Source of the DNA: Cubamyces lactineus
Taxonomy: Eukaryota; Basidiomycota; Agaricomycetes; Polyporales; Polyporaceae
Direction: 5' to 3'
DNA length: 64,000 nt
Assembly (NCBI GenBank): GCA_022376465.1
Contig: JACDTU010000005.1
Coordinates: 484,001 to 548,000, forward strand
Below, piece after piece: positions 1 through 64,000 of the stretch. Position 1 is the first letter of the stretch; each line of letters starts with the position of its first letter. The translations under genes and the position numbers were made by a program. The notes beneath the pieces are model-generated. The model saw only the letters and a program-made list of their open reading frames with translations, ran no database searches and was not told where the DNA came from.

Positions 1-1243
1 ACGATTGATACACTTCAGGTGATTGCAAACAATCTCGAAGTGTTGGGGCAGGAAGACTTCATGGGAAGATATCACAAGGCTCTTGAACGGGCACATCGAT
101 ACATCTCTCAAGTCATCCAGACGCTTGAATTAATCCCAAGAGAAGTTGCTACACCTCCAAAGAGGGTACATAACTTTGCAGATTTTCTTCAAGACCAGAT
201 TGATTATCTACGAGCAAAGGCAATCAATCCAGAGAACTACGCGAATATAGACCTCAAATATAATCTAGGGAAACTCCGTAGTTGCCTCCGAGCTAGGGAA
301 CTACATCAAGCTTTCCTTTGAGAAGTGCAACATGTATGAGTTCACCCGAAACATACAGTTGTTCATGTCTATATCATCTTTACGACTCCAACAAAGTTTG
401 GGACATTTACTATCGGGAATTAGTAAAGAAGTGGTCTAATTGCACACACGCATGGTACCCACTTCGATACAATACCAAGAAGGTCCCAAACATTGCACAC
501 TCCCCGGCTCTTATTAAAACCAAGGTCTCTCAGGAGAAGGAAATTAAGAAGAGTCACGGACAATAACCTGTGCTAATAAAGAATCCTCTACTAGCAGGAA
601 GTACTAGTTGGATTATTAGTCCAAGAGCAGTGTCAGGATCATTTCCGACTTCAAGAGTAGGAACTCTGAGACTACAAGAGTCTAAATAACCCAGGGAACC
701 TGATCCACCTTTACAAGAGAAAGGGCTAGAGATCGAACAGCCTGAGAAGAAGGATTCGGACTTTGACGAAGACAATTTTCAGACGACAGTTGAAGTACCT
801 CATCTGGAAGAAGAAGAAACTATTTGGACAAAGGTCAAAGTATCTGAACCGAAGACAGAAGAAGAATCAAGTCATAGTACGACCCCAGAGTTTATACGAA
901 AGTCAGTACCATTGTACATGTCTGGAACAATTACGGCGACAGGGGAATCCATTTTTGGAGCCCATAGATATGCCTTCACTCCAAGGACTACCCTCGGGGG
1001 AGGGACATCTGGGTCTTCATCCAGTGGACTGGCCCTAGGGGCAACATCATTCTTTGGAGGAATGGTTAATCCTTCTGGAGGCGGAGGAGGAGGCGGACCT
1101 AGTAGGCCTGGAGGCAGACCTGATCCTGAACCTTCAGATGGAGGAGGACCACAAAGTCCTTATTCACCAGGAGGAGGAGGACCACCGGGATAAGGCCCAG
1201 ACCTGATCCACCTGGACAACCAGGAAATCCCCCAGAAAATAAT

Positions 1244-2167
1244 ATGCCACAAGAACAGAGACAAGGAAAAGGCAAGATCAAAGACCCAGAGGTCTTTACT
1301 GGAGACCGGAACAAAACTAGGTCCATCCTCAATCAATTGTTTCTTCTGTTCACGGCAAGACCCCACGACTTCGTCAATGACTACACGAAGGTGGCAACGG
1401 CCTTATCCTCCATGGAAGGGGACAACATAAACTACTGGAAGGATATTACTATCCAGCGAGCTGAAGAAGAAATTAGACCAGGAGAGTTTCGAGGATTCGA
1501 CTCTTGGGCGGTCTTCAAGAGAAATTTCTTGCTCGCTTTCGCTCCAGTGGACGAGGTCGATGACTCTATGGTCAATCTCACAATGATACAACTCAAAGAC
1601 TACTCTTCAGTCGATGAGTTCAATGCTCGATTTATGGATCTGGCCCTCAAAGGAAATATTCTGGACTCAGCAGTGCAACTCGCTCTCTACAGGAATGCGC
1701 TTCTAGAATATTTGTTGAGGAAGATTTCCATGTTGTATCCTCCATCAACGAACATCGAGGAGTGGATGACTCGAGCAAAGGAGATTGACCATAGTTGCCA
1801 TCTTACAGAGAAAATTTTGGCCAATCGCAAAGGAAGAAAGGCTAAAACTGTGAGGACAAAGAAGAACATCAAGATAATTAATGTTGAAGACGACTCGCTC
1901 GACATGAACCAACTCTCTGTCAAGGAAAGACAAGAGTTGCAAGACAAGGGATTATGTTTCCAGTGTAGGAAGCTGGGACATATTCCTAGGGGCTGTCCTT
2001 CCAAACCCAAGAAACCTGGTAAACCTGTTAGTCAGAAGGTTCAACAGGTTACCGAGGAGGATTTGGAGGACGAGACTGAGGAAGTCTCAGACAAAGAAAG
2101 CGAAGATGAAGAGGACAATATTTCTATAAACGCACTCAAAGCTACAGATTTCGAGATGGGTTTTTAG
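1244..2167 (+). CDS. Gag of gypsy element A
   Basis: The open frame encodes about 307 residues with a Retrotrans_gag-type capsid region (roughly residues 10-180) followed by a CCHC zinc knuckle at 1955-1996 (CFQCRKLGHIPRGC, spacing C-x2-C-x4-H-x4-C). An acidic tail follows. Gag packages the element RNA into virus-like particles. This is the only long undamaged ORF of element A. The protease frame follows shortly downstream in a different frame, as in gypsy elements that use frameshifting or decayed copies. The Gly/Pro-rich upstream ORF (912-1193) was probably part of the same Gag before frame decay. Family call is secure; expression is not implied. Confidence 0.85.
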   Translation: MPQEQRQGKGKIKDPEVFTGDRNKTRSILNQLFLLFTARPHDFVNDYTKVATALSSMEGDNINYWKDITIQRAEEEIRPGEFRGFDSWAVFKRNFLLAFAPVDEVDDSMVNLTMIQLKDYSSVDEFNARFMDLALKGNILDSAVQLALYRNALLEYLLRKISMLYPPSTNIEEWMTRAKEIDHSCHLTEKILANRKGRKAKTVRTKKNIKIINVEDDSLDMNQLSVKERQELQDKGLCFQCRKLGHIPRGCPSKPKKPGKPVSQKVQQVTEEDLEDETEEVSDKESEDEEDNISINALKATDFEMGF

Positions 2168-2169
2168 GC

Positions 2170-2640
2170 AGGCAAGCAGACTCAACACCTGACTTGCCAA
2201 AGGAACTGCATGTAACTATTGTAACAAATACAGAGCAGAGACGGAGTGCTCTGCTTATACCTGGTTACATGCAAGTTCAGGACAAAGCCATCAAAATCAA
2301 AGGGCTCATCGACATGGGTGCAGACGCAGTCATCATCAATAGAAAGATTCTAGACAAGTACAATCTTCTGACAGTCAGACTACCCAAGACTCTGACTTTC
2401 AGGAACACGGACGATAGTGTCAATAGTATGGGAACCATTACCCATTGGGTGGAAGGAACTTTCAATATTCAAGGAAAGAAACTTCCGACCAATTGGTATG
2501 TTGCTGACATGGGACGGGACAATGTCCTACTCGGCATGCCATGGATTTGCAGATATAATTCTAATACTGACTGGGAAAGTGGCCAAGTCACTTTCAAGCC
2601 AGATATTATCAAGAAGGAACAGCGAATCCATAAATATTAA
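2170..2640 (+). pseudogene. Retropepsin-like aspartic protease of element A
   Basis: About 150 residues match the gypsy protease fold. The active-site segment reads GLIDMGADAVIINRKIL, and the later segment has NVLLGMPWI, the usual DxLLGxPWL-type motif before the RT. The catalytic loop should be D-S/T-G-A; here it is D-M-G-A (2311-2322), so the Ser/Thr after the catalytic Asp is lost. The open frame has no obvious ATG near its start, as expected for a domain made from a Gag-Pol polyprotein. It is followed by stops and frame changes into the RT region. Confidence 0.75.
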
Positions 2641-2645
2641 TGCGA

Positions 2646-5600
2646 ACATGACCCATTCGAGGGAATGCTATGGAACTTCCCAGTCAAGCCTCTAAATTAA
2701 GATTTGGTCATCTCATTTGTGCGTGCTCTACCGGATGAGGACAACAAAGACCCAGACTCTGAAAGACTTCCATTCAATCCTTCGAGAACCATTGAACAAT
2801 GGTATCGCAAGAAGAAAATTTGAAAGATTAATAAGTCTACGGAGATTGCTATAGCAGCAAAGAAGGACCAGAAGGAAAGAACTTTGGACGAAATCCTGCC
2901 GGATTTTGTAAAGGACTATCAACAGGTCTTTGAGAAGAAGGCAGCAAGTAGATTTCCACCCTCGAGACCATAGGACCACACAATCGAATTCAAGAAGGAC
3001 TTTGATTATAACACCAAAGGGTGATGGAGGGAAATCTACCCACTGACTTATATGGAACGCGAAGAACTTGACAAGTTCATTGCGGAGAATCATGAGAAGG
3101 GATGCATTCAAAAATCCAAGTCTCTCTTAGCCTTGCCATTTTTCTTTGTCACCAAGAAAGATGGGAGTCTTTGACCGGTGCAAGATTACTGTGCTCTTAA
3201 TGAGGGGACCGTGAAAAACACATACCCTTTGCTGCTCATTAGTGACATTATTGACCACAATATTCACTAAACTTGATGTGCGAGCAGGATACAATAATGT
3301 TCGCATCAAGGAAGGTGATGAGTGGAAAGCTGCGTTTATTACACCAAGTGGATTGTTCGAACCGACGGTCATGTTTTTTGAACTGTGCAACGCACTGGCA
3401 AAATTCCAAAACATGATGAACGACATCTTTCAAGATATGCTCCAAGAAGGATGGATGGTTATTTACATGGATATCCTAATATTTTCGAATAACATCGAAG
3501 AACATTATGAAAGGACAAGGAGAGCCTTACAACTGCTCCAAGGCAGCAATTTATTTCTCAAGGCAGAAAAATGTGAATTTGATAGGCAAGAAGTCAAATT
3601 CTTAGGATCAATTATCCGGCCAGGAGTTGTCGCTATGGATCCCATTAAACTCAAGGCAATCATTGAGTGGGAGCCACCAAAGACAGTCAAGCAAGTTCAA
3701 GCATTCCTGGGGTTCAGGAACTTTTACCGACGGTTTATTTAGGATTATTCCAAGATAGTTTGACCCCTCATGGAATTAACAAAGAAGGACAAGCCCTTTG
3801 TGTGGTCTCAAAATTATCAAGAAGCATTTGAGACACTCAAGAAATGGTTTACAGAAGAACTGATCCTGCAAATCCTGGATCCGGATAAACCGTTTCAAAT
3901 AGAGTGCGATGCATCCAAGGTTGCAACAGGTGCTGTACTACAATAGCAAGGAGAAGATGGACGGTGGCATCCATGTGCCTATTTGTCCAAATCCTTCACT
4001 CCAGCAGAACAGAACTATCAGATTTATGATAGAGAATTATTAGCCATTGTTCGAGCCCTTGAAGCATGGCGACATTTTCTACAGGGATCCCCTCATCCTG
4101 TGGAAATTCTCTCAGATCACAAAAATCTGACGTACTTCCGTACGGCGCAGAAGTTGAATCGTAGACAGGCTCAATGGCATTTATTCCTCTCGGAATTCAA
4201 CATTGCAATCAAGCATCAACCTGGAAAATCCCTCACCCAAGCAGACACCCTTTCTTGGAGATCAGGGCATGAAAGGGGGGGGGGGGGAATGACAACAAGG
4301 ACATTGTTGTTCTAAGATCAGAATTGTTTGTCAAGGCTATCAATGTCGAGCTTCAAGAGCACCTTAGGGATAGCAAACTACGGGATACCTTGGTAGTGGA
4401 GTACATTACTCTAAAAGGAAAGGCTACCAAACACCCAGAGTTCGGTAAACCAAAAAGCTGGTCCAATGATGATGGAATACTTCTGTACAAGAACAGTGTA
4501 TATGTTTCACCAAATAATCAGTTGTACCATGATATAGTCAAGCTGTATCATGATGCACCGATTATGGGACACCCAGGAGTCCAGAAGACCTACGACTTGG
4601 TTAAACAGAAATACATGTGGACTGGCATGCAAAAATTCATCACACAATATGTCAAGGGTTGTGCGGCTTGTCAAACATGCAAGGTCAATACACATCCCCT
4701 CAAACCAGGTTTAATTCCCATTCAACATAGTGGGGATACTAGGCCTTTCTGGACGATCACCATGGATTATATTACCAATTTACCAGAGTCAGATGGGTTC
4801 AATGCCATCCAAGTGGTAGTCGACCATGATGTATCCAAGGCAGCGGTATTCTCTCCCTGCACAAAGAATATTATGGCTGAAGGAGCCATGGATATTCTGC
4901 AAAGAGATGTATATCGCAGTTTCAGATTACCCACAGAGATTATTTCAGATCGAGAACTGCAATTCATCTCCAAGACATTCAAATAATTGCACAACAGCCT
5001 AGGAATCAAAACTGCGCTCAGTACAGCCTATCATCCGCAAATGGATGGGGAAACGGAACAAGTCAATCAAGAACTCGATTTAGCACTTCGACTCTACTGT
5101 GCTAACAATCCGGACACCTGGGCCAAACTGCTGCCTCAATTCGAATTTGCGCATAATCAGTGGACACACTCTGTCACGGGAAAATCCCCTTTTGAACTCC
5201 TCTACGGATTTCAGCCAGAGGCTGTTGGGACAGTCAGAACAACCCCAAAGCATCCAAGCATGGAGCAGAGGCTTTAAAGTCTTCAAGAAGCCAGGGAGAA
5301 TACAATTGCTGCGCATGCTCAACCGGCCACAGCAATGTCAAAAAGGCTCCCTGCTGCTCGAGTACTGCTGAAGCAAGGAGACAAGGTTCTTCTCAACACA
5401 GAGAACCTCAGGCTCCCATATGCCTCCAGGAAGTTAATTCCAAAACAAGTGGGACCATTCACAATTGTCAAGGTCTTGGGACTGGTCACATTCAAATTAA
5501 AACTTCCGGAGACATGGAAGATACACCCCATCTTCCACGCAGCGTTACTCACTCCGTACCACACAACAAAGGAGCACGGCCCAGACTACATCTGACCTCC

Positions 5601-5805
5601 ACCAGTTCCAACCCCAGAGTCGACTGAAGGGGAGGAATGGGAGGTAGAGGCGAACCTAAGTCACTGCACTAGAGGTACCCAAAAGCAGTATCTCATGGCT
5701 TGGAAGGGTTGGCCTGCATTGGAAAATTCTTGGGAGCCAGAAAAGCATCTCAAGAATGCACAGACAGTCCTGCGCAACTATAAGAAGAGGCACAAGTTGC
5801 AGTGA
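2646..5805 (+). pseudogene. Pol of element A: RT, RNase H, integrase, chromodomain
   Basis: RT is recognisable from about 2890 (ILPDFVKDYQQVF) through KLDVRAGYNNVRI at 3270 to FLGFRNFYRRFI at 3740. The catalytic box that should be YxDD reads Y-M-D-I (3464-3475): one Asp codon is missing. RNase H follows (DREL...SDHKNLTYF, about 4030-4140). Integrase has the HHCC zinc finger (HDAPIMGHPGV...CAACQTC, 4550-4680) and the DDE residues in TMDYI, ISDRE and DGETEQ. A chromodomain (EWEVEANLSH...YLMAWKGWP...NSWEPEKHL) ends at the TGA at 5803-5805. In-frame stops interrupt the gene at about 2971, 3024, 3174, 3741, 3763, 3944, 4984, 5275 and 5593; most can be read as CAG, CGA or TGG codons turned into stops by a C-to-T or G-to-A change. 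A one-base frame change lies near 3240-3270. Confidence 0.88.
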
Positions 5806-5956
5806 AAGAGTCAACGCACTCCCCTCTCAAATATTTCCTCAAATTTTCTCAACAATTTTCATACTTTCACAATGGTTTACACTCGTACTTGTCTCACTGA
5901 ATGTTGCTTCACTAAGACATATCCCTCACCCTCCCAACTTCATTCGTGAATGGTGA

Positions 5957-7156
5957 ATGGTGTTCTACAATCATCTTCCCCGACACACGGTTTCTATCCA
6001 TGACAAAGGTACCCTCGCCGATCGTATTGGCTGGGTTATCGTCCATCCTGACCTCTACAGCCATGTTGAGGCTAGGGTTTCCCATCTCCCCAAGGTCAAG
6101 GACCTCATTGACATCTACCACACTCTGGCTAGGGCTACTCCCTTGTATGCCATTCTCCTCAAATCCAACAAGAGAATGCCAGCGCCCAAGTCCGAGAAGA
6201 AGAAGGTGGTTCAAGTCGCGATTGAGGCCTACCAAGCAATGATCCATGCGGCAGAGTAAGTCATGTCTATGCTTGCTAACCCCCAGGTTGTGGGGATTCT
6301 CTTGGATCTCATGCTGCTTCGCAACCAGCATAGTACCCTGAACTGAGGACATGTTTTCTGGCCCATGCATCTCGACAACTACCAGAAGCCTTTTGGAGCG
6401 GATTCCTCGGATGAGGATGAAGACAAGGACAAGAAGCACTCTGGAGGATGGTCCACTCCCTCGACAGACCCTTGGAAGGTCTCCACCCTCGACCCTGAGG
6501 AGGAGGCTATCAAGTGGGGTCTGACTTCGGTCGAGGAGTCCACTCTCTCCCTCGTCTCTTCTCGTTCCAACTCACCTTGTTCTGAGGTTGAGTCTTTCGA
6601 TTTACTCCTGGAGCTCAATCATCTTGAGCTTAGCACTGTTGATGAACTTTTGGAAGAGGAGTTCCACAATGCCCTCAAGGTCGCTGTTAGGGCTCCCTCT
6701 CCTCCTCCCCCTCCTCCGACTACTCTCCTCAAGAACATCGAGGGTCCTCATGGACGATGCATTTTCTTTCGAGAAACTGGAGAAGATCGACTCAGTTACA
6801 TCAATTATAATGGCAACATCTTCATGGTCCCTAACAAATACTTCGGCACTTCAGTCACCCAAATCATGGCTTTCTACCATCTTCGGTGGCCGGAGGCTTC
6901 AATTAGGACTACCAAGGCAGCTTCCCTCCTCATTGACGATGTCATCACTCGAAGGGGGAATTTTTCTGCTTTCAAGGTCGAAGCAGAGTGCATTCCAATG
7001 ACTAACCACCAAGCTATAGGTATGTTGATGATGGAGTGTATGCTGTTGGACCATATTCAGGTGGTGGGCATTGAAGCTGATCTCATTAACATCTCCTTGG
7101 ACGTTTATTGCCTAGAGGTTGTTGAGAGAAACCCTAACGCTATATTAGATCTCTAA
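5957..7156 (+). pseudogene. Extra sense-strand 3' ORF of element A, unknown function
   Basis: Between the chromodomain and the 3' LTR one reading frame stays open for 400 codons except for two stops (6257-6259 TAA and a TGA near 6344). It starts with ATG at 5957 and ends just upstream of the purine tract. The first 100 residues are a compact, mixed charged region; the middle (from about residue 140) is acidic and Ser-rich, then there is a proline run (PSPPPPPPTT), then a well-structured-looking C-terminal part with GRCIFFRETGEDRLSYINYN. No signal peptide or membrane segment is seen, so it does not look like an envelope gene. I do not recognise the family. Its size and frame conservation argue that it was a real coding unit of the transposon rather than noise. 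Confidence 0.6.
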
Positions 7157-7190
7157 GGTCGAGAACAACCTTCAGCGGAGGGGGAGCTGA

Positions 7191-7720
7191 TGTTACGAAT
7201 GTACAATAGGTTGTTTACGAACTTTACGATTAGTCATGGACTTGTGCTGCATTCTCTGTATGATACAGATATGGCGAGCTCTAGGATTGTAGCTACGGTT
7301 CTTCAGGACAGGAATGTTCTCGTCTCAGCTAGGACTTTCTAGCACTTACTCTATACTTACCATATAGGGGTGCACAGTCGCTTCTGCGCAGCCACCCGCA
7401 GTGCACAGCAGCACTGCCACAGTGGTACTAGGTTCAACTAGCACTGACTACGATGCACCAGAAAGTCCTTGTATACGCTAGAACATTCCTCTCTTTGGTC
7501 TATGTACATATATATAAGAGGCAATGCCACAGAGCGACCCTCAGCTTTCAGTCTCTTTGCGAATTATGAACTTGGATTGCTCATTAACTCGCTTTCACTG
7601 AACAAATTACTACGTGCTTATCTTTGACAAGCTAGGGCTAGTAATCAAATAGGTACAAGCTCTCTATTCATTGACGTCTTAAGGCTTGATAGTTTAGGAG
7701 TCACGCTTGAAAGCGTAACA
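7191..7720 (+). repeat. 3' LTR of element A (530 bp)
   Basis: It begins TGTTACG and ends CGTAACA (matching inverted ends) directly after a purine-rich tract (GGAGGGGGAGCTGA). It contains a TATATATAAG promoter box at about 7509-7518. A diverged copy of the same LTR in reverse orientation is at 39173-39735, which confirms the boundaries. Confidence 0.9.
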
Positions 7721-7912
7721 TTAGACTGAAAGCTTTACCCCTTCACTTATTAAAGTGCAAAGTTAACGTTGGAAGACATCAAACATTGGACGCGGAGAAT
7801 ATTTTCTTTGCTCGAACACATAAGAAGATGGATAGTCAAGACGGCAGGAACAATATATCCTCTCTCGACCATCAACTAGGGTACTAGATGAATATTGGTA
7901 GTTGAATCATGG

Positions 7913-8385
7913 TCATTGAGTCAGAAATGGTGGAGATACAGCCTTCCCATTCAACAAGTGCGAAACATGGCAATAGTGTTGTAAGTCACTGTAGTCAGCA
8001 TTCTCTTCTTTTGAGTGTTCCCCATTGTTGTCGCCGTGGCTGCTGTTATCTTCATCTTCTGATGATAGCGGTGGATAGAACTCAGATCCATCATTGTTAT
8101 TGTTGGCAGGACCATTGTACTTGTTGAAGTTGTTGAAGTTGTGCTGGTCATAGTTGCCAAAATAGTTACCTTTGAAGGGCATAGTTTGCGGTGCTGGTGA
8201 ATTTGGAAGACAGTCATTATCAGCAGGCACAGCCTGCTCCTGCGGGAGCTCCAGAGATGCAGCACGATCTGAGGACGTGTTGGGGCTTGGTGACTGATAT
8301 GAGAGCCTAACTTGATGGTATCAGACGCAGATGGGGTTGGTTGTAGAATGAAGATGTCGGAAAAAAGCACTGTTGGCTTCTCCAA
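7913..8385 (-). pseudogene. Asn/Asp-rich coding fragment, unknown
   Basis: On the minus strand 8230-7913 encodes a stretch rich in Asn, Asp, Ser and Phe (NNFNKYNGPANNNNDG followed by an acidic Ser-rich run). It has no recognisable domain. It is bounded by the LTR of element A on the left (ends 7720) and by a solo LTR on the right (starts 8397), so it is probably a fragment of an older element or gene cut by insertions. Low-complexity composition makes any assignment unsafe. Confidence 0.3.
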
Positions 8386-8396
8386 AGGCTTGAAGG

Positions 8397-8813
8397 TGTT
8401 ACGACGAGCCTAGATCAGTCACAGCAAGCGACGTTCTAGGGATCGGACCAGAGGTCTCCAAAGGTTCGAGTCAAGCAGAGGTGCAGAGGAGTAGGCAATG
8501 GATAACCAGGTTGAGCTGAGGATCCCAAGTGGATCCTCTGGTCTTAAATACAAGAGGAGAGACATGGACACATCAGCGCCATGTAGGCGCCACGTACCGT
8601 GGGAGTCCAGTATAGCTACGTAGAGTCAGGGCTGGGAATACAGATGATGTGGCAGTGACATGTCGAAATGGGATAGGCTAGAAATACAACAACCATGGGA
8701 ACTGGTGGGAAAGGGTGACGTGGCATGGAAAAGGATGACGTGGCATAATGGGAGCACAAGGAAAAGAGAGAAAAAGGAAACTACGTGACCGTGACATGCC
8801 GAGCATCGTAACA
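8397..8813 (-). repeat. Solo LTR, minus orientation (417 bp)
   Basis: Read on the minus strand it starts TGTTACGATGCTCGG and ends GGCTCGTCGTAACA. A TATTTAAG box lies near 8555. The flanking five bases are GAAGG (8392-8396) and GGAGG (8814-8818), a near-perfect target duplication with one mismatch. The nested LTR at 27157-27622 belongs to the same family (shared end GATCTAGGCTCGTCRTAACA). Confidence 0.75.
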
Positions 8814-9090
8814 GGAGGCACCCCTCACAGATCGTAGATATGTAAGCAGTAGAACAGTAAATAGAATATCTAATACGGTCCCCAGGCCAAGCAATTGAGG
8901 TGGATGAGAGCAAGAACACAGCAGTGTGGAAACTCAGTTGTAATGCTGCAATAATCAATCCTTCAGAATGTTATAATTGGACTTCCAAAAGAGGCCACCT
9001 AAGACTAATGTTCCAGAATGTCAATCACTCTTCTCCAAGTCTTTGTTCAGTCACGTTGTCTCCTCGCTCGGCTTCTGCTTTGCTCCATAA

Positions 9091-11900
9091 CCCTATGCTG
9101 CAGAGCAAACATCAAGGGCCTTCTCAAACTCAAGATGAAGATAACCACACTGAACCTGAGCCTGCAAGAAGAAGCACGCAGCCCCGGAAGTCAGTGATGT
9201 CTGCAGATTTTACTATAAAAGATGATAACCCACCCAAACAGGAGACCTTAGGTTGACCTGAGCAGGCCTTGAGCCAGCGCAGTCTGTTCATCCCTGCCTC
9301 TCATCCCTGTGAGTTCATTGGATTGTTATTTGCTACTAGCTCCATGCAAATTGAAAACTGCCGCCTTAGAGAAGCGTAGTAAGTATGTCATAGTGTAACC
9401 TGTCAATGGATGACTCACCCCTTTCATATGTAGTATGGACAGCCAATACACCCAAGCGCAAGGCTTCACAGCCCAAGGAACCTGTTCAGGAGCCTGACAC
9501 TGATCCAGAGGGACACCCACATAAGTCTGCCACATCACATCAGCCAAGAATTGTGTGTCTAATGTGTGTACAATTTAGTCAATACAGATGAGGAGCGCCC
9601 AGTACAGCATCTGAAGATGAACTGTCTCGCTGCTGCAAAGTATTGTGCACCCATAGCTGAACGTTCTGACAACAAAGGAGAATATACAGGTGTTTATAAG
9701 TTTCACATATGCACTGCAGATACCTCTGACAACGAAAAGGAAACCTGACATGCCTTAAAGGCCTGCCCAAAAAACCCAACTCCTTGTCAGACTTGGCCTG
9801 AAGGGTGTTTTGTATTCACTAGCATGGCATCCAAATCAAGCACATCAAACCAATCACATGCAGCAGCATGTAAGGAACTCAGGGAGCAGGTTTGAGGATG
9901 AGATGATGATTCACCTGAATCAAGCTCAGGTGAATCAAACAGCATTGAGGGATCCGAGGCCAGTGAGTCATCTGAATTAAGCTCAGACAATCTCTGTGTG
10001 AAAGATGGCACAATTAACTGAACAGAAATTTATGCAAGAGGTATGTCAATATCACAGTAGCATGAAAGCAACTAACACGTGCACAGGTTCCCCTGTGTGG
10101 ATATGAGTGACAAAGACAATAGGCTTGAGCAGCAGACTGCCCAGCTCAGCACTCACTCGAGTTCAATGTAAGCCTAAACACCACTCTATCCTCATGTTAC
10201 CACTAATATCCATCTCTCTCTCTCTCACGTTCATAGACACCGTAGGCAGACCTCGGACAAACCACCCCTTTTGCCCAATCCCTCTACCTCTGAGACTGAG
10301 CAAGCCAGGCCATCCCAAACATGCAAGAAGCGCAGCACCTCTCATTGTACCTCAGACAACGAGGAGTCCCCTGCAGATATGGATACCCCCAAGACAGATC
10401 GAGCATGTTATCAGGATCAAGCTCATTGCACAAGGTAACGGAGTGTTTGATATTCAGCAGGTAGTACTAATGCCTTTCAACAGATATAGATTAAAAAAAA
10501 GAAATGTATAGCTTCCGACACTTCCAACAAGTTGAATGATGCACAACAGTGTTTAGTTCCAAAACAGCCTCACACAGCCATCAACAAAGGCAGTGCTGCT
10601 GAGCAGGAATCTCATGAGGACTCCTGAGGGTGGCACAGAGACAGTAACAATGATCATGTGGTTCCAGGAAGAAAGTGATCGTGGACCAACAGCAAGAAGG
10701 CAGTGAGTTGCTAAATTTGAGCAGTCTTCGACTCCACTAACTGGTATCCTTTCTGACAGAAGCCGTGTTGGTCTGATGGCGATGTGCCTATCAAACAGCT
10801 TCAACAAAGCAAGTCCAAATCACCAACCTGGACTTCAAGTGTGCCCACAAAGAAATTAAAGAAATGTGCTAACTGAGTCAATAAAGTACAAGTACTTGCT
10901 CACTATTACACCTGTACTAAACCTCTGGGATTGCAGAAGCTCGACAACAATGACATTGAGAGTGGCTCAGAGTTGAAAGATGAACACATCAACATTGTGT
11001 ACAAGAACAGTTCAAAAATTGGCATCACAGAGCAGTGCCCACCCATCAAAAAGACCCTCAACACCACCAATTTCTCATGTCAGACCGACATCCTCCTCCG
11101 CAACATGTTTCCAGACAGGACTGAGAAGTACAAGGCCATTGCGCATAATGCCCTTGTCAAGTGTGCAGACAAACTTGGATACACAACTCTAGTCAAGCAG
11201 CTCAAGCACGCACCTACCACCTGTGTCCCAGCAATGTCGCGCACATCAACTGGTTGCAGAAGGGATGTCGATACATCTATCCTCACGATTACAAGGCCAG
11301 ACCGATCACTTTGTACTCAAGAATACTGGAACTAGCAGTTGATTGGATTCATCAGAAGGACCAAATCTTCACTGATGAGCCATTCACACTGCCCATCTTT
11401 ATTGATGGGCTGCAAGCGGCTTACTTTAGAACCCCCAAGAGCTTTGGCTGGAGGATTGTCGACAAGTTTACTTCATCATTCCCAGCAAAACTGGAAGAGA
11501 AAGAACTGCCCACAGCTGTGGTTGCCCTTATATCCACCATGGTAATGTGTATATCCCACCACTGCTAGTCTCTCTGCTGATATCCCGCAGGTCTTCGCTG
11601 TAATTGACAACCACAGATCAAATGCCTGCAAATGTAGCAACTTCACAACAAACTCGTACTCCACTGCATACAAGCGCAACATGGACATCCTCTCATTGTT
11701 GAAGGAGCGATCCCTCGAGGTGTATCATGTCATCATGCACGACCTCTTCAAGGCTCTATGGTATGGTGCCAGATTTACACTGTAATAGTCTGATTCTTGA
11801 TTATGTGATTCACACAGCGGTAGTACCACTGGTGCTGGTGCACGTCCTGGCAATGACAATGATCATCTCACCTTGCTCCAAGTCCCAGCCCTTATCCACA
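9091..11900 (+). pseudogene. DUF6532-type protein gene, broken and cut by an LTR
   Basis: A multi-exon plus-strand gene is visible as coding islands separated by AT-rich intron-like gaps. The N-terminal half is low complexity: charged, Ser-rich segments such as QTQDEDNHTEPEPARRSTQP (9121), KRKASQPKEPVQEPDTDPEG (9452) and SSGESNSIEGSEASESSE (9920). The C-terminal half (10931-11770) matches the DUF6532 family of mushroom fungi by pattern: MFPDRTEKYKAIAHNALV, then YIYPHDYKARPITLYS, LPIFIDGLQAAYF, ELPTAVVALISTMV, and an HVIMHDLF segment. A frame change at about 11220-11260 breaks the domain. A spliced tail (ARPGNDNDHLTLLQVPALI) is cut at about 11890 by the truncated LTR. Function of DUF6532 is unknown; it is a large lineage-specific family. 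Family call is from memory of its pattern, not a search. Confidence 0.6.
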
Positions 11901-12458
11901 ACTCTGTTCACCATACTCCATTTGCACTTTGAACTTCCCTCAACCCCATAACTTACATGTCTCAGATAACTCTCATGGTACTACTGACATGAGGCCATTG
12001 CTTACTGAGCTATTGTCTACATCTTATCTCTTGGCACTTATTTTTCCATATTTATTCTATACCGGCCTATTCTGGACATCTCTCATTGTTTCTATCGGGT
12101 TTCTTACTTAGTATAAATACTGCCCCAGAATGTAGTAGCTACTCAGTTTGGAAATCTTATTACACTGACTTACTAGTTCGAAGTCCGACACTCAACCCCA
12201 ATCTCCTGGTCTGACCAACCTTTGTTCTCTTCCTATCCTTCTCCCTTGACCCTGACCCCAAGTCTGTACTCTGACCCCTTTTTAGTCTGACCTCTGAGTC
12301 TGCAAATAGAGGGCCTCTGAGTCAGAGCCCATGCATAACTAATAGTTTTTGCAAAAGTCCTCACCTAGTGCTAGTCTAACCTCTGGTTATACCCCGGCCC
12401 CAAACTCTGTTGAAGTCCAACCACTGGAGTTGTTCTCCTGGGCGGCATGGTCCTAACA
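11895..12458 (+). repeat. 5'-truncated LTR of the element-B family
   Basis: The 3' end (CATGGTCCTAACA) and most of the LTR body match the LTRs at 31327-32019 and 38396-39113, including the TATAAATACTGCCCCAGAATG promoter segment at 12112. The first 100-150 bp of the LTR are missing. It sits directly on the truncated end of the DUF6532 gene. Its central 212 bp are almost identical to the fragment at 23345-23558. Confidence 0.85.
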
Positions 12459-13040
12459 GCTTGTGTGAGCTTGTAGCAGTTGTCTTGTAGTGATGTACAC
12501 AGTGAGGCCAAGGCTGTATCACCAACATGCCGACTTGTTGTACCGTGGTCATATTGAGTTTGTACTGTGCTTGCATGGTGTTGTTAGGCTTGCACTGTGC
12601 TTGTCATGTTTGTAGCTGCAGTAAATGTACCCATTCAAAGTGCCTCATGGCCTTGAAGATGCCCCAGCAGAACCTGTATCACCACTATGTGTGCCCATGA
12701 GGTTGCAGACATTGTCTGGCATTATTGTACATAACACAGCCAAGCTGGTACCAACATCACAGGGTAGTGTGTCAGTGCAAGTACATAGACATCCTCCTGA
12801 TGTGCTGTACACGCTCTAAACGAGCTTGTGATATGGTCACATGTGCTTGTACCAGACTTATGTCAACATGTACAGAGATAGGCTCACGGACTTTGAGTGT
12901 GTATTGTTGAAGGGGGTCTCACAAACGCTAGAATACAATGGAGAAGGGCTAATATAATATCAACATTAACCGGCGAATATCTAGGAGTGTGTACAAGGGT
13001 GCATATGTCAATCTCATGGGCATGGCAGTGGCAAGAGCTA
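12459..13040. other. Non-coding interval
   Basis: No gene is supported. The DNA is rich in imperfect repeats of CTTGTG/GTACA-type words and contains no long ORF with a recognisable product. Confidence 0.5.
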
Positions 13041-14990
13041 AGGTGCGAAATGAAAAAATGTTGAGAGGATAAGGTGCCACAGGTGGTTACCTAACCTACC
13101 ATAAGGGAAATTAGTCACAGCATCTAATGTGGCCAGTGGAATACACTGTCGCGTGCTATGGGCACTTGTTGAGGCGGACTTGAGGGCTCGCATGCGGGTG
13201 TCTTGTGACTGTAAAGCGAGCTGAGGTAAGCCCACCTGGGACTGTGATTCTGCCTGTTAGCAGTCCCACTTTGTACTTCAACAGGCGCATCGACTTGACA
13301 AGCAGCAGCCGGTCATAGCAACATCCACGGCTGATCCAATGCTTGATCTCCTCTGGATGGTGAGCACTTGAGAGCCGGGCCTGACAACTTCGCAGTCAAG
13401 AAATCATTATCAATAGCATAGGGTGACTTACCTTACTCTCCACAGAGCCCATTGCCTTTTCAAAATCAATTCATGCCTTTCTAGAAGACATAGCCAGCAG
13501 GAATACAATGCCTTCATATCAAGGACTTTGAAGCAATTGAGTGGGTCGTTGAACCAATCCCGTAGGCCTTTAGGGACTTTGACAGGTACAATGGCCATCA
13601 TCTCTGAAGCTGTAGACAGCAGGTTCAGTCACACTGCTTCGCCGAGCCCGAATTGTCTTCTTCATAGCTGCACTAGCACCAGCCAGCGGCAAATCAGTGG
13701 AGTGGATGTCAGAGGATGTGGGATTTTCAGGGCTCGGAGGCTGAGGTGCAATCCTCTCAGGAGAGGAGTTGTGGACAGGGTCAGCCAGGGTGTGTTGTTG
13801 GCAGCATTTGGCATGTTCAGCGATGCATCTGAATCATCGCTGGTTGAAGCCAATGGCCTGTTTGTGGTGGGCACTGATGAGCTTTCTCGGCACTCTTCTT
13901 CTCAGTCAAAGTGAGAGCGGGAACCATGTCACTTTGAGTTTGAAGCTAGTAGCACTCATCAAAGGCTTCATGCAGCTTCGCTTGCTTTGTAAGTTTGCTG
14001 TTTGCTGCTCTTTCCAATCCACCTTGTCATCCTTATCATCAGGCTCAGAGCCATTGCTGCTCTTCTCAGACCCGGACTTGTCATCATCTCTTTCTCTGAA
14101 CACTACAACCCTCTCCAGCAGCCTTCGCTCCTTCATCGTCTTCGGTCTTGTGCTAGTAATAACAGCTTGAGGTTAGTACTTGCCAATATACGTAGCGACA
14201 CAGGGGCCGAAAGACTCACATCCGGGCTCAATCTTGATCCTTCAGCTTCTTTGTTGTACGCCAAGTATGCGTTGTGGAGCTTCCTGATAATGTCTGGCTT
14301 TATAACTACCCTGGACCAATTTGGTTTTGAGATGGCATCTGTCAGAGTTTACTTCCGAAAATTGTACAAGTTCAGTGCTCTGTGGGTGCGCAGTACCTCC
14401 TCTTTGTGTATAGGTAAAACCTTTGTGAAAATGGCACTGTCAGGGTTATATGTACCATCCCAGGGAGTGGCTAGCTTGGAGGACCAATGCAAGTAATAGA
14501 AGGACAAGCATATTTCTTGTTCAATGTGAATGTCATTCAGCCGGTCTTGCGCGTGCCTGTCTCTATATACAACAGTAAGGAATTTGAACAATTTGTTAGA
14601 ACATATCAAATGAGTGCTGTGATCTCACAACAAAGGTGATCCATCGACGATGACCCTAGAGCAGCAAGCGAGGACAGCGAGGCATGTACAGCAGCTTCGA
14701 GGTGAGCCCCTGCCTTCTCCACAGCATATGTATGCCGAGATGCTGCAATAGCAGCAAGGAAGGTGTCATCCTAGGATTCGCCCGTATAGCTGTGGGGACA
14801 GTTCTCGCACTCGGTATGCAAAGGATGCCAGCACGGAGTTGACTCTGCAGGCAGTCGTGCCAGCTTGGTTGGGCATTCATTGTCAGAAGATTGCAGTGAG
14901 GAACGGAGTGGTCGCTTGCCAAGAGCCTGTGCCGAAGTAGAGGGGATAGCATGTTGAGGTGTTGGGCGTCCTGCACTGTTTGGAGCGATG
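13040..14990 (-). pseudogene. Unrecognised minus-strand gene or remnant
   Basis: Several minus-strand coding islands look genuine by composition. One at about 14600-14220 encodes RDRHAQDRLNDIHIEQEICL...SKLATPWDGTYNPDSAIF and continues to SRVVIKPDIIRKLHNAYLAY before a GTGAGT-type donor at about 14222. Another at 14136-13906 encodes a charged segment (RERDDDKSGSEKSSNGSEPD). A third at 14990-14771 is Ser/Pro-rich. I cannot name the family. It lies downstream of, and on the same strand as, the CxC5-CxC6 gene, so it could be another gene of the same KDZ transposon or an unrelated host remnant. Boundaries are approximate. Confidence 0.35.
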
Positions 14991-15150
14991 CAAGTTAGGA
15001 TATGAAGGGGGAAGAAAGAATGGCGTGCGTACATACCTGTCAATATGCCGCAGACTGAGCGTAGCTAAATCATCATCATCAAGCGCGCTATGGACGCAGC
15101 ACCCTCCTGCAACCTCGCAATGTTTGGCACAGAAGCCTCAGTTGCATTGA

Positions 15151-17142
15151 TCAGCAACGCGGCTTGAGGCGCACTGACGCACTTGACACTGTCGGGCACT
15201 CCCGCACAATAGCATGGTATCCTCCGAACCATACGTTTGTTTGCTCCGCACGAGATGAATTGAAGGACCACGTGCCATCATCGTTGAGGAGCTCCGGGAA
15301 ACAGTACGGATTGCAGTGGAAGGAGCACTCAACCTCTGTCTTCTTATGCTTTGACTTCCAGTGAAAAACATCGACGGGAAGACCAATGGATTCATGGAGA
15401 TCTTCACCTGGCGTAGCCCGGCAGTGCTTGAAGAGGCCACAGTTGTTGTTGTAGTGGATGAAACACAGCATTGATCCTGGGACAGAGTACCTATTATTGA
15501 GCATCTTCTGCTCATGGTTAGTGAGCATGAAGGGTTACCAGTCATTGTAATCAACCTACCCGAACCTGGCTGAGTGACTCTGAACCATAGAATGTTTCCC
15601 GGCATGTGATGATTCCGCAAGGATGAACAATGAGTTGCTCATTGTGTGTGCGCCGCTGTCCGAACTGAGCATGTAGCCGGTGATTGCCCTCCGCAGGCTT
15701 CTCAGGGCACAGGTCGAGCTCAATCTCTTCATCAACTGGTGCATCAGGCATAACAGCGTCCATAGGATGCGCCACCTGGGCTTGCTGTAAATGTTTGTGA
15801 TGTGGTGTTCTTCAATAGCAGAATGAGGCTCGCATGTACGATGGCCCTGGCGATGTGGGAGAGAACATCCCTCGACCGTGCAAAAGGATGCCTGATTTTT
15901 GTGTATTGCACACCAGTGATCCTGCGGGGTACGGAGGTCACCAGAGCAGCCGTGCACTCCGCAGCATGGACGGCCAATATCAATTCCATCCATAATGACA
16001 TAGTCCACGTAACCTGATATCATGTTAGTTTCTGTCTATTAGGGAATAGAAGCTGCGAGCCTACGGGTAATACCATCCTCGTCATTGTAACAGCGTACGC
16101 AGCGGGTGCACCAATGAGCAAACTCCAGTTGTCCACTTCGCTCAATCCGCTCGCTGCGCCATCGCATTGCCTCTGTGAAGCGATCCTTTTGCAGGCAATC
16201 ATTGGGGACTTCGAGGACACCACCATGACGTTCGGCATCCTGTATCAGGGCAAGAATCACAAAGCCATCCCATGTGTGTGAGGTACGGAGACGGAATCGG
16301 GGATCTGCAGCATCAGCGGGCAACAGCTTGGCCATTGACTGTTTATATATGTATGCAGCATTTGTTGCAGACGTCCAGGAGAGGACCGAGAGAGAGGTAA
16401 AGTGTTCTAAGACTGCCTGATCAACATATTTGTGGCCTGAGACCTGGACGAAATCTGGAATGCCGCCATAGTATTGACGCTTGCCACTACGAACAATGTA
16501 GTTTGGGTGATAGACTGCCTTGCAGCCTGCAGATAAGTCTGGTGTATAAAATATCAAAGAGACATTTGAATAAAGAACGTACGCCCACACGAAAGCTGGA
16601 CAGCATATGCATCATATACACCATTGGCAGCTGTGAACACCTGGACACGAGTAGGTGCATCCCACAGACGGAGTAGAGTGCCGTGCCCTGGACAACTTGG
16701 AATGGTGCAGACATAGGTTTCTGGGTACAACATATGATCGCCTTTGCAGCCATCCAAGAAGAAAGCAGGAACATATATTGGCATAGACAACATACACAGG
16801 AATATGTCTCTATCCAACGCCTCTCCCTGTCCGTCCTCATTGATGCACTCAACCTCCTCCAGCATAGACAAACCACATGTCCAAATATGAAACCCTACAG
16901 CAAGCCATAGCTGGCGTATACACTCTTTGGCCACACCAATACGACAGCTGAGGAATGAGAGGATGTGAGGGGGTAACTCTACAGGTGGAATAGCTGGATT
17001 CCACTTGGAGGGAGGGAAGTCGGTGTAGAATCACTGGGTCGAGCTCGGAACTTAGTCGTATAAAGTTCAGCAAGGTACACAGCTCAATAGAAGCTGCCAA
17101 GGGAGCCGTAGACAAAGCCGACATCAGCATAGACAAGACCAT
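15151..17142 (-). CDS. CxC5-CxC6 cysteine-cluster protein associated with KDZ transposases
   Basis: The ATG at 17142-17140 opens a helical N-terminus (MVLSMLMSALSTAPLAASIE). Then come the CxC5 hallmarks: YPETYVCTIPSCPGHGTLLR at about 16735, the zinc-ribbon-like SCG...KAVYHPNYIVRSGKRQYYGG (16600-16460), VLSWTSATNAAYIYKQSM, and FTEAMRWRSERI...FAHWCTRCVRCY near 16100. CxC6 follows: DGIDIGRPCCGVHGCSGDL...CAIHKNQASFCTVEGC at about 15985-15870. The gene ends with the conserved FGQRRTHNEQLIVHPCGII segment, a YNNNC stretch and DVFHWKSKHKKTE...AEQTNVWFGGYHAIVRE (15440-15200). Introns separate these blocks. These genes ride with KDZ transposons in basidiomycetes; the clusters are predicted Zn-binding DNA-interaction modules. 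Nearly all domain blocks are intact, unlike the KDZ gene nearby. The exact 3' end is uncertain because the frame is lost after about 15200. Confidence 0.82.
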
Positions 17143-17727
17143 GGTGGTTGAAACTCGAAACGGACATAGGTCATGCATCCGCAGAGCGGGTCAGTGGCAC
17201 GGGCGCTACTATTACGGGCGCTTCCGAGGGGGGAGTGGGGGGGAGCGGGAGTTCGTGGAATGTGTACGTTCTCCGACCTTTACTGATCTTGACATTCTCC
17301 AAGGAGCATTTTTGGCCACTATCTACTTATCGTTTTGCAGGGCGCTGTAAAGGCTCCACAGGACCCCGAGTAATGCTCACAGAGGCCTATTACTGAGTCC
17401 AGACTACAACGATGGCCATGCCCCACACCGACCGGACCAAACTGGAGCCACTTGGGCGGGTTAGGCCACACAAGTCCGGACCAAAGGCGCCGTTTCACGG
17501 TGCCGACGCGCGAAATTGTCATTTTGAATAGGCCTCATTTCCTAATCTGGACCAAACCGGCCACTTTGAAGAGGATGCTTGGTGCAGAGTCCGGACCAAA
17601 ACCACCTCTGAGACCCAAAATTTGGCTCAGACCAAAACATGGAAATGCGGGCTCCGCCAGAACAGGCTTCTTCAACCATTATCCAGGGTCCTGGCTCTAC
17701 CCGCACTCGGGCAGTGGTCTCGCTCAA

Positions 17728-17812
17728 TAGTGTTGTTCCTGCAGATCGAATGAGGAAAACTCGAGCTCTGCGAGTCGGGTTCTCGAATTGACTCGCAAGT
17801 TGTGAGGTAGGA
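17728..17812 (+). repeat. Left-end fragment of the hAT MITE family
   Basis: It begins TAGTGTTGTTCC and continues AAAACTCGAGCTCTGCGAGT...TTGACTCGCAAGTTGTGAG, matching the left end of the complete MITE at 46615. No right end was found nearby, so it is probably truncated. Confidence 0.5.
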
Positions 17813-18895
17813 GAATTGCCCCAAGAACCAACCTCTCTTGAATTCCAGCGGCGAAAGTCCGAGTTCATCCCTTCCACTGGCATGGCTACACGAAGCACAG
17901 CACATCAAAACTTCGTGGAAAACATGATTAATGCTAAACCGCGAAGGGCTTCGGTGATGTATGTTCATGCAAGTCTACCATTTCCATCCAAGTTCCAGGC
18001 TTATGCGAATGCAGTCCTTAAGCTCTGCATGACCATACATCCGCACTAATCACGGGAAGCAACTGAATCGCACAATCCCGTTCGGTTTGTATCAAGTGAG
18101 TACAAGGTGCAGCGCAAGTGGAAAGGCACGGTGCAGGGAAGCCACGTGTGACGGACTTTGAGCGGATCTACCGAAGGAGCTGTACTTCTCCAGGATAGCG
18201 GGTACATCACATCTGCATCATGTGGTCTCGTTTCACGCTGAGTGCCGACTTCTTTGTCCTCGTACACCTTCTTTGGTGGCCTAGTGCGAGTGAAATACAG
18301 AAATACAGCCTCTTTCGCTCGTACGCACCCCACCAGCCATCATCCCATCTACTTCCTCACCTCGTCCTGATACCGTCATGCAGTCTGATGCTGGCTCAAC
18401 GCAAGAGAATCAAAGCCCCTATGTCGAAAAGGTGCAAGACCATAGTTGTATTCGGTCCCATGGCCGATGATGACCACGCTTTCAGTCATCCTACCTTCAC
18501 ACAAACTTCTCGCAAAGTCCTCCTCTCAACCTACTCTCAGAATCGTGGTTTTCGAACGAGTCTGACTTGGACTCTGGTTGCTTTCCATATCACAACCCTG
18601 TTGGGCTGTCCGAATTGTCGGCAGACAACGGTAGTATCCCCATACACGCACCCTCTCCTGTCTTGCATTACACCACCTCAGTGCTTGCCTTACTAGACTC
18701 CTCAAATGACTCTGGCCTATGTCCTGTTGACTCGGCTAGTCTTGTCGAAGAAGTGAGGTATACAGTGCAGGGGAAAAGCAGTTTACGCGAGGGACGAATC
18801 GATGCATCCCAGATCATCTCTCGCACAATTTCAGGATTCCCCACGGACCTCAACTCGGGCGGGCCAAACACTCGAGTCGAGGGCGAAAAGGCGCC

Positions 18896-19144
18896 GTCCA
18901 GGGACACCAGCCGCACGCCGACAGGTCATGCAGTGCTGAATCTTGACGATCGGCACAATGCATTCCTCCGATGTGTGTCCGAGACTGTCGGTTTCACTGT
19001 CATGAATCCGTACGTGTGGTTTTCCATGCCGCCATAAGACGACCATTGATCTGCGCATCTCAAGCAACGAGAGCAAACCATCCGCCAAGGCACAGTCGAG
19101 AGACACTAGCCGCACGCCGACAGGTCGTGCGAAGATGAATCTAT
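18896..19144. repeat. Direct repeat, about 50 bp units 199 bp apart
   Basis: The core AGCCGCACGCCGACAGGTC occurs at about 18909-18927 and again at 19108-19126, with flanking similarity on both sides (GTC-AG-GACAC and TGAATCT). Spacing is 199 bp. No function is evident. Confidence 0.6.
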
Positions 19145-20160
19145 GGGACATACACCGACGATGGGCAATCAGAGACATACAGACATTCGCCGCACAGTTC
19201 ACATGAAGCTTCATGCGTCAAATAATGCTCTGACTGCTTGGACAATCCAACCGCATGGATTACATATTCAATCAGCTGAATACATAGATTCGATCGAAGA
19301 TGTATGATGCGCATAGTGCCTGCCTAGGCTCAGAAGAGCAAACTCGCACCTGTGCTGATGCACCCTCTACCTGCCTCTTGTGCTGGCAGCTTTTGCGCGA
19401 AGACTCTTCCCTCTGATATATTGCCTGGCGAAGTCTCTATTTCCTCCCATGTGACTCTAAAACTCCCTTCAGCAACTCCCCCTGTGCAACTTCCTTCCAT
19501 TCTGATCTGGGGCCTCTTGCAAGCCTATCCTAGCTCATTGTGACCATGCTACTCCTTTCGTAAAGACGCCGCCTCTCTTGTGAACACTCTGCTTTGCTTG
19601 TGAACTGCCTGCCCTCCTTAACGGATTATAGCAAGGCAGTGAAAGTCAGTGAAGATAGCACTATATCATTTGCGAGGCAACCCGAAGCCTATATATAGGA
19701 ATGTGCTAGAGAGTTGTACAGTTCACTAGCCTTGTGATGCACCCACGGAGACTTGATAGGTGCTGGTGAACTTGTAGCACGGGCCAGCCATGTAAAATAC
19801 ATGTGCTGGGTGTCTGGACATGACAGAGAACTTCATCCCCTTCATACCACACATGCCCCTATCATTAGAGTCTTTCAGCTGCAAACCCTTTTTTCACAAA
19901 TACATTCTTTACTAATCTATAACTTGATACCCACTGCTAACCCTGTGACTGCGAACTCTGCGACTGCGAACCCTGCGACCTTGTATCCTGCGACTGCGAG
20001 CCTTCAAAATCTGCGAAACTGCGAACTGTGAACCGCGAACTGCAAACTATGAAGACAGCGAACCTGTGGAACCTGTGACCCTTGCAAGTTTAGGGTGGAA
20101 GGTTGGGAGTGCTATGTCAGGAGTTGTTTGTGCAGAAGCTAGCTACATTCCCCTCTTTCT

Positions 20161-20178
20161 CCCCCCCCCCCCCCCCCC
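20161..20178. repeat. Poly-C tract (18 C)
   Basis: An uninterrupted run of 18 cytosines just upstream of the KDZ coding region. Such runs are unstable and are also a common sequencing or assembly weak point. Confidence 0.95.
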
Positions 20179-20235
20179 ATACTCAGCAAAGTCCACAAAC
20201 CTGCGAACTGCAAACCTCCAACACTTCAACACTTC

Positions 20236-23200
20236 ATGGTTTTAGGTGCGCTGAAGCGCAAAAGTCCTGGTGGTTCTCATAGGACCTCCCACAAGAAGCC
20301 TCACATCAAAGCAATTTCCGTCTCGGATGGCTCTCAAGTTTTGCAAGTTGTCCAAAATGTATCTATATCGAACATTTCAAAGGGACATATTGGGGTGCGC
20401 AAGAAGACAGAGGAGGTCACTCTACGACCTGAAGATATCCCCTGCGAGGATGATGTCCGCAATGACAGCCCCGTGCACTCCACCACCATTGTACCACACC
20501 CAGACAACAGGGGGCTCATAGGTGTATTTCCCTCTGAGTCGGCATTCAGCAGGCGTAGAAAGAGGCAGGGCAACCATCATGGCATCATGAGGTTAACCTG
20601 CTCACTACATACCACATAGGATAAAATCCGAGTTACGCTTCCGTTCATACCAGTTTTCCTGGACGACCTTTTGCATTTCAAAGGTCCTAGCGATTGCTTG
20701 GATGCAGGTCCGGTGCCATGCCGACGTTGCAGAGGTGCAGGACTGTGTCAGAGATCGCCATGGGGAAGAAGGGCTGGTTCTGCATTGGGTTGAGGTACGA
20801 CTCAATGACTTCGGCCTTTCACAAGCTATCATTACATCTTGTGTGGATAGGGATGGGCTCTGCCAGGCCACTTTGTGCGACGGTTGCTCTGCGACCTTGG
20901 GCTGATCATTCAGCTCGGACATCGCAGTTCTCCCTGCCCCCATCCTTGTGACAGGACCCGCCAGATTGTGATGGGAGACCTCATCCGCTTCTGTGATTGT
21001 GTGGGTGACGACAGGGCCATCTCCCACCAGTACATCTAGTTATTACGGGACAGATGGTTCCCTGCTACGACCTCCGTCCTGCCACTGCATTCACCTTCGA
21101 CCTCCTCAGCAAGTTTCTAGAGCTCAATTTCCAAGCCAAGACAAATCTGCATGACTACTTGAAGAACCTTGAACGCTTTACAGACAACTCAGGAGGATAC
21201 ACACCTCTGGTGCGTTCAGATATACATTTTCAAACTTGGTTATGGATGCTAACGTGCATACATCTACAGTACCGTTACAAGCAGTTTTTGCGCTGCATGC
21301 ATCTACACCAATATTTCACAATGCTGAAGAGATCCAGTGGCCATGACCCCTCCGGCGTCATTGGAATAGCCAATAGAGATCTTGCAGTGGAATGCCCGGT
21401 GTGCCCACATGCAATCAGGTGGAGGTAAGTTGAGGTCACAGAACTTGCTCAAGCGCATGCACGAATTGACAGAGACAATGCAACTTGATCCGGATGCAGC
21501 CCTGTACATCCGTTACTTGATTTCCCAGAAACACTACCATGGGCCAAATCACTTGCAATACTCATTGAATTATCAGCAAAATCTTGGGAGAACATACAGC
21601 AAGGGTATTTGAATCCCAGTGGTCACACCTCAACCCAATCGCCATCAGCAAACACGAGATGAGCCCTGGCGCGCGACACAAAGTCCTCAATGACACCTGG
21701 GGCACCTGGAACTGGCAGTCATCGTGCTGATCCCTGTGACCACCACAGGTACTGATCTCCTGCACGCACTTCGGGAAGCATGAGAGATGTGTGCCATTCA
21801 GAAGCAGAATGTTGAACGTTACCCCAGCACGTTCATGCCCGACCTTATTGCTCAATGGAAGAAGATGGTGGAGAGACATGGAATCAAAATCCATCCAAGC
21901 CAGACCCGTACGAGGAAATGTCGATTTGTACGTTATTGCCACCACTTGCACACTGTGCATGACCCTGATCTCGCCCTATCTTCCAGCTAACTCCATAAAG
22001 CATGCCAAACTCGAACTAGCTATGGAGGAGGACAAGGAGTATGCACAAGGAACACTTCCAATACATGAGGTCACTCCCGGCATATTCGTGCAGCTAGGGC
22101 TCAAGCTCGAAGAGCAATAGTAAGTGTTTTGGGATACTACTACTTACAGGAGCTAATCACGATCTGCAGACTCGCAGACAAGGCGAGAGCACCACATCCA
22201 CCACTGCGGAGATTCAAGAAAAGTGCACTGCTCTGCTACACCGTATAGAGCTCTGGCAGGCTATTCAAGACATTCATATGGCAATGGTACCTGCGCTGTG
22301 GAACTGTGAGGTGTCCACGGGCCTTCCCTCTGGCAATCCAATACCCTCAACCCATGTCAAAGATGAGTTCATCAAGGTTTGGCTACAATCCTCCCTGCCA
22401 ACTCAGACCCGCGTTCTCCCTGCTTTGTCAGGCCTGGTTCATTAGGAGGCTGAGTTATGGTTGGCACAACTGTCCGATAGCCTCGGATAAATCCGCTGAT
22501 ATCTCCGGGTGCTCACCGGCATCACAGAATTCAAGTGATTGAATGTCTCGGGTGCTGGGCAGCACATGAGTACTTGCATCCAGTCACTACAACAGCCACT
22601 TCCAAGACAAAGTCGCATGAGCAGCTGATCGATATCATGCAGCACGCGTGGCACTCGAGAGCCTCGATCCACAAGGCAACTGGTCGACCTGCTTCAAGCC
22701 GCTTTAAAGTGACAAATCCGGGGCCCCGTACGTGAGGACGACAACACGAGTGAAGGTCAACATCAAGTATCATGGATATCTCTTACTCCAACCGGCGTCG
22801 GCCCTCAGCAACCTTTGACACCCCTCGCTACTGCAGACCCTCAGGAATTCATTGAGAGCTTGCGCATGGAATGGGCCCAGTCCCGTGCCCGTGTGCAGCG
22901 TTGGGCTGAGGAGGACAAGCTCTTGGTCGAAGAGATGCACCGGGTACTGGTGTACTTTGCGTGGCAAGCTTTGTGGTGGCATGAAAACAGTCTCAAGCGG
23001 ACATATCCCCCCAGCTGTGTCTCGGCCTGCAAGCTTAAGTTGAAAAGCAGGCCGCGGTGCTTGATACTCTGAGGTTCCAATTTGCCTTGATGTGGGTCCT
23101 GTATCTTCAGGACACGTGTTCATTAAGGACGGGTTGAAGCCAGTCCCAGCGCGGCGTCAAGACACTGCTGGTACCTCAGTGTTGAAAGAGAGTTCTTCTG

Positions 23201-23253
23201 ATCCGGTGAGCGACAGCAAGTGCGACGATGAGGGCCAGGGTCGTGAAAACTAG
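20236..23253 (+). pseudogene. KDZ-type transposase, internally deleted
   Basis: The ATG at 20236 starts a basic N-terminus. A spliced segment (VTLPFIPVFLDDLLHFKG, about 20637) corresponds to the lead-in of the CxC2 region. The pre-catalytic block is clear at 21085-21430: PATAFTFDLLSKFLELNFQA...ERFTDNSGG, a canonical intron 21209-21268, then YRYKQFLRCMHL...SSGHDPSGV...AVECPVCPH. The post-catalytic block is clear too: SQWSHLNPIAISKHEMSPGA followed by RHKVLNDTWGTWNW (about 21615-21715), FMPDLIAQWKKMVERHG (21830), TLPIHEVTPGIFVQLGLKLE (22055) and EWAQSRARVQRWAEEDKLLV (22870). The roughly 1-kb RNase H-fold DDE core that normally lies between these blocks is replaced by only about 170 bp, so the enzyme is dead. 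Small frameshifts occur at about 20720, 21075 and 21780. The last frame ends at the TAG at 23251-23253. Confidence 0.82.
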
Positions 23254-23344
23254 TTGTACTGCAATTGATAGTCTGATTCTGTGGTTGCATTGCAGTACTT
23301 GTATTACATTTGTGATGTTGATGAAGGACACTGATTTCCATGAG

Positions 23345-23558
23345 AGTATAGATACTGCCCCAGAATGTAGTAGCTACTCAGTTTGGAAATCTTATTACAC
23401 TGACTTACTAGTTCGAAGTCCGACACTCAACCCCAATCTCCTGGTCTGACCAACCTTTGTTCTCTTCCTATCCTTCTCCCTTGACCCTGACCCCAAGTCT
23501 GTACTCTGACCCCTTTTTAGTCTGACCTCTGAGTCTGCAAATAGAGGACCTCTGAGTC
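23345..23558 (+). repeat. LTR fragment of the element-B family
   Basis: 212 bp matching the centre of the LTR (TATA box to the GCAAATAGAG segment), with only two differences from 12112-12326. Both LTR ends are missing. It directly follows the 3' part of the KDZ pseudogene. Confidence 0.85.
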
Positions 23559-24460
23559 CTGTTACAATACAGCATGGACATGTACAAAAGCCAGGCACTA
23601 TATTTACAAGATCTTTGAACAATCTCTACAAACTCCCACTGACCTAGTACAAATACATACTACAATGGACAGGCAAGGGTTACAAGTATTGTAATAGTGA
23701 TTGTATTGTATAAAATCCACTCCCAGATATACCACAATGGTTTGAATGTGTTGTGTGTCACTTGTGCTACAACAAACGACTACATGTGTTTGGAGGACTT
23801 TGGATGGTGCCGGGATCAGACTTGATGCACACAGAGCCTGCACGCAGAGTATCATTGAAGGGTGGGATGAACACAGGGCGCACAGAAAAATTGAGAAAGT
23901 GCAACAGATCAATCAATGCTGTACAGGTTCCCGCAGACGGCTTGCCCTGCAGGATATTGAAATGTGTTGCCCATTCAACTCAAGACAGCAGGTTCACCAA
24001 AGATTCGCTAGGGCGATCAGCAAGAGTACCCCAATAGGCCACGGCCTCCTTCCAGGTTAAGTGGTGTTGAGCCCATAGTACAAGCGGGCAAAGGAGCTGG
24101 CGCGCCCAAGCCCATTAGGCTTGTACAGGAAGCCAGGCAGAGCTACTAGCAGGTGTGAAGCACTCTTTGAGCTGTCCAGCAACAACAAGGACCTGTACAT
24201 CATGTTTTGGTGTTGCAAGGAGGTACTGGACCTGCAATCAATTGAGCATAAAGCCATCCAACGGCACTCGTACCAGGTTATTGAAGGCTGCCTGCAGTAT
24301 CTCCTCTTTTGAAGGCCTAGTATGCACGAAAATTGCGAGCAGATGGTCAATGGCATCCCCAGGCATAGGATAAAGGAAAGCTGGATCACGCACGGGTTCA
24401 GAAACTAGGTTGAAAGAGGCCATGACCATGAATGGTCAGGATTTCAGTCAGGGGGAGGTG
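23559..24460. other. Unassigned repeat-derived interval
   Basis: No gene is supported. On the minus strand 24429-24060 encodes a plausible but unrecognised segment in two frames (SEPVRDPAFLYPMPGDAIDH followed by LLAIFVHTRPSKEEILQAAF), possibly the end of a transposon ORF. The interval ends with a purine tract (CAGGGGGAGGTGA, about 24448-24460). Confidence 0.4.
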
Positions 24461-25031
24461 ATGAGCACCACTACGAGAAACCGATATACAAACCTATCCC
24501 ATGGTCATACCAGCAGCTCGATCCTGCCACACTCGCACTCAATGGTCATCCTTACAATCCATCTCTAATATTGTGGAACCATCGACACTGCCAAACCACA
24601 TCTCTTCACTCAGATTAGCAACACAAACCCTCTGGAGTCTGTTGGATAGAATTGGAGCTAGATTACTATATAATCCTGATAGTAGATACTGGAGAAAACT
24701 TTGGAATCCCCTCCCTATCGGCCCAAATCATGTGAGCTCAGCTCGGTTGGCCAAGGCGGTTGACCAGACTGCCTGTCGAATCACATTCATTCCTATGCTC
24801 ATTCTCTCTCTTGGTTGCTCACGCTTCTCTTGATTTGTATTCGCTTTTCTCTAACACATCTACTCTACCCATCACTATCTATCTTTACAGGAATCCGCTG
24901 GCTCACATCCCTCTGCTGTTCAATCATATCTGTAGTGCTGACCGTGTCACAGGCCACGCCTGTGGAGAAGACATATTGTTGCTTACCCACATTGTGCGAC
25001 AGGCATGAGGGTCTGAGGTGACAACCTAACA
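24461..25031 (+). repeat. Probable LTR of another gypsy family (571 bp)
   Basis: A polypurine tract (AGGGGGAGGTGA) is followed by TGAGCACCACTACGAG; a TATATAA box occurs at about 24669; the proposed end is CCTAACA at 25031. Starts with TG and ends with CA as LTRs do. No second copy in the window confirms it, and the flanks show no target duplication. Confidence 0.4.
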
Positions 25032-26586
25032 GTATGTCAGGTTGGCACAACACTTGACACTGAGGTGGGGGCTCTCAGGAGTGGCAGCACTGGTCAGTGT
25101 GCTAGACCCAGTGGAGCTGTCAGTATTCCCATTGGCAGTGGGTCGGAACTCACCAATGCTGTTGCTGCCCGCAGAAGGTGGCAAGGTCACTCGAGGCTGT
25201 CAGAGGTTCTACCAAGAGCACATGGGTGTTAGAGGTAGAAGACTAAAGAAGAGAAGAGGGAGAGAGAGGAGGATATCCTCAGTGGTGGGGCTCATGCTGA
25301 AGTGCAGTGTAAGTCGACAGATTGTGCATGGCATGTGAACAAGTGGAAGGGGTTGGACCAAAGGGAGGAGAAGGTTCTAGGGGAGAGGAGAGTGTGTAGC
25401 AAGAAGATGGGTATTGGGAGGGTGTCGGATGACGGAGTTGAGGACAGGGGTGAAGAGCTTTTAGGCTGACCTCCTCGATGTCTTTGATAGGTCCATTGAG
25501 GTTGGCAAGTTCTGCTAGAAGCAGGTCGATTGTCTCAACCACACTTGGGGATTGTCAAGAGGACTGCCTGATCCATTAGGCAGGTCAGCAATATCATCCT
25601 CCCCATTGCTCTCAAGGTACAGTTTCAAGGCTTCCAGGTGGCTTACTGACAAACATGGCACCCAGATGTGATTGCCTGACTTCCATTCAGCTTGGAACAG
25701 AGCCTGGACACCAGACCCATGGTGAATAATGAGCTTGCTAATAGCCCGTTCATTCTCCTTATCCTCCAGGTCAAAAACTTGTGTGTCCAACCTCCCAGGG
25801 AACAAACAGTTGTTATTTGGTTCAGGGACTTGAAGCAATGAGGCACAAAAGATGTCACTCACAGATGCCTTATTGTTGCAACAAAGGCAGCAGCTTGAGC
25901 TAGACCAAGCTATTTCCGAAATTGCGCAGAATCCAGTAGGGTCCAACATACTTAGGAGTTAACCTGCATGCTAACCCTTTTGGTAGGGACATGTTCTTAG
26001 TGGAAACATATACAAGATCACCCTTGACAAGTGGCGCAGGGCACTGCTGACAATTCACATTGCAAGTTTACTCCACCCACACTGCTATGAAGCTGCCATG
26101 CACAGTTATGATGGCAGCTTTCACTTTCTGTGTGTACACACACACACCTGAGTACACATTGGGCTAAGCATTTTCCAGATTGTTGGGCGCGGCATCCATC
26201 TGCTATTCAGAATGAATGGTGTATATACTGTTAAGTCAGATTGCATCCAATTTAAAATGAATTCAATTATGGGCAGTTTGCTGACCCAATCACACTGGTT
26301 AGTACCAACACATTGTTGCAGCATTTGTGAGATAATGTGGTTTGCCTGCTCAGTTGATCTGTCTGACTCCAGGTGGTACGTGCTGGACATGCGCAGCTCA
26401 ATGCCTATGAGCTTATGTAGGTGAGTTCAAAATGAACTCTTGAAGAGGACATCATGGTCACTAACAATCACTTTTGGCAGACCATGATGCTTATAGATCT
26501 CTGAGAAGACAAGTTCCACTATGTCATGCACCCTGTAGTTGGTGAAGAGTCATGCTCTAAAGTATAACATTAATGATCTCGAAACC

Positions 26587-27685
26587 TGTTAGGACCGTGC
26601 TGTTCAGGAGTACAACTTCAGTGGTCAGACTTGGATGGAGTTCAGGGTCAGGGTATGACTGGAGGTCAGACTAGCACTAGGTGAGGACTTTCACAGAAGT
26701 ATTAGTAATGCACGGGTTCTGACTTGAGTGTCCTCTATTTGCGGGCTTTGGAGTTCGGGCTAGACAGGTTGGGGGTTGGACTTGGGGACAGGGTTGGAGG
26801 GTGAGAGAGGTAAAAAGGGAATGAAGCTTGGTCAGACTAGAAGTCGGGGTTGAGTGTCAGACTACGGACTGATTTCTGAACTGAGTAGCTACTACATTCC
26901 AGGGCAGTATTTATACTAAGTTAGAAACCCAATGAGAACAATAAGAGATGTCCAGGATAGGAAGGAATAAAACAAATATACAAAAGTAATTGCCAAGAGA
27001 TAAGATGTCGCAGATAGCTCAGTAAGCAAGGTTTATCTGAGACATGTAAGTCATGGGGTTGGGGGAAGTCCAAAGTGCAGAGTACGTAGTTAGTGCAAAG
27101 TGCAAATGGAGTATGGAGAATGAAGTCGGGGGTATGGGATACAGAAGAGCGGAGTATGTTACAATGGTGTGTGATATACAGTCACTGTTACAGATACGTT
27201 CTGGCCTTGTGACTTGTCCTATGCTTATGTATCGTGCTTACACTCCGGAGGCTGGGCCTGCAGTGGCCTATTCATGGTGTTGTACAGTTAGCTCTACCTT
27301 CCCATGCCACGTCAGCAACATGTCGATTATTCCCATGATTCGTCACCCACATTCACATTTACAGTCAGCCCCAGCTATACTTAGCTGTACTGAACATTCA
27401 CTTACCAATCAGGTCTATTATTAGCCTCAAATCATGTATATATAGCCAAGGATCTTCTTCAAAGAACCTCAGCTCGATCTGGTTATCTATTGCCTATTCA
27501 CTGAACCCTGACTTGCCTCTTCTCAGAAGATCTTTAATTCCTGACTTGCCTCTTTGTTACCCCTCGAGGCGACATGACCCCTAGCTTTGTCATTGTGTGA
27601 CCGATCTAGGCTCGTCATAACAGGTTAGGGATGGAGTACAGGGGTCCAGGGCTCAGACTTTGGGGTTGCAGTACAGAGCATAACA
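26587..27685 (-). repeat. Element-B-family LTR inserted in element C, itself interrupted
   Basis: On the minus strand it runs TGTTATGCTCTGTAC...GCACGGTCCTAACA, matching the LTRs at 31327 and 38396, including the TATAAATACTGCCC box. Removing the nested insertion at 27157-27622 leaves 633 bp. No internal element sequence or polypurine tract is attached, so it is a solo LTR. Flanks AAACC and GCACC match at three of five positions, so the target duplication is decayed or absent. Confidence 0.85.
27157..27622 (+). repeat. Nested solo LTR (466 bp)
   Basis: It begins TGTTACAATGGTGTG, ends GGCTCGTCATAACA, has a TATATATAGCC box at about 27437 and belongs to the same family as the solo LTR at 8397-8813. 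It sits inside the LTR at 26587-27685, so it is the younger insertion. Flanks GAGTA and GGTTA are only partly alike. Confidence 0.85.
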
Positions 27686-28346
27686 GCACCCTATGTATCT
27701 GGTAACTGACTTGTCTGTGTTGTAGGCCCAAGACCAGTGATTGGACTATGTGATGTGGTCTTCTTGCCTCCTCTCATTCTACACAGGGACTGTGAAGAAT
27801 AAGACACTTGATCCGCTTGGAGAACTCTTTGGTGGTCTCAGGACAACCTGTCTTTAGTGGTTTATTGTCAGCCCATCGGTCAATATCCTCACTATTATCC
27901 CAGAGATGCCCTCCATTCTCAGTCCTCAGCTGCTCCAGTGCCTTGCATGACTGTCAGTGTAGGGCAGCATGTGGACATGGTTCACCCCTGGCACTTGGAA
28001 GTGGTGCTGCTCAAGGCACTGGAGCCTTTCATATGCACATCCTTTGGCCTGTCTCTGCATTCACGAGCCTGTGCCTCAAGGTCAACAAAAACAAGCATTA
28101 AGATTGCCTGTGACTGCACAGCAGGCAATAGGTCAGTATCACCATTGTACTGTGTGTATCCAATGCAGCCTTTACAGTTTCCAGATGGTCGTTGAAATAG
28201 ACACAGGATAGGGCATCTACAAGGACATTTTCAATGCCCAATATTATACTCAATACAAAATTGAATTCTTGTAAATGTTCTAACCATTACGCTGTTGTGA
28301 GTGGGGTCGGTCTACAGTCCTTTACTTGGTGGGGCTGATGGGTGCA

Positions 28347-30345
28347 TGTAACACACTCAAAAGCGGAAGTATGTATGTAGAAAGCACAAAGGGTCGCACC
28401 TCACAGAAGTAATGAAAGACCTTCTTACTGACTACTGACAAACTACCTACAGACTACCTTACTCAAAAACAATCAAAAATCTTTGACTGAGGGTGGTGAT
28501 GCCAACAATCCTATGAAGATTGAATGAAAGAAATGAGGGATGACACAGAATACGCTTCTCGAAATGAGTCTCAAAACGATTGAACCAAAAGACCTCACGT
28601 TGCCGCAAAGCTTGTCGAAGTATGCTATTCATAGAATCTACGGAATTAACTAAGTCTATCGAACCTAGTAAGATCAGACCTTTACTTCCCAGGTCATAAC
28701 AATCTCAAAACCTCCCAGAAACCTCCAGTAAATACCAGAAAGCTTCCTCCACCTACTCTAGAACATATCAATAGAGCTGGTAGAGTTTCCCCTAACTAAC
28801 CCACACGGCATGCAAGCTCTCATCAACGGTCAACAGTCCAAGAACTGCCCTATCCCATTCTTCCTTCGATCTATCGATGTGTATCTGCACTCAGGCTGGG
28901 GAACCCCAGACTTGGCTGTGAAGGTCCAACCTGTAGTGACTTACAATATAACTTGTGGTTCTACCGAGCGATGGTAAGGCCTAATCAAATGTGTTCCACA
29001 TGGGGAACTATTGAACAATTGCCCTACGATGACTCATGCAGAAACCTTCCCTGCTGCTGTACTTGCTGAGAACTTGATGGTGATTGCTGGACTTGCTGAC
29101 TATCAACTCGAACTTGCTGCCTTGCTGGTTTGCTGGTACTTGCTGATACTTACCGCAGCCTTGCTGGCTGGCTTCAGATCTTACTTGCTTGTGAGAAAAT
29201 CCTACTATAAACTTCTTGTTCTCTATGTTCTCCAGGGCCTTGCCAGTCGGGTATATACACCCTCCCAGAAAGCTTCCGGTGCATTCTATCAACATTACTA
29301 ACTACTTACTAATGTATGACTAAGTAACCCCTTGCATCTTACAAAGCATTCTAGGGTGTTCTACCAAGGTCTGGGATGCTCCAGGCTCTGCAAATTACCC
29401 TGCCAAATGGCTGTGTACACTGCTTCAAGGCTGTGCAATCACTGCCTCCGAAATCAAGTCCCGGAAGATTTTAGGCTGTGAACTGCCTCAAGAACCTTCT
29501 AGTCCCTCCTGGTGTGTTCTAGTATCCTCTAGCATGTGCTAGAACATTCTAGAATGCTGCATGGCTGTGCTATTGGTCATCGCATTTGAGGCTGTTTATA
29601 GCTATGCATTATCGGCTTCATAGCCTTGATGGTAACACTGTACAGCCTTGCACCACCTCGTTGCTGTTAGTACTGCCTCAGATATCTCTCTAGGTATGCC
29701 TCTGGTGTGAATCAGGCAATGGAGAAAAGTGAAGAATGTCCATTGGAATCAGGAAAGGAGTGACTGTCAGAAAAGAATGGCTGTGTCTAAGAAGTCCGTG
29801 TCTGTTGCCCATTCCCTCAGCTTGCATGCAGATACTTGAAGTCCCCTTGGATGTGATCATCCAGTTCCCACTCTTTGATGTTCAGGGACTGTCCAACCAC
29901 TGAGATTCCTATCTGTACATATGAGCAAAAGAAACGTGCCCAAGTTGTGTCGATTGCTGTCAGGTTGCAACCCTCTGAGCCAGCTCTGCAATCAAATGTA
30001 CCACCACCGAGTCCCTTCGAAGAATGCATAGGGGACTGCCAAGGTGACACTGGCAGGGGAGTGCGGGTGTTCTACCCACAGGATGACACGTGTCTGCTGG
30101 TACTCAATGATGCACGTGATCTGCCCTGTGAAACGTCATTGGTCAGGGAGCACTAGTCGGCAGTAGCTTCCCACCCAGGGAACAAAGTGCACCTCCTTGC
30201 TTGTAGGCTCAACATTTACCCACACCTCTCGCTCCTTGACTTCCTCACCTAATGCAACTGGTCATAGCCGATGCGGGAAAAGGCTGTCTGGTTAGAAAAG
30301 AATGTGGTGGTCCAGGCCATAGGTAATTACAGGGCAGCGGGGTAT
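28347..30345. other. Unassigned repeat-derived interval
   Basis: About 2 kb with no supported gene. It includes a stretch with repeated CTTGCTG words (29045-29180), a TATAAA box near 29207, and clustered TTCTAG/TAGAAC words (29490-29560). Inverted ends TGTAACA... (28347) and ...GGTAACA (29637) raise the possibility of a large LTR, but length and flanks do not support it well. A short ORF at 29875-30156 (plus) has no recognisable product. Confidence 0.4.
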
Positions 30346-31114
30346 TTAGTCAGGCTGAACGTCTTGTGGAATTGTATGCTGGATAGCCAAGGGAAGACTA
30401 AATGACACGTCAACTATGATGGATGACAATGAGAAGTTGACTGACTGCGCGTCTGTGCCACGTTGATGATCACGTTGCCGCTCAGTCATCCACTTACTCA
30501 GGTCTGACATGTGATTTTTAGATAATCCTTTCCCACCCGGCTTGCACTGATTCTGCCATGTCCAGGTACCAATCCAAATTGGTGCATAACAGCACAACCA
30601 GGCCTTCTGGCATTGGACGCAGCTTGACATCCGTTTGCCTGCGCAGAACCGGCACGTGATCTGCTTGGCTGTGCACCAGTCGCACTTGACCCTGTAATTC
30701 CACGTTAGTTGTACTCCATACTCCAGACAGGCTTACCACGGGACTAGCAACTCCGCGTCATTCTTCTCCTTGTCCTCCGACTCTGGCTCCTTGTCCTCCA
30801 ACTCCAGCTCTTCGTCCTCCGCGGGACGCTTGCTTCCCCGTGCAGAAGACCCCACTTTCACCAAGGCAGCCGGGCGGAACAACACTGCTGCCTTTTGCGT
30901 GGCTTCATACTCCGCGTGCTCCTTCTCCTCCCGCACTCACTCCTCCTCTGCCTTTCACGCCCTGTAAAAACCGTTAGTTTGAACCCCGAACTCAGAACCC
31001 CGACAACTCCGATACTTACGCTTCGGCTGCTGCAGCCTCCTCTGCCGCCACCTTCATCCAGAGCTGTGCAAGGTGCGCCTTCAAGGCCTGGATGTTGTCG
31101 AGGGTGCTGGACAT
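30346..31114 (-). pseudogene. Antisense Zn2Cys6-like gene, truncated upstream copy
   Basis: It starts at the ATG at 31114-31112 (MSSTLDNIQALKAHLAQLWM...AAEEAAAAEA), with a good donor (GTAAGT at 31019) and an acceptor near 30964. Exon 2 contains an in-frame TGA shared with the other copy and an acidic stretch. After a second intron, exon 3 gives KCDWCTAKQITCRF followed by CVQCQKAWLCC, keeping the six cysteines of the cluster. Homology to the complete copy stops near 30345, so the C-terminal exon is gone. The gene points away from the LTR at 31327, meaning it is antisense to the retroelement whose 3' end it occupies. Confidence 0.7.
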
Positions 31115-31326
31115 GGTGTTGGTGGTGGTGGTAGAGGATAGAGAGTGAGGAAGAACTGGCTGAATCTCACCCCCGTCTTACTGTATATACACCTTTCTCC
31201 ATTGATTCTGACCCTACCCCGATTCTTGATCTCCGTTTCCTGGACTTATTGGATTACCTTTTTTGGACAGACTTCAATTTCCTTTCACTATAGGCCCTCA
31301 AGAGTTTGGGCCTAGGGGGGAGGCAC

Positions 31327-32019
31327 TGTTATGCTCCATGCTGTAACCCCAAAGTCCGAGCCCTGAACCCCTATACTCCATCCTTACTTCGCATTATGTA
31401 CTCCTTCCTCCATTCTTTCATACCCCGTACCCCCGACTCTGTTCCCCATACTCTGTTCGCATATGTACTCCACACTTTTGGACTTCCCCTGACCCCATGA
31501 CTTACATGTTTCAGATAACCCCTCATGGCGCTACCTACATGAGGCTTTGCTTACTGAGCTATCTGCGATATCCTATCTCTTGGCAGTTACTTTTGCATAT
31601 TCGCTCTACTCCTTCCTATCCCGTACATCTTTTATTGTTTCTATCGGGTTTCTGACTGAGTATAAATACTGCCCCAGAATGTAGTAGCTACTCAGTGCAG
31701 AAATCTTGTCCTTCCCGTCTTACTGGACTTCTAGTCCGTAGTCCGATACTCAACCCCGACCTCCCAGTCTGACCAACCTTTGTTCCCTTCCTACCTTCCC
31801 CTCCGACCCAACCCCCATTCCCAAGTCCGACCTCCGACCCGTCAAGTCTGTACTCCGTAGTCTGCAAATAGAGGACACCGAGTCGGAACCCGTGCGTTAC
31901 TAATAGTTTCGCGAAAGTCCTCACACAGTGCTAGTCCGACCTCCGGTCGTACTCTGACCCCGAACTCCATCCAATTCCCATCCACCGGAGTTGTACCCCC
32001 GGACGGCATGGTCCTAACA
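31327..32019 (+). repeat. LTR shared by two element-B copies (693 bp)
   Basis: Starts TGTTATGCTCCATGC and ends GGTCCTAACA; TATAAATACTGCCCC at 31661. The left side is a polypurine tract (GCCTAGGGGGGAGGCAC), i.e. the 3' end of an upstream copy; the right side leads into the Gag of element B. It therefore serves as 3' LTR of one copy and 5' LTR of the next. Confidence 0.9.
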
Positions 32020-32329
32020 GTATTTCCGAACTCACCGGGTTTCACTCAATATGTCCACTTGAACTGTAGTCCGCACTCAGACCCAATCTCGTGCCCTAGA
32101 GCAAGAAGACCCCGCTCAGAACTGGAGTGGCTGGACGGCTCGCCGAGGCGACTCAGCGACGCAAGAAGAAGCTACTCTGAGCTGCCATGGACAGTTCGCT
32201 CAAACAATCGTCGAAGTGTCCTCCGATGGGGACAACGAAGGTGACCAGCCTTAGCCTTTGGTCATCTCTATTGCGACTGTCCCACAGGTACCCTGAGAGC
32301 CATCTCTGTGGAATCCGTTCTCCAAGGGT

Positions 32330-33478
32330 CAGCCTACAGGTCCAAGCCGCGGGCCTCCAGGCCCGCCAGGACCTCCGGACAACGACCTGGAAGATCCTCA
32401 AGGACCTGGTGATGACAACATCAGCTCAAGCTTAGACTCCTCCGACTCCGAAGACTGAGTTCAGTCGCAACTAGCGACCGCGATCTCCCTCATCGCGCGT
32501 ACCCTCAAACATACTATCGCTCCAGCTCCGGCCATTACTCAACCTTCGAACAGCGAGCGGCACAATGTCCGCAAGCCGGACCAGTTCAATGGGTCTGATC
32601 CCAACAAACTCCAGTTGGAACTGGTCTTCAAGGCCTGACCCCGAACCTTTGACTCCAATGAGAAGAAGGTAACCTATGCCATCTCCTTCCTCAAGTGCAC
32701 CGCCCTACAGTGGTTCGAGCCCTACCTCCTCGAAGGCGACTTGGACAACCCCCCCATTTTCTTCACATCCTACAACCACTTCCAGGAGGAACTCCGAGTG
32801 AACTTCGGGCCATACAACGCCTCCGGAGCTGCGGAGCACGAGCTGATGAACCTCCAGATGGGCATCAACCAGCGGATAGCTAAGTACATCACTCAGTTCA
32901 CCCGCCTCGCTACTCAAGTCCGCTGGGGTAATGCTCCGCTCTGGTACCGGTTCTACAATGGACTTCCAAAACATCTCAAGGACCGCATCTCCAAGGTCAG
33001 CAAGCCTGAGAACCTGGTGGCCCTCCGCGACCTCGCGCAGTCAATCAACAACCACTACTAGGAGTGCAAGGCCGAGGTCTTGCGCGAGTCCGGGCCTTCC
33101 AAGTCCGGCAGCAAGCCGACCTCCAACTCCAAGTCCTCCAACTCTGGCAACAAGTCCGGAGGTAGCAACTCTGGACAGGCCTCCTTGTCTAACCCGTCCA
33201 AGTCCAGCAACTCCGGTACTTCATCGAAGTCCCCTAAGACTCCAAAGACTCCAGCCAAGACGTACGCCGACAAGCTCGGCAAGGACAGAAAGCTTACCCC
33301 CGAGGAGCGCCAATGCCGTTTCGCCAACAACCTCTGTCTCTTTTGCGGCGGAGCTGGTCACACCGCAAGAGCTTGTCCGAAGAAGACCTCGTCCACGGCT
33401 AAGGGTCGCACTGCTCAAGCTAACCCTGCTCCTGCTGCGCCAGCTCCAGCTGCAGCCCCGAAGGAGACAAAAAATTAG
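32330..33478 (+). pseudogene. Gag of element B
   Basis: One frame encodes a Pro/Gly-rich leader (GPSRGPPGPPGPPDNDLEDP, about 32340), an acidic Ser run, then the Retrotrans_gag capsid domain (RKPDQFNGSDPNKLQLELVF, 32573 on; ALQWFEPYLLEGDLDNPPIF; GPYNASGAAEHELMNLQMG), a Ser/Asn/Lys-rich linker, and a CCHC knuckle CLFCGGAGHTARACP near 33333-33377. In-frame stops lie at 32456-32458, 32636-32638 (TGA, likely CGA before) and 33059-33061 (TAG, likely TGG before). Otherwise the frame is continuous over 380 codons. Confidence 0.85.
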
Positions 33479-33531
33479 TCCACAGTCCTCCAAACTCCGT
33501 ACCCTGTGAGGACCGCATTGACTCCTCCGGT

Positions 33532-36500
33532 ATGGAGATTCTCAGGCTCAACGTGTCCGCTCTTTCCGGCCCCCATGCACTCTTCCTCGACTTGTACTCC
33601 GATCCTATCCCAACTCTGTTCCGCGCCCTTATCGACTCTGGTTCCTCTCATTGTTTCATCGACTCCAAATTCGCGACTACGTATCAACTCCCAACTACTG
33701 CCGTAACCCCGCTCCATCTTCAGCTTTTTGACGGTACTTCTAACCATCTGATTACTTCGTTTACCTCCCTGCCCATACATTTTCCGTCTGGAGAAGTCCT
33801 CAATATAGATTTCTATGTTACTCCGCTCGACAAGTCCGTGTCTGCCGTTCTGGGATACAGCTGGCTCTCCGCCTACAATCCGTTGATTGACTGGAAGAAG
33901 CGCAGCATCCAATTCCGTTCCGCACCCCCGCCACATCCTGTTTCTGACACCATGGTACCCCCGCCAGCTCCGGCTGAGCGTACTCCGTCTACTCCAACTA
34001 CTCCGGCTACTCCGGAACTACCAACTTCTCCTACTCCGACCTCCGTACCCCAGATTTCTCTCGTGAACGCTGCTGCATTCGCTCGAGCTTGCAAACTTCC
34101 GGGGTCCGCGAGTTACACCCTGAGTCTGTCTACTCCGAACTTGGCTACTGCTCGGAGTTCGTCCATCTCCGACTCTCCCCTGGACCTCACCAGAGTTCTG
34201 GCGGAGTACCACGAGTTTGCAGACGTCTTCAGCAAGACCAAGGCCAACATCTTACTGGAGCACTGCCCCTACGTGCTAAAGATCAATTTGGAAGAGGGGG
34301 CTACTCTGCCACTCGGACCTATCTACTCTCTCTCAAAACTCGAGCTCAACACGCTTCAGGAGTACATCGATGAGAACCTCCAATCGGGGTTCATACGTCC
34401 GTCCAACTCCCCCTGCGGAGCTCCCGTCCTCTTCGTCAAGAAGGACGGATCTCTTCGCCTCTGCATGGACTACCGGGGTTTGAATAAGATCACCCGGAAG
34501 GACCGCTACCCCCTTCCTCTTGTCTCGTACTTGCTGAACGCGCCTCGGAAGGCCCGGATCTATACCAAGATCAACCTCTGACACGCCTACAATCTAGTCC
34601 GCCTAGCTCCTGGAGATGAGTGGGAGACCGCATTTCGGACCCGCTATGGGTCCTTCGAATGTCCGTGCCTTGGCACTTCTCCAAGGAATGTCGGATTTTG
34701 TTCAACGCCCTCAAGAAGGCGTTCACGACAGCTCCGGTACTACACCACTGGATGCCCGACTGACCTCTCACCGTCGAGACCGACGCCTCGGACTACGCCA
34801 TTGCCAGCATCCTCTCCCTTACCACCGAGTCTGGTGAACTCCACCCCATCGCTTTCCACTCCCGCACCTTGACCAGCGCGGAGCTGAACTACAACACCCA
34901 TGACAAGGAGCTCCTCGCGATCTTCAAATGTTTCAAGACCTAGCGGCACTACCTTGAAGGTTTGGCAACTCTGATCGATGTTGTCATGGACCACAAGAAC
35001 TTGGTATACTTCGCAACTACGAAGTTACTAACTTGCCGCCAAGCCCAATGGTCAGAGTTCCTCTCGCAGTTCAACCTCGTATGTAGTTCGGTTCTGACCA
35101 GGTAAGCTTGGAGCAAAGCCCGACGCACTGACACGCCGTTGGGACGTCTACCCAAAAGAGGGGGGCAGTGACTACTCCATCGTCAACCCACACAACTACC
35201 AACCGGTTTTCACCCAGGAGCAGCTTGCCATGTCCCTCTGGGCTACCTACCTCCGACCCTCTGTACTCCGAGCTTCCTTCATCCTCGACTCCGAACAACT
35301 CCTCTCGGACATCAAGTCCGCTCAAGCAACCCTGACTCCTGACCCCGAACTATCCGCCGCACTCAAGCTCGCTTCTGAAGGCAACTCCTGATGGTCGCAC
35401 GATGAAGACGGACTACTCCAACTCTCAGGTCGAGTCTATGTCCCAAACTCCGGCGACCTCTGCCTTCACATACTCCGAGCTTGTCACGACCATCCTACCG
35501 CCGGACACTGGGGACAGAACAAGACACAAGCCCTGGTTTTGCGGGACTACGCCTGGCCTGGACTCCGACTCTTCGTCCGGGACTACTGTAAGTCCTGTAC
35601 TACCTGTGTGCAAGCTAAAGTTCCCCGGCATCTCCCCTACGGTACTTTGAAGCAACTCCCGATCCCCGAGCGACCTTGGAACTCCATCTCCATGGACCTC
35701 ATTGAGCAACTCCCGTACTCTGCCGGCTACACCGTGATCCTGGTAGTAGTCGACAGGCTCACTAAGCAAGGTATATTCATTCCTACCCACGACACACTTA
35801 CAGCCTCGGAGCTAGCGAACTTGTTTGTACTCCATGTGTTCTCCAAGCACGGAGTTCCCTCGCACGTTACCTCCGACTGGGGCTTGGAGTTTGTGTCGCA
35901 CTTCTTCCGCTCCTCGGTAAGACCCTCGACATGCACCTTCACTTCACCTCCGGTTACCACCCGGAAGGCGACGGTCAAACCGAGCAGGTCAACCAGACCC
36001 TTGAGCAGTACCTCCAGATCTACTTGAACTACCGGCATATCCCCATTCTTTGCGAACAAAGGCTACAACCCCGCCATCTCCATCTACCCCGAGCGGGACC
36101 TCACCTCCGCTCGAGCCCGCGACTACGCTGTCGACCTCAACAAACTCCACACCCAACTCCGACAGCAGATCTCCGAAGCCCAGGCCCGATACCAAGTACA
36201 GGCAGACAAGCACCATCTACTGGCGCCGGACTTCAAGGTCAGAGATCAGGTCTATGTCCGAGCTCAGCACATCCAGACTACGCATCCCTCCAAAAAGTTG
36301 TCCGAGAAGTTCTTAGGTCCGTTCACTATCATCACGCAGGTCGGAACTCACTCCTTCACCCTCTGACTACCGGACTCTATGCGTGCGGTACACCCTGTCT
36401 TCCATGTCTCACAACTCGAGCCTGCAACTCCGAACACCATCCCTGGCCACATCCAAACTCCGCCACCTCCGATCTTGGTGGACAGAGAACCGGAGTACGG

Positions 36501-36705
36501 GATTTCGGAGATCCTCGACTCCAAGATTGACCACCGGCGTCAGAGTTGCCAACTCCTATACCTAGTCCGATGGGCAGACTACGAAGGTACGGATGAAGAA
36601 ACTTTGTGGATTTTAGCCACGGAGCTCGGACATGCCCAGGAGCTAGTTTTGGACTTCCACTCGGCTTACCCTGACAAGCCCGGACCTCTTGCTAAGTTGT
36701 CTTGA
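33532..36705 (+). pseudogene. Pol of element B with RT catalytic deletion
   Basis: The protease has an intact active site (ALIDSGSSHCFID, about 33630) and YSWLSAYNPLIDW. RT begins well (LPLGPIYSLSKLELNTLQEY, SGFIRPSNSPCGAPVLFVKK followed by DGSLRLCMDYRGLN) and reaches YGSFEC at about 34655, but then jumps to [14 protein letters not shown] at 34700. The missing part, about 130 residues in relatives, includes the YxDD catalytic box and thumb. RNase H ([30 protein letters not shown]) and integrase (HHCC finger HPTAGHWG...CKSCTTC; DDE in SMDLIEQLP, TSDWG, DGQTEQ) are present, with a second deletion near 36035 after LEQYLQIYLNY. The chromodomain EYGISEILDSK...LLYLVRWADYEG ends at 36703-36705. Stops at 34579, 34761, 34941, 35389 and 36364 are mostly TGA or TAG where CGA or TGG is expected. 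Confidence 0.88.
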
Positions 36706-36810
36706 GGATCACACGCGGAGTTCTCACCAACAGATTTTTTCTACTCTACTCCGTACTTGGACTACAAGATTCTACCTACGATGTCCGAGGTCCAAAGTCC
36801 GTACTCCGCC

Positions 36811-38180
36811 CTACTCCGCAGTGTCCATGTCCGTTGGTCCCTCCGGACCCTTCCCCTCCTTTGCTCCCTCGCCCTGCTCCTCCTTCTCCTCCTCACCAGA
36901 CTTGCCCTGCATGGACTTGTCCGCCAACCCTGTCCCATCCTCCTCCTCCTCCCAGTCCGACCCCGCCGCCCGCTCCAGCGCATCCGCGATCACGTCCTCC
37001 TTGTCCTGCGATGTGATCTGCAGGATCTCCTGCAGCATCCGCCCAAACTCCGATGCAAGTTCGGACTTCACTGTGTCGCAGACGGCCTCGCCGATCGCGG
37101 CCTTCAACTCCTTCTGCACGATCTTGGCGATCGCGTCACCAAGACCCTGGACTTCCTCCCACATCATCTCCTCCCACTGCTTCTCCTCGTCGACCAGCAG
37201 GTTGATGACCCACCCTGAGGTGCGCCGGTTGCGCTGCACCGCGACGAGCAGGTGCTCGAGGAGCTCGCGGTCAGAGAGCCGCTCTGGGTCGTCCGACCAC
37301 CGGAGATCAGACTTCCCAACCTCCGGAAGTCCAGAACTCGCGGACACCCTCGGGGCCGTCGATGAGCCTGCGATGCTTGGACCCCAGGCTACTACCATCC
37401 GCGCTGGTGGGTTAACTCCGGGCGGTGCTACGAAAGTCCATCAGACCTCACCTGGCTGCAGAGGCTTCTCCGCCGCCTTCCCTGCTGCCTTGTCCTTCTC
37501 CTTCTCCTTCCCTTTGCCCTTGTCCGCCCGCACCTTCTCTGAACTCTGTACTCCGGTGGGGGCGGGGGGTCTCGAATCCGTCGTCGTCGTCGTCGATGGT
37601 GGCGGACTTGACCTTCTTGCGCTGTGGGCTTGGGGCCTCTTCCTTGCGCGCGATCTGGGCCTGGATGTCCGTGGGCAATCCGCGAGCCCCAATGCACGCG
37701 CGCAACCGGGCCTTCTGGCACTGGACGCAGCTCGATGTCTGCTTGCCCACGCGGAACCGGCACGCGATCTGCTTGGCCGCACACCGGTCGCACTTCACCC
37801 TGTGAACTTCACGTTAGTCTGTACCCCGACCGGACTTACCGCAGGACCAACAATTCCGCACCGTCTTCCTCCTCCTCCTCCTCTGGCTCTTCGTCCTCCG
37901 TGGGACGCTTGCTCCCCCACACGGACGTCCCGGCCTTCGCCAAGGCAGCCTGGTGGAGCAGCGCCACTGCCTTCTGCACGGCCTCGTACTCCATGCACTC
38001 CTTCTCCTCCTGCGCTCACTCTTCCTCCGCTTTTTGCGCCCTGCAAACCACTGTTAGCCCGAACTCCGACAACCCCGGTACTTATGCCTCGGCTGCTGCA
38101 GCCTCCTCTGCCGCCGCCTTCATCCGGAGCTGCGCGAGGTGTGCCTCCAGAGCCTGGATGTTGCCAAGAGTGGAGGACAT
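36811..38180 (-). pseudogene. Antisense spliced gene with Zn2Cys6-like cluster inside element B
   Basis: The gene lies between the chromodomain and the 3' LTR, on the strand opposite to gag-pol. Exon 1 (38180-38086) encodes MSSTLGNIQALEAHLAQLRM and an Ala/Glu helix. Exon 2 (38040-37840) is charged and acidic. Exon 3 (37799-37452) carries CDRCAAKQIACRFRV and CVQCQKARLRAC, spacing C-x2-C-x6-C-x10-C-x2-C-x7-C, close to fungal Zn(II)2Cys6 binuclear clusters, followed by a basic and acidic linker. Exon 4 (about 37406-36811) is a helical C-terminal region (LSDRELLEHLLVAVQRNRRT; QWEEMMWEEVQGLGDAIAKI). Introns 2 and 3 have good splice sites; the donor of intron 1 is ATAAGT where the other copy has GTAAGT. 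Exon 2 has one in-frame TGA (38016-38018) also present in the other copy. It was a genuine gene carried by the family, plausibly a DNA-binding regulator, but this copy is damaged. Confidence 0.7.
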
Positions 38181-38395
38181 AGTGCTGGTAGTGGTGGTGG
38201 AGGACAAAGAGCGAGGAAGAACTGGCTAAGTCTCACCCCCGTCTTATATACACCTTTCTTCATTGATTCTGACCCTGCCCCGATTCTTGATCTCCGTTCC
38301 CTGGACTCATCGGATTACCTTTTTTGGACAGACTTCTATTTTCTTTCACTATAGGCCCTCAAGGGTTCAGGCCTAGGGGCCTAGGGGGGAGGCAC

Positions 38396-39113
38396 TGTCA
38401 CGCCCCGTGCCCCGTGCTGCAACCCCGAAGTCTGAGCCCCGAACCCCGTACTCTGTTCCTACTCCACATTACATACTCCATTCATCCGTACTCCACTCTT
38501 CCGTACCCCATACCCCCAACTCCATTCTCCGTACCCCGCACTTCGTACTCCATACTTCGGACTTCCCCCGACCCCATGACTTACATGTCTCAGATAACCC
38601 CTCATGGCACTACCTACATGAGGCTTTGCTTACTGAGCTATCTGCGATATCTTACCTCTTGGCAGTTACTTTTGCATATTCGCTCTACTCCTTCCTATCC
38701 CGTACATCTCCTATTGTTTCTATCGGGTTTCTGACTTAGTATAAATACTGCCCCAGAATGTAGTAGCTACTCAGTTTGGAAATCTCGTTATCTCGTTAAG
38801 CTTGTGACCTTGTCTCACGGACTTCCAGTCTGTAGTCCGACACTCAACCCCGACCCCCCAGTCCGACCAACCTTTGTTCCCTTCCTACCCTTCCCTCCGA
38901 CCCAACCCCGTTCCCAAGTCCGACCTCCGACCTGTCAAGTCCATACTCCATTAGTCTGCAAATAGAGGACACCGAGTCGGAACCCGTGCGTTACTAATAG
39001 TTTCGCAAAAGTCCTCACACAGTGACAGTCTGACCTCCAGTTGTACTCTGACCCCGAACTCCGTCCAAGTCCCGACCACCGGAGTTGTACCCCCAGATGG
39101 CACAGTCCTAACA
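38396..39113 (+). repeat. 3' LTR of element B (718 bp)
   Basis: Starts TGTCACGCCCCGTG after the polypurine tract CCTAGGGGGGAGGCAC and ends AGTCCTAACA. It carries the same TATAAATACTGCCCCAGAAT box at about 38740. Confidence 0.9.
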
Positions 39114-39172
39114 TACTCCACCATTCCAAGGGCTGGAACAGATTGGCCCTAAGTGCCTGCCAACCAAAGACC

Positions 39173-39735
39173 TGTTATGCTTTCAAGTGTGGCTCTTAAA
39201 CTATCAAGCCTTAAGACATCAATGAATAGAGAGCTTGTTTCTATTCAATTACTAACCCTAGCTTTTCAAAGATAAGCATGTAGTAACTTATTCAGTGAAA
39301 GTAAGTTAACAAGCAATACAAGATCATAATTCATGAAGTTAATGAAAGCTCATAGATCTCAAAGTTCAAATGAAAGCTGAGGGTCACTCTGTGGCATTGC
39401 CTCTTATGTACTGTACATGTACAGAGAGTAAAGAGAGGAATGTTCTAGCATATTCAAGGACTTTCTGGTACGTCGTAGTCAGCACTAGTTAAACCTAGTA
39501 CCACTGTGGCAGTGCTGCTGTATACTGTGAGCGGCTGCACAGAAGCAACTGTGCATCCCTATATGGTAAGTATAAAGTAAGTGCTAGAAAGTCCTAGCTA
39601 AGACAAGAACATTTCTGTCCTAAAGAACCATAGCTACAATCCTAGAGTCTGCCATATCTGTATTGTACAGGGAACATAGCACAAGTCCATAATAAATCAT
39701 AAAGTTCATGACCCACCAATTGTATGTTTGTAACA
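39173..39735 (-). repeat. Solo LTR of the element-A family, with 5-bp target duplication
   Basis: Reverse-complement copy of the LTR at 7191-7720 (563 bp). AGACC occurs immediately on both sides (39168-39172 and 39736-39740), a perfect 5-bp target-site duplication. No internal element sequence remains, so it arose by LTR-LTR recombination. Many positions that are CpG in the 7191 copy are TpG or CpA here. Confidence 0.93.
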
Positions 39736-39890
39736 AGACCAAAGTCAACCCTAGCATTGGGTTTACAGACTTTTTGAGCCACACATGACCTGTCATTGGT
39801 CCCTTATGTGGAGCTCCACAGGCTTGAGTACTGTGTTCAGCATTGGTATGTTGACATTGCAGCACTGGCAAGTGCTTGAATAAGTTGATA

Positions 39891-40292
39891 CAGTGACTTC
39901 CAAAACTATTTCCAGAAATCATAGATTTGCATCATTTTTCAAATATCTCTGCAACAGCTCAATGAAATATTATGATTCAAATTATGTTCAGTAGCTTGCC
40001 AAGCAGGATTGCAGCTGTGTTGAAGGCCAAGGGAGGTGATACCAAGTACTAGATCATGTATTCCAGTGTGCCAAACTGCCTGTTACAAAACTGTTTCCAG
40101 GAGTTGAGGTCAAAGAATGCCACATTGAGCAGGCAGTTCTGGCTCAAATATTATGAAACATATGACATTAGAAAGCTGTGAAGTATAGCTACTGAACATA
40201 ATTTGAATCATAATATTTTATTGAGCCATTGCAGAGATATTTGAAAACTGATGCAAATCTATGATTTCTGGAAACAGTTTCGGAAGTCACCG
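39891..40292. mobile_element. Tc1/mariner-type MITE (402 bp)
   Basis: Near-perfect terminal inverted repeats of about 105 bp: left arm CAGTGACTTCCAAAACTATT..., right arm (reverse complement) CGGTGACTTCCGAAACTGTT.... Each end is flanked by TA (39889-39890 and 40293-40294), the target used by Tc1/mariner transposases. The 190-bp centre encodes nothing. Such elements move only with a transposase supplied elsewhere. Confidence 0.8.
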
Positions 40293-40295
40293 TAT

Positions 40296-41101
40296 GTCTA
40301 TGCTGGAGGCTCAAGAACTGCAGGGATATGGCAACTGTAAATAAGTTCACCTAGCACTGTCACTATATGTCTTATGGAATCTATAGATTGTGGCGGCACA
40401 CTGCCGCGAGACAGAAAGTCTATCTAATAGCAAGTAATTAGACTTTTATACTAAGCTCTACATCTTTGAACGACCGTGCAGTAGCTATGAGAACATGTTC
40501 TATCATGCAATTACCAGCACCCATGTTGTACTAGGTGGCGGCACGAGCCACCAAGAAACTGGAGAATTTCTCACAAAAATATGCTCAAAATAAACAAGAA
40601 CATAGGTAATATATTGGCCATGAGGACATGATAGGGTTTGGCTATGCTTGGGTAAGGGTGCTTGACATGTGAGCTCGCACTCCCTTAGAGCGCACCTTTG
40701 GTGCATGCGAAGGCCACCACCCTGGGTGCCGTATATGGGCCGCTGCACGGCCCGCCCCATCCCGAGACAGCCCTTGGAATGACCAATTTGCCGGGGGACC
40801 CATCTTACAATGATATATAGCACGTGATCCCGCAAATACTATACAGCGCTTATTCGTATTGAACCAGAACTCTCGCCCCTAACATTCAACCTGTACTCTG
40901 CCCTCTAAAATTTCGCCCCTCAACTCGACAGTGACGGTGGGTAGGAGCCTGGCATAATGCATGGTTACAGCTTGGGTAATTGGCTCCAAGTCATTGGCTA
41001 TAATTCTACAAAACTGATCTACTTCACATCACACATTGTTTGCAATATTGTTGGAACATAGGAAGGTTTGTCAACTACGTTGATTGACTTGGGCTATTAG
41101 T
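40296..41101. other. Boundary interval without gene
   Basis: AT-rich DNA with no supported gene. It separates the repeat-rich region from the first housekeeping gene and includes the 3' flank of the Utp22 gene. Confidence 0.6.
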
Positions 41102-44100
41102 CTACACTGATTGCAGTACAACTCTTGCAACAAGGCTGCTACCTATTCGCTGAACCTCAGCGCATACCGCATCCCGGTTCAAAGTGACAAGGCCCTTCTC
41201 CTTCTCTTTTGCCTTGGAGGCATCCTACAGCGTGAACATGTATAGTGAGAAACTATATGAATCAATCACGTAGATGCCACTTACCTTGCGCACCGGCGTG
41301 CTCGAGAAACCCCCGAGCACCCTAAACGGTCTAGCATCCCGCAAGTTCGGTTGCCATACAGCACCAATGCGATCTCCGCCAAGGGGGTCGTAAAAGAGCA
41401 GAACGGTATCGGCATACACGTACTGTAATCTCGTCAGAATACTACCACGAGGCACAGTCAAGGGCAGCTACTTACCGCGAGATCGTCGTACAGCAAGGCG
41501 ACCGGGTCGAAACCAGGCATAACGGGCGTTGGTGTCTCCTTCGAGACTGCATTCGCGTACTTGGCCTTCGACGCCCATACGGAAGAGCTAGCGTCGATAT
41601 TTTGGTGGTAGCGCGTCAAAAGCGCCGGATTAAGCTCGATCACAAAGTCATAGTGGTCAACGGGATGATGGAAGATGCGCTGTGCAAAGGAGCCGTCAGA
41701 GCTGTATATGCGCAATAGCGCCACGGCCACTGACCTTGACACTAGATACTCCAGTTTCTATGCCCTTGAGACTCTCCCACGTCGCCTTGGCAAGCGCAGT
41801 AACACGTCTCGCAACGACGGCATTTGGACCCGAAGACGTCCACATGTGGCCTTGAGGATCGAACGGTGTCGCTATTGACCATGCGACATCTGGAGAGGCG
41901 CTCGTTGGCGGCGCGGATGGGACCGCACTGGCGCTTTGGTCCGCATTGTCCAGCGGGACGACGAGGCCAGTGGTCCAATCCCAGTCCTTCAAGAACTCCA
42001 CGACTTGAGCAAATCCCCGCTCCTTCGACCCCGGTGCGGATGACGATGGGACAGGAGAGGCTTCGCTGGACCGAGGGGCACCCGTGCGAAGGAAGATATA
42101 GGCACAAAGTAGCTCCACGGCCTCTTCAGAGACGTGCCCTCGAAGCAGCCAATGTGATGCGAACCACCGTTTCGTCAACCTGACGGTCCCAGCGAATGCT
42201 GAGAACTTGTGGCAGAGCGCCGCAATTGCCCGGTGATGCCGAGGGCCATGGATAAACCTCCGCGTGTAGACCTCTCGAGCCTGCAGAGCAAGCTGGCGTT
42301 CGCGCGCGTCTTCACCGCTCGTGTTGCGACGAAGGGCCTTGGGAAGGTGGGGTTGATCGTTGATGATACGGTCCAAGAGCGTCGCCTCACGATCGTGCCA
42401 GATGCGTGCGCGGAACGACCAGCCGTCAGCGGTGATGATGTCAAGCGCAGCTTCGTCTTGTATCTCCGTCCGCTCAGGTCGCTCGCCAAGCACGACGTTG
42501 GCTTGGAGTCCTTTCACAGCACTCATGAGGATGGTGGCGAGGCGCTCGAAGAAGGCGAGCTTGATCTTCTGGATGGCCCGGAGGTCGTCTGGCCATCGTG
42601 CAGATTTCTCGAACTCGATGATGACTTCGATAGCGGGCAGATACGAGGCGGGCTTGGGCAACATAGAACGAGCGCCGACAGGCACTGCGAGAGGGACGAA
42701 GACATCGGTGTACCGCAGGACGGGAGAGACGGGGCTGACATTGAGGACAGCAAGAGGAAATTGATCATCGAGCGCCTTGATATGCTTGACGAGGGCATCG
42801 AAAGCGGCGAGGGCGGTTTTGAAGCCGATAGCGGCACCGGAAGATTGATACACGGAGGTTATAGACTCGGGGAGCCTGACAACGTTGTCGAACTGCGTCT
42901 GCCATGTCTGCACGGCGTCTCCATCAATACCAAGATGTCTCCTGAGCAAATGTCGAACGATCATTGACGGAATATGTGCGCGCTCGTCCGAATTCTTCAC
43001 GTCCCAGACTACACTTTCGACGATCGAACCATCCTTGAATCGTCGAAGTTCGGCCTTCTCTCCCCAGAACTCCCGGAATTGCTTCGTCCTCTCGCTTTCA
43101 GTCTCCTCCGCCGGAGGACCATGGTCAACCAATCGGAAGGCATGCTCGCAATCAAGGACGATCCCAATATGGACCACGGACGGATTCATGGGATTAGCGT
43201 TCGATGTCGGTCTAACGTCCGACGTCGGATGTAAAATAGCGATCGCTTTCGCCCGGTTTCCAAGACCGCGGCGCAAAGTGGAGATGAGCGTAGCCATCAC
43301 TGCATTGTACACAGAGCCGTAGTCAGCCACAAGGTGGGCGGACGCTTTACGCATCTCTGCAGATGACACGTCTACCCTACAGGAATAGATGAATGAAACC
43401 GTAAATTGATGATTGGAAATGTGCTCACCGTGCGACGACGTCGAACCGCCCCAAAACGTCTCGGCATTCCTTCAAAAACACAGTGTGAAACGGATCTTCC
43501 GAGATGGTGGAGTGGTCCAATGCTTCTAGCGTCGCTTGTGCGTCGTGTCGGAGCTATAGATACGTCAGCCGTATGGTCGATGACGCAGTCTTAACAGACT
43601 CACGAGGTCGAGGGACGATAGGGGAATATCGGCCAGTAGATTAACCGAAGAGGTCGAGTCCACGAATACGGCTTCATGACTCGAATAAGCCCCGGGAGGG
43701 AACTGGCCATCGGATTATATTGTTAGCAGCGCTAACTAATGTGGGTGCATGGGCGCGAACGTACCCGATGCCCATCTTTTGCCTTCACAAACACGGCTTC
43801 CGCGTCGAAGTTATGCCGTGCTGTGTCGTCTTTCAGTACAATGAAAATTGTGTCTAGTGGACTACACACCTAGGAAATCCAGAGCAGCCTTGAACAACTG
43901 ATACGAACTAAGTCCCTTGCCAAGAGGCTTGCGCTTCGATCCAGACTTGCCGAGACTGACAGGTGGCGGTTCCTCGCCGTGAATCACCAGGTCCAGGACA
44001 GAAGCCCACCACATCCCCTTGCCCTCGAAGCCGCGTACGCACATACGGCTACCGAGACCATAGCCTCTCTGATTGGCCCACACCCGTAAAAGGGCTAACG

Positions 44101-45251
44101 CATCGGCGAAAGCGGGCACGCTCTGTTTCAAGGCATGCACAGATAGTAGATGCGCCTTGGGCGTCGTCATCGTCATGAGCGCGGTGTTGTATATCGGCGT
44201 CGAATCCTCCTGTGCATCATCATTCCGGGCAGCATTCCTGATATTCGACTTGGAAGGCGAGAGACGTTGCAAAGGGATAGCGGTATGACCGATGTATGGG
44301 ATTATCCGGACTTGCGCGTTCAGTTTACTAAAGTCAAAGGGCGAGTCATCTAGAAGATATGAGGGCTGATCCGTTTCAACACAGCGCTAGTCACATACCA
44401 CCCAACGGCCGAAGGACCAGAGCGGTGCGACGCGGGTCGTTACATGTTGACTGGTAGTAGACTTCGCAGTGTAGAGAGGACCTTGCCTGTTTGATTGCGG
44501 CTGCAATCACGGCGATGTAGTATGCCCGCTTCTGGAAGGCTCTGGCGTTCAGATAGTCTTTCTCCTGGAAAAGAGTCTAACTCGAGAGGTTGAATACAGG
44601 CTGTACACAAATATATGGTAAGCAGACATACCGACGGCATTTCTACAGCGACATCGACCTCATACTTGGCGGAATCCTTGCCCTTGACGGCGGTCTTGGT
44701 TGCCCAGCTCCCTGCGAGAAGAATCTCGGATGGCTTTTCAAACGAAACTTTCCAGTTGGTTTCCTCGGTGGGCAGCGGTCGGACGTATGGGACGTCTACG
44801 CCCCTTTTCGTGAGCGTACGTGATGCGTGTAGGGGGTGCTGAGGCGAAACGGCAGGAAGGTCCATGAGGAATTTGTGAAGGGCCATGAGGAACGCCTCCA
44901 GAGCTTGCGCGTTGTCGTATTTTGGTCGGACGTTGGGGAGCAACGCGTCAATCTAGCACAAGCATTGGTTCAAATTGTTGGGTACCATGACTGCGGCCTA
45001 CTCACCTGGAGCTTGAAGGAGGTAGACCTGTAGAGGTCGGTTGCGTCCTTGATCTTCCTGAGCTCCTCTCCGGTAGGAGGTTTTGATATGTGATTGGTGG
45101 GATGCTGCTCGGCGTCCACATCCATTTTCTGCTCCTGCTCTGATTCCTTCTCTTGCGAACTCTCTCCGCCATCAAGACCCTGCCAGTCGTCGTCCCCGCT
45201 TTCGTCCTGAGCGCTGCTCTCCACCCGCTTCCTCTTCAGGTTACTGGCCAT
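41102..45251 (-). CDS. UTP22: Utp22/Nrap (NOL6) family, SSU processome component
   Basis: Predicted product about 1,200 residues, the normal length of the family. It starts at 45251 with an acidic N-terminus (MASNLKRKRVESSAQ). Nrap domain blocks in order: VSFEKPSEILLAGSWATKTA, LFQEKDYLNARAFQKRAYYI, IIPYIGHTAIPLQRLSPSKS, LALLRVWANQRGYGLGSRMC, ELRRFKDGSIVESVVWDVKN, FIHGPRHHRAIAALCHKFSA, FASHWLLRGHVSEEAVELLC and FHHPVDHYDFVIELNPALLT. Utp22 acts in the nucleolus with Rrp7 in 18S pre-rRNA processing. I place introns at 45005-44953, 44631-44577, 44398-44350, 43869-43821, 43764-43703, 43603-43554, 43428-43377, 41475-41423 and 41284-41225; all have GT-AG ends. One more junction near 41700-41745 needs a frame change that I could not fit to a consensus intron. 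The stop is the TAG at 41104-41102. Confidence 0.9.
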
Positions 45252-46614
45252 GGTTGCACGGGTTTACTGAGACAAGTGCAGCATAAACAGCCAGATATGG
45301 GCCCCAGGACGAGAATGAAAGCACAGAGCCAGCAGCGACCAAGGCGGAGACGCAGGGACCGAGGAAGAGGATAGCTGCAGACTCTGGTTGTGCCGAATTC
45401 CAAGTTTTCGCGGAGCGCCTGCAGCAAGCGCCCATAGAATGGGGCCACGCGGGCGACAGACGCCCAAGATTGAATATGCACCGATCGGGGACGGTGTGAT
45501 CGGCGCACCTCCTACAAGCATTACGACCACGACTACGACGGCCACTACGCTTCTCCGCCTCCATTCTTCGAACATACTAGCAAGTCTTATCGCTGACATA
45601 CACGGCGAGTCCGCCCTCTGCAGGAAACCTACAGAATCGTGTGGTATGTGTAATCACATAGGTGATCTTAAGAGAATCGCATTTGGAGACCCGTGTGCGC
45701 AACACAAGAGGGGCCATTTCTTAAGATTTTCTTAAGAGTGAACCTCGGCAACGCTGTGAGATTGATGCGAGATGCAAGGCGCTACCGAATATATCCGAAC
45801 AATTCCGATTGATTCCGAAATCTATTCACACCCACAGCATTCCGTACAGGATTCAGAAATGAAGTATATTCAGTACCTGCAATATCTACTCTACTCTACA
45901 TACAAGCTGTGGTATCTATCAGAGGAGCTGTGCTGAGTGATCAGGAAAATAACGTACCGTAGAGGGAACACGTACCTCTGAGCTTAAGTGGTTTAGTCGC
46001 TCTTGGCCCTTGAGATACGTGCGCATGCGTACACATGAACGAGCTGACACTGACATCCACAGATTAGCCATGGTGTTTGCAGGCGAATGGGGCGCAAAAG
46101 ACTCACCACAGGGCTTGAGGATGCACAGTGACTAGAGCAATTTGTGACGTGGCATCCGTTGGCGATGCTGTATGGCGTTCTCGACGATGTTATGTTAGTT
46201 GCCTAGCATGATGGGCAGCAGTATCGCTCACCTTGCAAAGCCCAATGGGCAGATAATTGCACATCGATTCGTAGCAAGGCTATGCGTCAGCTATCAGCGA
46301 TGACTACTTACCTTAGGCTCTCTTGTTTTGGCACGAAAAGTACAAACGCGTAGTGAACAAGTCACTAAAGAGAGTCGCATGAGGGAGACTGGCGCAGACT
46401 AACGCAGAGAGACCGATGTCGAAAGGATCAGGGTCAGAAGTCGAGGGGACCAAGCTCAGTCATGGTGGTTGGAGTTGAACGTTGAAGACGGTTGCAACAG
46501 TGGGGTCAGCGCAACCTGCGTGGAAAGAGCTGGAAAACGTGACAGTTCGTCACAATTTGTCACATGTTCACACGGTCACTGGGTCAGACTGCCGAAATCG
46601 TGCCGGAGGGACGG
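45252..46614. other. Upstream region of UTP22, no other gene seen
   Basis: About 1.3 kb. Several overlapping short ORFs near 45240-45740 look like shadows of GC-rich DNA. Splice-donor-like words on the minus strand (CTCACC at 46104 and 46232, CTTACC at 46309) are not joined to a recognisable coding region. Confidence 0.4.
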
Positions 46615-47297
46615 TAGTGTTGCCGCGAGTCGAGCGAGGCGAGGCGAGCTGGGAAAACTCGGAAAACTCGAAAAACCGAGCTCCGCGAGTCGATTTCCCG
46701 AGCTGACTCGCGAGTTGTCTAAGAAAGGAAAGTCGTCGAGAACATGACCGGGAGGAGCCAGTAGCACACAGTAGCTCGTATCGTTGGAGGCCAACGTCCA
46801 ACTATACAAGTCCAAACAATGCTTTGCGAAGCTTCTTTGGTTGGTGTGCAGACACAAGCCAGGTAGTGATTTACATGTGAGCGTGCACTGTCAATGGAGC
46901 GTGCGAGATGCAACCGCAGCTCAGGGACGTCATAGTGTGTAACTCTACGTGTGTATACCATACAAGCTATGTGTGTACTCGAGATGACAGCATACGGCAT
47001 GGTAGAAATACGATGTACGTGCCGGACACTGCTAGTTACCTAGTGCCAATGGTCGGACTTGGTGAGGCGGCGAATGCGTCCCCAGGCGCCCCCAGTGATA
47101 CAAGCGCCCATCCCCGTGACCCGTGCGGCGGAGAGCTAGACGCCCGCTCCTAGCCAATGAGCCTTGCTTATCTAATTATGGGGGAACTCGCGAGCCACTC
47201 GGTCAGCTCGCCTCGCTCGCCTCGGAAGGACGAGTTTGATGGAACACGATTCGATTCGAGCGAGTTCCGAGTTCAGCTCGCCTCGACAGCAACACTA
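46615..47297. mobile_element. hAT-type MITE with 8-bp target duplication (683 bp)
   Basis: The ends are TAGTGTTGCCGCGAG and, in reverse complement, TAGTGTTGCTGTCGAGG. The 8 bp AGGGACGG occur immediately on both sides (46607-46614 and 47298-47305). An 8-bp duplication with such short ends is the hAT signature. Subterminal DNA is dense in CGAG/GCGAG words (46628-46720 and 47165-47290). No transposase is encoded. Confidence 0.88.
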
Positions 47298-47305
47298 AGG
47301 GACGG

Positions 47306-48589
47306 GGCTGCCGTGTGAACCACCTGCCCTTTCTTGTCTCCCCTGCCGACGTTGCCAAGGGCCAAGGAGATTAGCGCCTTCTTGACCTTAAGGATATTTG
47401 AGATCACTCTGCGACGATCTCAATTCCTGCCCCACATAAGATAATCTCGGTTTGACCTGCAATCCATCACAAGAAGTCATCACAGACAATTTGCAGGCGG
47501 GTCCTCTCTTAAGAATCTCGCAGATTCCTCCCTGGCCGTGTAGTTTGAACCGGCCGTACAAAGTGCTATCACCCCTGGTCCTTGGCCGATGAGGTGGAAA
47601 CATCAGGAAACGGCCTCATGCTTACGCAACCCCTTCTACGGCCATCTGTTCCCTTCGGCCATTTCGGACTGTAGGTTTGTTCTAGGCTCCTCCATCCAAC
47701 TCGCGTCGACAGCACGCGCGCCTGTAGATTGTAGGATTCCGATACAACATGATGTGCAGGAGACTGGGCGGGTGAAAACAATAATAGCAGGTCTACGCGC
47801 CCAGCTTTGAGCTACCCCTGATCCAAATGAAATATACCTACCTACTCTCTTTCCCGCGCACAAGCCAAGGGACTATCTCGTACATTGTCCTAATGTCCAG
47901 GGTCCATCTCTCGGCAGCCTAGGTAGTACCTCCTCAGTGTATCCGACGGGTGCTTTCCGCGGTGGGTGCTTTCTACGGTGGGTGCTTTCCCATATGGGTG
48001 CTGTCCAGCTGGTGATAGAAGAGGATTAGAACTGCACAGCGTCACGGTTTGTCCCGCCGTACAAGGTTTGCAGCAAGCAGCATGTAGCTGCGATCAACTC
48101 ATGGCCTTTGTTAGGATCCACGCCCACCCACGCACGTCACTTGGAACGTCCTCTCCGGGTCGCGCTGATTTCGTGGCTCGTCGCCCTGAACGTCGTGCCC
48201 TAGGGGCCGTCTTGGCCACTGTCCTGCCTAGAGGCTAGAGGACGCGTCGTGGCGAACGAGGGTTGCACTGCATTTCTCGGCTGGGCGTTCGGAAAAATGG
48301 CCCAGTGGCCAAAAGGGGCAGGGCAGAATCATATCCGATGGAGACGGGTCGGTGTCTCTCCCGGACTGTGGGCGCAGGAAAGCATCCGGGCTTACCGTTT
48401 CCTTCTCTGTCAGCACCGTCTATCGTCATCCCCTCTCGGCATCCCTCAAAATATTATCTTCCCGACATGCCCTTCCTTCTGGGCCGACTATCCTCGTCTC
48501 CCCCTTGTCCCAGCGCCCACCACATACTACCCACGCGCATCCCGCATCGCTGACCGCAGTGTCCCATCCCGAGCCAGTGTCTCGCCTTG
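47306..48589. other. Intergenic region before the RTA1-like gene
   Basis: No supported gene. Contains a four-unit tandem repeat at 47948-48011 and, towards the end, C/T-rich promoter-like DNA. Confidence 0.5.
47948..48011. repeat. 16-bp tandem repeat, four units
   Basis: Units begin GGGTGCTTTC (GGGTGCTGTC in the last) at 47948, 47964, 47980 and 47996; the last six bases vary. Confidence 0.85.
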
Positions 48590-48597
48590 TATATATA
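48590..48597 (+). promoter_or_regulatory. TATA box of the RTA1-like gene
   Basis: TATATATA about 100 bp upstream of the start codon at 48697, in C/T-rich DNA typical of fungal promoters. Confidence 0.6.
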
Positions 48598-48696
48598 CGC
48601 AGACCAGCTCCCACACTCCGCCGCTCGACCTTATTGATCCCCCTCTACCATTGTTTTCGGCTTCTGTGAGACAGAGACACCTTCCCGCTCGTCGCC

Positions 48697-50280
48697 ATGT
48701 CCATTTTTGCGGCCTCCCCTGCCGTCACGAACGGCACTGTAGTAGTTTCCCCAGTGGACGCTCCAGGTAAGTTACTCCGTTTCTCGGTGGCATCCGGTGC
48801 TCAGTATTTTGGCAGTTCCAGAATCAATAGACGAGTTGAGCCCGTACGGATACGTCCCTACGCAATGGATTTGTATTCTCTTCATCGTCCTTTACGGCGT
48901 AACAACCGGTAATTTCCCCTCATGCGTTCTTGCCGTCGACAGGCTAATTTACATGTCTCGCTGCAGGGATTCACGCCATCCAGGCCATATGGTCCCGTCT
49001 ATGGTGGCTCTTCCCAACGCCTGTTCTCGCGGGCCTCATTGAGATCATCGGTTGGAGTGGCCGGCTGTGGTCCAGCATATCGCCCACCCTCCTCGACCCA
49101 TACCTCATGCAGTAAGTACGCTGCCCACATGGATTCCCGCTTGTGCTCACCCGCTGCATCCGTTCTTAGGATTGTGACGACTATCATCGCACCCACACCG
49201 CTCATCGCCGCCAACTTCGTCATCCTGGGGCAGATCATCCGACGCCTCGGCCAGCAGTACAGCCGCCTTAGCGCGACGTGGTGTGCGTAGTCAAACGTCT
49301 CACCTTTGTTCCACGTCGAGCTCGGCGATTGATCGTACCATACACAGATACAATCATCTTCTGCTCCTGCGTATGTCCGATCAATGCAGCGTTTCATCGT
49401 TCCGCTTGCTGACTGTCCGCCAGGATATTATCGCGCTGGTCGTCCAAGCCGTCGGTGGAGCCAAGGCGGCAACCGCAGTACAAGACAACCAAGACCCGAA
49501 TCCAGTAAGTTCCGCAGCGCGTTCATCAGCCTTGGCCCCTGTGCGTGCATTAACACGTTCCCGACTGTAGGGCGGAAACATCATGTTGGGCGGCATCGCT
49601 TTTCAGCTAGGTTTGTCAGCTCCACTCGGGCATTGTGTCGACTAGACACCTCGACTGACCGCATCCGCGCCCGTTCAGCCGCCGTGAGCATCTACCTCGT
49701 GTTGGCGACTGAGTTCCTCCTGCGCTATCACTACGACAAGCCGTTCCACCGCAAGAGCGAGACCATCATGCCGAAGAGTTTCGCACTCGACTGGGGCGTT
49801 AAGCTCATGATCGTCGGCCTCGCCTTCGACGGCGTCTTCATCCTGATCCGGTAAGTCCAGCGTCATTCTTCATTGCCCCGCAATGCGCCCACTCACCGTC
49901 TCACGCCATTTCTGCTGACGCGCTCCAAATGCGTATTCAGTTCTATCTACCGTACGATTGTAGGCAGCGCTTCTCGCATTCTTTCGTCATCTTGCCTTAT
50001 TGACCCGCCCGTTTCACCAGGAACTGTCAGATGGTTGGAGTGGTCGAATCATCGAGACCCAGGTTTATTTCAGTGCGTCGTCCACGACCGTGTGCACGCC
50101 GAACCATGACTTACCCCGTTCTTGATAGACGTCCTCGATGGGGCCATGATTGTCCTAGCGATGTTTACCATCAACTTTTTCCATCCTGGCCTTCTCTTGG
50201 GCAAAGCCGACCGCTGGAACGCGAAGAGTCCGAGCGAAGCCGACTCGGAGAACCCGGATATGAAGCAACACAGATCATGA
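48697..50280 (+). CDS. RTA1-family membrane protein (lipid-translocating exporter-like)
   Basis: Eleven exons give 319 residues: 48697-48766, 48816-48908, 48967-49111, 49170-49282, 49348-49370, 49424-49504, 49571-49610, 49679-49850, 49941-49959, 50021-50072, 50129-50280. The sum is a multiple of three and all introns are GT-AG. Family blocks are clear: YGYVPTQWICILFIVLYGVT, GLIEIIGWSGRLWSSISPTL, IVTTIIAPTPLIAANFVILG, YTIIFCSCDIIALVVQAVGG, GGNIMLGGIAFQL, YRTIELSDGWSGRIIETQVY and LDGAMIVLAMFTINFFHPGL. Seven membrane helices are expected. Yeast relatives include Rta1, Rtm1 and Rsb1, linked to resistance to toxic compounds and to sphingoid base export; the substrate here cannot be inferred. Two exons are only 23 and 19 bp. 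The gene converges on the E2 gene (359 bp apart). Confidence 0.93.
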
Positions 50281-50639
50281 TCATGCCATTCCCGTTTGTT
50301 CCGCCCTGTATCTGCCGACCATTCCTCGTCGTTCATTCCATCCCCACGCTAGTCGTCAGATTGTTGTCCTAATTAATAGTCGCATTGTTGTTTTGGACGT
50401 CAATCCATCTAGTGTACAACACCTATAAGTACATAGTTCACGAATTTGAATGTCAACGTAGAATTACAGCCCTATGATTGGTGAGCAGACCCACCCACCA
50501 ACTACTGTGATGCGATGCCACCACTCCCCTGGCATTGCATGCCCTTCTCAGATGAGCGCCAGGTGAGATTCAATAGCATATATTCCCAGCATTGTCCACA
50601 GCATCCATTATCCTGCATGTGAGTGGCTCCGGTCCCAAC

Positions 50640-51763
<1,124 letters not shown>

Positions 51764-52263
51764 GGCGAGAGTTGGGGCGTGGAAGAGGGATGGAACGGAG
51801 GACGGTGTGGCTGAGGCTGAGTGAGAGCAGGCCCAGACAAGCGCCTGCCGCCCAAACGAAACAACGCCCGAAAGGACCGGAGCCAGTAGACGCCGTGTGT
51901 GCTTACGTAAGCCATCCCAAAGGCGCACGTTCTTGACTCGGTCGTAGTACGCGGGGAGAGTGCTGAGTGCACTTTACACGGACGACCACCACGACCATGC
52001 CCCGCCTCTGAGATCTGACTGACTCTGCTTCTCAGCCCTGCCCCGCGCCCGACTGCAAACGTTCTCAGACTCGTCCAAGGCTGTCTCGCCGTCCTCTGTG
52101 CTTTTCTTCCTCCAACCACCACGATGATCACTCGAATATCCGTCTATTGAACTCGCATCTCTCCCCGTCTATCCTCCAGTCGTCCGTAAAGTAACATTGA
52201 CAACATCCCAGCGGCCACCCGCCCTCCCATTCATACGTACCCAGACGCACCTCCCTACCAGCC
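51764..52263. promoter_or_regulatory. Bidirectional promoter region (E2 and GTPBP1-like gene)
   Basis: The 500 bp separate two divergent start codons. No TATA box stands out; DNA towards the plus-strand gene is C/T-rich. ORFs within are not supported as genes. Confidence 0.45.
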
Positions 52264-53813
52264 ATGTTCGGTGAGCACGAATCAGAGAGCCCCCGCGTCC
52301 CCAGCCCTTGGGACCCCTTCCTGCCTTCCCCACCAAACGGCACTCCGCCCCAGCCTAACTCAATCCTTCACAACGGCATTCCCAAACTCGTCCCAGAAGT
52401 CGAAGAGGTAAAGTCGTCATTCACGTGTAGTCCGAGTGTTCTCCGTCTGACCTCCCGTAGGGTAACGTCGAGTACAAACTCAAACTAACTAACATAACCA
52501 ACGCACGCTTCGCTCGCCTCGTCACTCAGCTCAAATGGCGTCTCCTCGAAGGCGGCGGTCAGGCCTATTACGAGCTCGGCGTCGCTGACTCGGGCGCCCT
52601 CATCGGCCTCTCCCGCTCAGACCTCGAGGAGTCTCTCGAGACCCTGGAGATGATGGCCGGTGAAATTGGCGCCTCCGTTATCGTCGTGAAAGAGATCGAG
52701 GTCCCGCCCACCATAGTCGCTCTCGCTGATAAAGAGAGCGGCTATACCAATCCTGACACGGGCGAATGGACGCGCAAGATGAAACGTCGCCCAGCCAACG
52801 CAGTCTGCGGGGACGTCTCTACCACCAGCACCGAGGCCGAGACGGACCCGACCACAGACTTCACCGACTTTGAGGACATCGCATCCTCTGTCTCCAGCGA
52901 CAATACCCCGGGTCTTGCTACTCCCGTGTCGGTCTATGTACGGAGCACGGCGATCGTTCATCGCCCAATCCGGACCAACCCGGACCGTCCTACTGCCCAG
53001 TCCTCGCCATTCATTGCTCCCATCGACGATGTCCTTGCTCTGTTCTCCATGGAGCCAGAGCCCGCGTTCCGGGACGACGCCACGGGCGGTGCCATTGGCG
53101 ACGACGAGCTCGAGTTCGACCTCGGGCCACGTCACTCTTCCTTTGCAGGCTTGGAGATCTCCGCTGTCTACAAGCCGCGCCCTGTCCGGCACCGCACCCG
53201 ACCCGGAGGCCTGGTCGCTCTAGGCTCGACGCAGGGCAGGCACGGCAAGCGGTACAACAAGCCCAAAGAGAAGAAGGTCCACCCGTGGCACCAGAACGCG
53301 AAGGGGCCGGATGTCCCCGGCGGGAAGGGCCCGACACCTGGGGGAACCCCACAGATGAGCAAGGAAGAGAAAGCCTTGCAACGTCGCCTCGGGCGCGATA
53401 AGAAACGGGAGGAGAAGCGGGCAGCCCTCATGGCGCTCGCTGGAGCTGAGGTTGAAACTAAAGCTCAAGCAGGAGCAGAGGGCGAGGTGCTGCAATCGCT
53501 TCCCACGGAGGACGGCGCTGATGCTGTGTCCGCTGGATTGGCAACCGCCGCTCTTGCGGTTGAGATCGGACAGGAAGCGAACATGCTGGCGGAAGGCGCG
53601 AGCAAACTGCACGCAGCGGTGGACGTTGTTGCTACAGGTTGCAGCGACGGCCCCGCGGTGTCGCCTGTGCTAGAAGCGCGAGAACTCGCGGAGGAGGTGC
53701 GCGAAATGGCGGCGACGAACGCTGAGCCGCGCCTTATCGTTGAGGCGTTGGTAGTGCGGAAGATGTCTGTCGAGGAGGCGACGCTAGACTTTAGCCGGCT
53801 GTCCCTTGCTTGA
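52264..53813 (+). CDS. Protein with GTPBP1/2-like N-terminal domain but no GTPase domain
   Basis: Two exons (52264-52407, 52461-53813; GT-AG intron) give 498 residues. Residues about 48-135 match the region preceding the GTPase domain in GTPBP1/GTPBP2: EGNVEYKLKLTN, LVTQLKWRLLEGGGQAYYEL, VADSGALIGLSRSDLEESLE, TLEMMAGEIGASVIVVKE. In those proteins a translation-factor-like GTPase follows. Here the rest is acidic and Ser/Thr-rich, then basic (RHGKRYNKPKEKKVHPWHQN; KEEKALQRRLGRDKKREEKR, a likely helix), then Ala/Glu-rich to the stop. No P-loop (GxxxxGKS/T) or other G-motif is visible. It may be a fungal paralogue or a partner that kept only the regulatory domain. The frame is intact, so this is not simple truncation by mutation inside the gene. 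Function is unknown. Confidence 0.75.
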
Positions 53814-54927
53814 ACGTTTTGTTCTATATTTTGATCTGTCTATGGCATGGATAGGCGGACCGAGGTGTCGTATATGCCGCCGTAGTAACTCCCTACCTTT
53901 GACCCTCCTGTACAAACCGAATTTATCAAGGCCTGTTCCCAACTTATGCTTTGCAGGGTACAGACGGAAAAAACGGTGGCTTATCTGCAAGAGAAGAGGA
54001 GGACCGGGTATGTGTACGCATGCAGATCTTTGGCTGCGGGGAAACTGAGAAAAGGGAAGGGAAGGAAGAGGGTGCTGCGGGGGACGAGAAGGGAGGGAAG
54101 GTCGTGTGCCTGGGGGTGCGTGTGCGGCGGGTTTGGGACGGAGTCACCAGGAGTAGCTGACGCCATCCGATGCCGACCTTGTGTGTTCTCACCCCCAGGC
54201 GAGCTCGGCGACATACCGTTGAACGTGATAAATCCAGCCGTTGTGAGTACGGAGCGGAGGAGAATGACAAGGGGACAGAGCCATGGCCACTCGGACTGCG
54301 GTCGCTGGCTCGTCGTGTACAGCACACGATAACTCGCCGCGAGCACGGAATTAAATACAGCGACGGCGGTGGAGACGGTGGTCGAATGAGAAAGAAAGAC
54401 GTCGGAGGTGAGAGAGCGAGTGCAGCCGGGGTGTGTTACTTTCTTGGAGGGGCTTATCGGTTCACGTGCACGTGGTCTGGAAAGTGGCCGCTGCACTCCC
54501 TCCGCCTCTCCTCCTCTGTCCCCTGCTGCCCTCGCCTCCCGCTGCCACCTCGCTCTCGGTCCTTGTCCTCCCCAGTCCTCTCAGTCCTCTTCCTCGACCC
54601 CTGTATCGCGCGTCTTTTCTCAGCCTCTCCCCACTGTCGGATCCTACTTCCTAGCATCTTGACAGTCGCGCTAGCTGACGTCCACTGCCTCGCGTCAGCG
54701 TAACCTTCCGTCCGGACGCCTGCCAGAGCCTCATCAGCGTCCTTGCACCTTCATCGTATCTTCCTAAGCGTCGTCGGGCTCTCTCTTGCGCACTGTTCTA
54801 CTTGCGACACACTGCACTTACAAGGGGACCTCGTGAACAGCTCTACGGCCTCTCGTACTTTGCTGCGTCGCGCGCGCAGCCACCCACGCTTGATAAACCC
54901 TTGTCTTCCCCCTCGCATTGGCATGAA
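53814..54927. other. Intergenic region before the OPT gene
   Basis: About 1.1 kb. Overlapping ORFs at 53946-54330 on both strands show no recognisable product. A long pyrimidine-rich stretch (54485-54620) probably marks the promoter of the OPT gene. Confidence 0.5.
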
Positions 54928-57900
54928 ATGTCCGCAGATGTCGAGGAGGACCATCGCGACTCCGCCTCTTCAATAGCAGACTCGTCCTACTCTAGCCCCT
55001 TTGACCGAGAAAAGTCCATACGTGCGCACAGTCCCCTTGACCTACCGTCTTGCAGCGTACCTCTCATGTACATCCCTGTAGGCCATATACAATATGATTC
55101 AGAATCTCTTTCATCACGGATCACACCTCCGCCTGATTTCTTCGACCCAAACTATGATACCGACATCACTTGGCTCGGTATGCCTCTCCTCTTCTCCAGC
55201 ATATTCTCTTGCAGCAATCTGACATGTACCCCCTTTCAAACTCATTCTCTCCTGCACAGAAGATGATTCCCCCTACCCCGAAGTCCGCTCCGCGGTCGCC
55301 AACTACGACGACCCCTCTATGCCCGTCAACACACTCCGCGCTTGGCTGCTCGGCATCATTTGGGCCATGATTATTCCGGGAGTCAACGAGTTCTACTACT
55401 TCCGGTATCCTTCCATCATGGTGGGCGGGGTAGGTTCCTTGTTCGATACATGTCCGCTGTGGAGTGGGATTGTGAACCTATCTTTGCAGATCGTCGCACA
55501 GCTTGTGAGCTTCCCAATAGGTCGCATGTGGGCAAGATGGGTCCCGAATGTCAAGATCCTCGGCGTGTCTCTCAATCCCGGTATCTTCACAATCAAGGAA
55601 CATGTAAGGGCGCATTGTCCCCAACTACGAACGATCTAACTGAGCCTGGTAGGTTTTAATTACTATCATGGCCGGGGTTGGTGCACAAGCAGCCTACGCA
55701 GTAAGTCTACCCCTTTCCACTGTCGGATAGGTCACCAAGATTGCCTTGAAGACCGAGATCATCGCGGTGCAACGCGTATGGTACAAGCAGAGCTTCAATT
55801 TCGCATGTAGGTTGTTTCTCATTACGATGACCCGTCCAATGCTGATCCGCAGTAGACCAATGGATGCTGGTCATGTCGACACAAGTGAGCACCCCGCTAA
55901 CCCCACATGTTTTCAACCCCCTGACAAGCCACTTGGCAAATAGCTTATTGGCTTCTCCGTGGGAGGTTTGGCACGCAGGCTGGTATGATCTCTTTCTAAT
56001 CCTTGGGCGCGTTTCCCCGATCTTCACTGCTCACCGTGTCTCTGCTCACGTTCGCTATGCAGCTAGTGGCCCCAGCTTCCATGAGTACGTCCCTCCCTCC
56101 GTTCCTACTCGCTCCGCTACGTCTGCCCAGCGTGCTGACTTGCCTGCCACGGCAGTCTGGCCGAACACGCTCGTTGTTTGCGCCCTCTTTAACACGCTAC
56201 ATTCACAGAGCTATGCGGGTATGGGCACCCGCAACGGGCTCAGCCGGGAGCGGTTCTTCGCCTATGCGTTCATCTCCGCCGCCCTATGGTGTGAGTTCCA
56301 GCGCTCGAAGTTTGAACTGGTTTGCGCCGCCATCTGATATACGTCTGTCATGACCAGACATTGTGCCTGGTTATCTCTTCCAAGCGTTGAGGTACGTCAT
56401 TAGCCGCCATTTTTCATGCCTGGCTTTGTGCTTAGGATGGTAATGCGGTTTAGCGTGTTCACATGGGTACGTCTTCTTACTCGTTATCGCTGACCAATAT
56501 CAAACGAGCCATTTGAACAGGTCTGCTGGCTGGCTCCAAACAATCTTGTGAGTAATTACTTAGAAGTCTTCGGGTGGGATGGGGGCTCACGGCGTTGGTA
56601 ATGTAGAAAGTCAACGCACTTTTCGGGTAAAGTTCTCCTAGAACCGTCGGGCAAGAGCCACCGCTCAATCACCTTTAGTTATCACAGTGGCATGGGCTTC
56701 TCCCTGCTCTCATTCGACTGGAACCAGATCGCTTTCATCGGCAGCCCGCTCGCAACACCCTGTATGCCTTAACTCCACTTAGATGTCGATGGTTTCAAAC
56801 TCACATTGTCGATAGGGTGGGCAGAAGCAAACGTCATTGCCGGCTTTCTGATATTCTATTGTGAGCGTTCGTCGTTTCGTCATCCGTCGAACATCTTTTA
56901 ACCATTAAAACTGCAGGGTTTCTGGCACCGATCATCTACGTAAGATTCTACGAGTACTTCCTGCGGAAGTAGCCTGATCCATGGACAGTTCACGAACACG
57001 TGGAACTCCCAATTTATGCCGTACGTCATACGAGATTCTCTCCGTTGCATGGTATTCAACACCCGAATAGAATATCTGCACTAGGACCATACGATAATCA
57101 TGGTACGCTTACATACGACTTTCCGTCTTGATTCGCCGCCCTCATTTCTGGATGTTCAGGACGACCGTACAACCTATCACGTATTCTGAACTCCGACGCA
57201 ACGTTCAACGAGGAAGCGTACAAAGCTTACAGCCCACTCTTCCTTTCGTGCGTGAACTCTCCCTTCGCAGCTGGTCCATAGAGTTCACCTGCCTATCAGT
57301 GCAACATTCGCTATCTCATATGGGCTAGCCTTCGCATCAATCACAGCAACGATCGTTCATGCTGCACTCTACTTTCGCAAGCCCATCGCTGTGCACCTAC
57401 ACCGGTCACTCGGCGAGCAGCCCGACATCCACGCACAACTTATGGCCAAGTATCCACAAGGTAACAGGCTATACGCGGGCTTCGTTGTGACGTTGGGTTC
57501 TCACTGCCATCTCTCTCCCCGCTACAGTCCCCGAGTGGTGGTGAGTCTGGATTCCTATAGTCGTTGATGAGGATCTGCACCTGACAAATCATAGGTATGC
57601 TTGCATACTAGGTGTGTAATTCATCATTGTGAAACTATGTACATACAAATTCAATCACCCTCATAGCTGTGACCTTCGTATTCGCATGCCTCTGCATCAA
57701 GCTGTACCCGACGCAGATGACTATATGGGCGCTGATAGTCGCACTGCTGATCGCCCTGGTGAGTGTACTTCCTCGATAGGCTGAGTCATGCCTTAACATG
57801 TCGTTACAGGTGTACATCGTCCCAGTCGGTGCATATCATTTATTCTCTCACTTTCCTGCTCGTCCCATGACCGTTTGTGCCTCGTCGTCCGCTATCTAGG

Positions 57901-59555
57901 AATGATCCAGGCGGTCACGAATCGACAAGTTGGACTCAAGTACGTTACCTACCTTCTTATGACGACGTCATGTTCTCAACTATTCATAACCCGCACAGCG
58001 TCATCACGGAACTTATTGTAGGATACATGCTTCCTGGGCGGCCCGTTGCAATGATGATGTTCAAGGTACGCTTACCATCATTACGATACAACCATAGTCT
58101 CAATTGCTCTGCTTCCGTAAGACATGGGGATACATCACGATGTCGCAAGGTGCGAGTATCCGTGCTACTGAAGCGACACGGAGCCTCACGGGTGCCGGTA
58201 GCAATGATCTTCACGTCTGACTTCAAGCTCGGGCATTACATGAAGATTCCACCACGACCGATGTTCTGGTGCCAGGTATGCAGCTGTCATCTCAATGTAG
58301 CAATGCGTGGCGGACTCATTTCGCGTTCAGATTGTTGCGACTATCGTTGCAGGAACGGTGCAATTGGGCGTTGAGAACTGGTAAGTTCATCGTCCCTACA
58401 GGTAGTCTTGTGTCATACTGATGGCGCCGTAGGATGTTCTCAAACATTCCGTGAGTTCTTTGATCTTTGGTGCGAGGCCTTCGGCTCATAAGGAACAGAC
58501 AAATATGTTCTATCGCACAGAAGGATATGTAAGGCAGACACTCTTCCCACTGAACCAGCGGCTAATCATCTCAATAGCGCCGGTTTTACATGCCCGAATA
58601 CCCAAGTGAGCAGAGCGCCTGTAAAGCATAAAATGCGACCTCTTACCCTCCCCTTTCCTCTCCAGGTATTCGCTACAGCGTCTGTGGTAGTAAGTGTCTC
58701 TCAATCCCGCTCCTTTGAATACCATTATTCACACGCGATTCCATAGTTCGGTGTCATTGGCCCTACTCTGCAGTTCTCACAGAACCAGCTCTACTATCGT
58801 TAGTCCAGACCTAGCTCGATCGCGCTCAGCCCAAACTGACGATCGTGCATTAGCCCTACTATTTTTCTTCATCTTGGGTGCCATCTGCCCGCTGATAGTA
58901 TGGTTATTGACCAAACGTTACCCGGATTCATGGTTAAATTATGTGAAGTACGTATCCCGTACTCTCTGTGTCCCGTTCGTCGCTCACATTCTTGCCCAGC
59001 TTCCCGTAAGTGTTTGTGGTGAATCACTTTGTAATACCAACTTAATCAGCGCAGCCTCATGTTCACTGGTATCGGACTCATCCCGCCCGCGAGCGCGGTG
59101 AACTACATCCCTTGGGCTATTATCGGGTTCCTGTTCCAGTATGTCATCCGGAGACGACATTTCCCGTTCTGGGCGAAGTACAATTGTGAGTCGCTTCCAG
59201 TTCAGCATATTAGGCGTTTAGTTGACCTGTTATGCAGACGTGCTCTCCGCGGCACTGGATGCAGGGACAGCCATCTCGACGATATTGGTATACTTTGTGT
59301 ATGTTTCGGCCGACATGTGGAGTGGCGGAGAGCTCACAAGTCGGTTACAGCCTTCAATATCCCAAGAACGGGGAGATAGGGCGGAATACGATACAACAAT
59401 GGTGGGGAAACACTGTTTATAAGAACACTGCGGACTGGCGTGCCGCACCATTACGCACGGTTGCGGAGGGGGGTCACTTCGGGTAAGTTCTGTTCGCGTT
59501 ACAGTTGGCGGTGTGGTATGCTAACTATGAGCACTTTAGTCCGGACAATTGGTAG
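54928..59555 (+). CDS. Oligopeptide transporter, OPT family
   Basis: The gene has many short exons and introns over 4.6 kb. It starts at 54928 (MSADVEEDHRDSASSIADSS), with an acidic cytosolic N-terminus. OPT signatures are present: DDSPYPEVRSAVANYDDPSM (55262 on), LLGIIWAMIIPGVNEFYYFR, VSLNPGIFTIKEH, AVWPNTLVVCALFNTLHSQS near 56155, GMGFSLLSFDWNQIAFIGSP near 56693, ALVYIVPVG and GMIQAVTNRQVG-type segments near 57800-57940, ELIVGYMLPGRPVAMMMFK at 58012, and the KIPPR box (FKLGHYMKIPPRPMFWCQ, 58222). It ends NTADWRAAPLRTVAEG and PDNW with TAG at 59553-59555. About 12-14 membrane helices are expected. These proton-coupled plasma-membrane carriers import small peptides (including glutathione-like compounds in some members). 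All signature blocks are intact. Exon edges not listed were not resolved one by one. Confidence 0.92.
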
Positions 59556-59804
59556 AATATTTGCTGTTGTATCACTAGATGTACTTGCTGCTATCATCTG
59601 CTATCGTGCTTTGAAGTTTGAACACTTGTGGATTCGAATAATTTGATCCTCGTGCTATGCCGAGAGTGAGCGCTTAAACTAGCGGACGATCGAGATCGCA
59701 AATTTAAGTAAGCGCTCGTAGTAACTGCAAACGAAACCCAGACTTGCGCTCCTTGGGTTTCCTCCTCGCCATCGTCCTCGTCTCTCTCGTCCTCGTCCTA
59801 CTCT

Positions 59805-61982
59805 ATGGACTCACTAATTGCGAAGGCAGACGCTATAAAGCCTCTCAATAAGAAGAGGAAGACAGATAAGCACGACTCGCGTGCAAAACCCGGTCCCTCG
59901 ACCAAGAAGTCCACAGACGCGGACCCTACAGCCACCTCGGTCGCCCAACACACTACTCTCCCTCGTTCACTCCGTCCCTCCTCGCCCCCACCAGAAGATG
60001 CAAAGAAGTACTCGCACATCCCGAACAAGAAGCTGCGCACACACTTGACGCGCCAGTCTACACAAAACGCACGCTCCAAGAAGCTCCTGAAAGATGCCGA
60101 GCTGTTACTCACGGAGGAGGCTGGTCTCATGGAGGTGGAAGGTGAACTGGAGAAGACATGGAGAGTAGGTCAGGATGAGATTACTACCGCGGCCGGCCAA
60201 CAAGCGGCACAAGGTCGGCAGGAGTGGAAAATGGACGGTGGGCCATACCGCACGCGCTACACACGGAACGGCAGGTTAGTTGGCATGTCCTGTTTCTCTG
60301 CACCTGCGCCTCCTCACGTTACAATTTGCTATAGACATATTGCTGTCGTTGGAAGCAAAGGTCATGTCGCAACATTTGATTGGCAAACCGGCACAATCCA
60401 TGCAGAACTTCAGTTACGAGAGACATGTAGGGATATAACGTGAGTATGAGCCTTCCCTCTGACGCGGACGTGCCATGACCCATGTCACAGATTCCTCCAG
60501 GACCACTCCCATTTTGCTGTAGCGCAGAAGCAATACGTCTTTATATACGACCGGGACGGTGTAGAGCTCCACAAGCTCAAATCGCACATCGAACCTACAC
60601 GGCTTGAATTTCTCCCATACCACTGGTTGCTAGTCAGCATAGTATGTCTCTTCCTTTTCTCATCTCTCCGCCATAGCCTGATCCCTTTTCTAGGGTAATC
60701 CAGGCTACCTCAAGTACCAGGACACGTCCACTGGCCAAGTAGTTGTCGAGCATCGGACAAAGCTGGGTGCATGTCACACCATGTGCCAGAACCCTCATAA
60801 CGCCGTCATCCACCTCGGCCACCAAAATGGCACGGTAACTCTCTGGACTCCCAACTTGCCGCATCCCGCCGTCCGCCTACTTGCTCATCTAGGGCCAGTC
60901 GCCAGTGTCTCCGTCGATCCTAGTACCGGCGGACGTTACATGGCGACTGCTGGTCAGGATGGCACCGTGAAAGTATGGGACTGTCGGAATTGGAAGGGCG
61001 CGGTGCGGACGTGGAACGCACGAGGTGGTAGCGCGGTGTTGGAATGGAGCCAAAAGGGGGCATTAGCAGTTGCTACTGGCGGTAGCGTGAACGTAAGCTC
61101 CATGAACGACTCACCGACCTCTCTTATTAATATGGCCTGCAATCTAGGTATACACCAAACCGTCTATACAAACCCCCTTCGCTGCATCTGTCTCCCCGCC
61201 CCTCTATCTCACACATCCCGTTCCTCATCGACCCCTCACCTCCGTTCGCTTCTGTCCTTTCCAAGATATCCTCGCTGTCGGCCACTCGGCAGGCGTATCG
61301 ACCATCCTTGTACCCGGCTCTGGCGAGCCCAACTTCGACAGCTCCGAAGCGGATCCGTTCGAGAACAAGAAGGCACGTCGCGAACGCGAGGTCAAGAGTC
61401 TTTTGGACAAGGTTCGTCGATGCGTTTTATTCAATTCAAAGTTCGTCAATGACATTCCACTCAAATTCAGATCCAACCCGACGCGATCACGCTCGACCCT
61501 TCGTTCATTGGCTCGCTTGCTCCAGAGCCTAAGCTCAGCACCGCTGTCGATGGAGGACATGACATTCCGTACGCGCGACTACCTCGGTACGAGAGGCTAC
61601 GGGTGTCAGGCAAGGCCGACGAGACCGAGGAAGACAGACGCGACGGCGCCGGTGCCAGTGACGAGGAGGGCACCAATGGACAAGGGAGAGGCGCTCTTTC
61701 CAAAGCGGAGAAGGAGAAGAAGAAGATGCGTGGGAAGAACAAAAGCCTCAAGCGCTACCTCCGGAAGCAGCGCAAGAACGTCGTTGATCCCCGTGCGGTA
61801 CGTCACCCACCTAGTGGGCTCATGCCGCGAACGGAGTACTAACAGTCCGATGTATGTAGCTTGCCGTGCGGAAGAAACTTGAGAAAGAGAAGGAAGAGAG
61901 ACGCAGGGCACGAGCCATTGCAAGCGGCCAGGAAGAACCGCACAAGCCATCTGCGCTTGATCGCTTCAAACGCTCGAGCTAG
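59805..61982 (+). CDS. UTP7: Utp7 (WDR46/BING4) WD40 protein, SSU processome
   Basis: Seven exons (59805-60274, 60335-60439, 60491-60641, 60694-61092, 61148-61411, 61471-61797, 61860-61982) give 612 residues with GT-AG introns and a consistent frame. The N-terminus is basic and helical (IPNKKLRTHLTRQSTQNARS KK...LLTEEAGLMEVEGELEKTWR pattern) before a single WD40 propeller: HIAVVGSKGHVATFDWQTG, HFAVAQKQYVFIYDRDG, LHKLKSHIEPTRLEFLPYHW, TKLGACHTMCQNPHNAVIHL, GTVTLWTPN, YMATAGQDGTVKVWDCRNW. The BING4 C-terminal region follows (SVRFCPFQDILAVGHSAGVS, GEPNFDSSEADPFENKKARR), ending in a basic tail ALDRFKRSS. It acts in nucleolar assembly of the 90S pre-ribosome for 18S rRNA processing. It begins 249 bp after the OPT gene. 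Confidence 0.93.
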
Positions 61983-62507
61983 CTACGTACTACGTAGTGC
62001 GCTGTATTCTTTCTGCTCATACGCCAGTGACTTGTATTCTACACTATTCTTGCCCTTCGTTCTGGTCAGATGGCTGACATGGCGCTCCGCGCGGTCTCTG
62101 ATGATTTGCGATCCATCAACGGTGGGCGGCCAGACATGGTGCGTCGGATCGCTCATAATGTCCCAATACGAATATCATGTTATTCGACGACTCCAGGCTG
62201 AAGTGTTCTGCGATGCGCCTTTCCCTGGCAACCATGGAAAATCCGCATGGCACCGATGCCGTCGCCTAATAGCGAACACCCCACATCCATCCATCCAATC
62301 CGTACTCCTCCCCTGTGCCAATTTTGTCAGGTACTGTGTCCTCAACGAATGACCTCCGTTCACGCATGGGCACGATTCACCGTCGTGAGTTGCCGTGTAA
62401 CGGCACATTGGGCAGCTGTTCATTCGCGCCGTTCCTAGAATGTCCATAGCCCACATGCGCGTGTCGTAATTGCTGACTTCCGCGATGTCGCTGGCTTTTG
62501 ACAGGCA
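61983..62507. other. Intergenic region between UTP7 and the S53 peptidase gene
   Basis: About 520 bp. A minus-strand ORF at 62456-62175 has several Cys and His residues (CPMCRYTATHDGESCPC) but no recognisable domain and no splice or start support; I do not call it a gene. Confidence 0.5.
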
Positions 62508-62513
62508 TATATA
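62508..62513 (+). promoter_or_regulatory. TATA box of the S53 peptidase gene
   Basis: TATATA 51 bp upstream of the proposed start codon at 62564. Confidence 0.55.
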
Positions 62514-62563
62514 CTGCGGATGCTCATGGTCTTTCCGTCAGTTTCATGTTCTCCTCTTTCACT

Positions 62564-64000
62564 ATGGCACCCTCAAAGCGCTTGTTCTTCGGTCTAGCTT
62601 TGATACCCTTCGCTCTCGCAGGGTCTAACTCGCACATTGCACGGTCTCTGCAATACCATGAGGCCCGTTCATCCACACCATCTGGCTTCGTGGCCCTAGG
62701 GCCCGCTTCTCCAGAAAAGACTTTGACGCTCCGCTTTGCCCTGTCGCAGACTGACCCAGAAGGTCTCATCAGTGCGCTGTACGACGTGAGCGATCCCGCT
62801 AGCCCCAACTACAGTAAACACTTGTCGAAGGCCGAGGTATGTGATGTACAAATCGATACTCGAACCCGTTACTGAGTACAGACAGACCGAGCGGTTCGTT
62901 GCACCGAAGTCTGCCTCCGTGAACGCAGTCGACGCCTGGCTACGTGAGCACAACATCAGCGGATCCGCCTCCTCGCCCGCGGGTGATTGGATCAGCTTCC
63001 AGCTCCCCGTGAACCAAGCGAACGAGCTCTTCTCTGCAAACTTCAGTACATTCAAGGATGCTCGTACGGGCATTGATGTGATTCGAACCCTAGCCTACGC
63101 CCTACCCCCAGAGCTCCAGGGCCATGTTGACTTTGTCCACCCAACCGTGTCGTACGTCTTCTTATTTCATTCGCTAGATGCTAGTCACGATAGAGAACTC
63201 ACTCCACCATACTACGTCGACAGGTTTGCTACCGCTGCAGGTGGCCACAAGAGTATCCACGCCAAGCGAACTTTGGTAGATGCGACGAAGCGGGACAATG
63301 TGCCCGCAGCATGTGTCAACGGTACCACCCCGGCATGTTTGCAATATGTGTACAATATTCCAGCCACACCTGCGGTCAACAAGGACAATCAGCTCGGGGT
63401 GACCGGACGCCAAGGTGGTATAGCTGGCTATTCATTCCTAGAGGTACAGAGATATGCAGTCCTTGCGAGACGAATACCAGCTAACGATGACCATCTTTGC
63501 AGACTTTCCTTGAGACACTACGTCCAGATATAGATCCTACGACGAACTTCACTGTGATCGGCATCGATGGTGGCTCCAATAACAACAGCCTTCCTGGAAT
63601 TGACGAAGGGGTGTGTGCAACTTAAATGGTCTGAAACTTCTTCGCCAGACACTGACCTCTGCTACGCCGTAGAACCTCGACATTCAGTACACCGTAGGCA
63701 TTGCAACCGGTGTCCCTGTTGTCTACGTTTTTGTAGGAGAACAAAACCAAGACGGCGAATACGACGGCTGGCTCGATGAAGTCAACTATCTACTCGCTCA
63801 AGAGAACCCACCTCAAGTCATGACTAGTAGTTGGGGCGCTTACGAAGAGAGCCAGTATTCGCAACCAGTCACCGAGTTGCGTCTACCTTGTGAATACCCT
63901 CGTATTTGTAGCGCTTTACTGACTTGTCTGCAGGAGGCTTTGCCAGGCATATGCGCAACTTGGTGCGCGCGGAGTGAGCCTCCTCGTAGCATCATTGGAC
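62564..64000 (+). CDS. Secreted sedolisin-type peptidase (S53), 5' part
   Basis: Start at 62564 gives a signal peptide (MAPSKRLFFGLALIPFALAG). The pro-kumamolisin activation domain follows: TLTLRFALSQTDPEGLISAL, YDVSDPASPNYSKHLSKAE, TERFVAPKSASVNAVDAWLR, LPVNQANELFSANFSTFKD. The peptidase domain starts after about residue 200 (ACLQYVYNIPATPAVNKDNQ). The Glu/Asp pair of the Ser-Glu-Asp triad is seen as E-G-N-L-D (split by an intron at 63611-63672), then IQYTVGIATGVPVVYVFVGE. Exons: 62564-62836, 62886-63151, 63224-63443, 63503-63610, 63673 to about 63865, then one opening with LCQAYAQLGARGVSLLVAS that runs off the window. The nucleophile Ser (SGTS motif) is outside. Such enzymes are acid-acting tripeptidyl peptidases or endopeptidases secreted by fungi. 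The oxyanion Asp motif usually SGD reads S-L-D at the very end. Confidence 0.88.

Follow-up and report, generated by a model that had tools for sequence, protein, structure and literature searches.

Antisense genes in gypsy elements are already known from plants and, as brtn, from Botrytis, and a further point of comparison is offered by the VANC proteins of the Arabidopsis VANDALs, which are DNA transposons. Two papers describe antisense additional open reading frames of the aORF-3R type in plant gypsy elements, namely Grande gene23, RIRE2, and Retand TRP28; the product of gene23, which has a promoter of its own, is nuclear, TRP28 is predicted to bind DNA, and the function of the antisense genes in gypsy elements is presented as an open question in plants (PMC7264820, PMC11963269). 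The Boty-like gypsy elements of Botrytis cinerea carry an antisense gene, brtn (Zhao et al. 2011; mentioned in PMC7264820). VANC21 binds the motif YAGTATTAY, whose high density is peculiar to VANDAL21 (PMC5735166), and it clears away silencing marks (PMC10398659). The VANC targets are described as mainly noncoding and as tandem repeats (PMC5735166, PMC10398659).

The window analyzed here is the whole stretch of 64,000 nucleotides from Cubamyces lactineus, and its element B carries an antisense gene that resembles the plant aORF-3R genes in lying behind pol and adjoining an LTR, and that has its own TATA box. It differs from them in its two introns, its Zn2Cys6-like cluster, its fungal chromovirus host, and a DNA motif that is found throughout the element. 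With brtn it shares the status of an extra antisense gene in a fungal gypsy element; the host of brtn is an ascomycete, and the two were compared by description only. The searches of a partial open-access library yielded no spliced Zn2Cys6-like antisense gene that sits in a chromovirus of a basidiomycete together with a matching DNA saturation, which is a weak negative. The novelty put forward in the initial annotation is narrower than claimed, as an antisense gene of Boty-like elements is already in print. The features of the window are as follows.

31326..39113, plus strand: element B, a degenerate Ty3/gypsy chromovirus carrying the antisense gene
31326..32019, plus strand: 5′ LTR of element B, 85.6% identical to the LTR of the reference element L016
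33532..34581, plus strand: start of pol, open reading frame of the retroviral aspartyl protease (PF08284)
36016..36702, plus strand: C-terminal integrase/chromodomain stretch of pol with two TGA stops (C39:520016-520702)
36811..38180, minus strand: whole antisense gene, flanked by the 3′ LTR and by the end of pol that encodes the chromodomain
38086..38180, minus strand: exon 1 of the antisense gene; the donor that follows is lost here and kept in the other 31 full-length copies
37840..38040, minus strand: exon 2, charged N-terminal region with an acidic stretch
36811..37799, minus strand: exon 3, with the cysteine cluster, a basic NLS-like stretch, a helical C-terminal region, and an acidic tail
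37694..37792, minus strand: Zn2Cys6-like cluster C-x2-C-x6-C-x10-C-x2-C-x7-C
37404..37451, minus strand: proposed intron 3 of 48 nt, coding in 31 of the 32 full-length copies
38243..38250, minus strand: TATA box TATATAAG of the antisense gene
38409..39113, plus strand: 3′ LTR of element B, enriched in CGG pairs 7 bp apart
30602..31114 (start 30592/30602), minus strand: copy A, a second, truncated remnant of the gene

The initial annotation placed a minus-strand, intron-bearing gene at 36811-38180 behind the chromodomain. This gene was confirmed, and because copies of it recur elsewhere in the genome it is not a product of chance. A DNA search of the same genome with the window copy returned 44 matches, comprising the window copy itself and 43 others at 80-85% identity to it. 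A protein search located the gene, whole or as a fragment, in at least 60 places (70 matches minus 10 merged second pieces, among the best candidates listed). The 32 full-length copies consist of the window copy and 31 of the 39 loci L009-L047; the other eight loci (L012 and L041-L047) have no end-to-end match and were left out. Intact copies, for which a search had been proposed, are present: 22 of the 32 encode an uninterrupted protein of 426-440 aa.

The aligned full-length copies contain three exons and two canonical introns. The donor of intron 1 is GTAAGT in 31 of the 32 copies and is absent from the window copy alone, and the donor of intron 2 is GTAAGT in 31 copies and GTAAGC in one. 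The acceptors end in AG with the sole exception of one in L040, and a branch-like CTAAC or CTRAY is found in both introns of all 32 copies. The TATA box TATATAAG appears upstream of the gene in 21 of 21 aligned copies. Four exons had been claimed, but the third intron (37451-37404) was rejected because this 48-nt stretch is in frame and encodes the peptide GEVRWTFVA(P/L)PG(I/V)NPP in 31 of the 32 full-length copies; the only one with a stop in it is the window copy. The GEVRWT(F/Y)VAPPG stretch is missing from some annotated relatives in other species. P0001 and P0002 differ from P0003, P0004, and P0005 in whether they keep it, and relatives recorded under a single name (Cubamyces sp. BRFM 1775) disagree as well. 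This difference may reflect annotation error or optional splicing.

The copy in the window, previously read as intact, is a pseudogene. Its first splice donor is lost, a frameshift of one base lies near 37569, and a stop codon interrupts the frame at 37443-37441. Changes of C to T or G to A affect 67 of 366 CpG bases, versus 28 of the 714 C and G bases outside CpG, a decay that would fit an old, methylated copy. The second copy had been assigned to 30346-31114; the part from about 30592/30602 to 31114 is homologous and the rest of that span is not. The homology of copy A stops after the fifth cysteine, and a stop is also present in exon 2. The sixth cysteine is therefore outside the homologous part, so that the reported retention of all six cysteines fails for this pair of copies and holds for 32 of the 32 full-length copies.

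The element that hosts the gene belongs to the Ty3/gypsy chromoviruses. In the reference L016 the domains PF08284, PF00078, PF17917, PF17921, PF00665, and PF00385 are detected in pol and PF03732 in gag. The gag, protease, RT, RNase H, integrase, and chromodomain stand in this order between the LTRs, and the polypurine tract GGGGGGAGG adjoins the LTR. Inspection by eye showed target-site duplications of 5 bp in seven of the 12 elements; none was seen for L016, L010, L024, or the window element, and L028 is cut off. L016 is not a clean insertion, because its LTRs are 95.5% identical and no duplication is visible. Nine of the 12 LTR pairs examined have an identity of 99.7% or more, and the family was therefore recently active.

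The antisense gene is restricted to one clade of Ty3/gypsy chromoviruses. It is located downstream of pol in 47 of the 53 near-clade pol matches listed and in none of the 74 matches listed for other chromovirus families. The initial reading, in which a gypsy element owns a conserved antisense gene, is supported. These numbers are lower bounds for the best candidates listed (131 pol matches minus four merged second pieces). The spacing between the matched pol and gene stretches is 316-334 bp in 42 of the 47, and an LTR adjoins the gene at 37 of the 39 loci L009-L047. Within the spacer that separates gene and LTR, the part from the polypurine tract to the TATA box is the most conserved, with a pairwise divergence of 0.018 versus 0.061 for exon 3. 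The gene of L013 resembles those of L011 and L014 and its pol resembles that of L016. This disagreement suggests that a 3′ cassette with the antisense gene may have been exchanged between subfamilies.

The antisense gene is under purifying selection, in agreement with the past selection on the protein that had been suggested. For seven of the 22 intact copies, hand-picked to represent subfamilies, the pooled pN/pS is 0.125, the dN/dS by pair is 0.06-0.44, and the pN/pS of the cysteine/zinc region is 0.028; the pooled value is not near 1, the outcome that the initial annotation had set against selection. L010 (99% identical to L009) and 14 of the 15 copies of a burst were omitted from this set. 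The burst of 15 near-identical intact copies gives a pN/pS of 0.59 from 28 changes, as expected of fresh copies. Pol of the gene-bearing family has ratios comparable to those of the gene; one of 21 pairs gives 0.81 and the other 20 give 0.06-0.26.

A sense-strand open frame of 461 aa faces the antisense gene (L016:2006-3391, minus strand) and is long in most copies. Two long open frames opposing each other would be compatible with a locus that has no protein function, in which only the antisense RNA counts or the open frames arise as a side effect, but this is very improbable given the purifying selection on the spliced antisense frame and none on the sense frame. The rates of change are 0.101, 0.098, 0.026, and 0.014 for positions silent in both frames, only in the antisense gene, only in the sense frame, and in neither, respectively. 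On these rates the antisense gene is the frame under selection, and the sense frame was rejected as the selected gene and explained as a wobble-facing-wobble shadow. Also against a locus that makes no functional protein, exon gap runs scored against L016 preserve the reading frame for 22 of 22 in intact copies (partly circular, since these had been picked for open frames) and 24 of 41 in broken copies, versus one of 21 in introns. Relatives of the protein at 33-62% identity speak against it too; those with names came from Trametes, Cubamyces, and Pilatotrama only.

The reported pattern C-x2-C-x6-C-x10-C-x2-C-x7-C is present at 37694-37792, and the L016 protein contains no cysteines beyond the six of the cluster. 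Zn2Cys6 clusters follow the spacing rule C-x2-C-x6-C-x5-12-C-x2-C-x6-8-C, and the number and spacing of these cysteines fit the fungal Zn2Cys6 (PF00172) pattern. The gathering score of PF00172 was not reached (best 20.0 versus 21, for the P0006 fragment), and the profile gave no match to the L016 protein. In searches with predicted models Zn2Cys6 domains ranked first with weak scores, and the top structural matches were Gal4, Leu3, Ppr1, Put3, Pho7, and 1cld, the last of which we take to be Lac9. The protein has a high content of charged residues and a basic NLS-like stretch, and the helical C-terminal region of exon 3 is conserved. The product is probably a charged, nuclear protein with a Zn2Cys6-like putative DNA-binding cluster and a long C-terminal helix, and the regulator-like make-up noted at the outset is supported. 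It resembles Gal4-type factors in the number and spacing of the cysteines, the top but weakly scored structural rank, and the CGG-type candidate sites described below. It differs from them in falling below the Pfam cut-off, being encoded by an element, having low similarity, and carrying its long C-terminal helix far from the cluster.

Zn2Cys6 proteins typically bind paired CGG triplets, according to PMC5559640. On the gene strand, CGG pairs 7 bp apart number 10 in the L016 LTR versus 0.82 expected (z 10.3) and 5 versus 0.26 in the 3′ LTR of element B. When all hexamers in L016 pol were ranked against shuffles that keep the protein and the codon usage, ACTCCG/CGGAGT was at the top (35 versus 8.9, z 10.6). 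The motif CGGRSTW, chosen after the L016 hexamers had been viewed, occurs at 60 sites in L016 pol versus 13.0 ± 3.1 (z 15.3, reached in 0 of 500 shuffles) and is enriched in all frames and in both orientations (z 11.0 and 9.2). It is also enriched in gag (z 4.4), in the CDS of the antisense gene (z 7.3), and in the gene-bearing pol pieces of L012 and a divergent C4 copy (z 6.7 and 6.9, respectively); the hexamer alone is not enriched in gag (z 1.6). In the four gene-lacking chromovirus pols of the same genome, neither CGGRSTW (four of four, z −0.9 to 0.5) nor the hexamer (z −0.1 to 1.3) is enriched. These counts show that the gene-bearing elements are saturated with CGGRSTW, even at the synonymous level in pol.

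For eight pooled elements, seven of them near-identical, the density of CGGRSTW is 18.48/kb inside versus 0.46/kb in the flanks, and the gene-lacking chromovirus loci contain 11 sites in 13.1 kb (0.84/kb). Element B contains 73 sites (9.4/kb), and the remaining 56.2 kb of the window contain 49 (0.87/kb). The hexamer CGGAGT stands at 1.4/kb in the two LTRs of the window, below the 13/kb of the L016 LTRs. The 5′ leader is sparse in CGGRSTW (3.1/kb), and zero sites are found in the 206-bp spacer between gene and LTR. For the doubled motif, 62 of 67 matches in the genome lie at most 9 kb from a gene copy, many of them within the gene. Doubled CGGAGT matches far from gene copies were noted at G000:C23:2018800, C37:712, C1:1166160, and C13:452325.

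Permuted motifs give a mean z of 0.37 (sd 1.78), and the four highest (z 6.4-8.8) all retain CGG followed by similar letters. It is quite improbable that the saturation is a functionless mutational or slippage product of the lineage, with the role of the gene unrelated. The LTR part of the saturation does look like a degenerate 7-bp tandem repeat, and hexamer conservation in pol (119 of 125) is in slight excess of the 0.89-0.92 of matched controls, with little divergence to test on. However, the sites in pol are isolated and spread over three codon frames without protein cost, at z 15 versus synonymous shuffles, and the reversed motif gives a z of −0.04.

A chromodomain Ty3/gypsy family thus has an antisense accessory gene between pol and the 3′ LTR, with a TATA box and two introns. 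In the proposed mechanism, the encoded protein would bind CGGRSTW in its own element, and many molecules of it would coat the element DNA; the coating would then activate the element or shield it from silencing in a VANC-like manner. Element-encoded self-recognition of this kind fits four observations: the gene is conserved, it is confined to one clade, its cysteine cluster is of a DNA-binding type, and saturation with a CGG-type motif is specific to that clade. We give even odds to binding of the CGGRSTW sites by the protein in its own element, with activation or de-silencing as the result. More tentatively, and by analogy, the spliced antisense Zn2Cys6-type product might coat the CGGRSTW sites to counter host silencing, as in VANC-like self-recognition, with the sites written into the coding sequence synonymously. 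The likeness to VANC is an element-encoded protein together with a dense, element-specific short motif; the coding sequence is saturated too here, and the analogy is one of mechanism only.

The sites in L016 point one way in 108 of 144 cases, as could be the case if the motif were bound by a host factor or acted in RNA or gag packaging. The protein would then have another job, either nuclear import of the pre-integration complex or targeting with the chromodomain, for which its high charge and NLS-like stretch would be suited. This arrangement is unlikely, since both orientations are enriched inside pol, which favors double-stranded DNA, and the other four chromovirus pols of the genome are not enriched. 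Rather unlikely as well is binding of the element by the protein for repression, as self-limiting copy-number control with CGGRSTW as operators. The evidence for self-binding applies to it equally, and the antisense orientation would also give RNA complementary to the element transcript, but the gene is intact in a young, expanded group (the 15 near-identical copies), the family is young by its LTR pairs, and the saturation of coding sequence exceeds the needs of operators.

With a candidate DNA-binding domain and a candidate target motif, the question of what antisense genes do becomes testable by a binding assay. Should the motif prove to be the target, retrotransposon coding sequence would have been shaped at synonymous sites into a dense binding array for its own regulator. 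Sequence-specific anti-silencing would in that case reach beyond the DNA transposons of plants to the LTR elements of fungi.

Two divergent gene-bearing elements are found at G000:C4:812707-823566 in inverted arrangement with mirrored coordinates, and one of their pols (L054) carries CGGRSTW. In the window, the host gene next to the element (41696-43369, minus strand) encodes the Nrap protein domains PF17404, PF17405, and PF17406. Between element B and this gene sits an inverted repeat of 109 nt, 94% complementary, with its arms (39888-39996 and 40187-40295) 190 nt apart.
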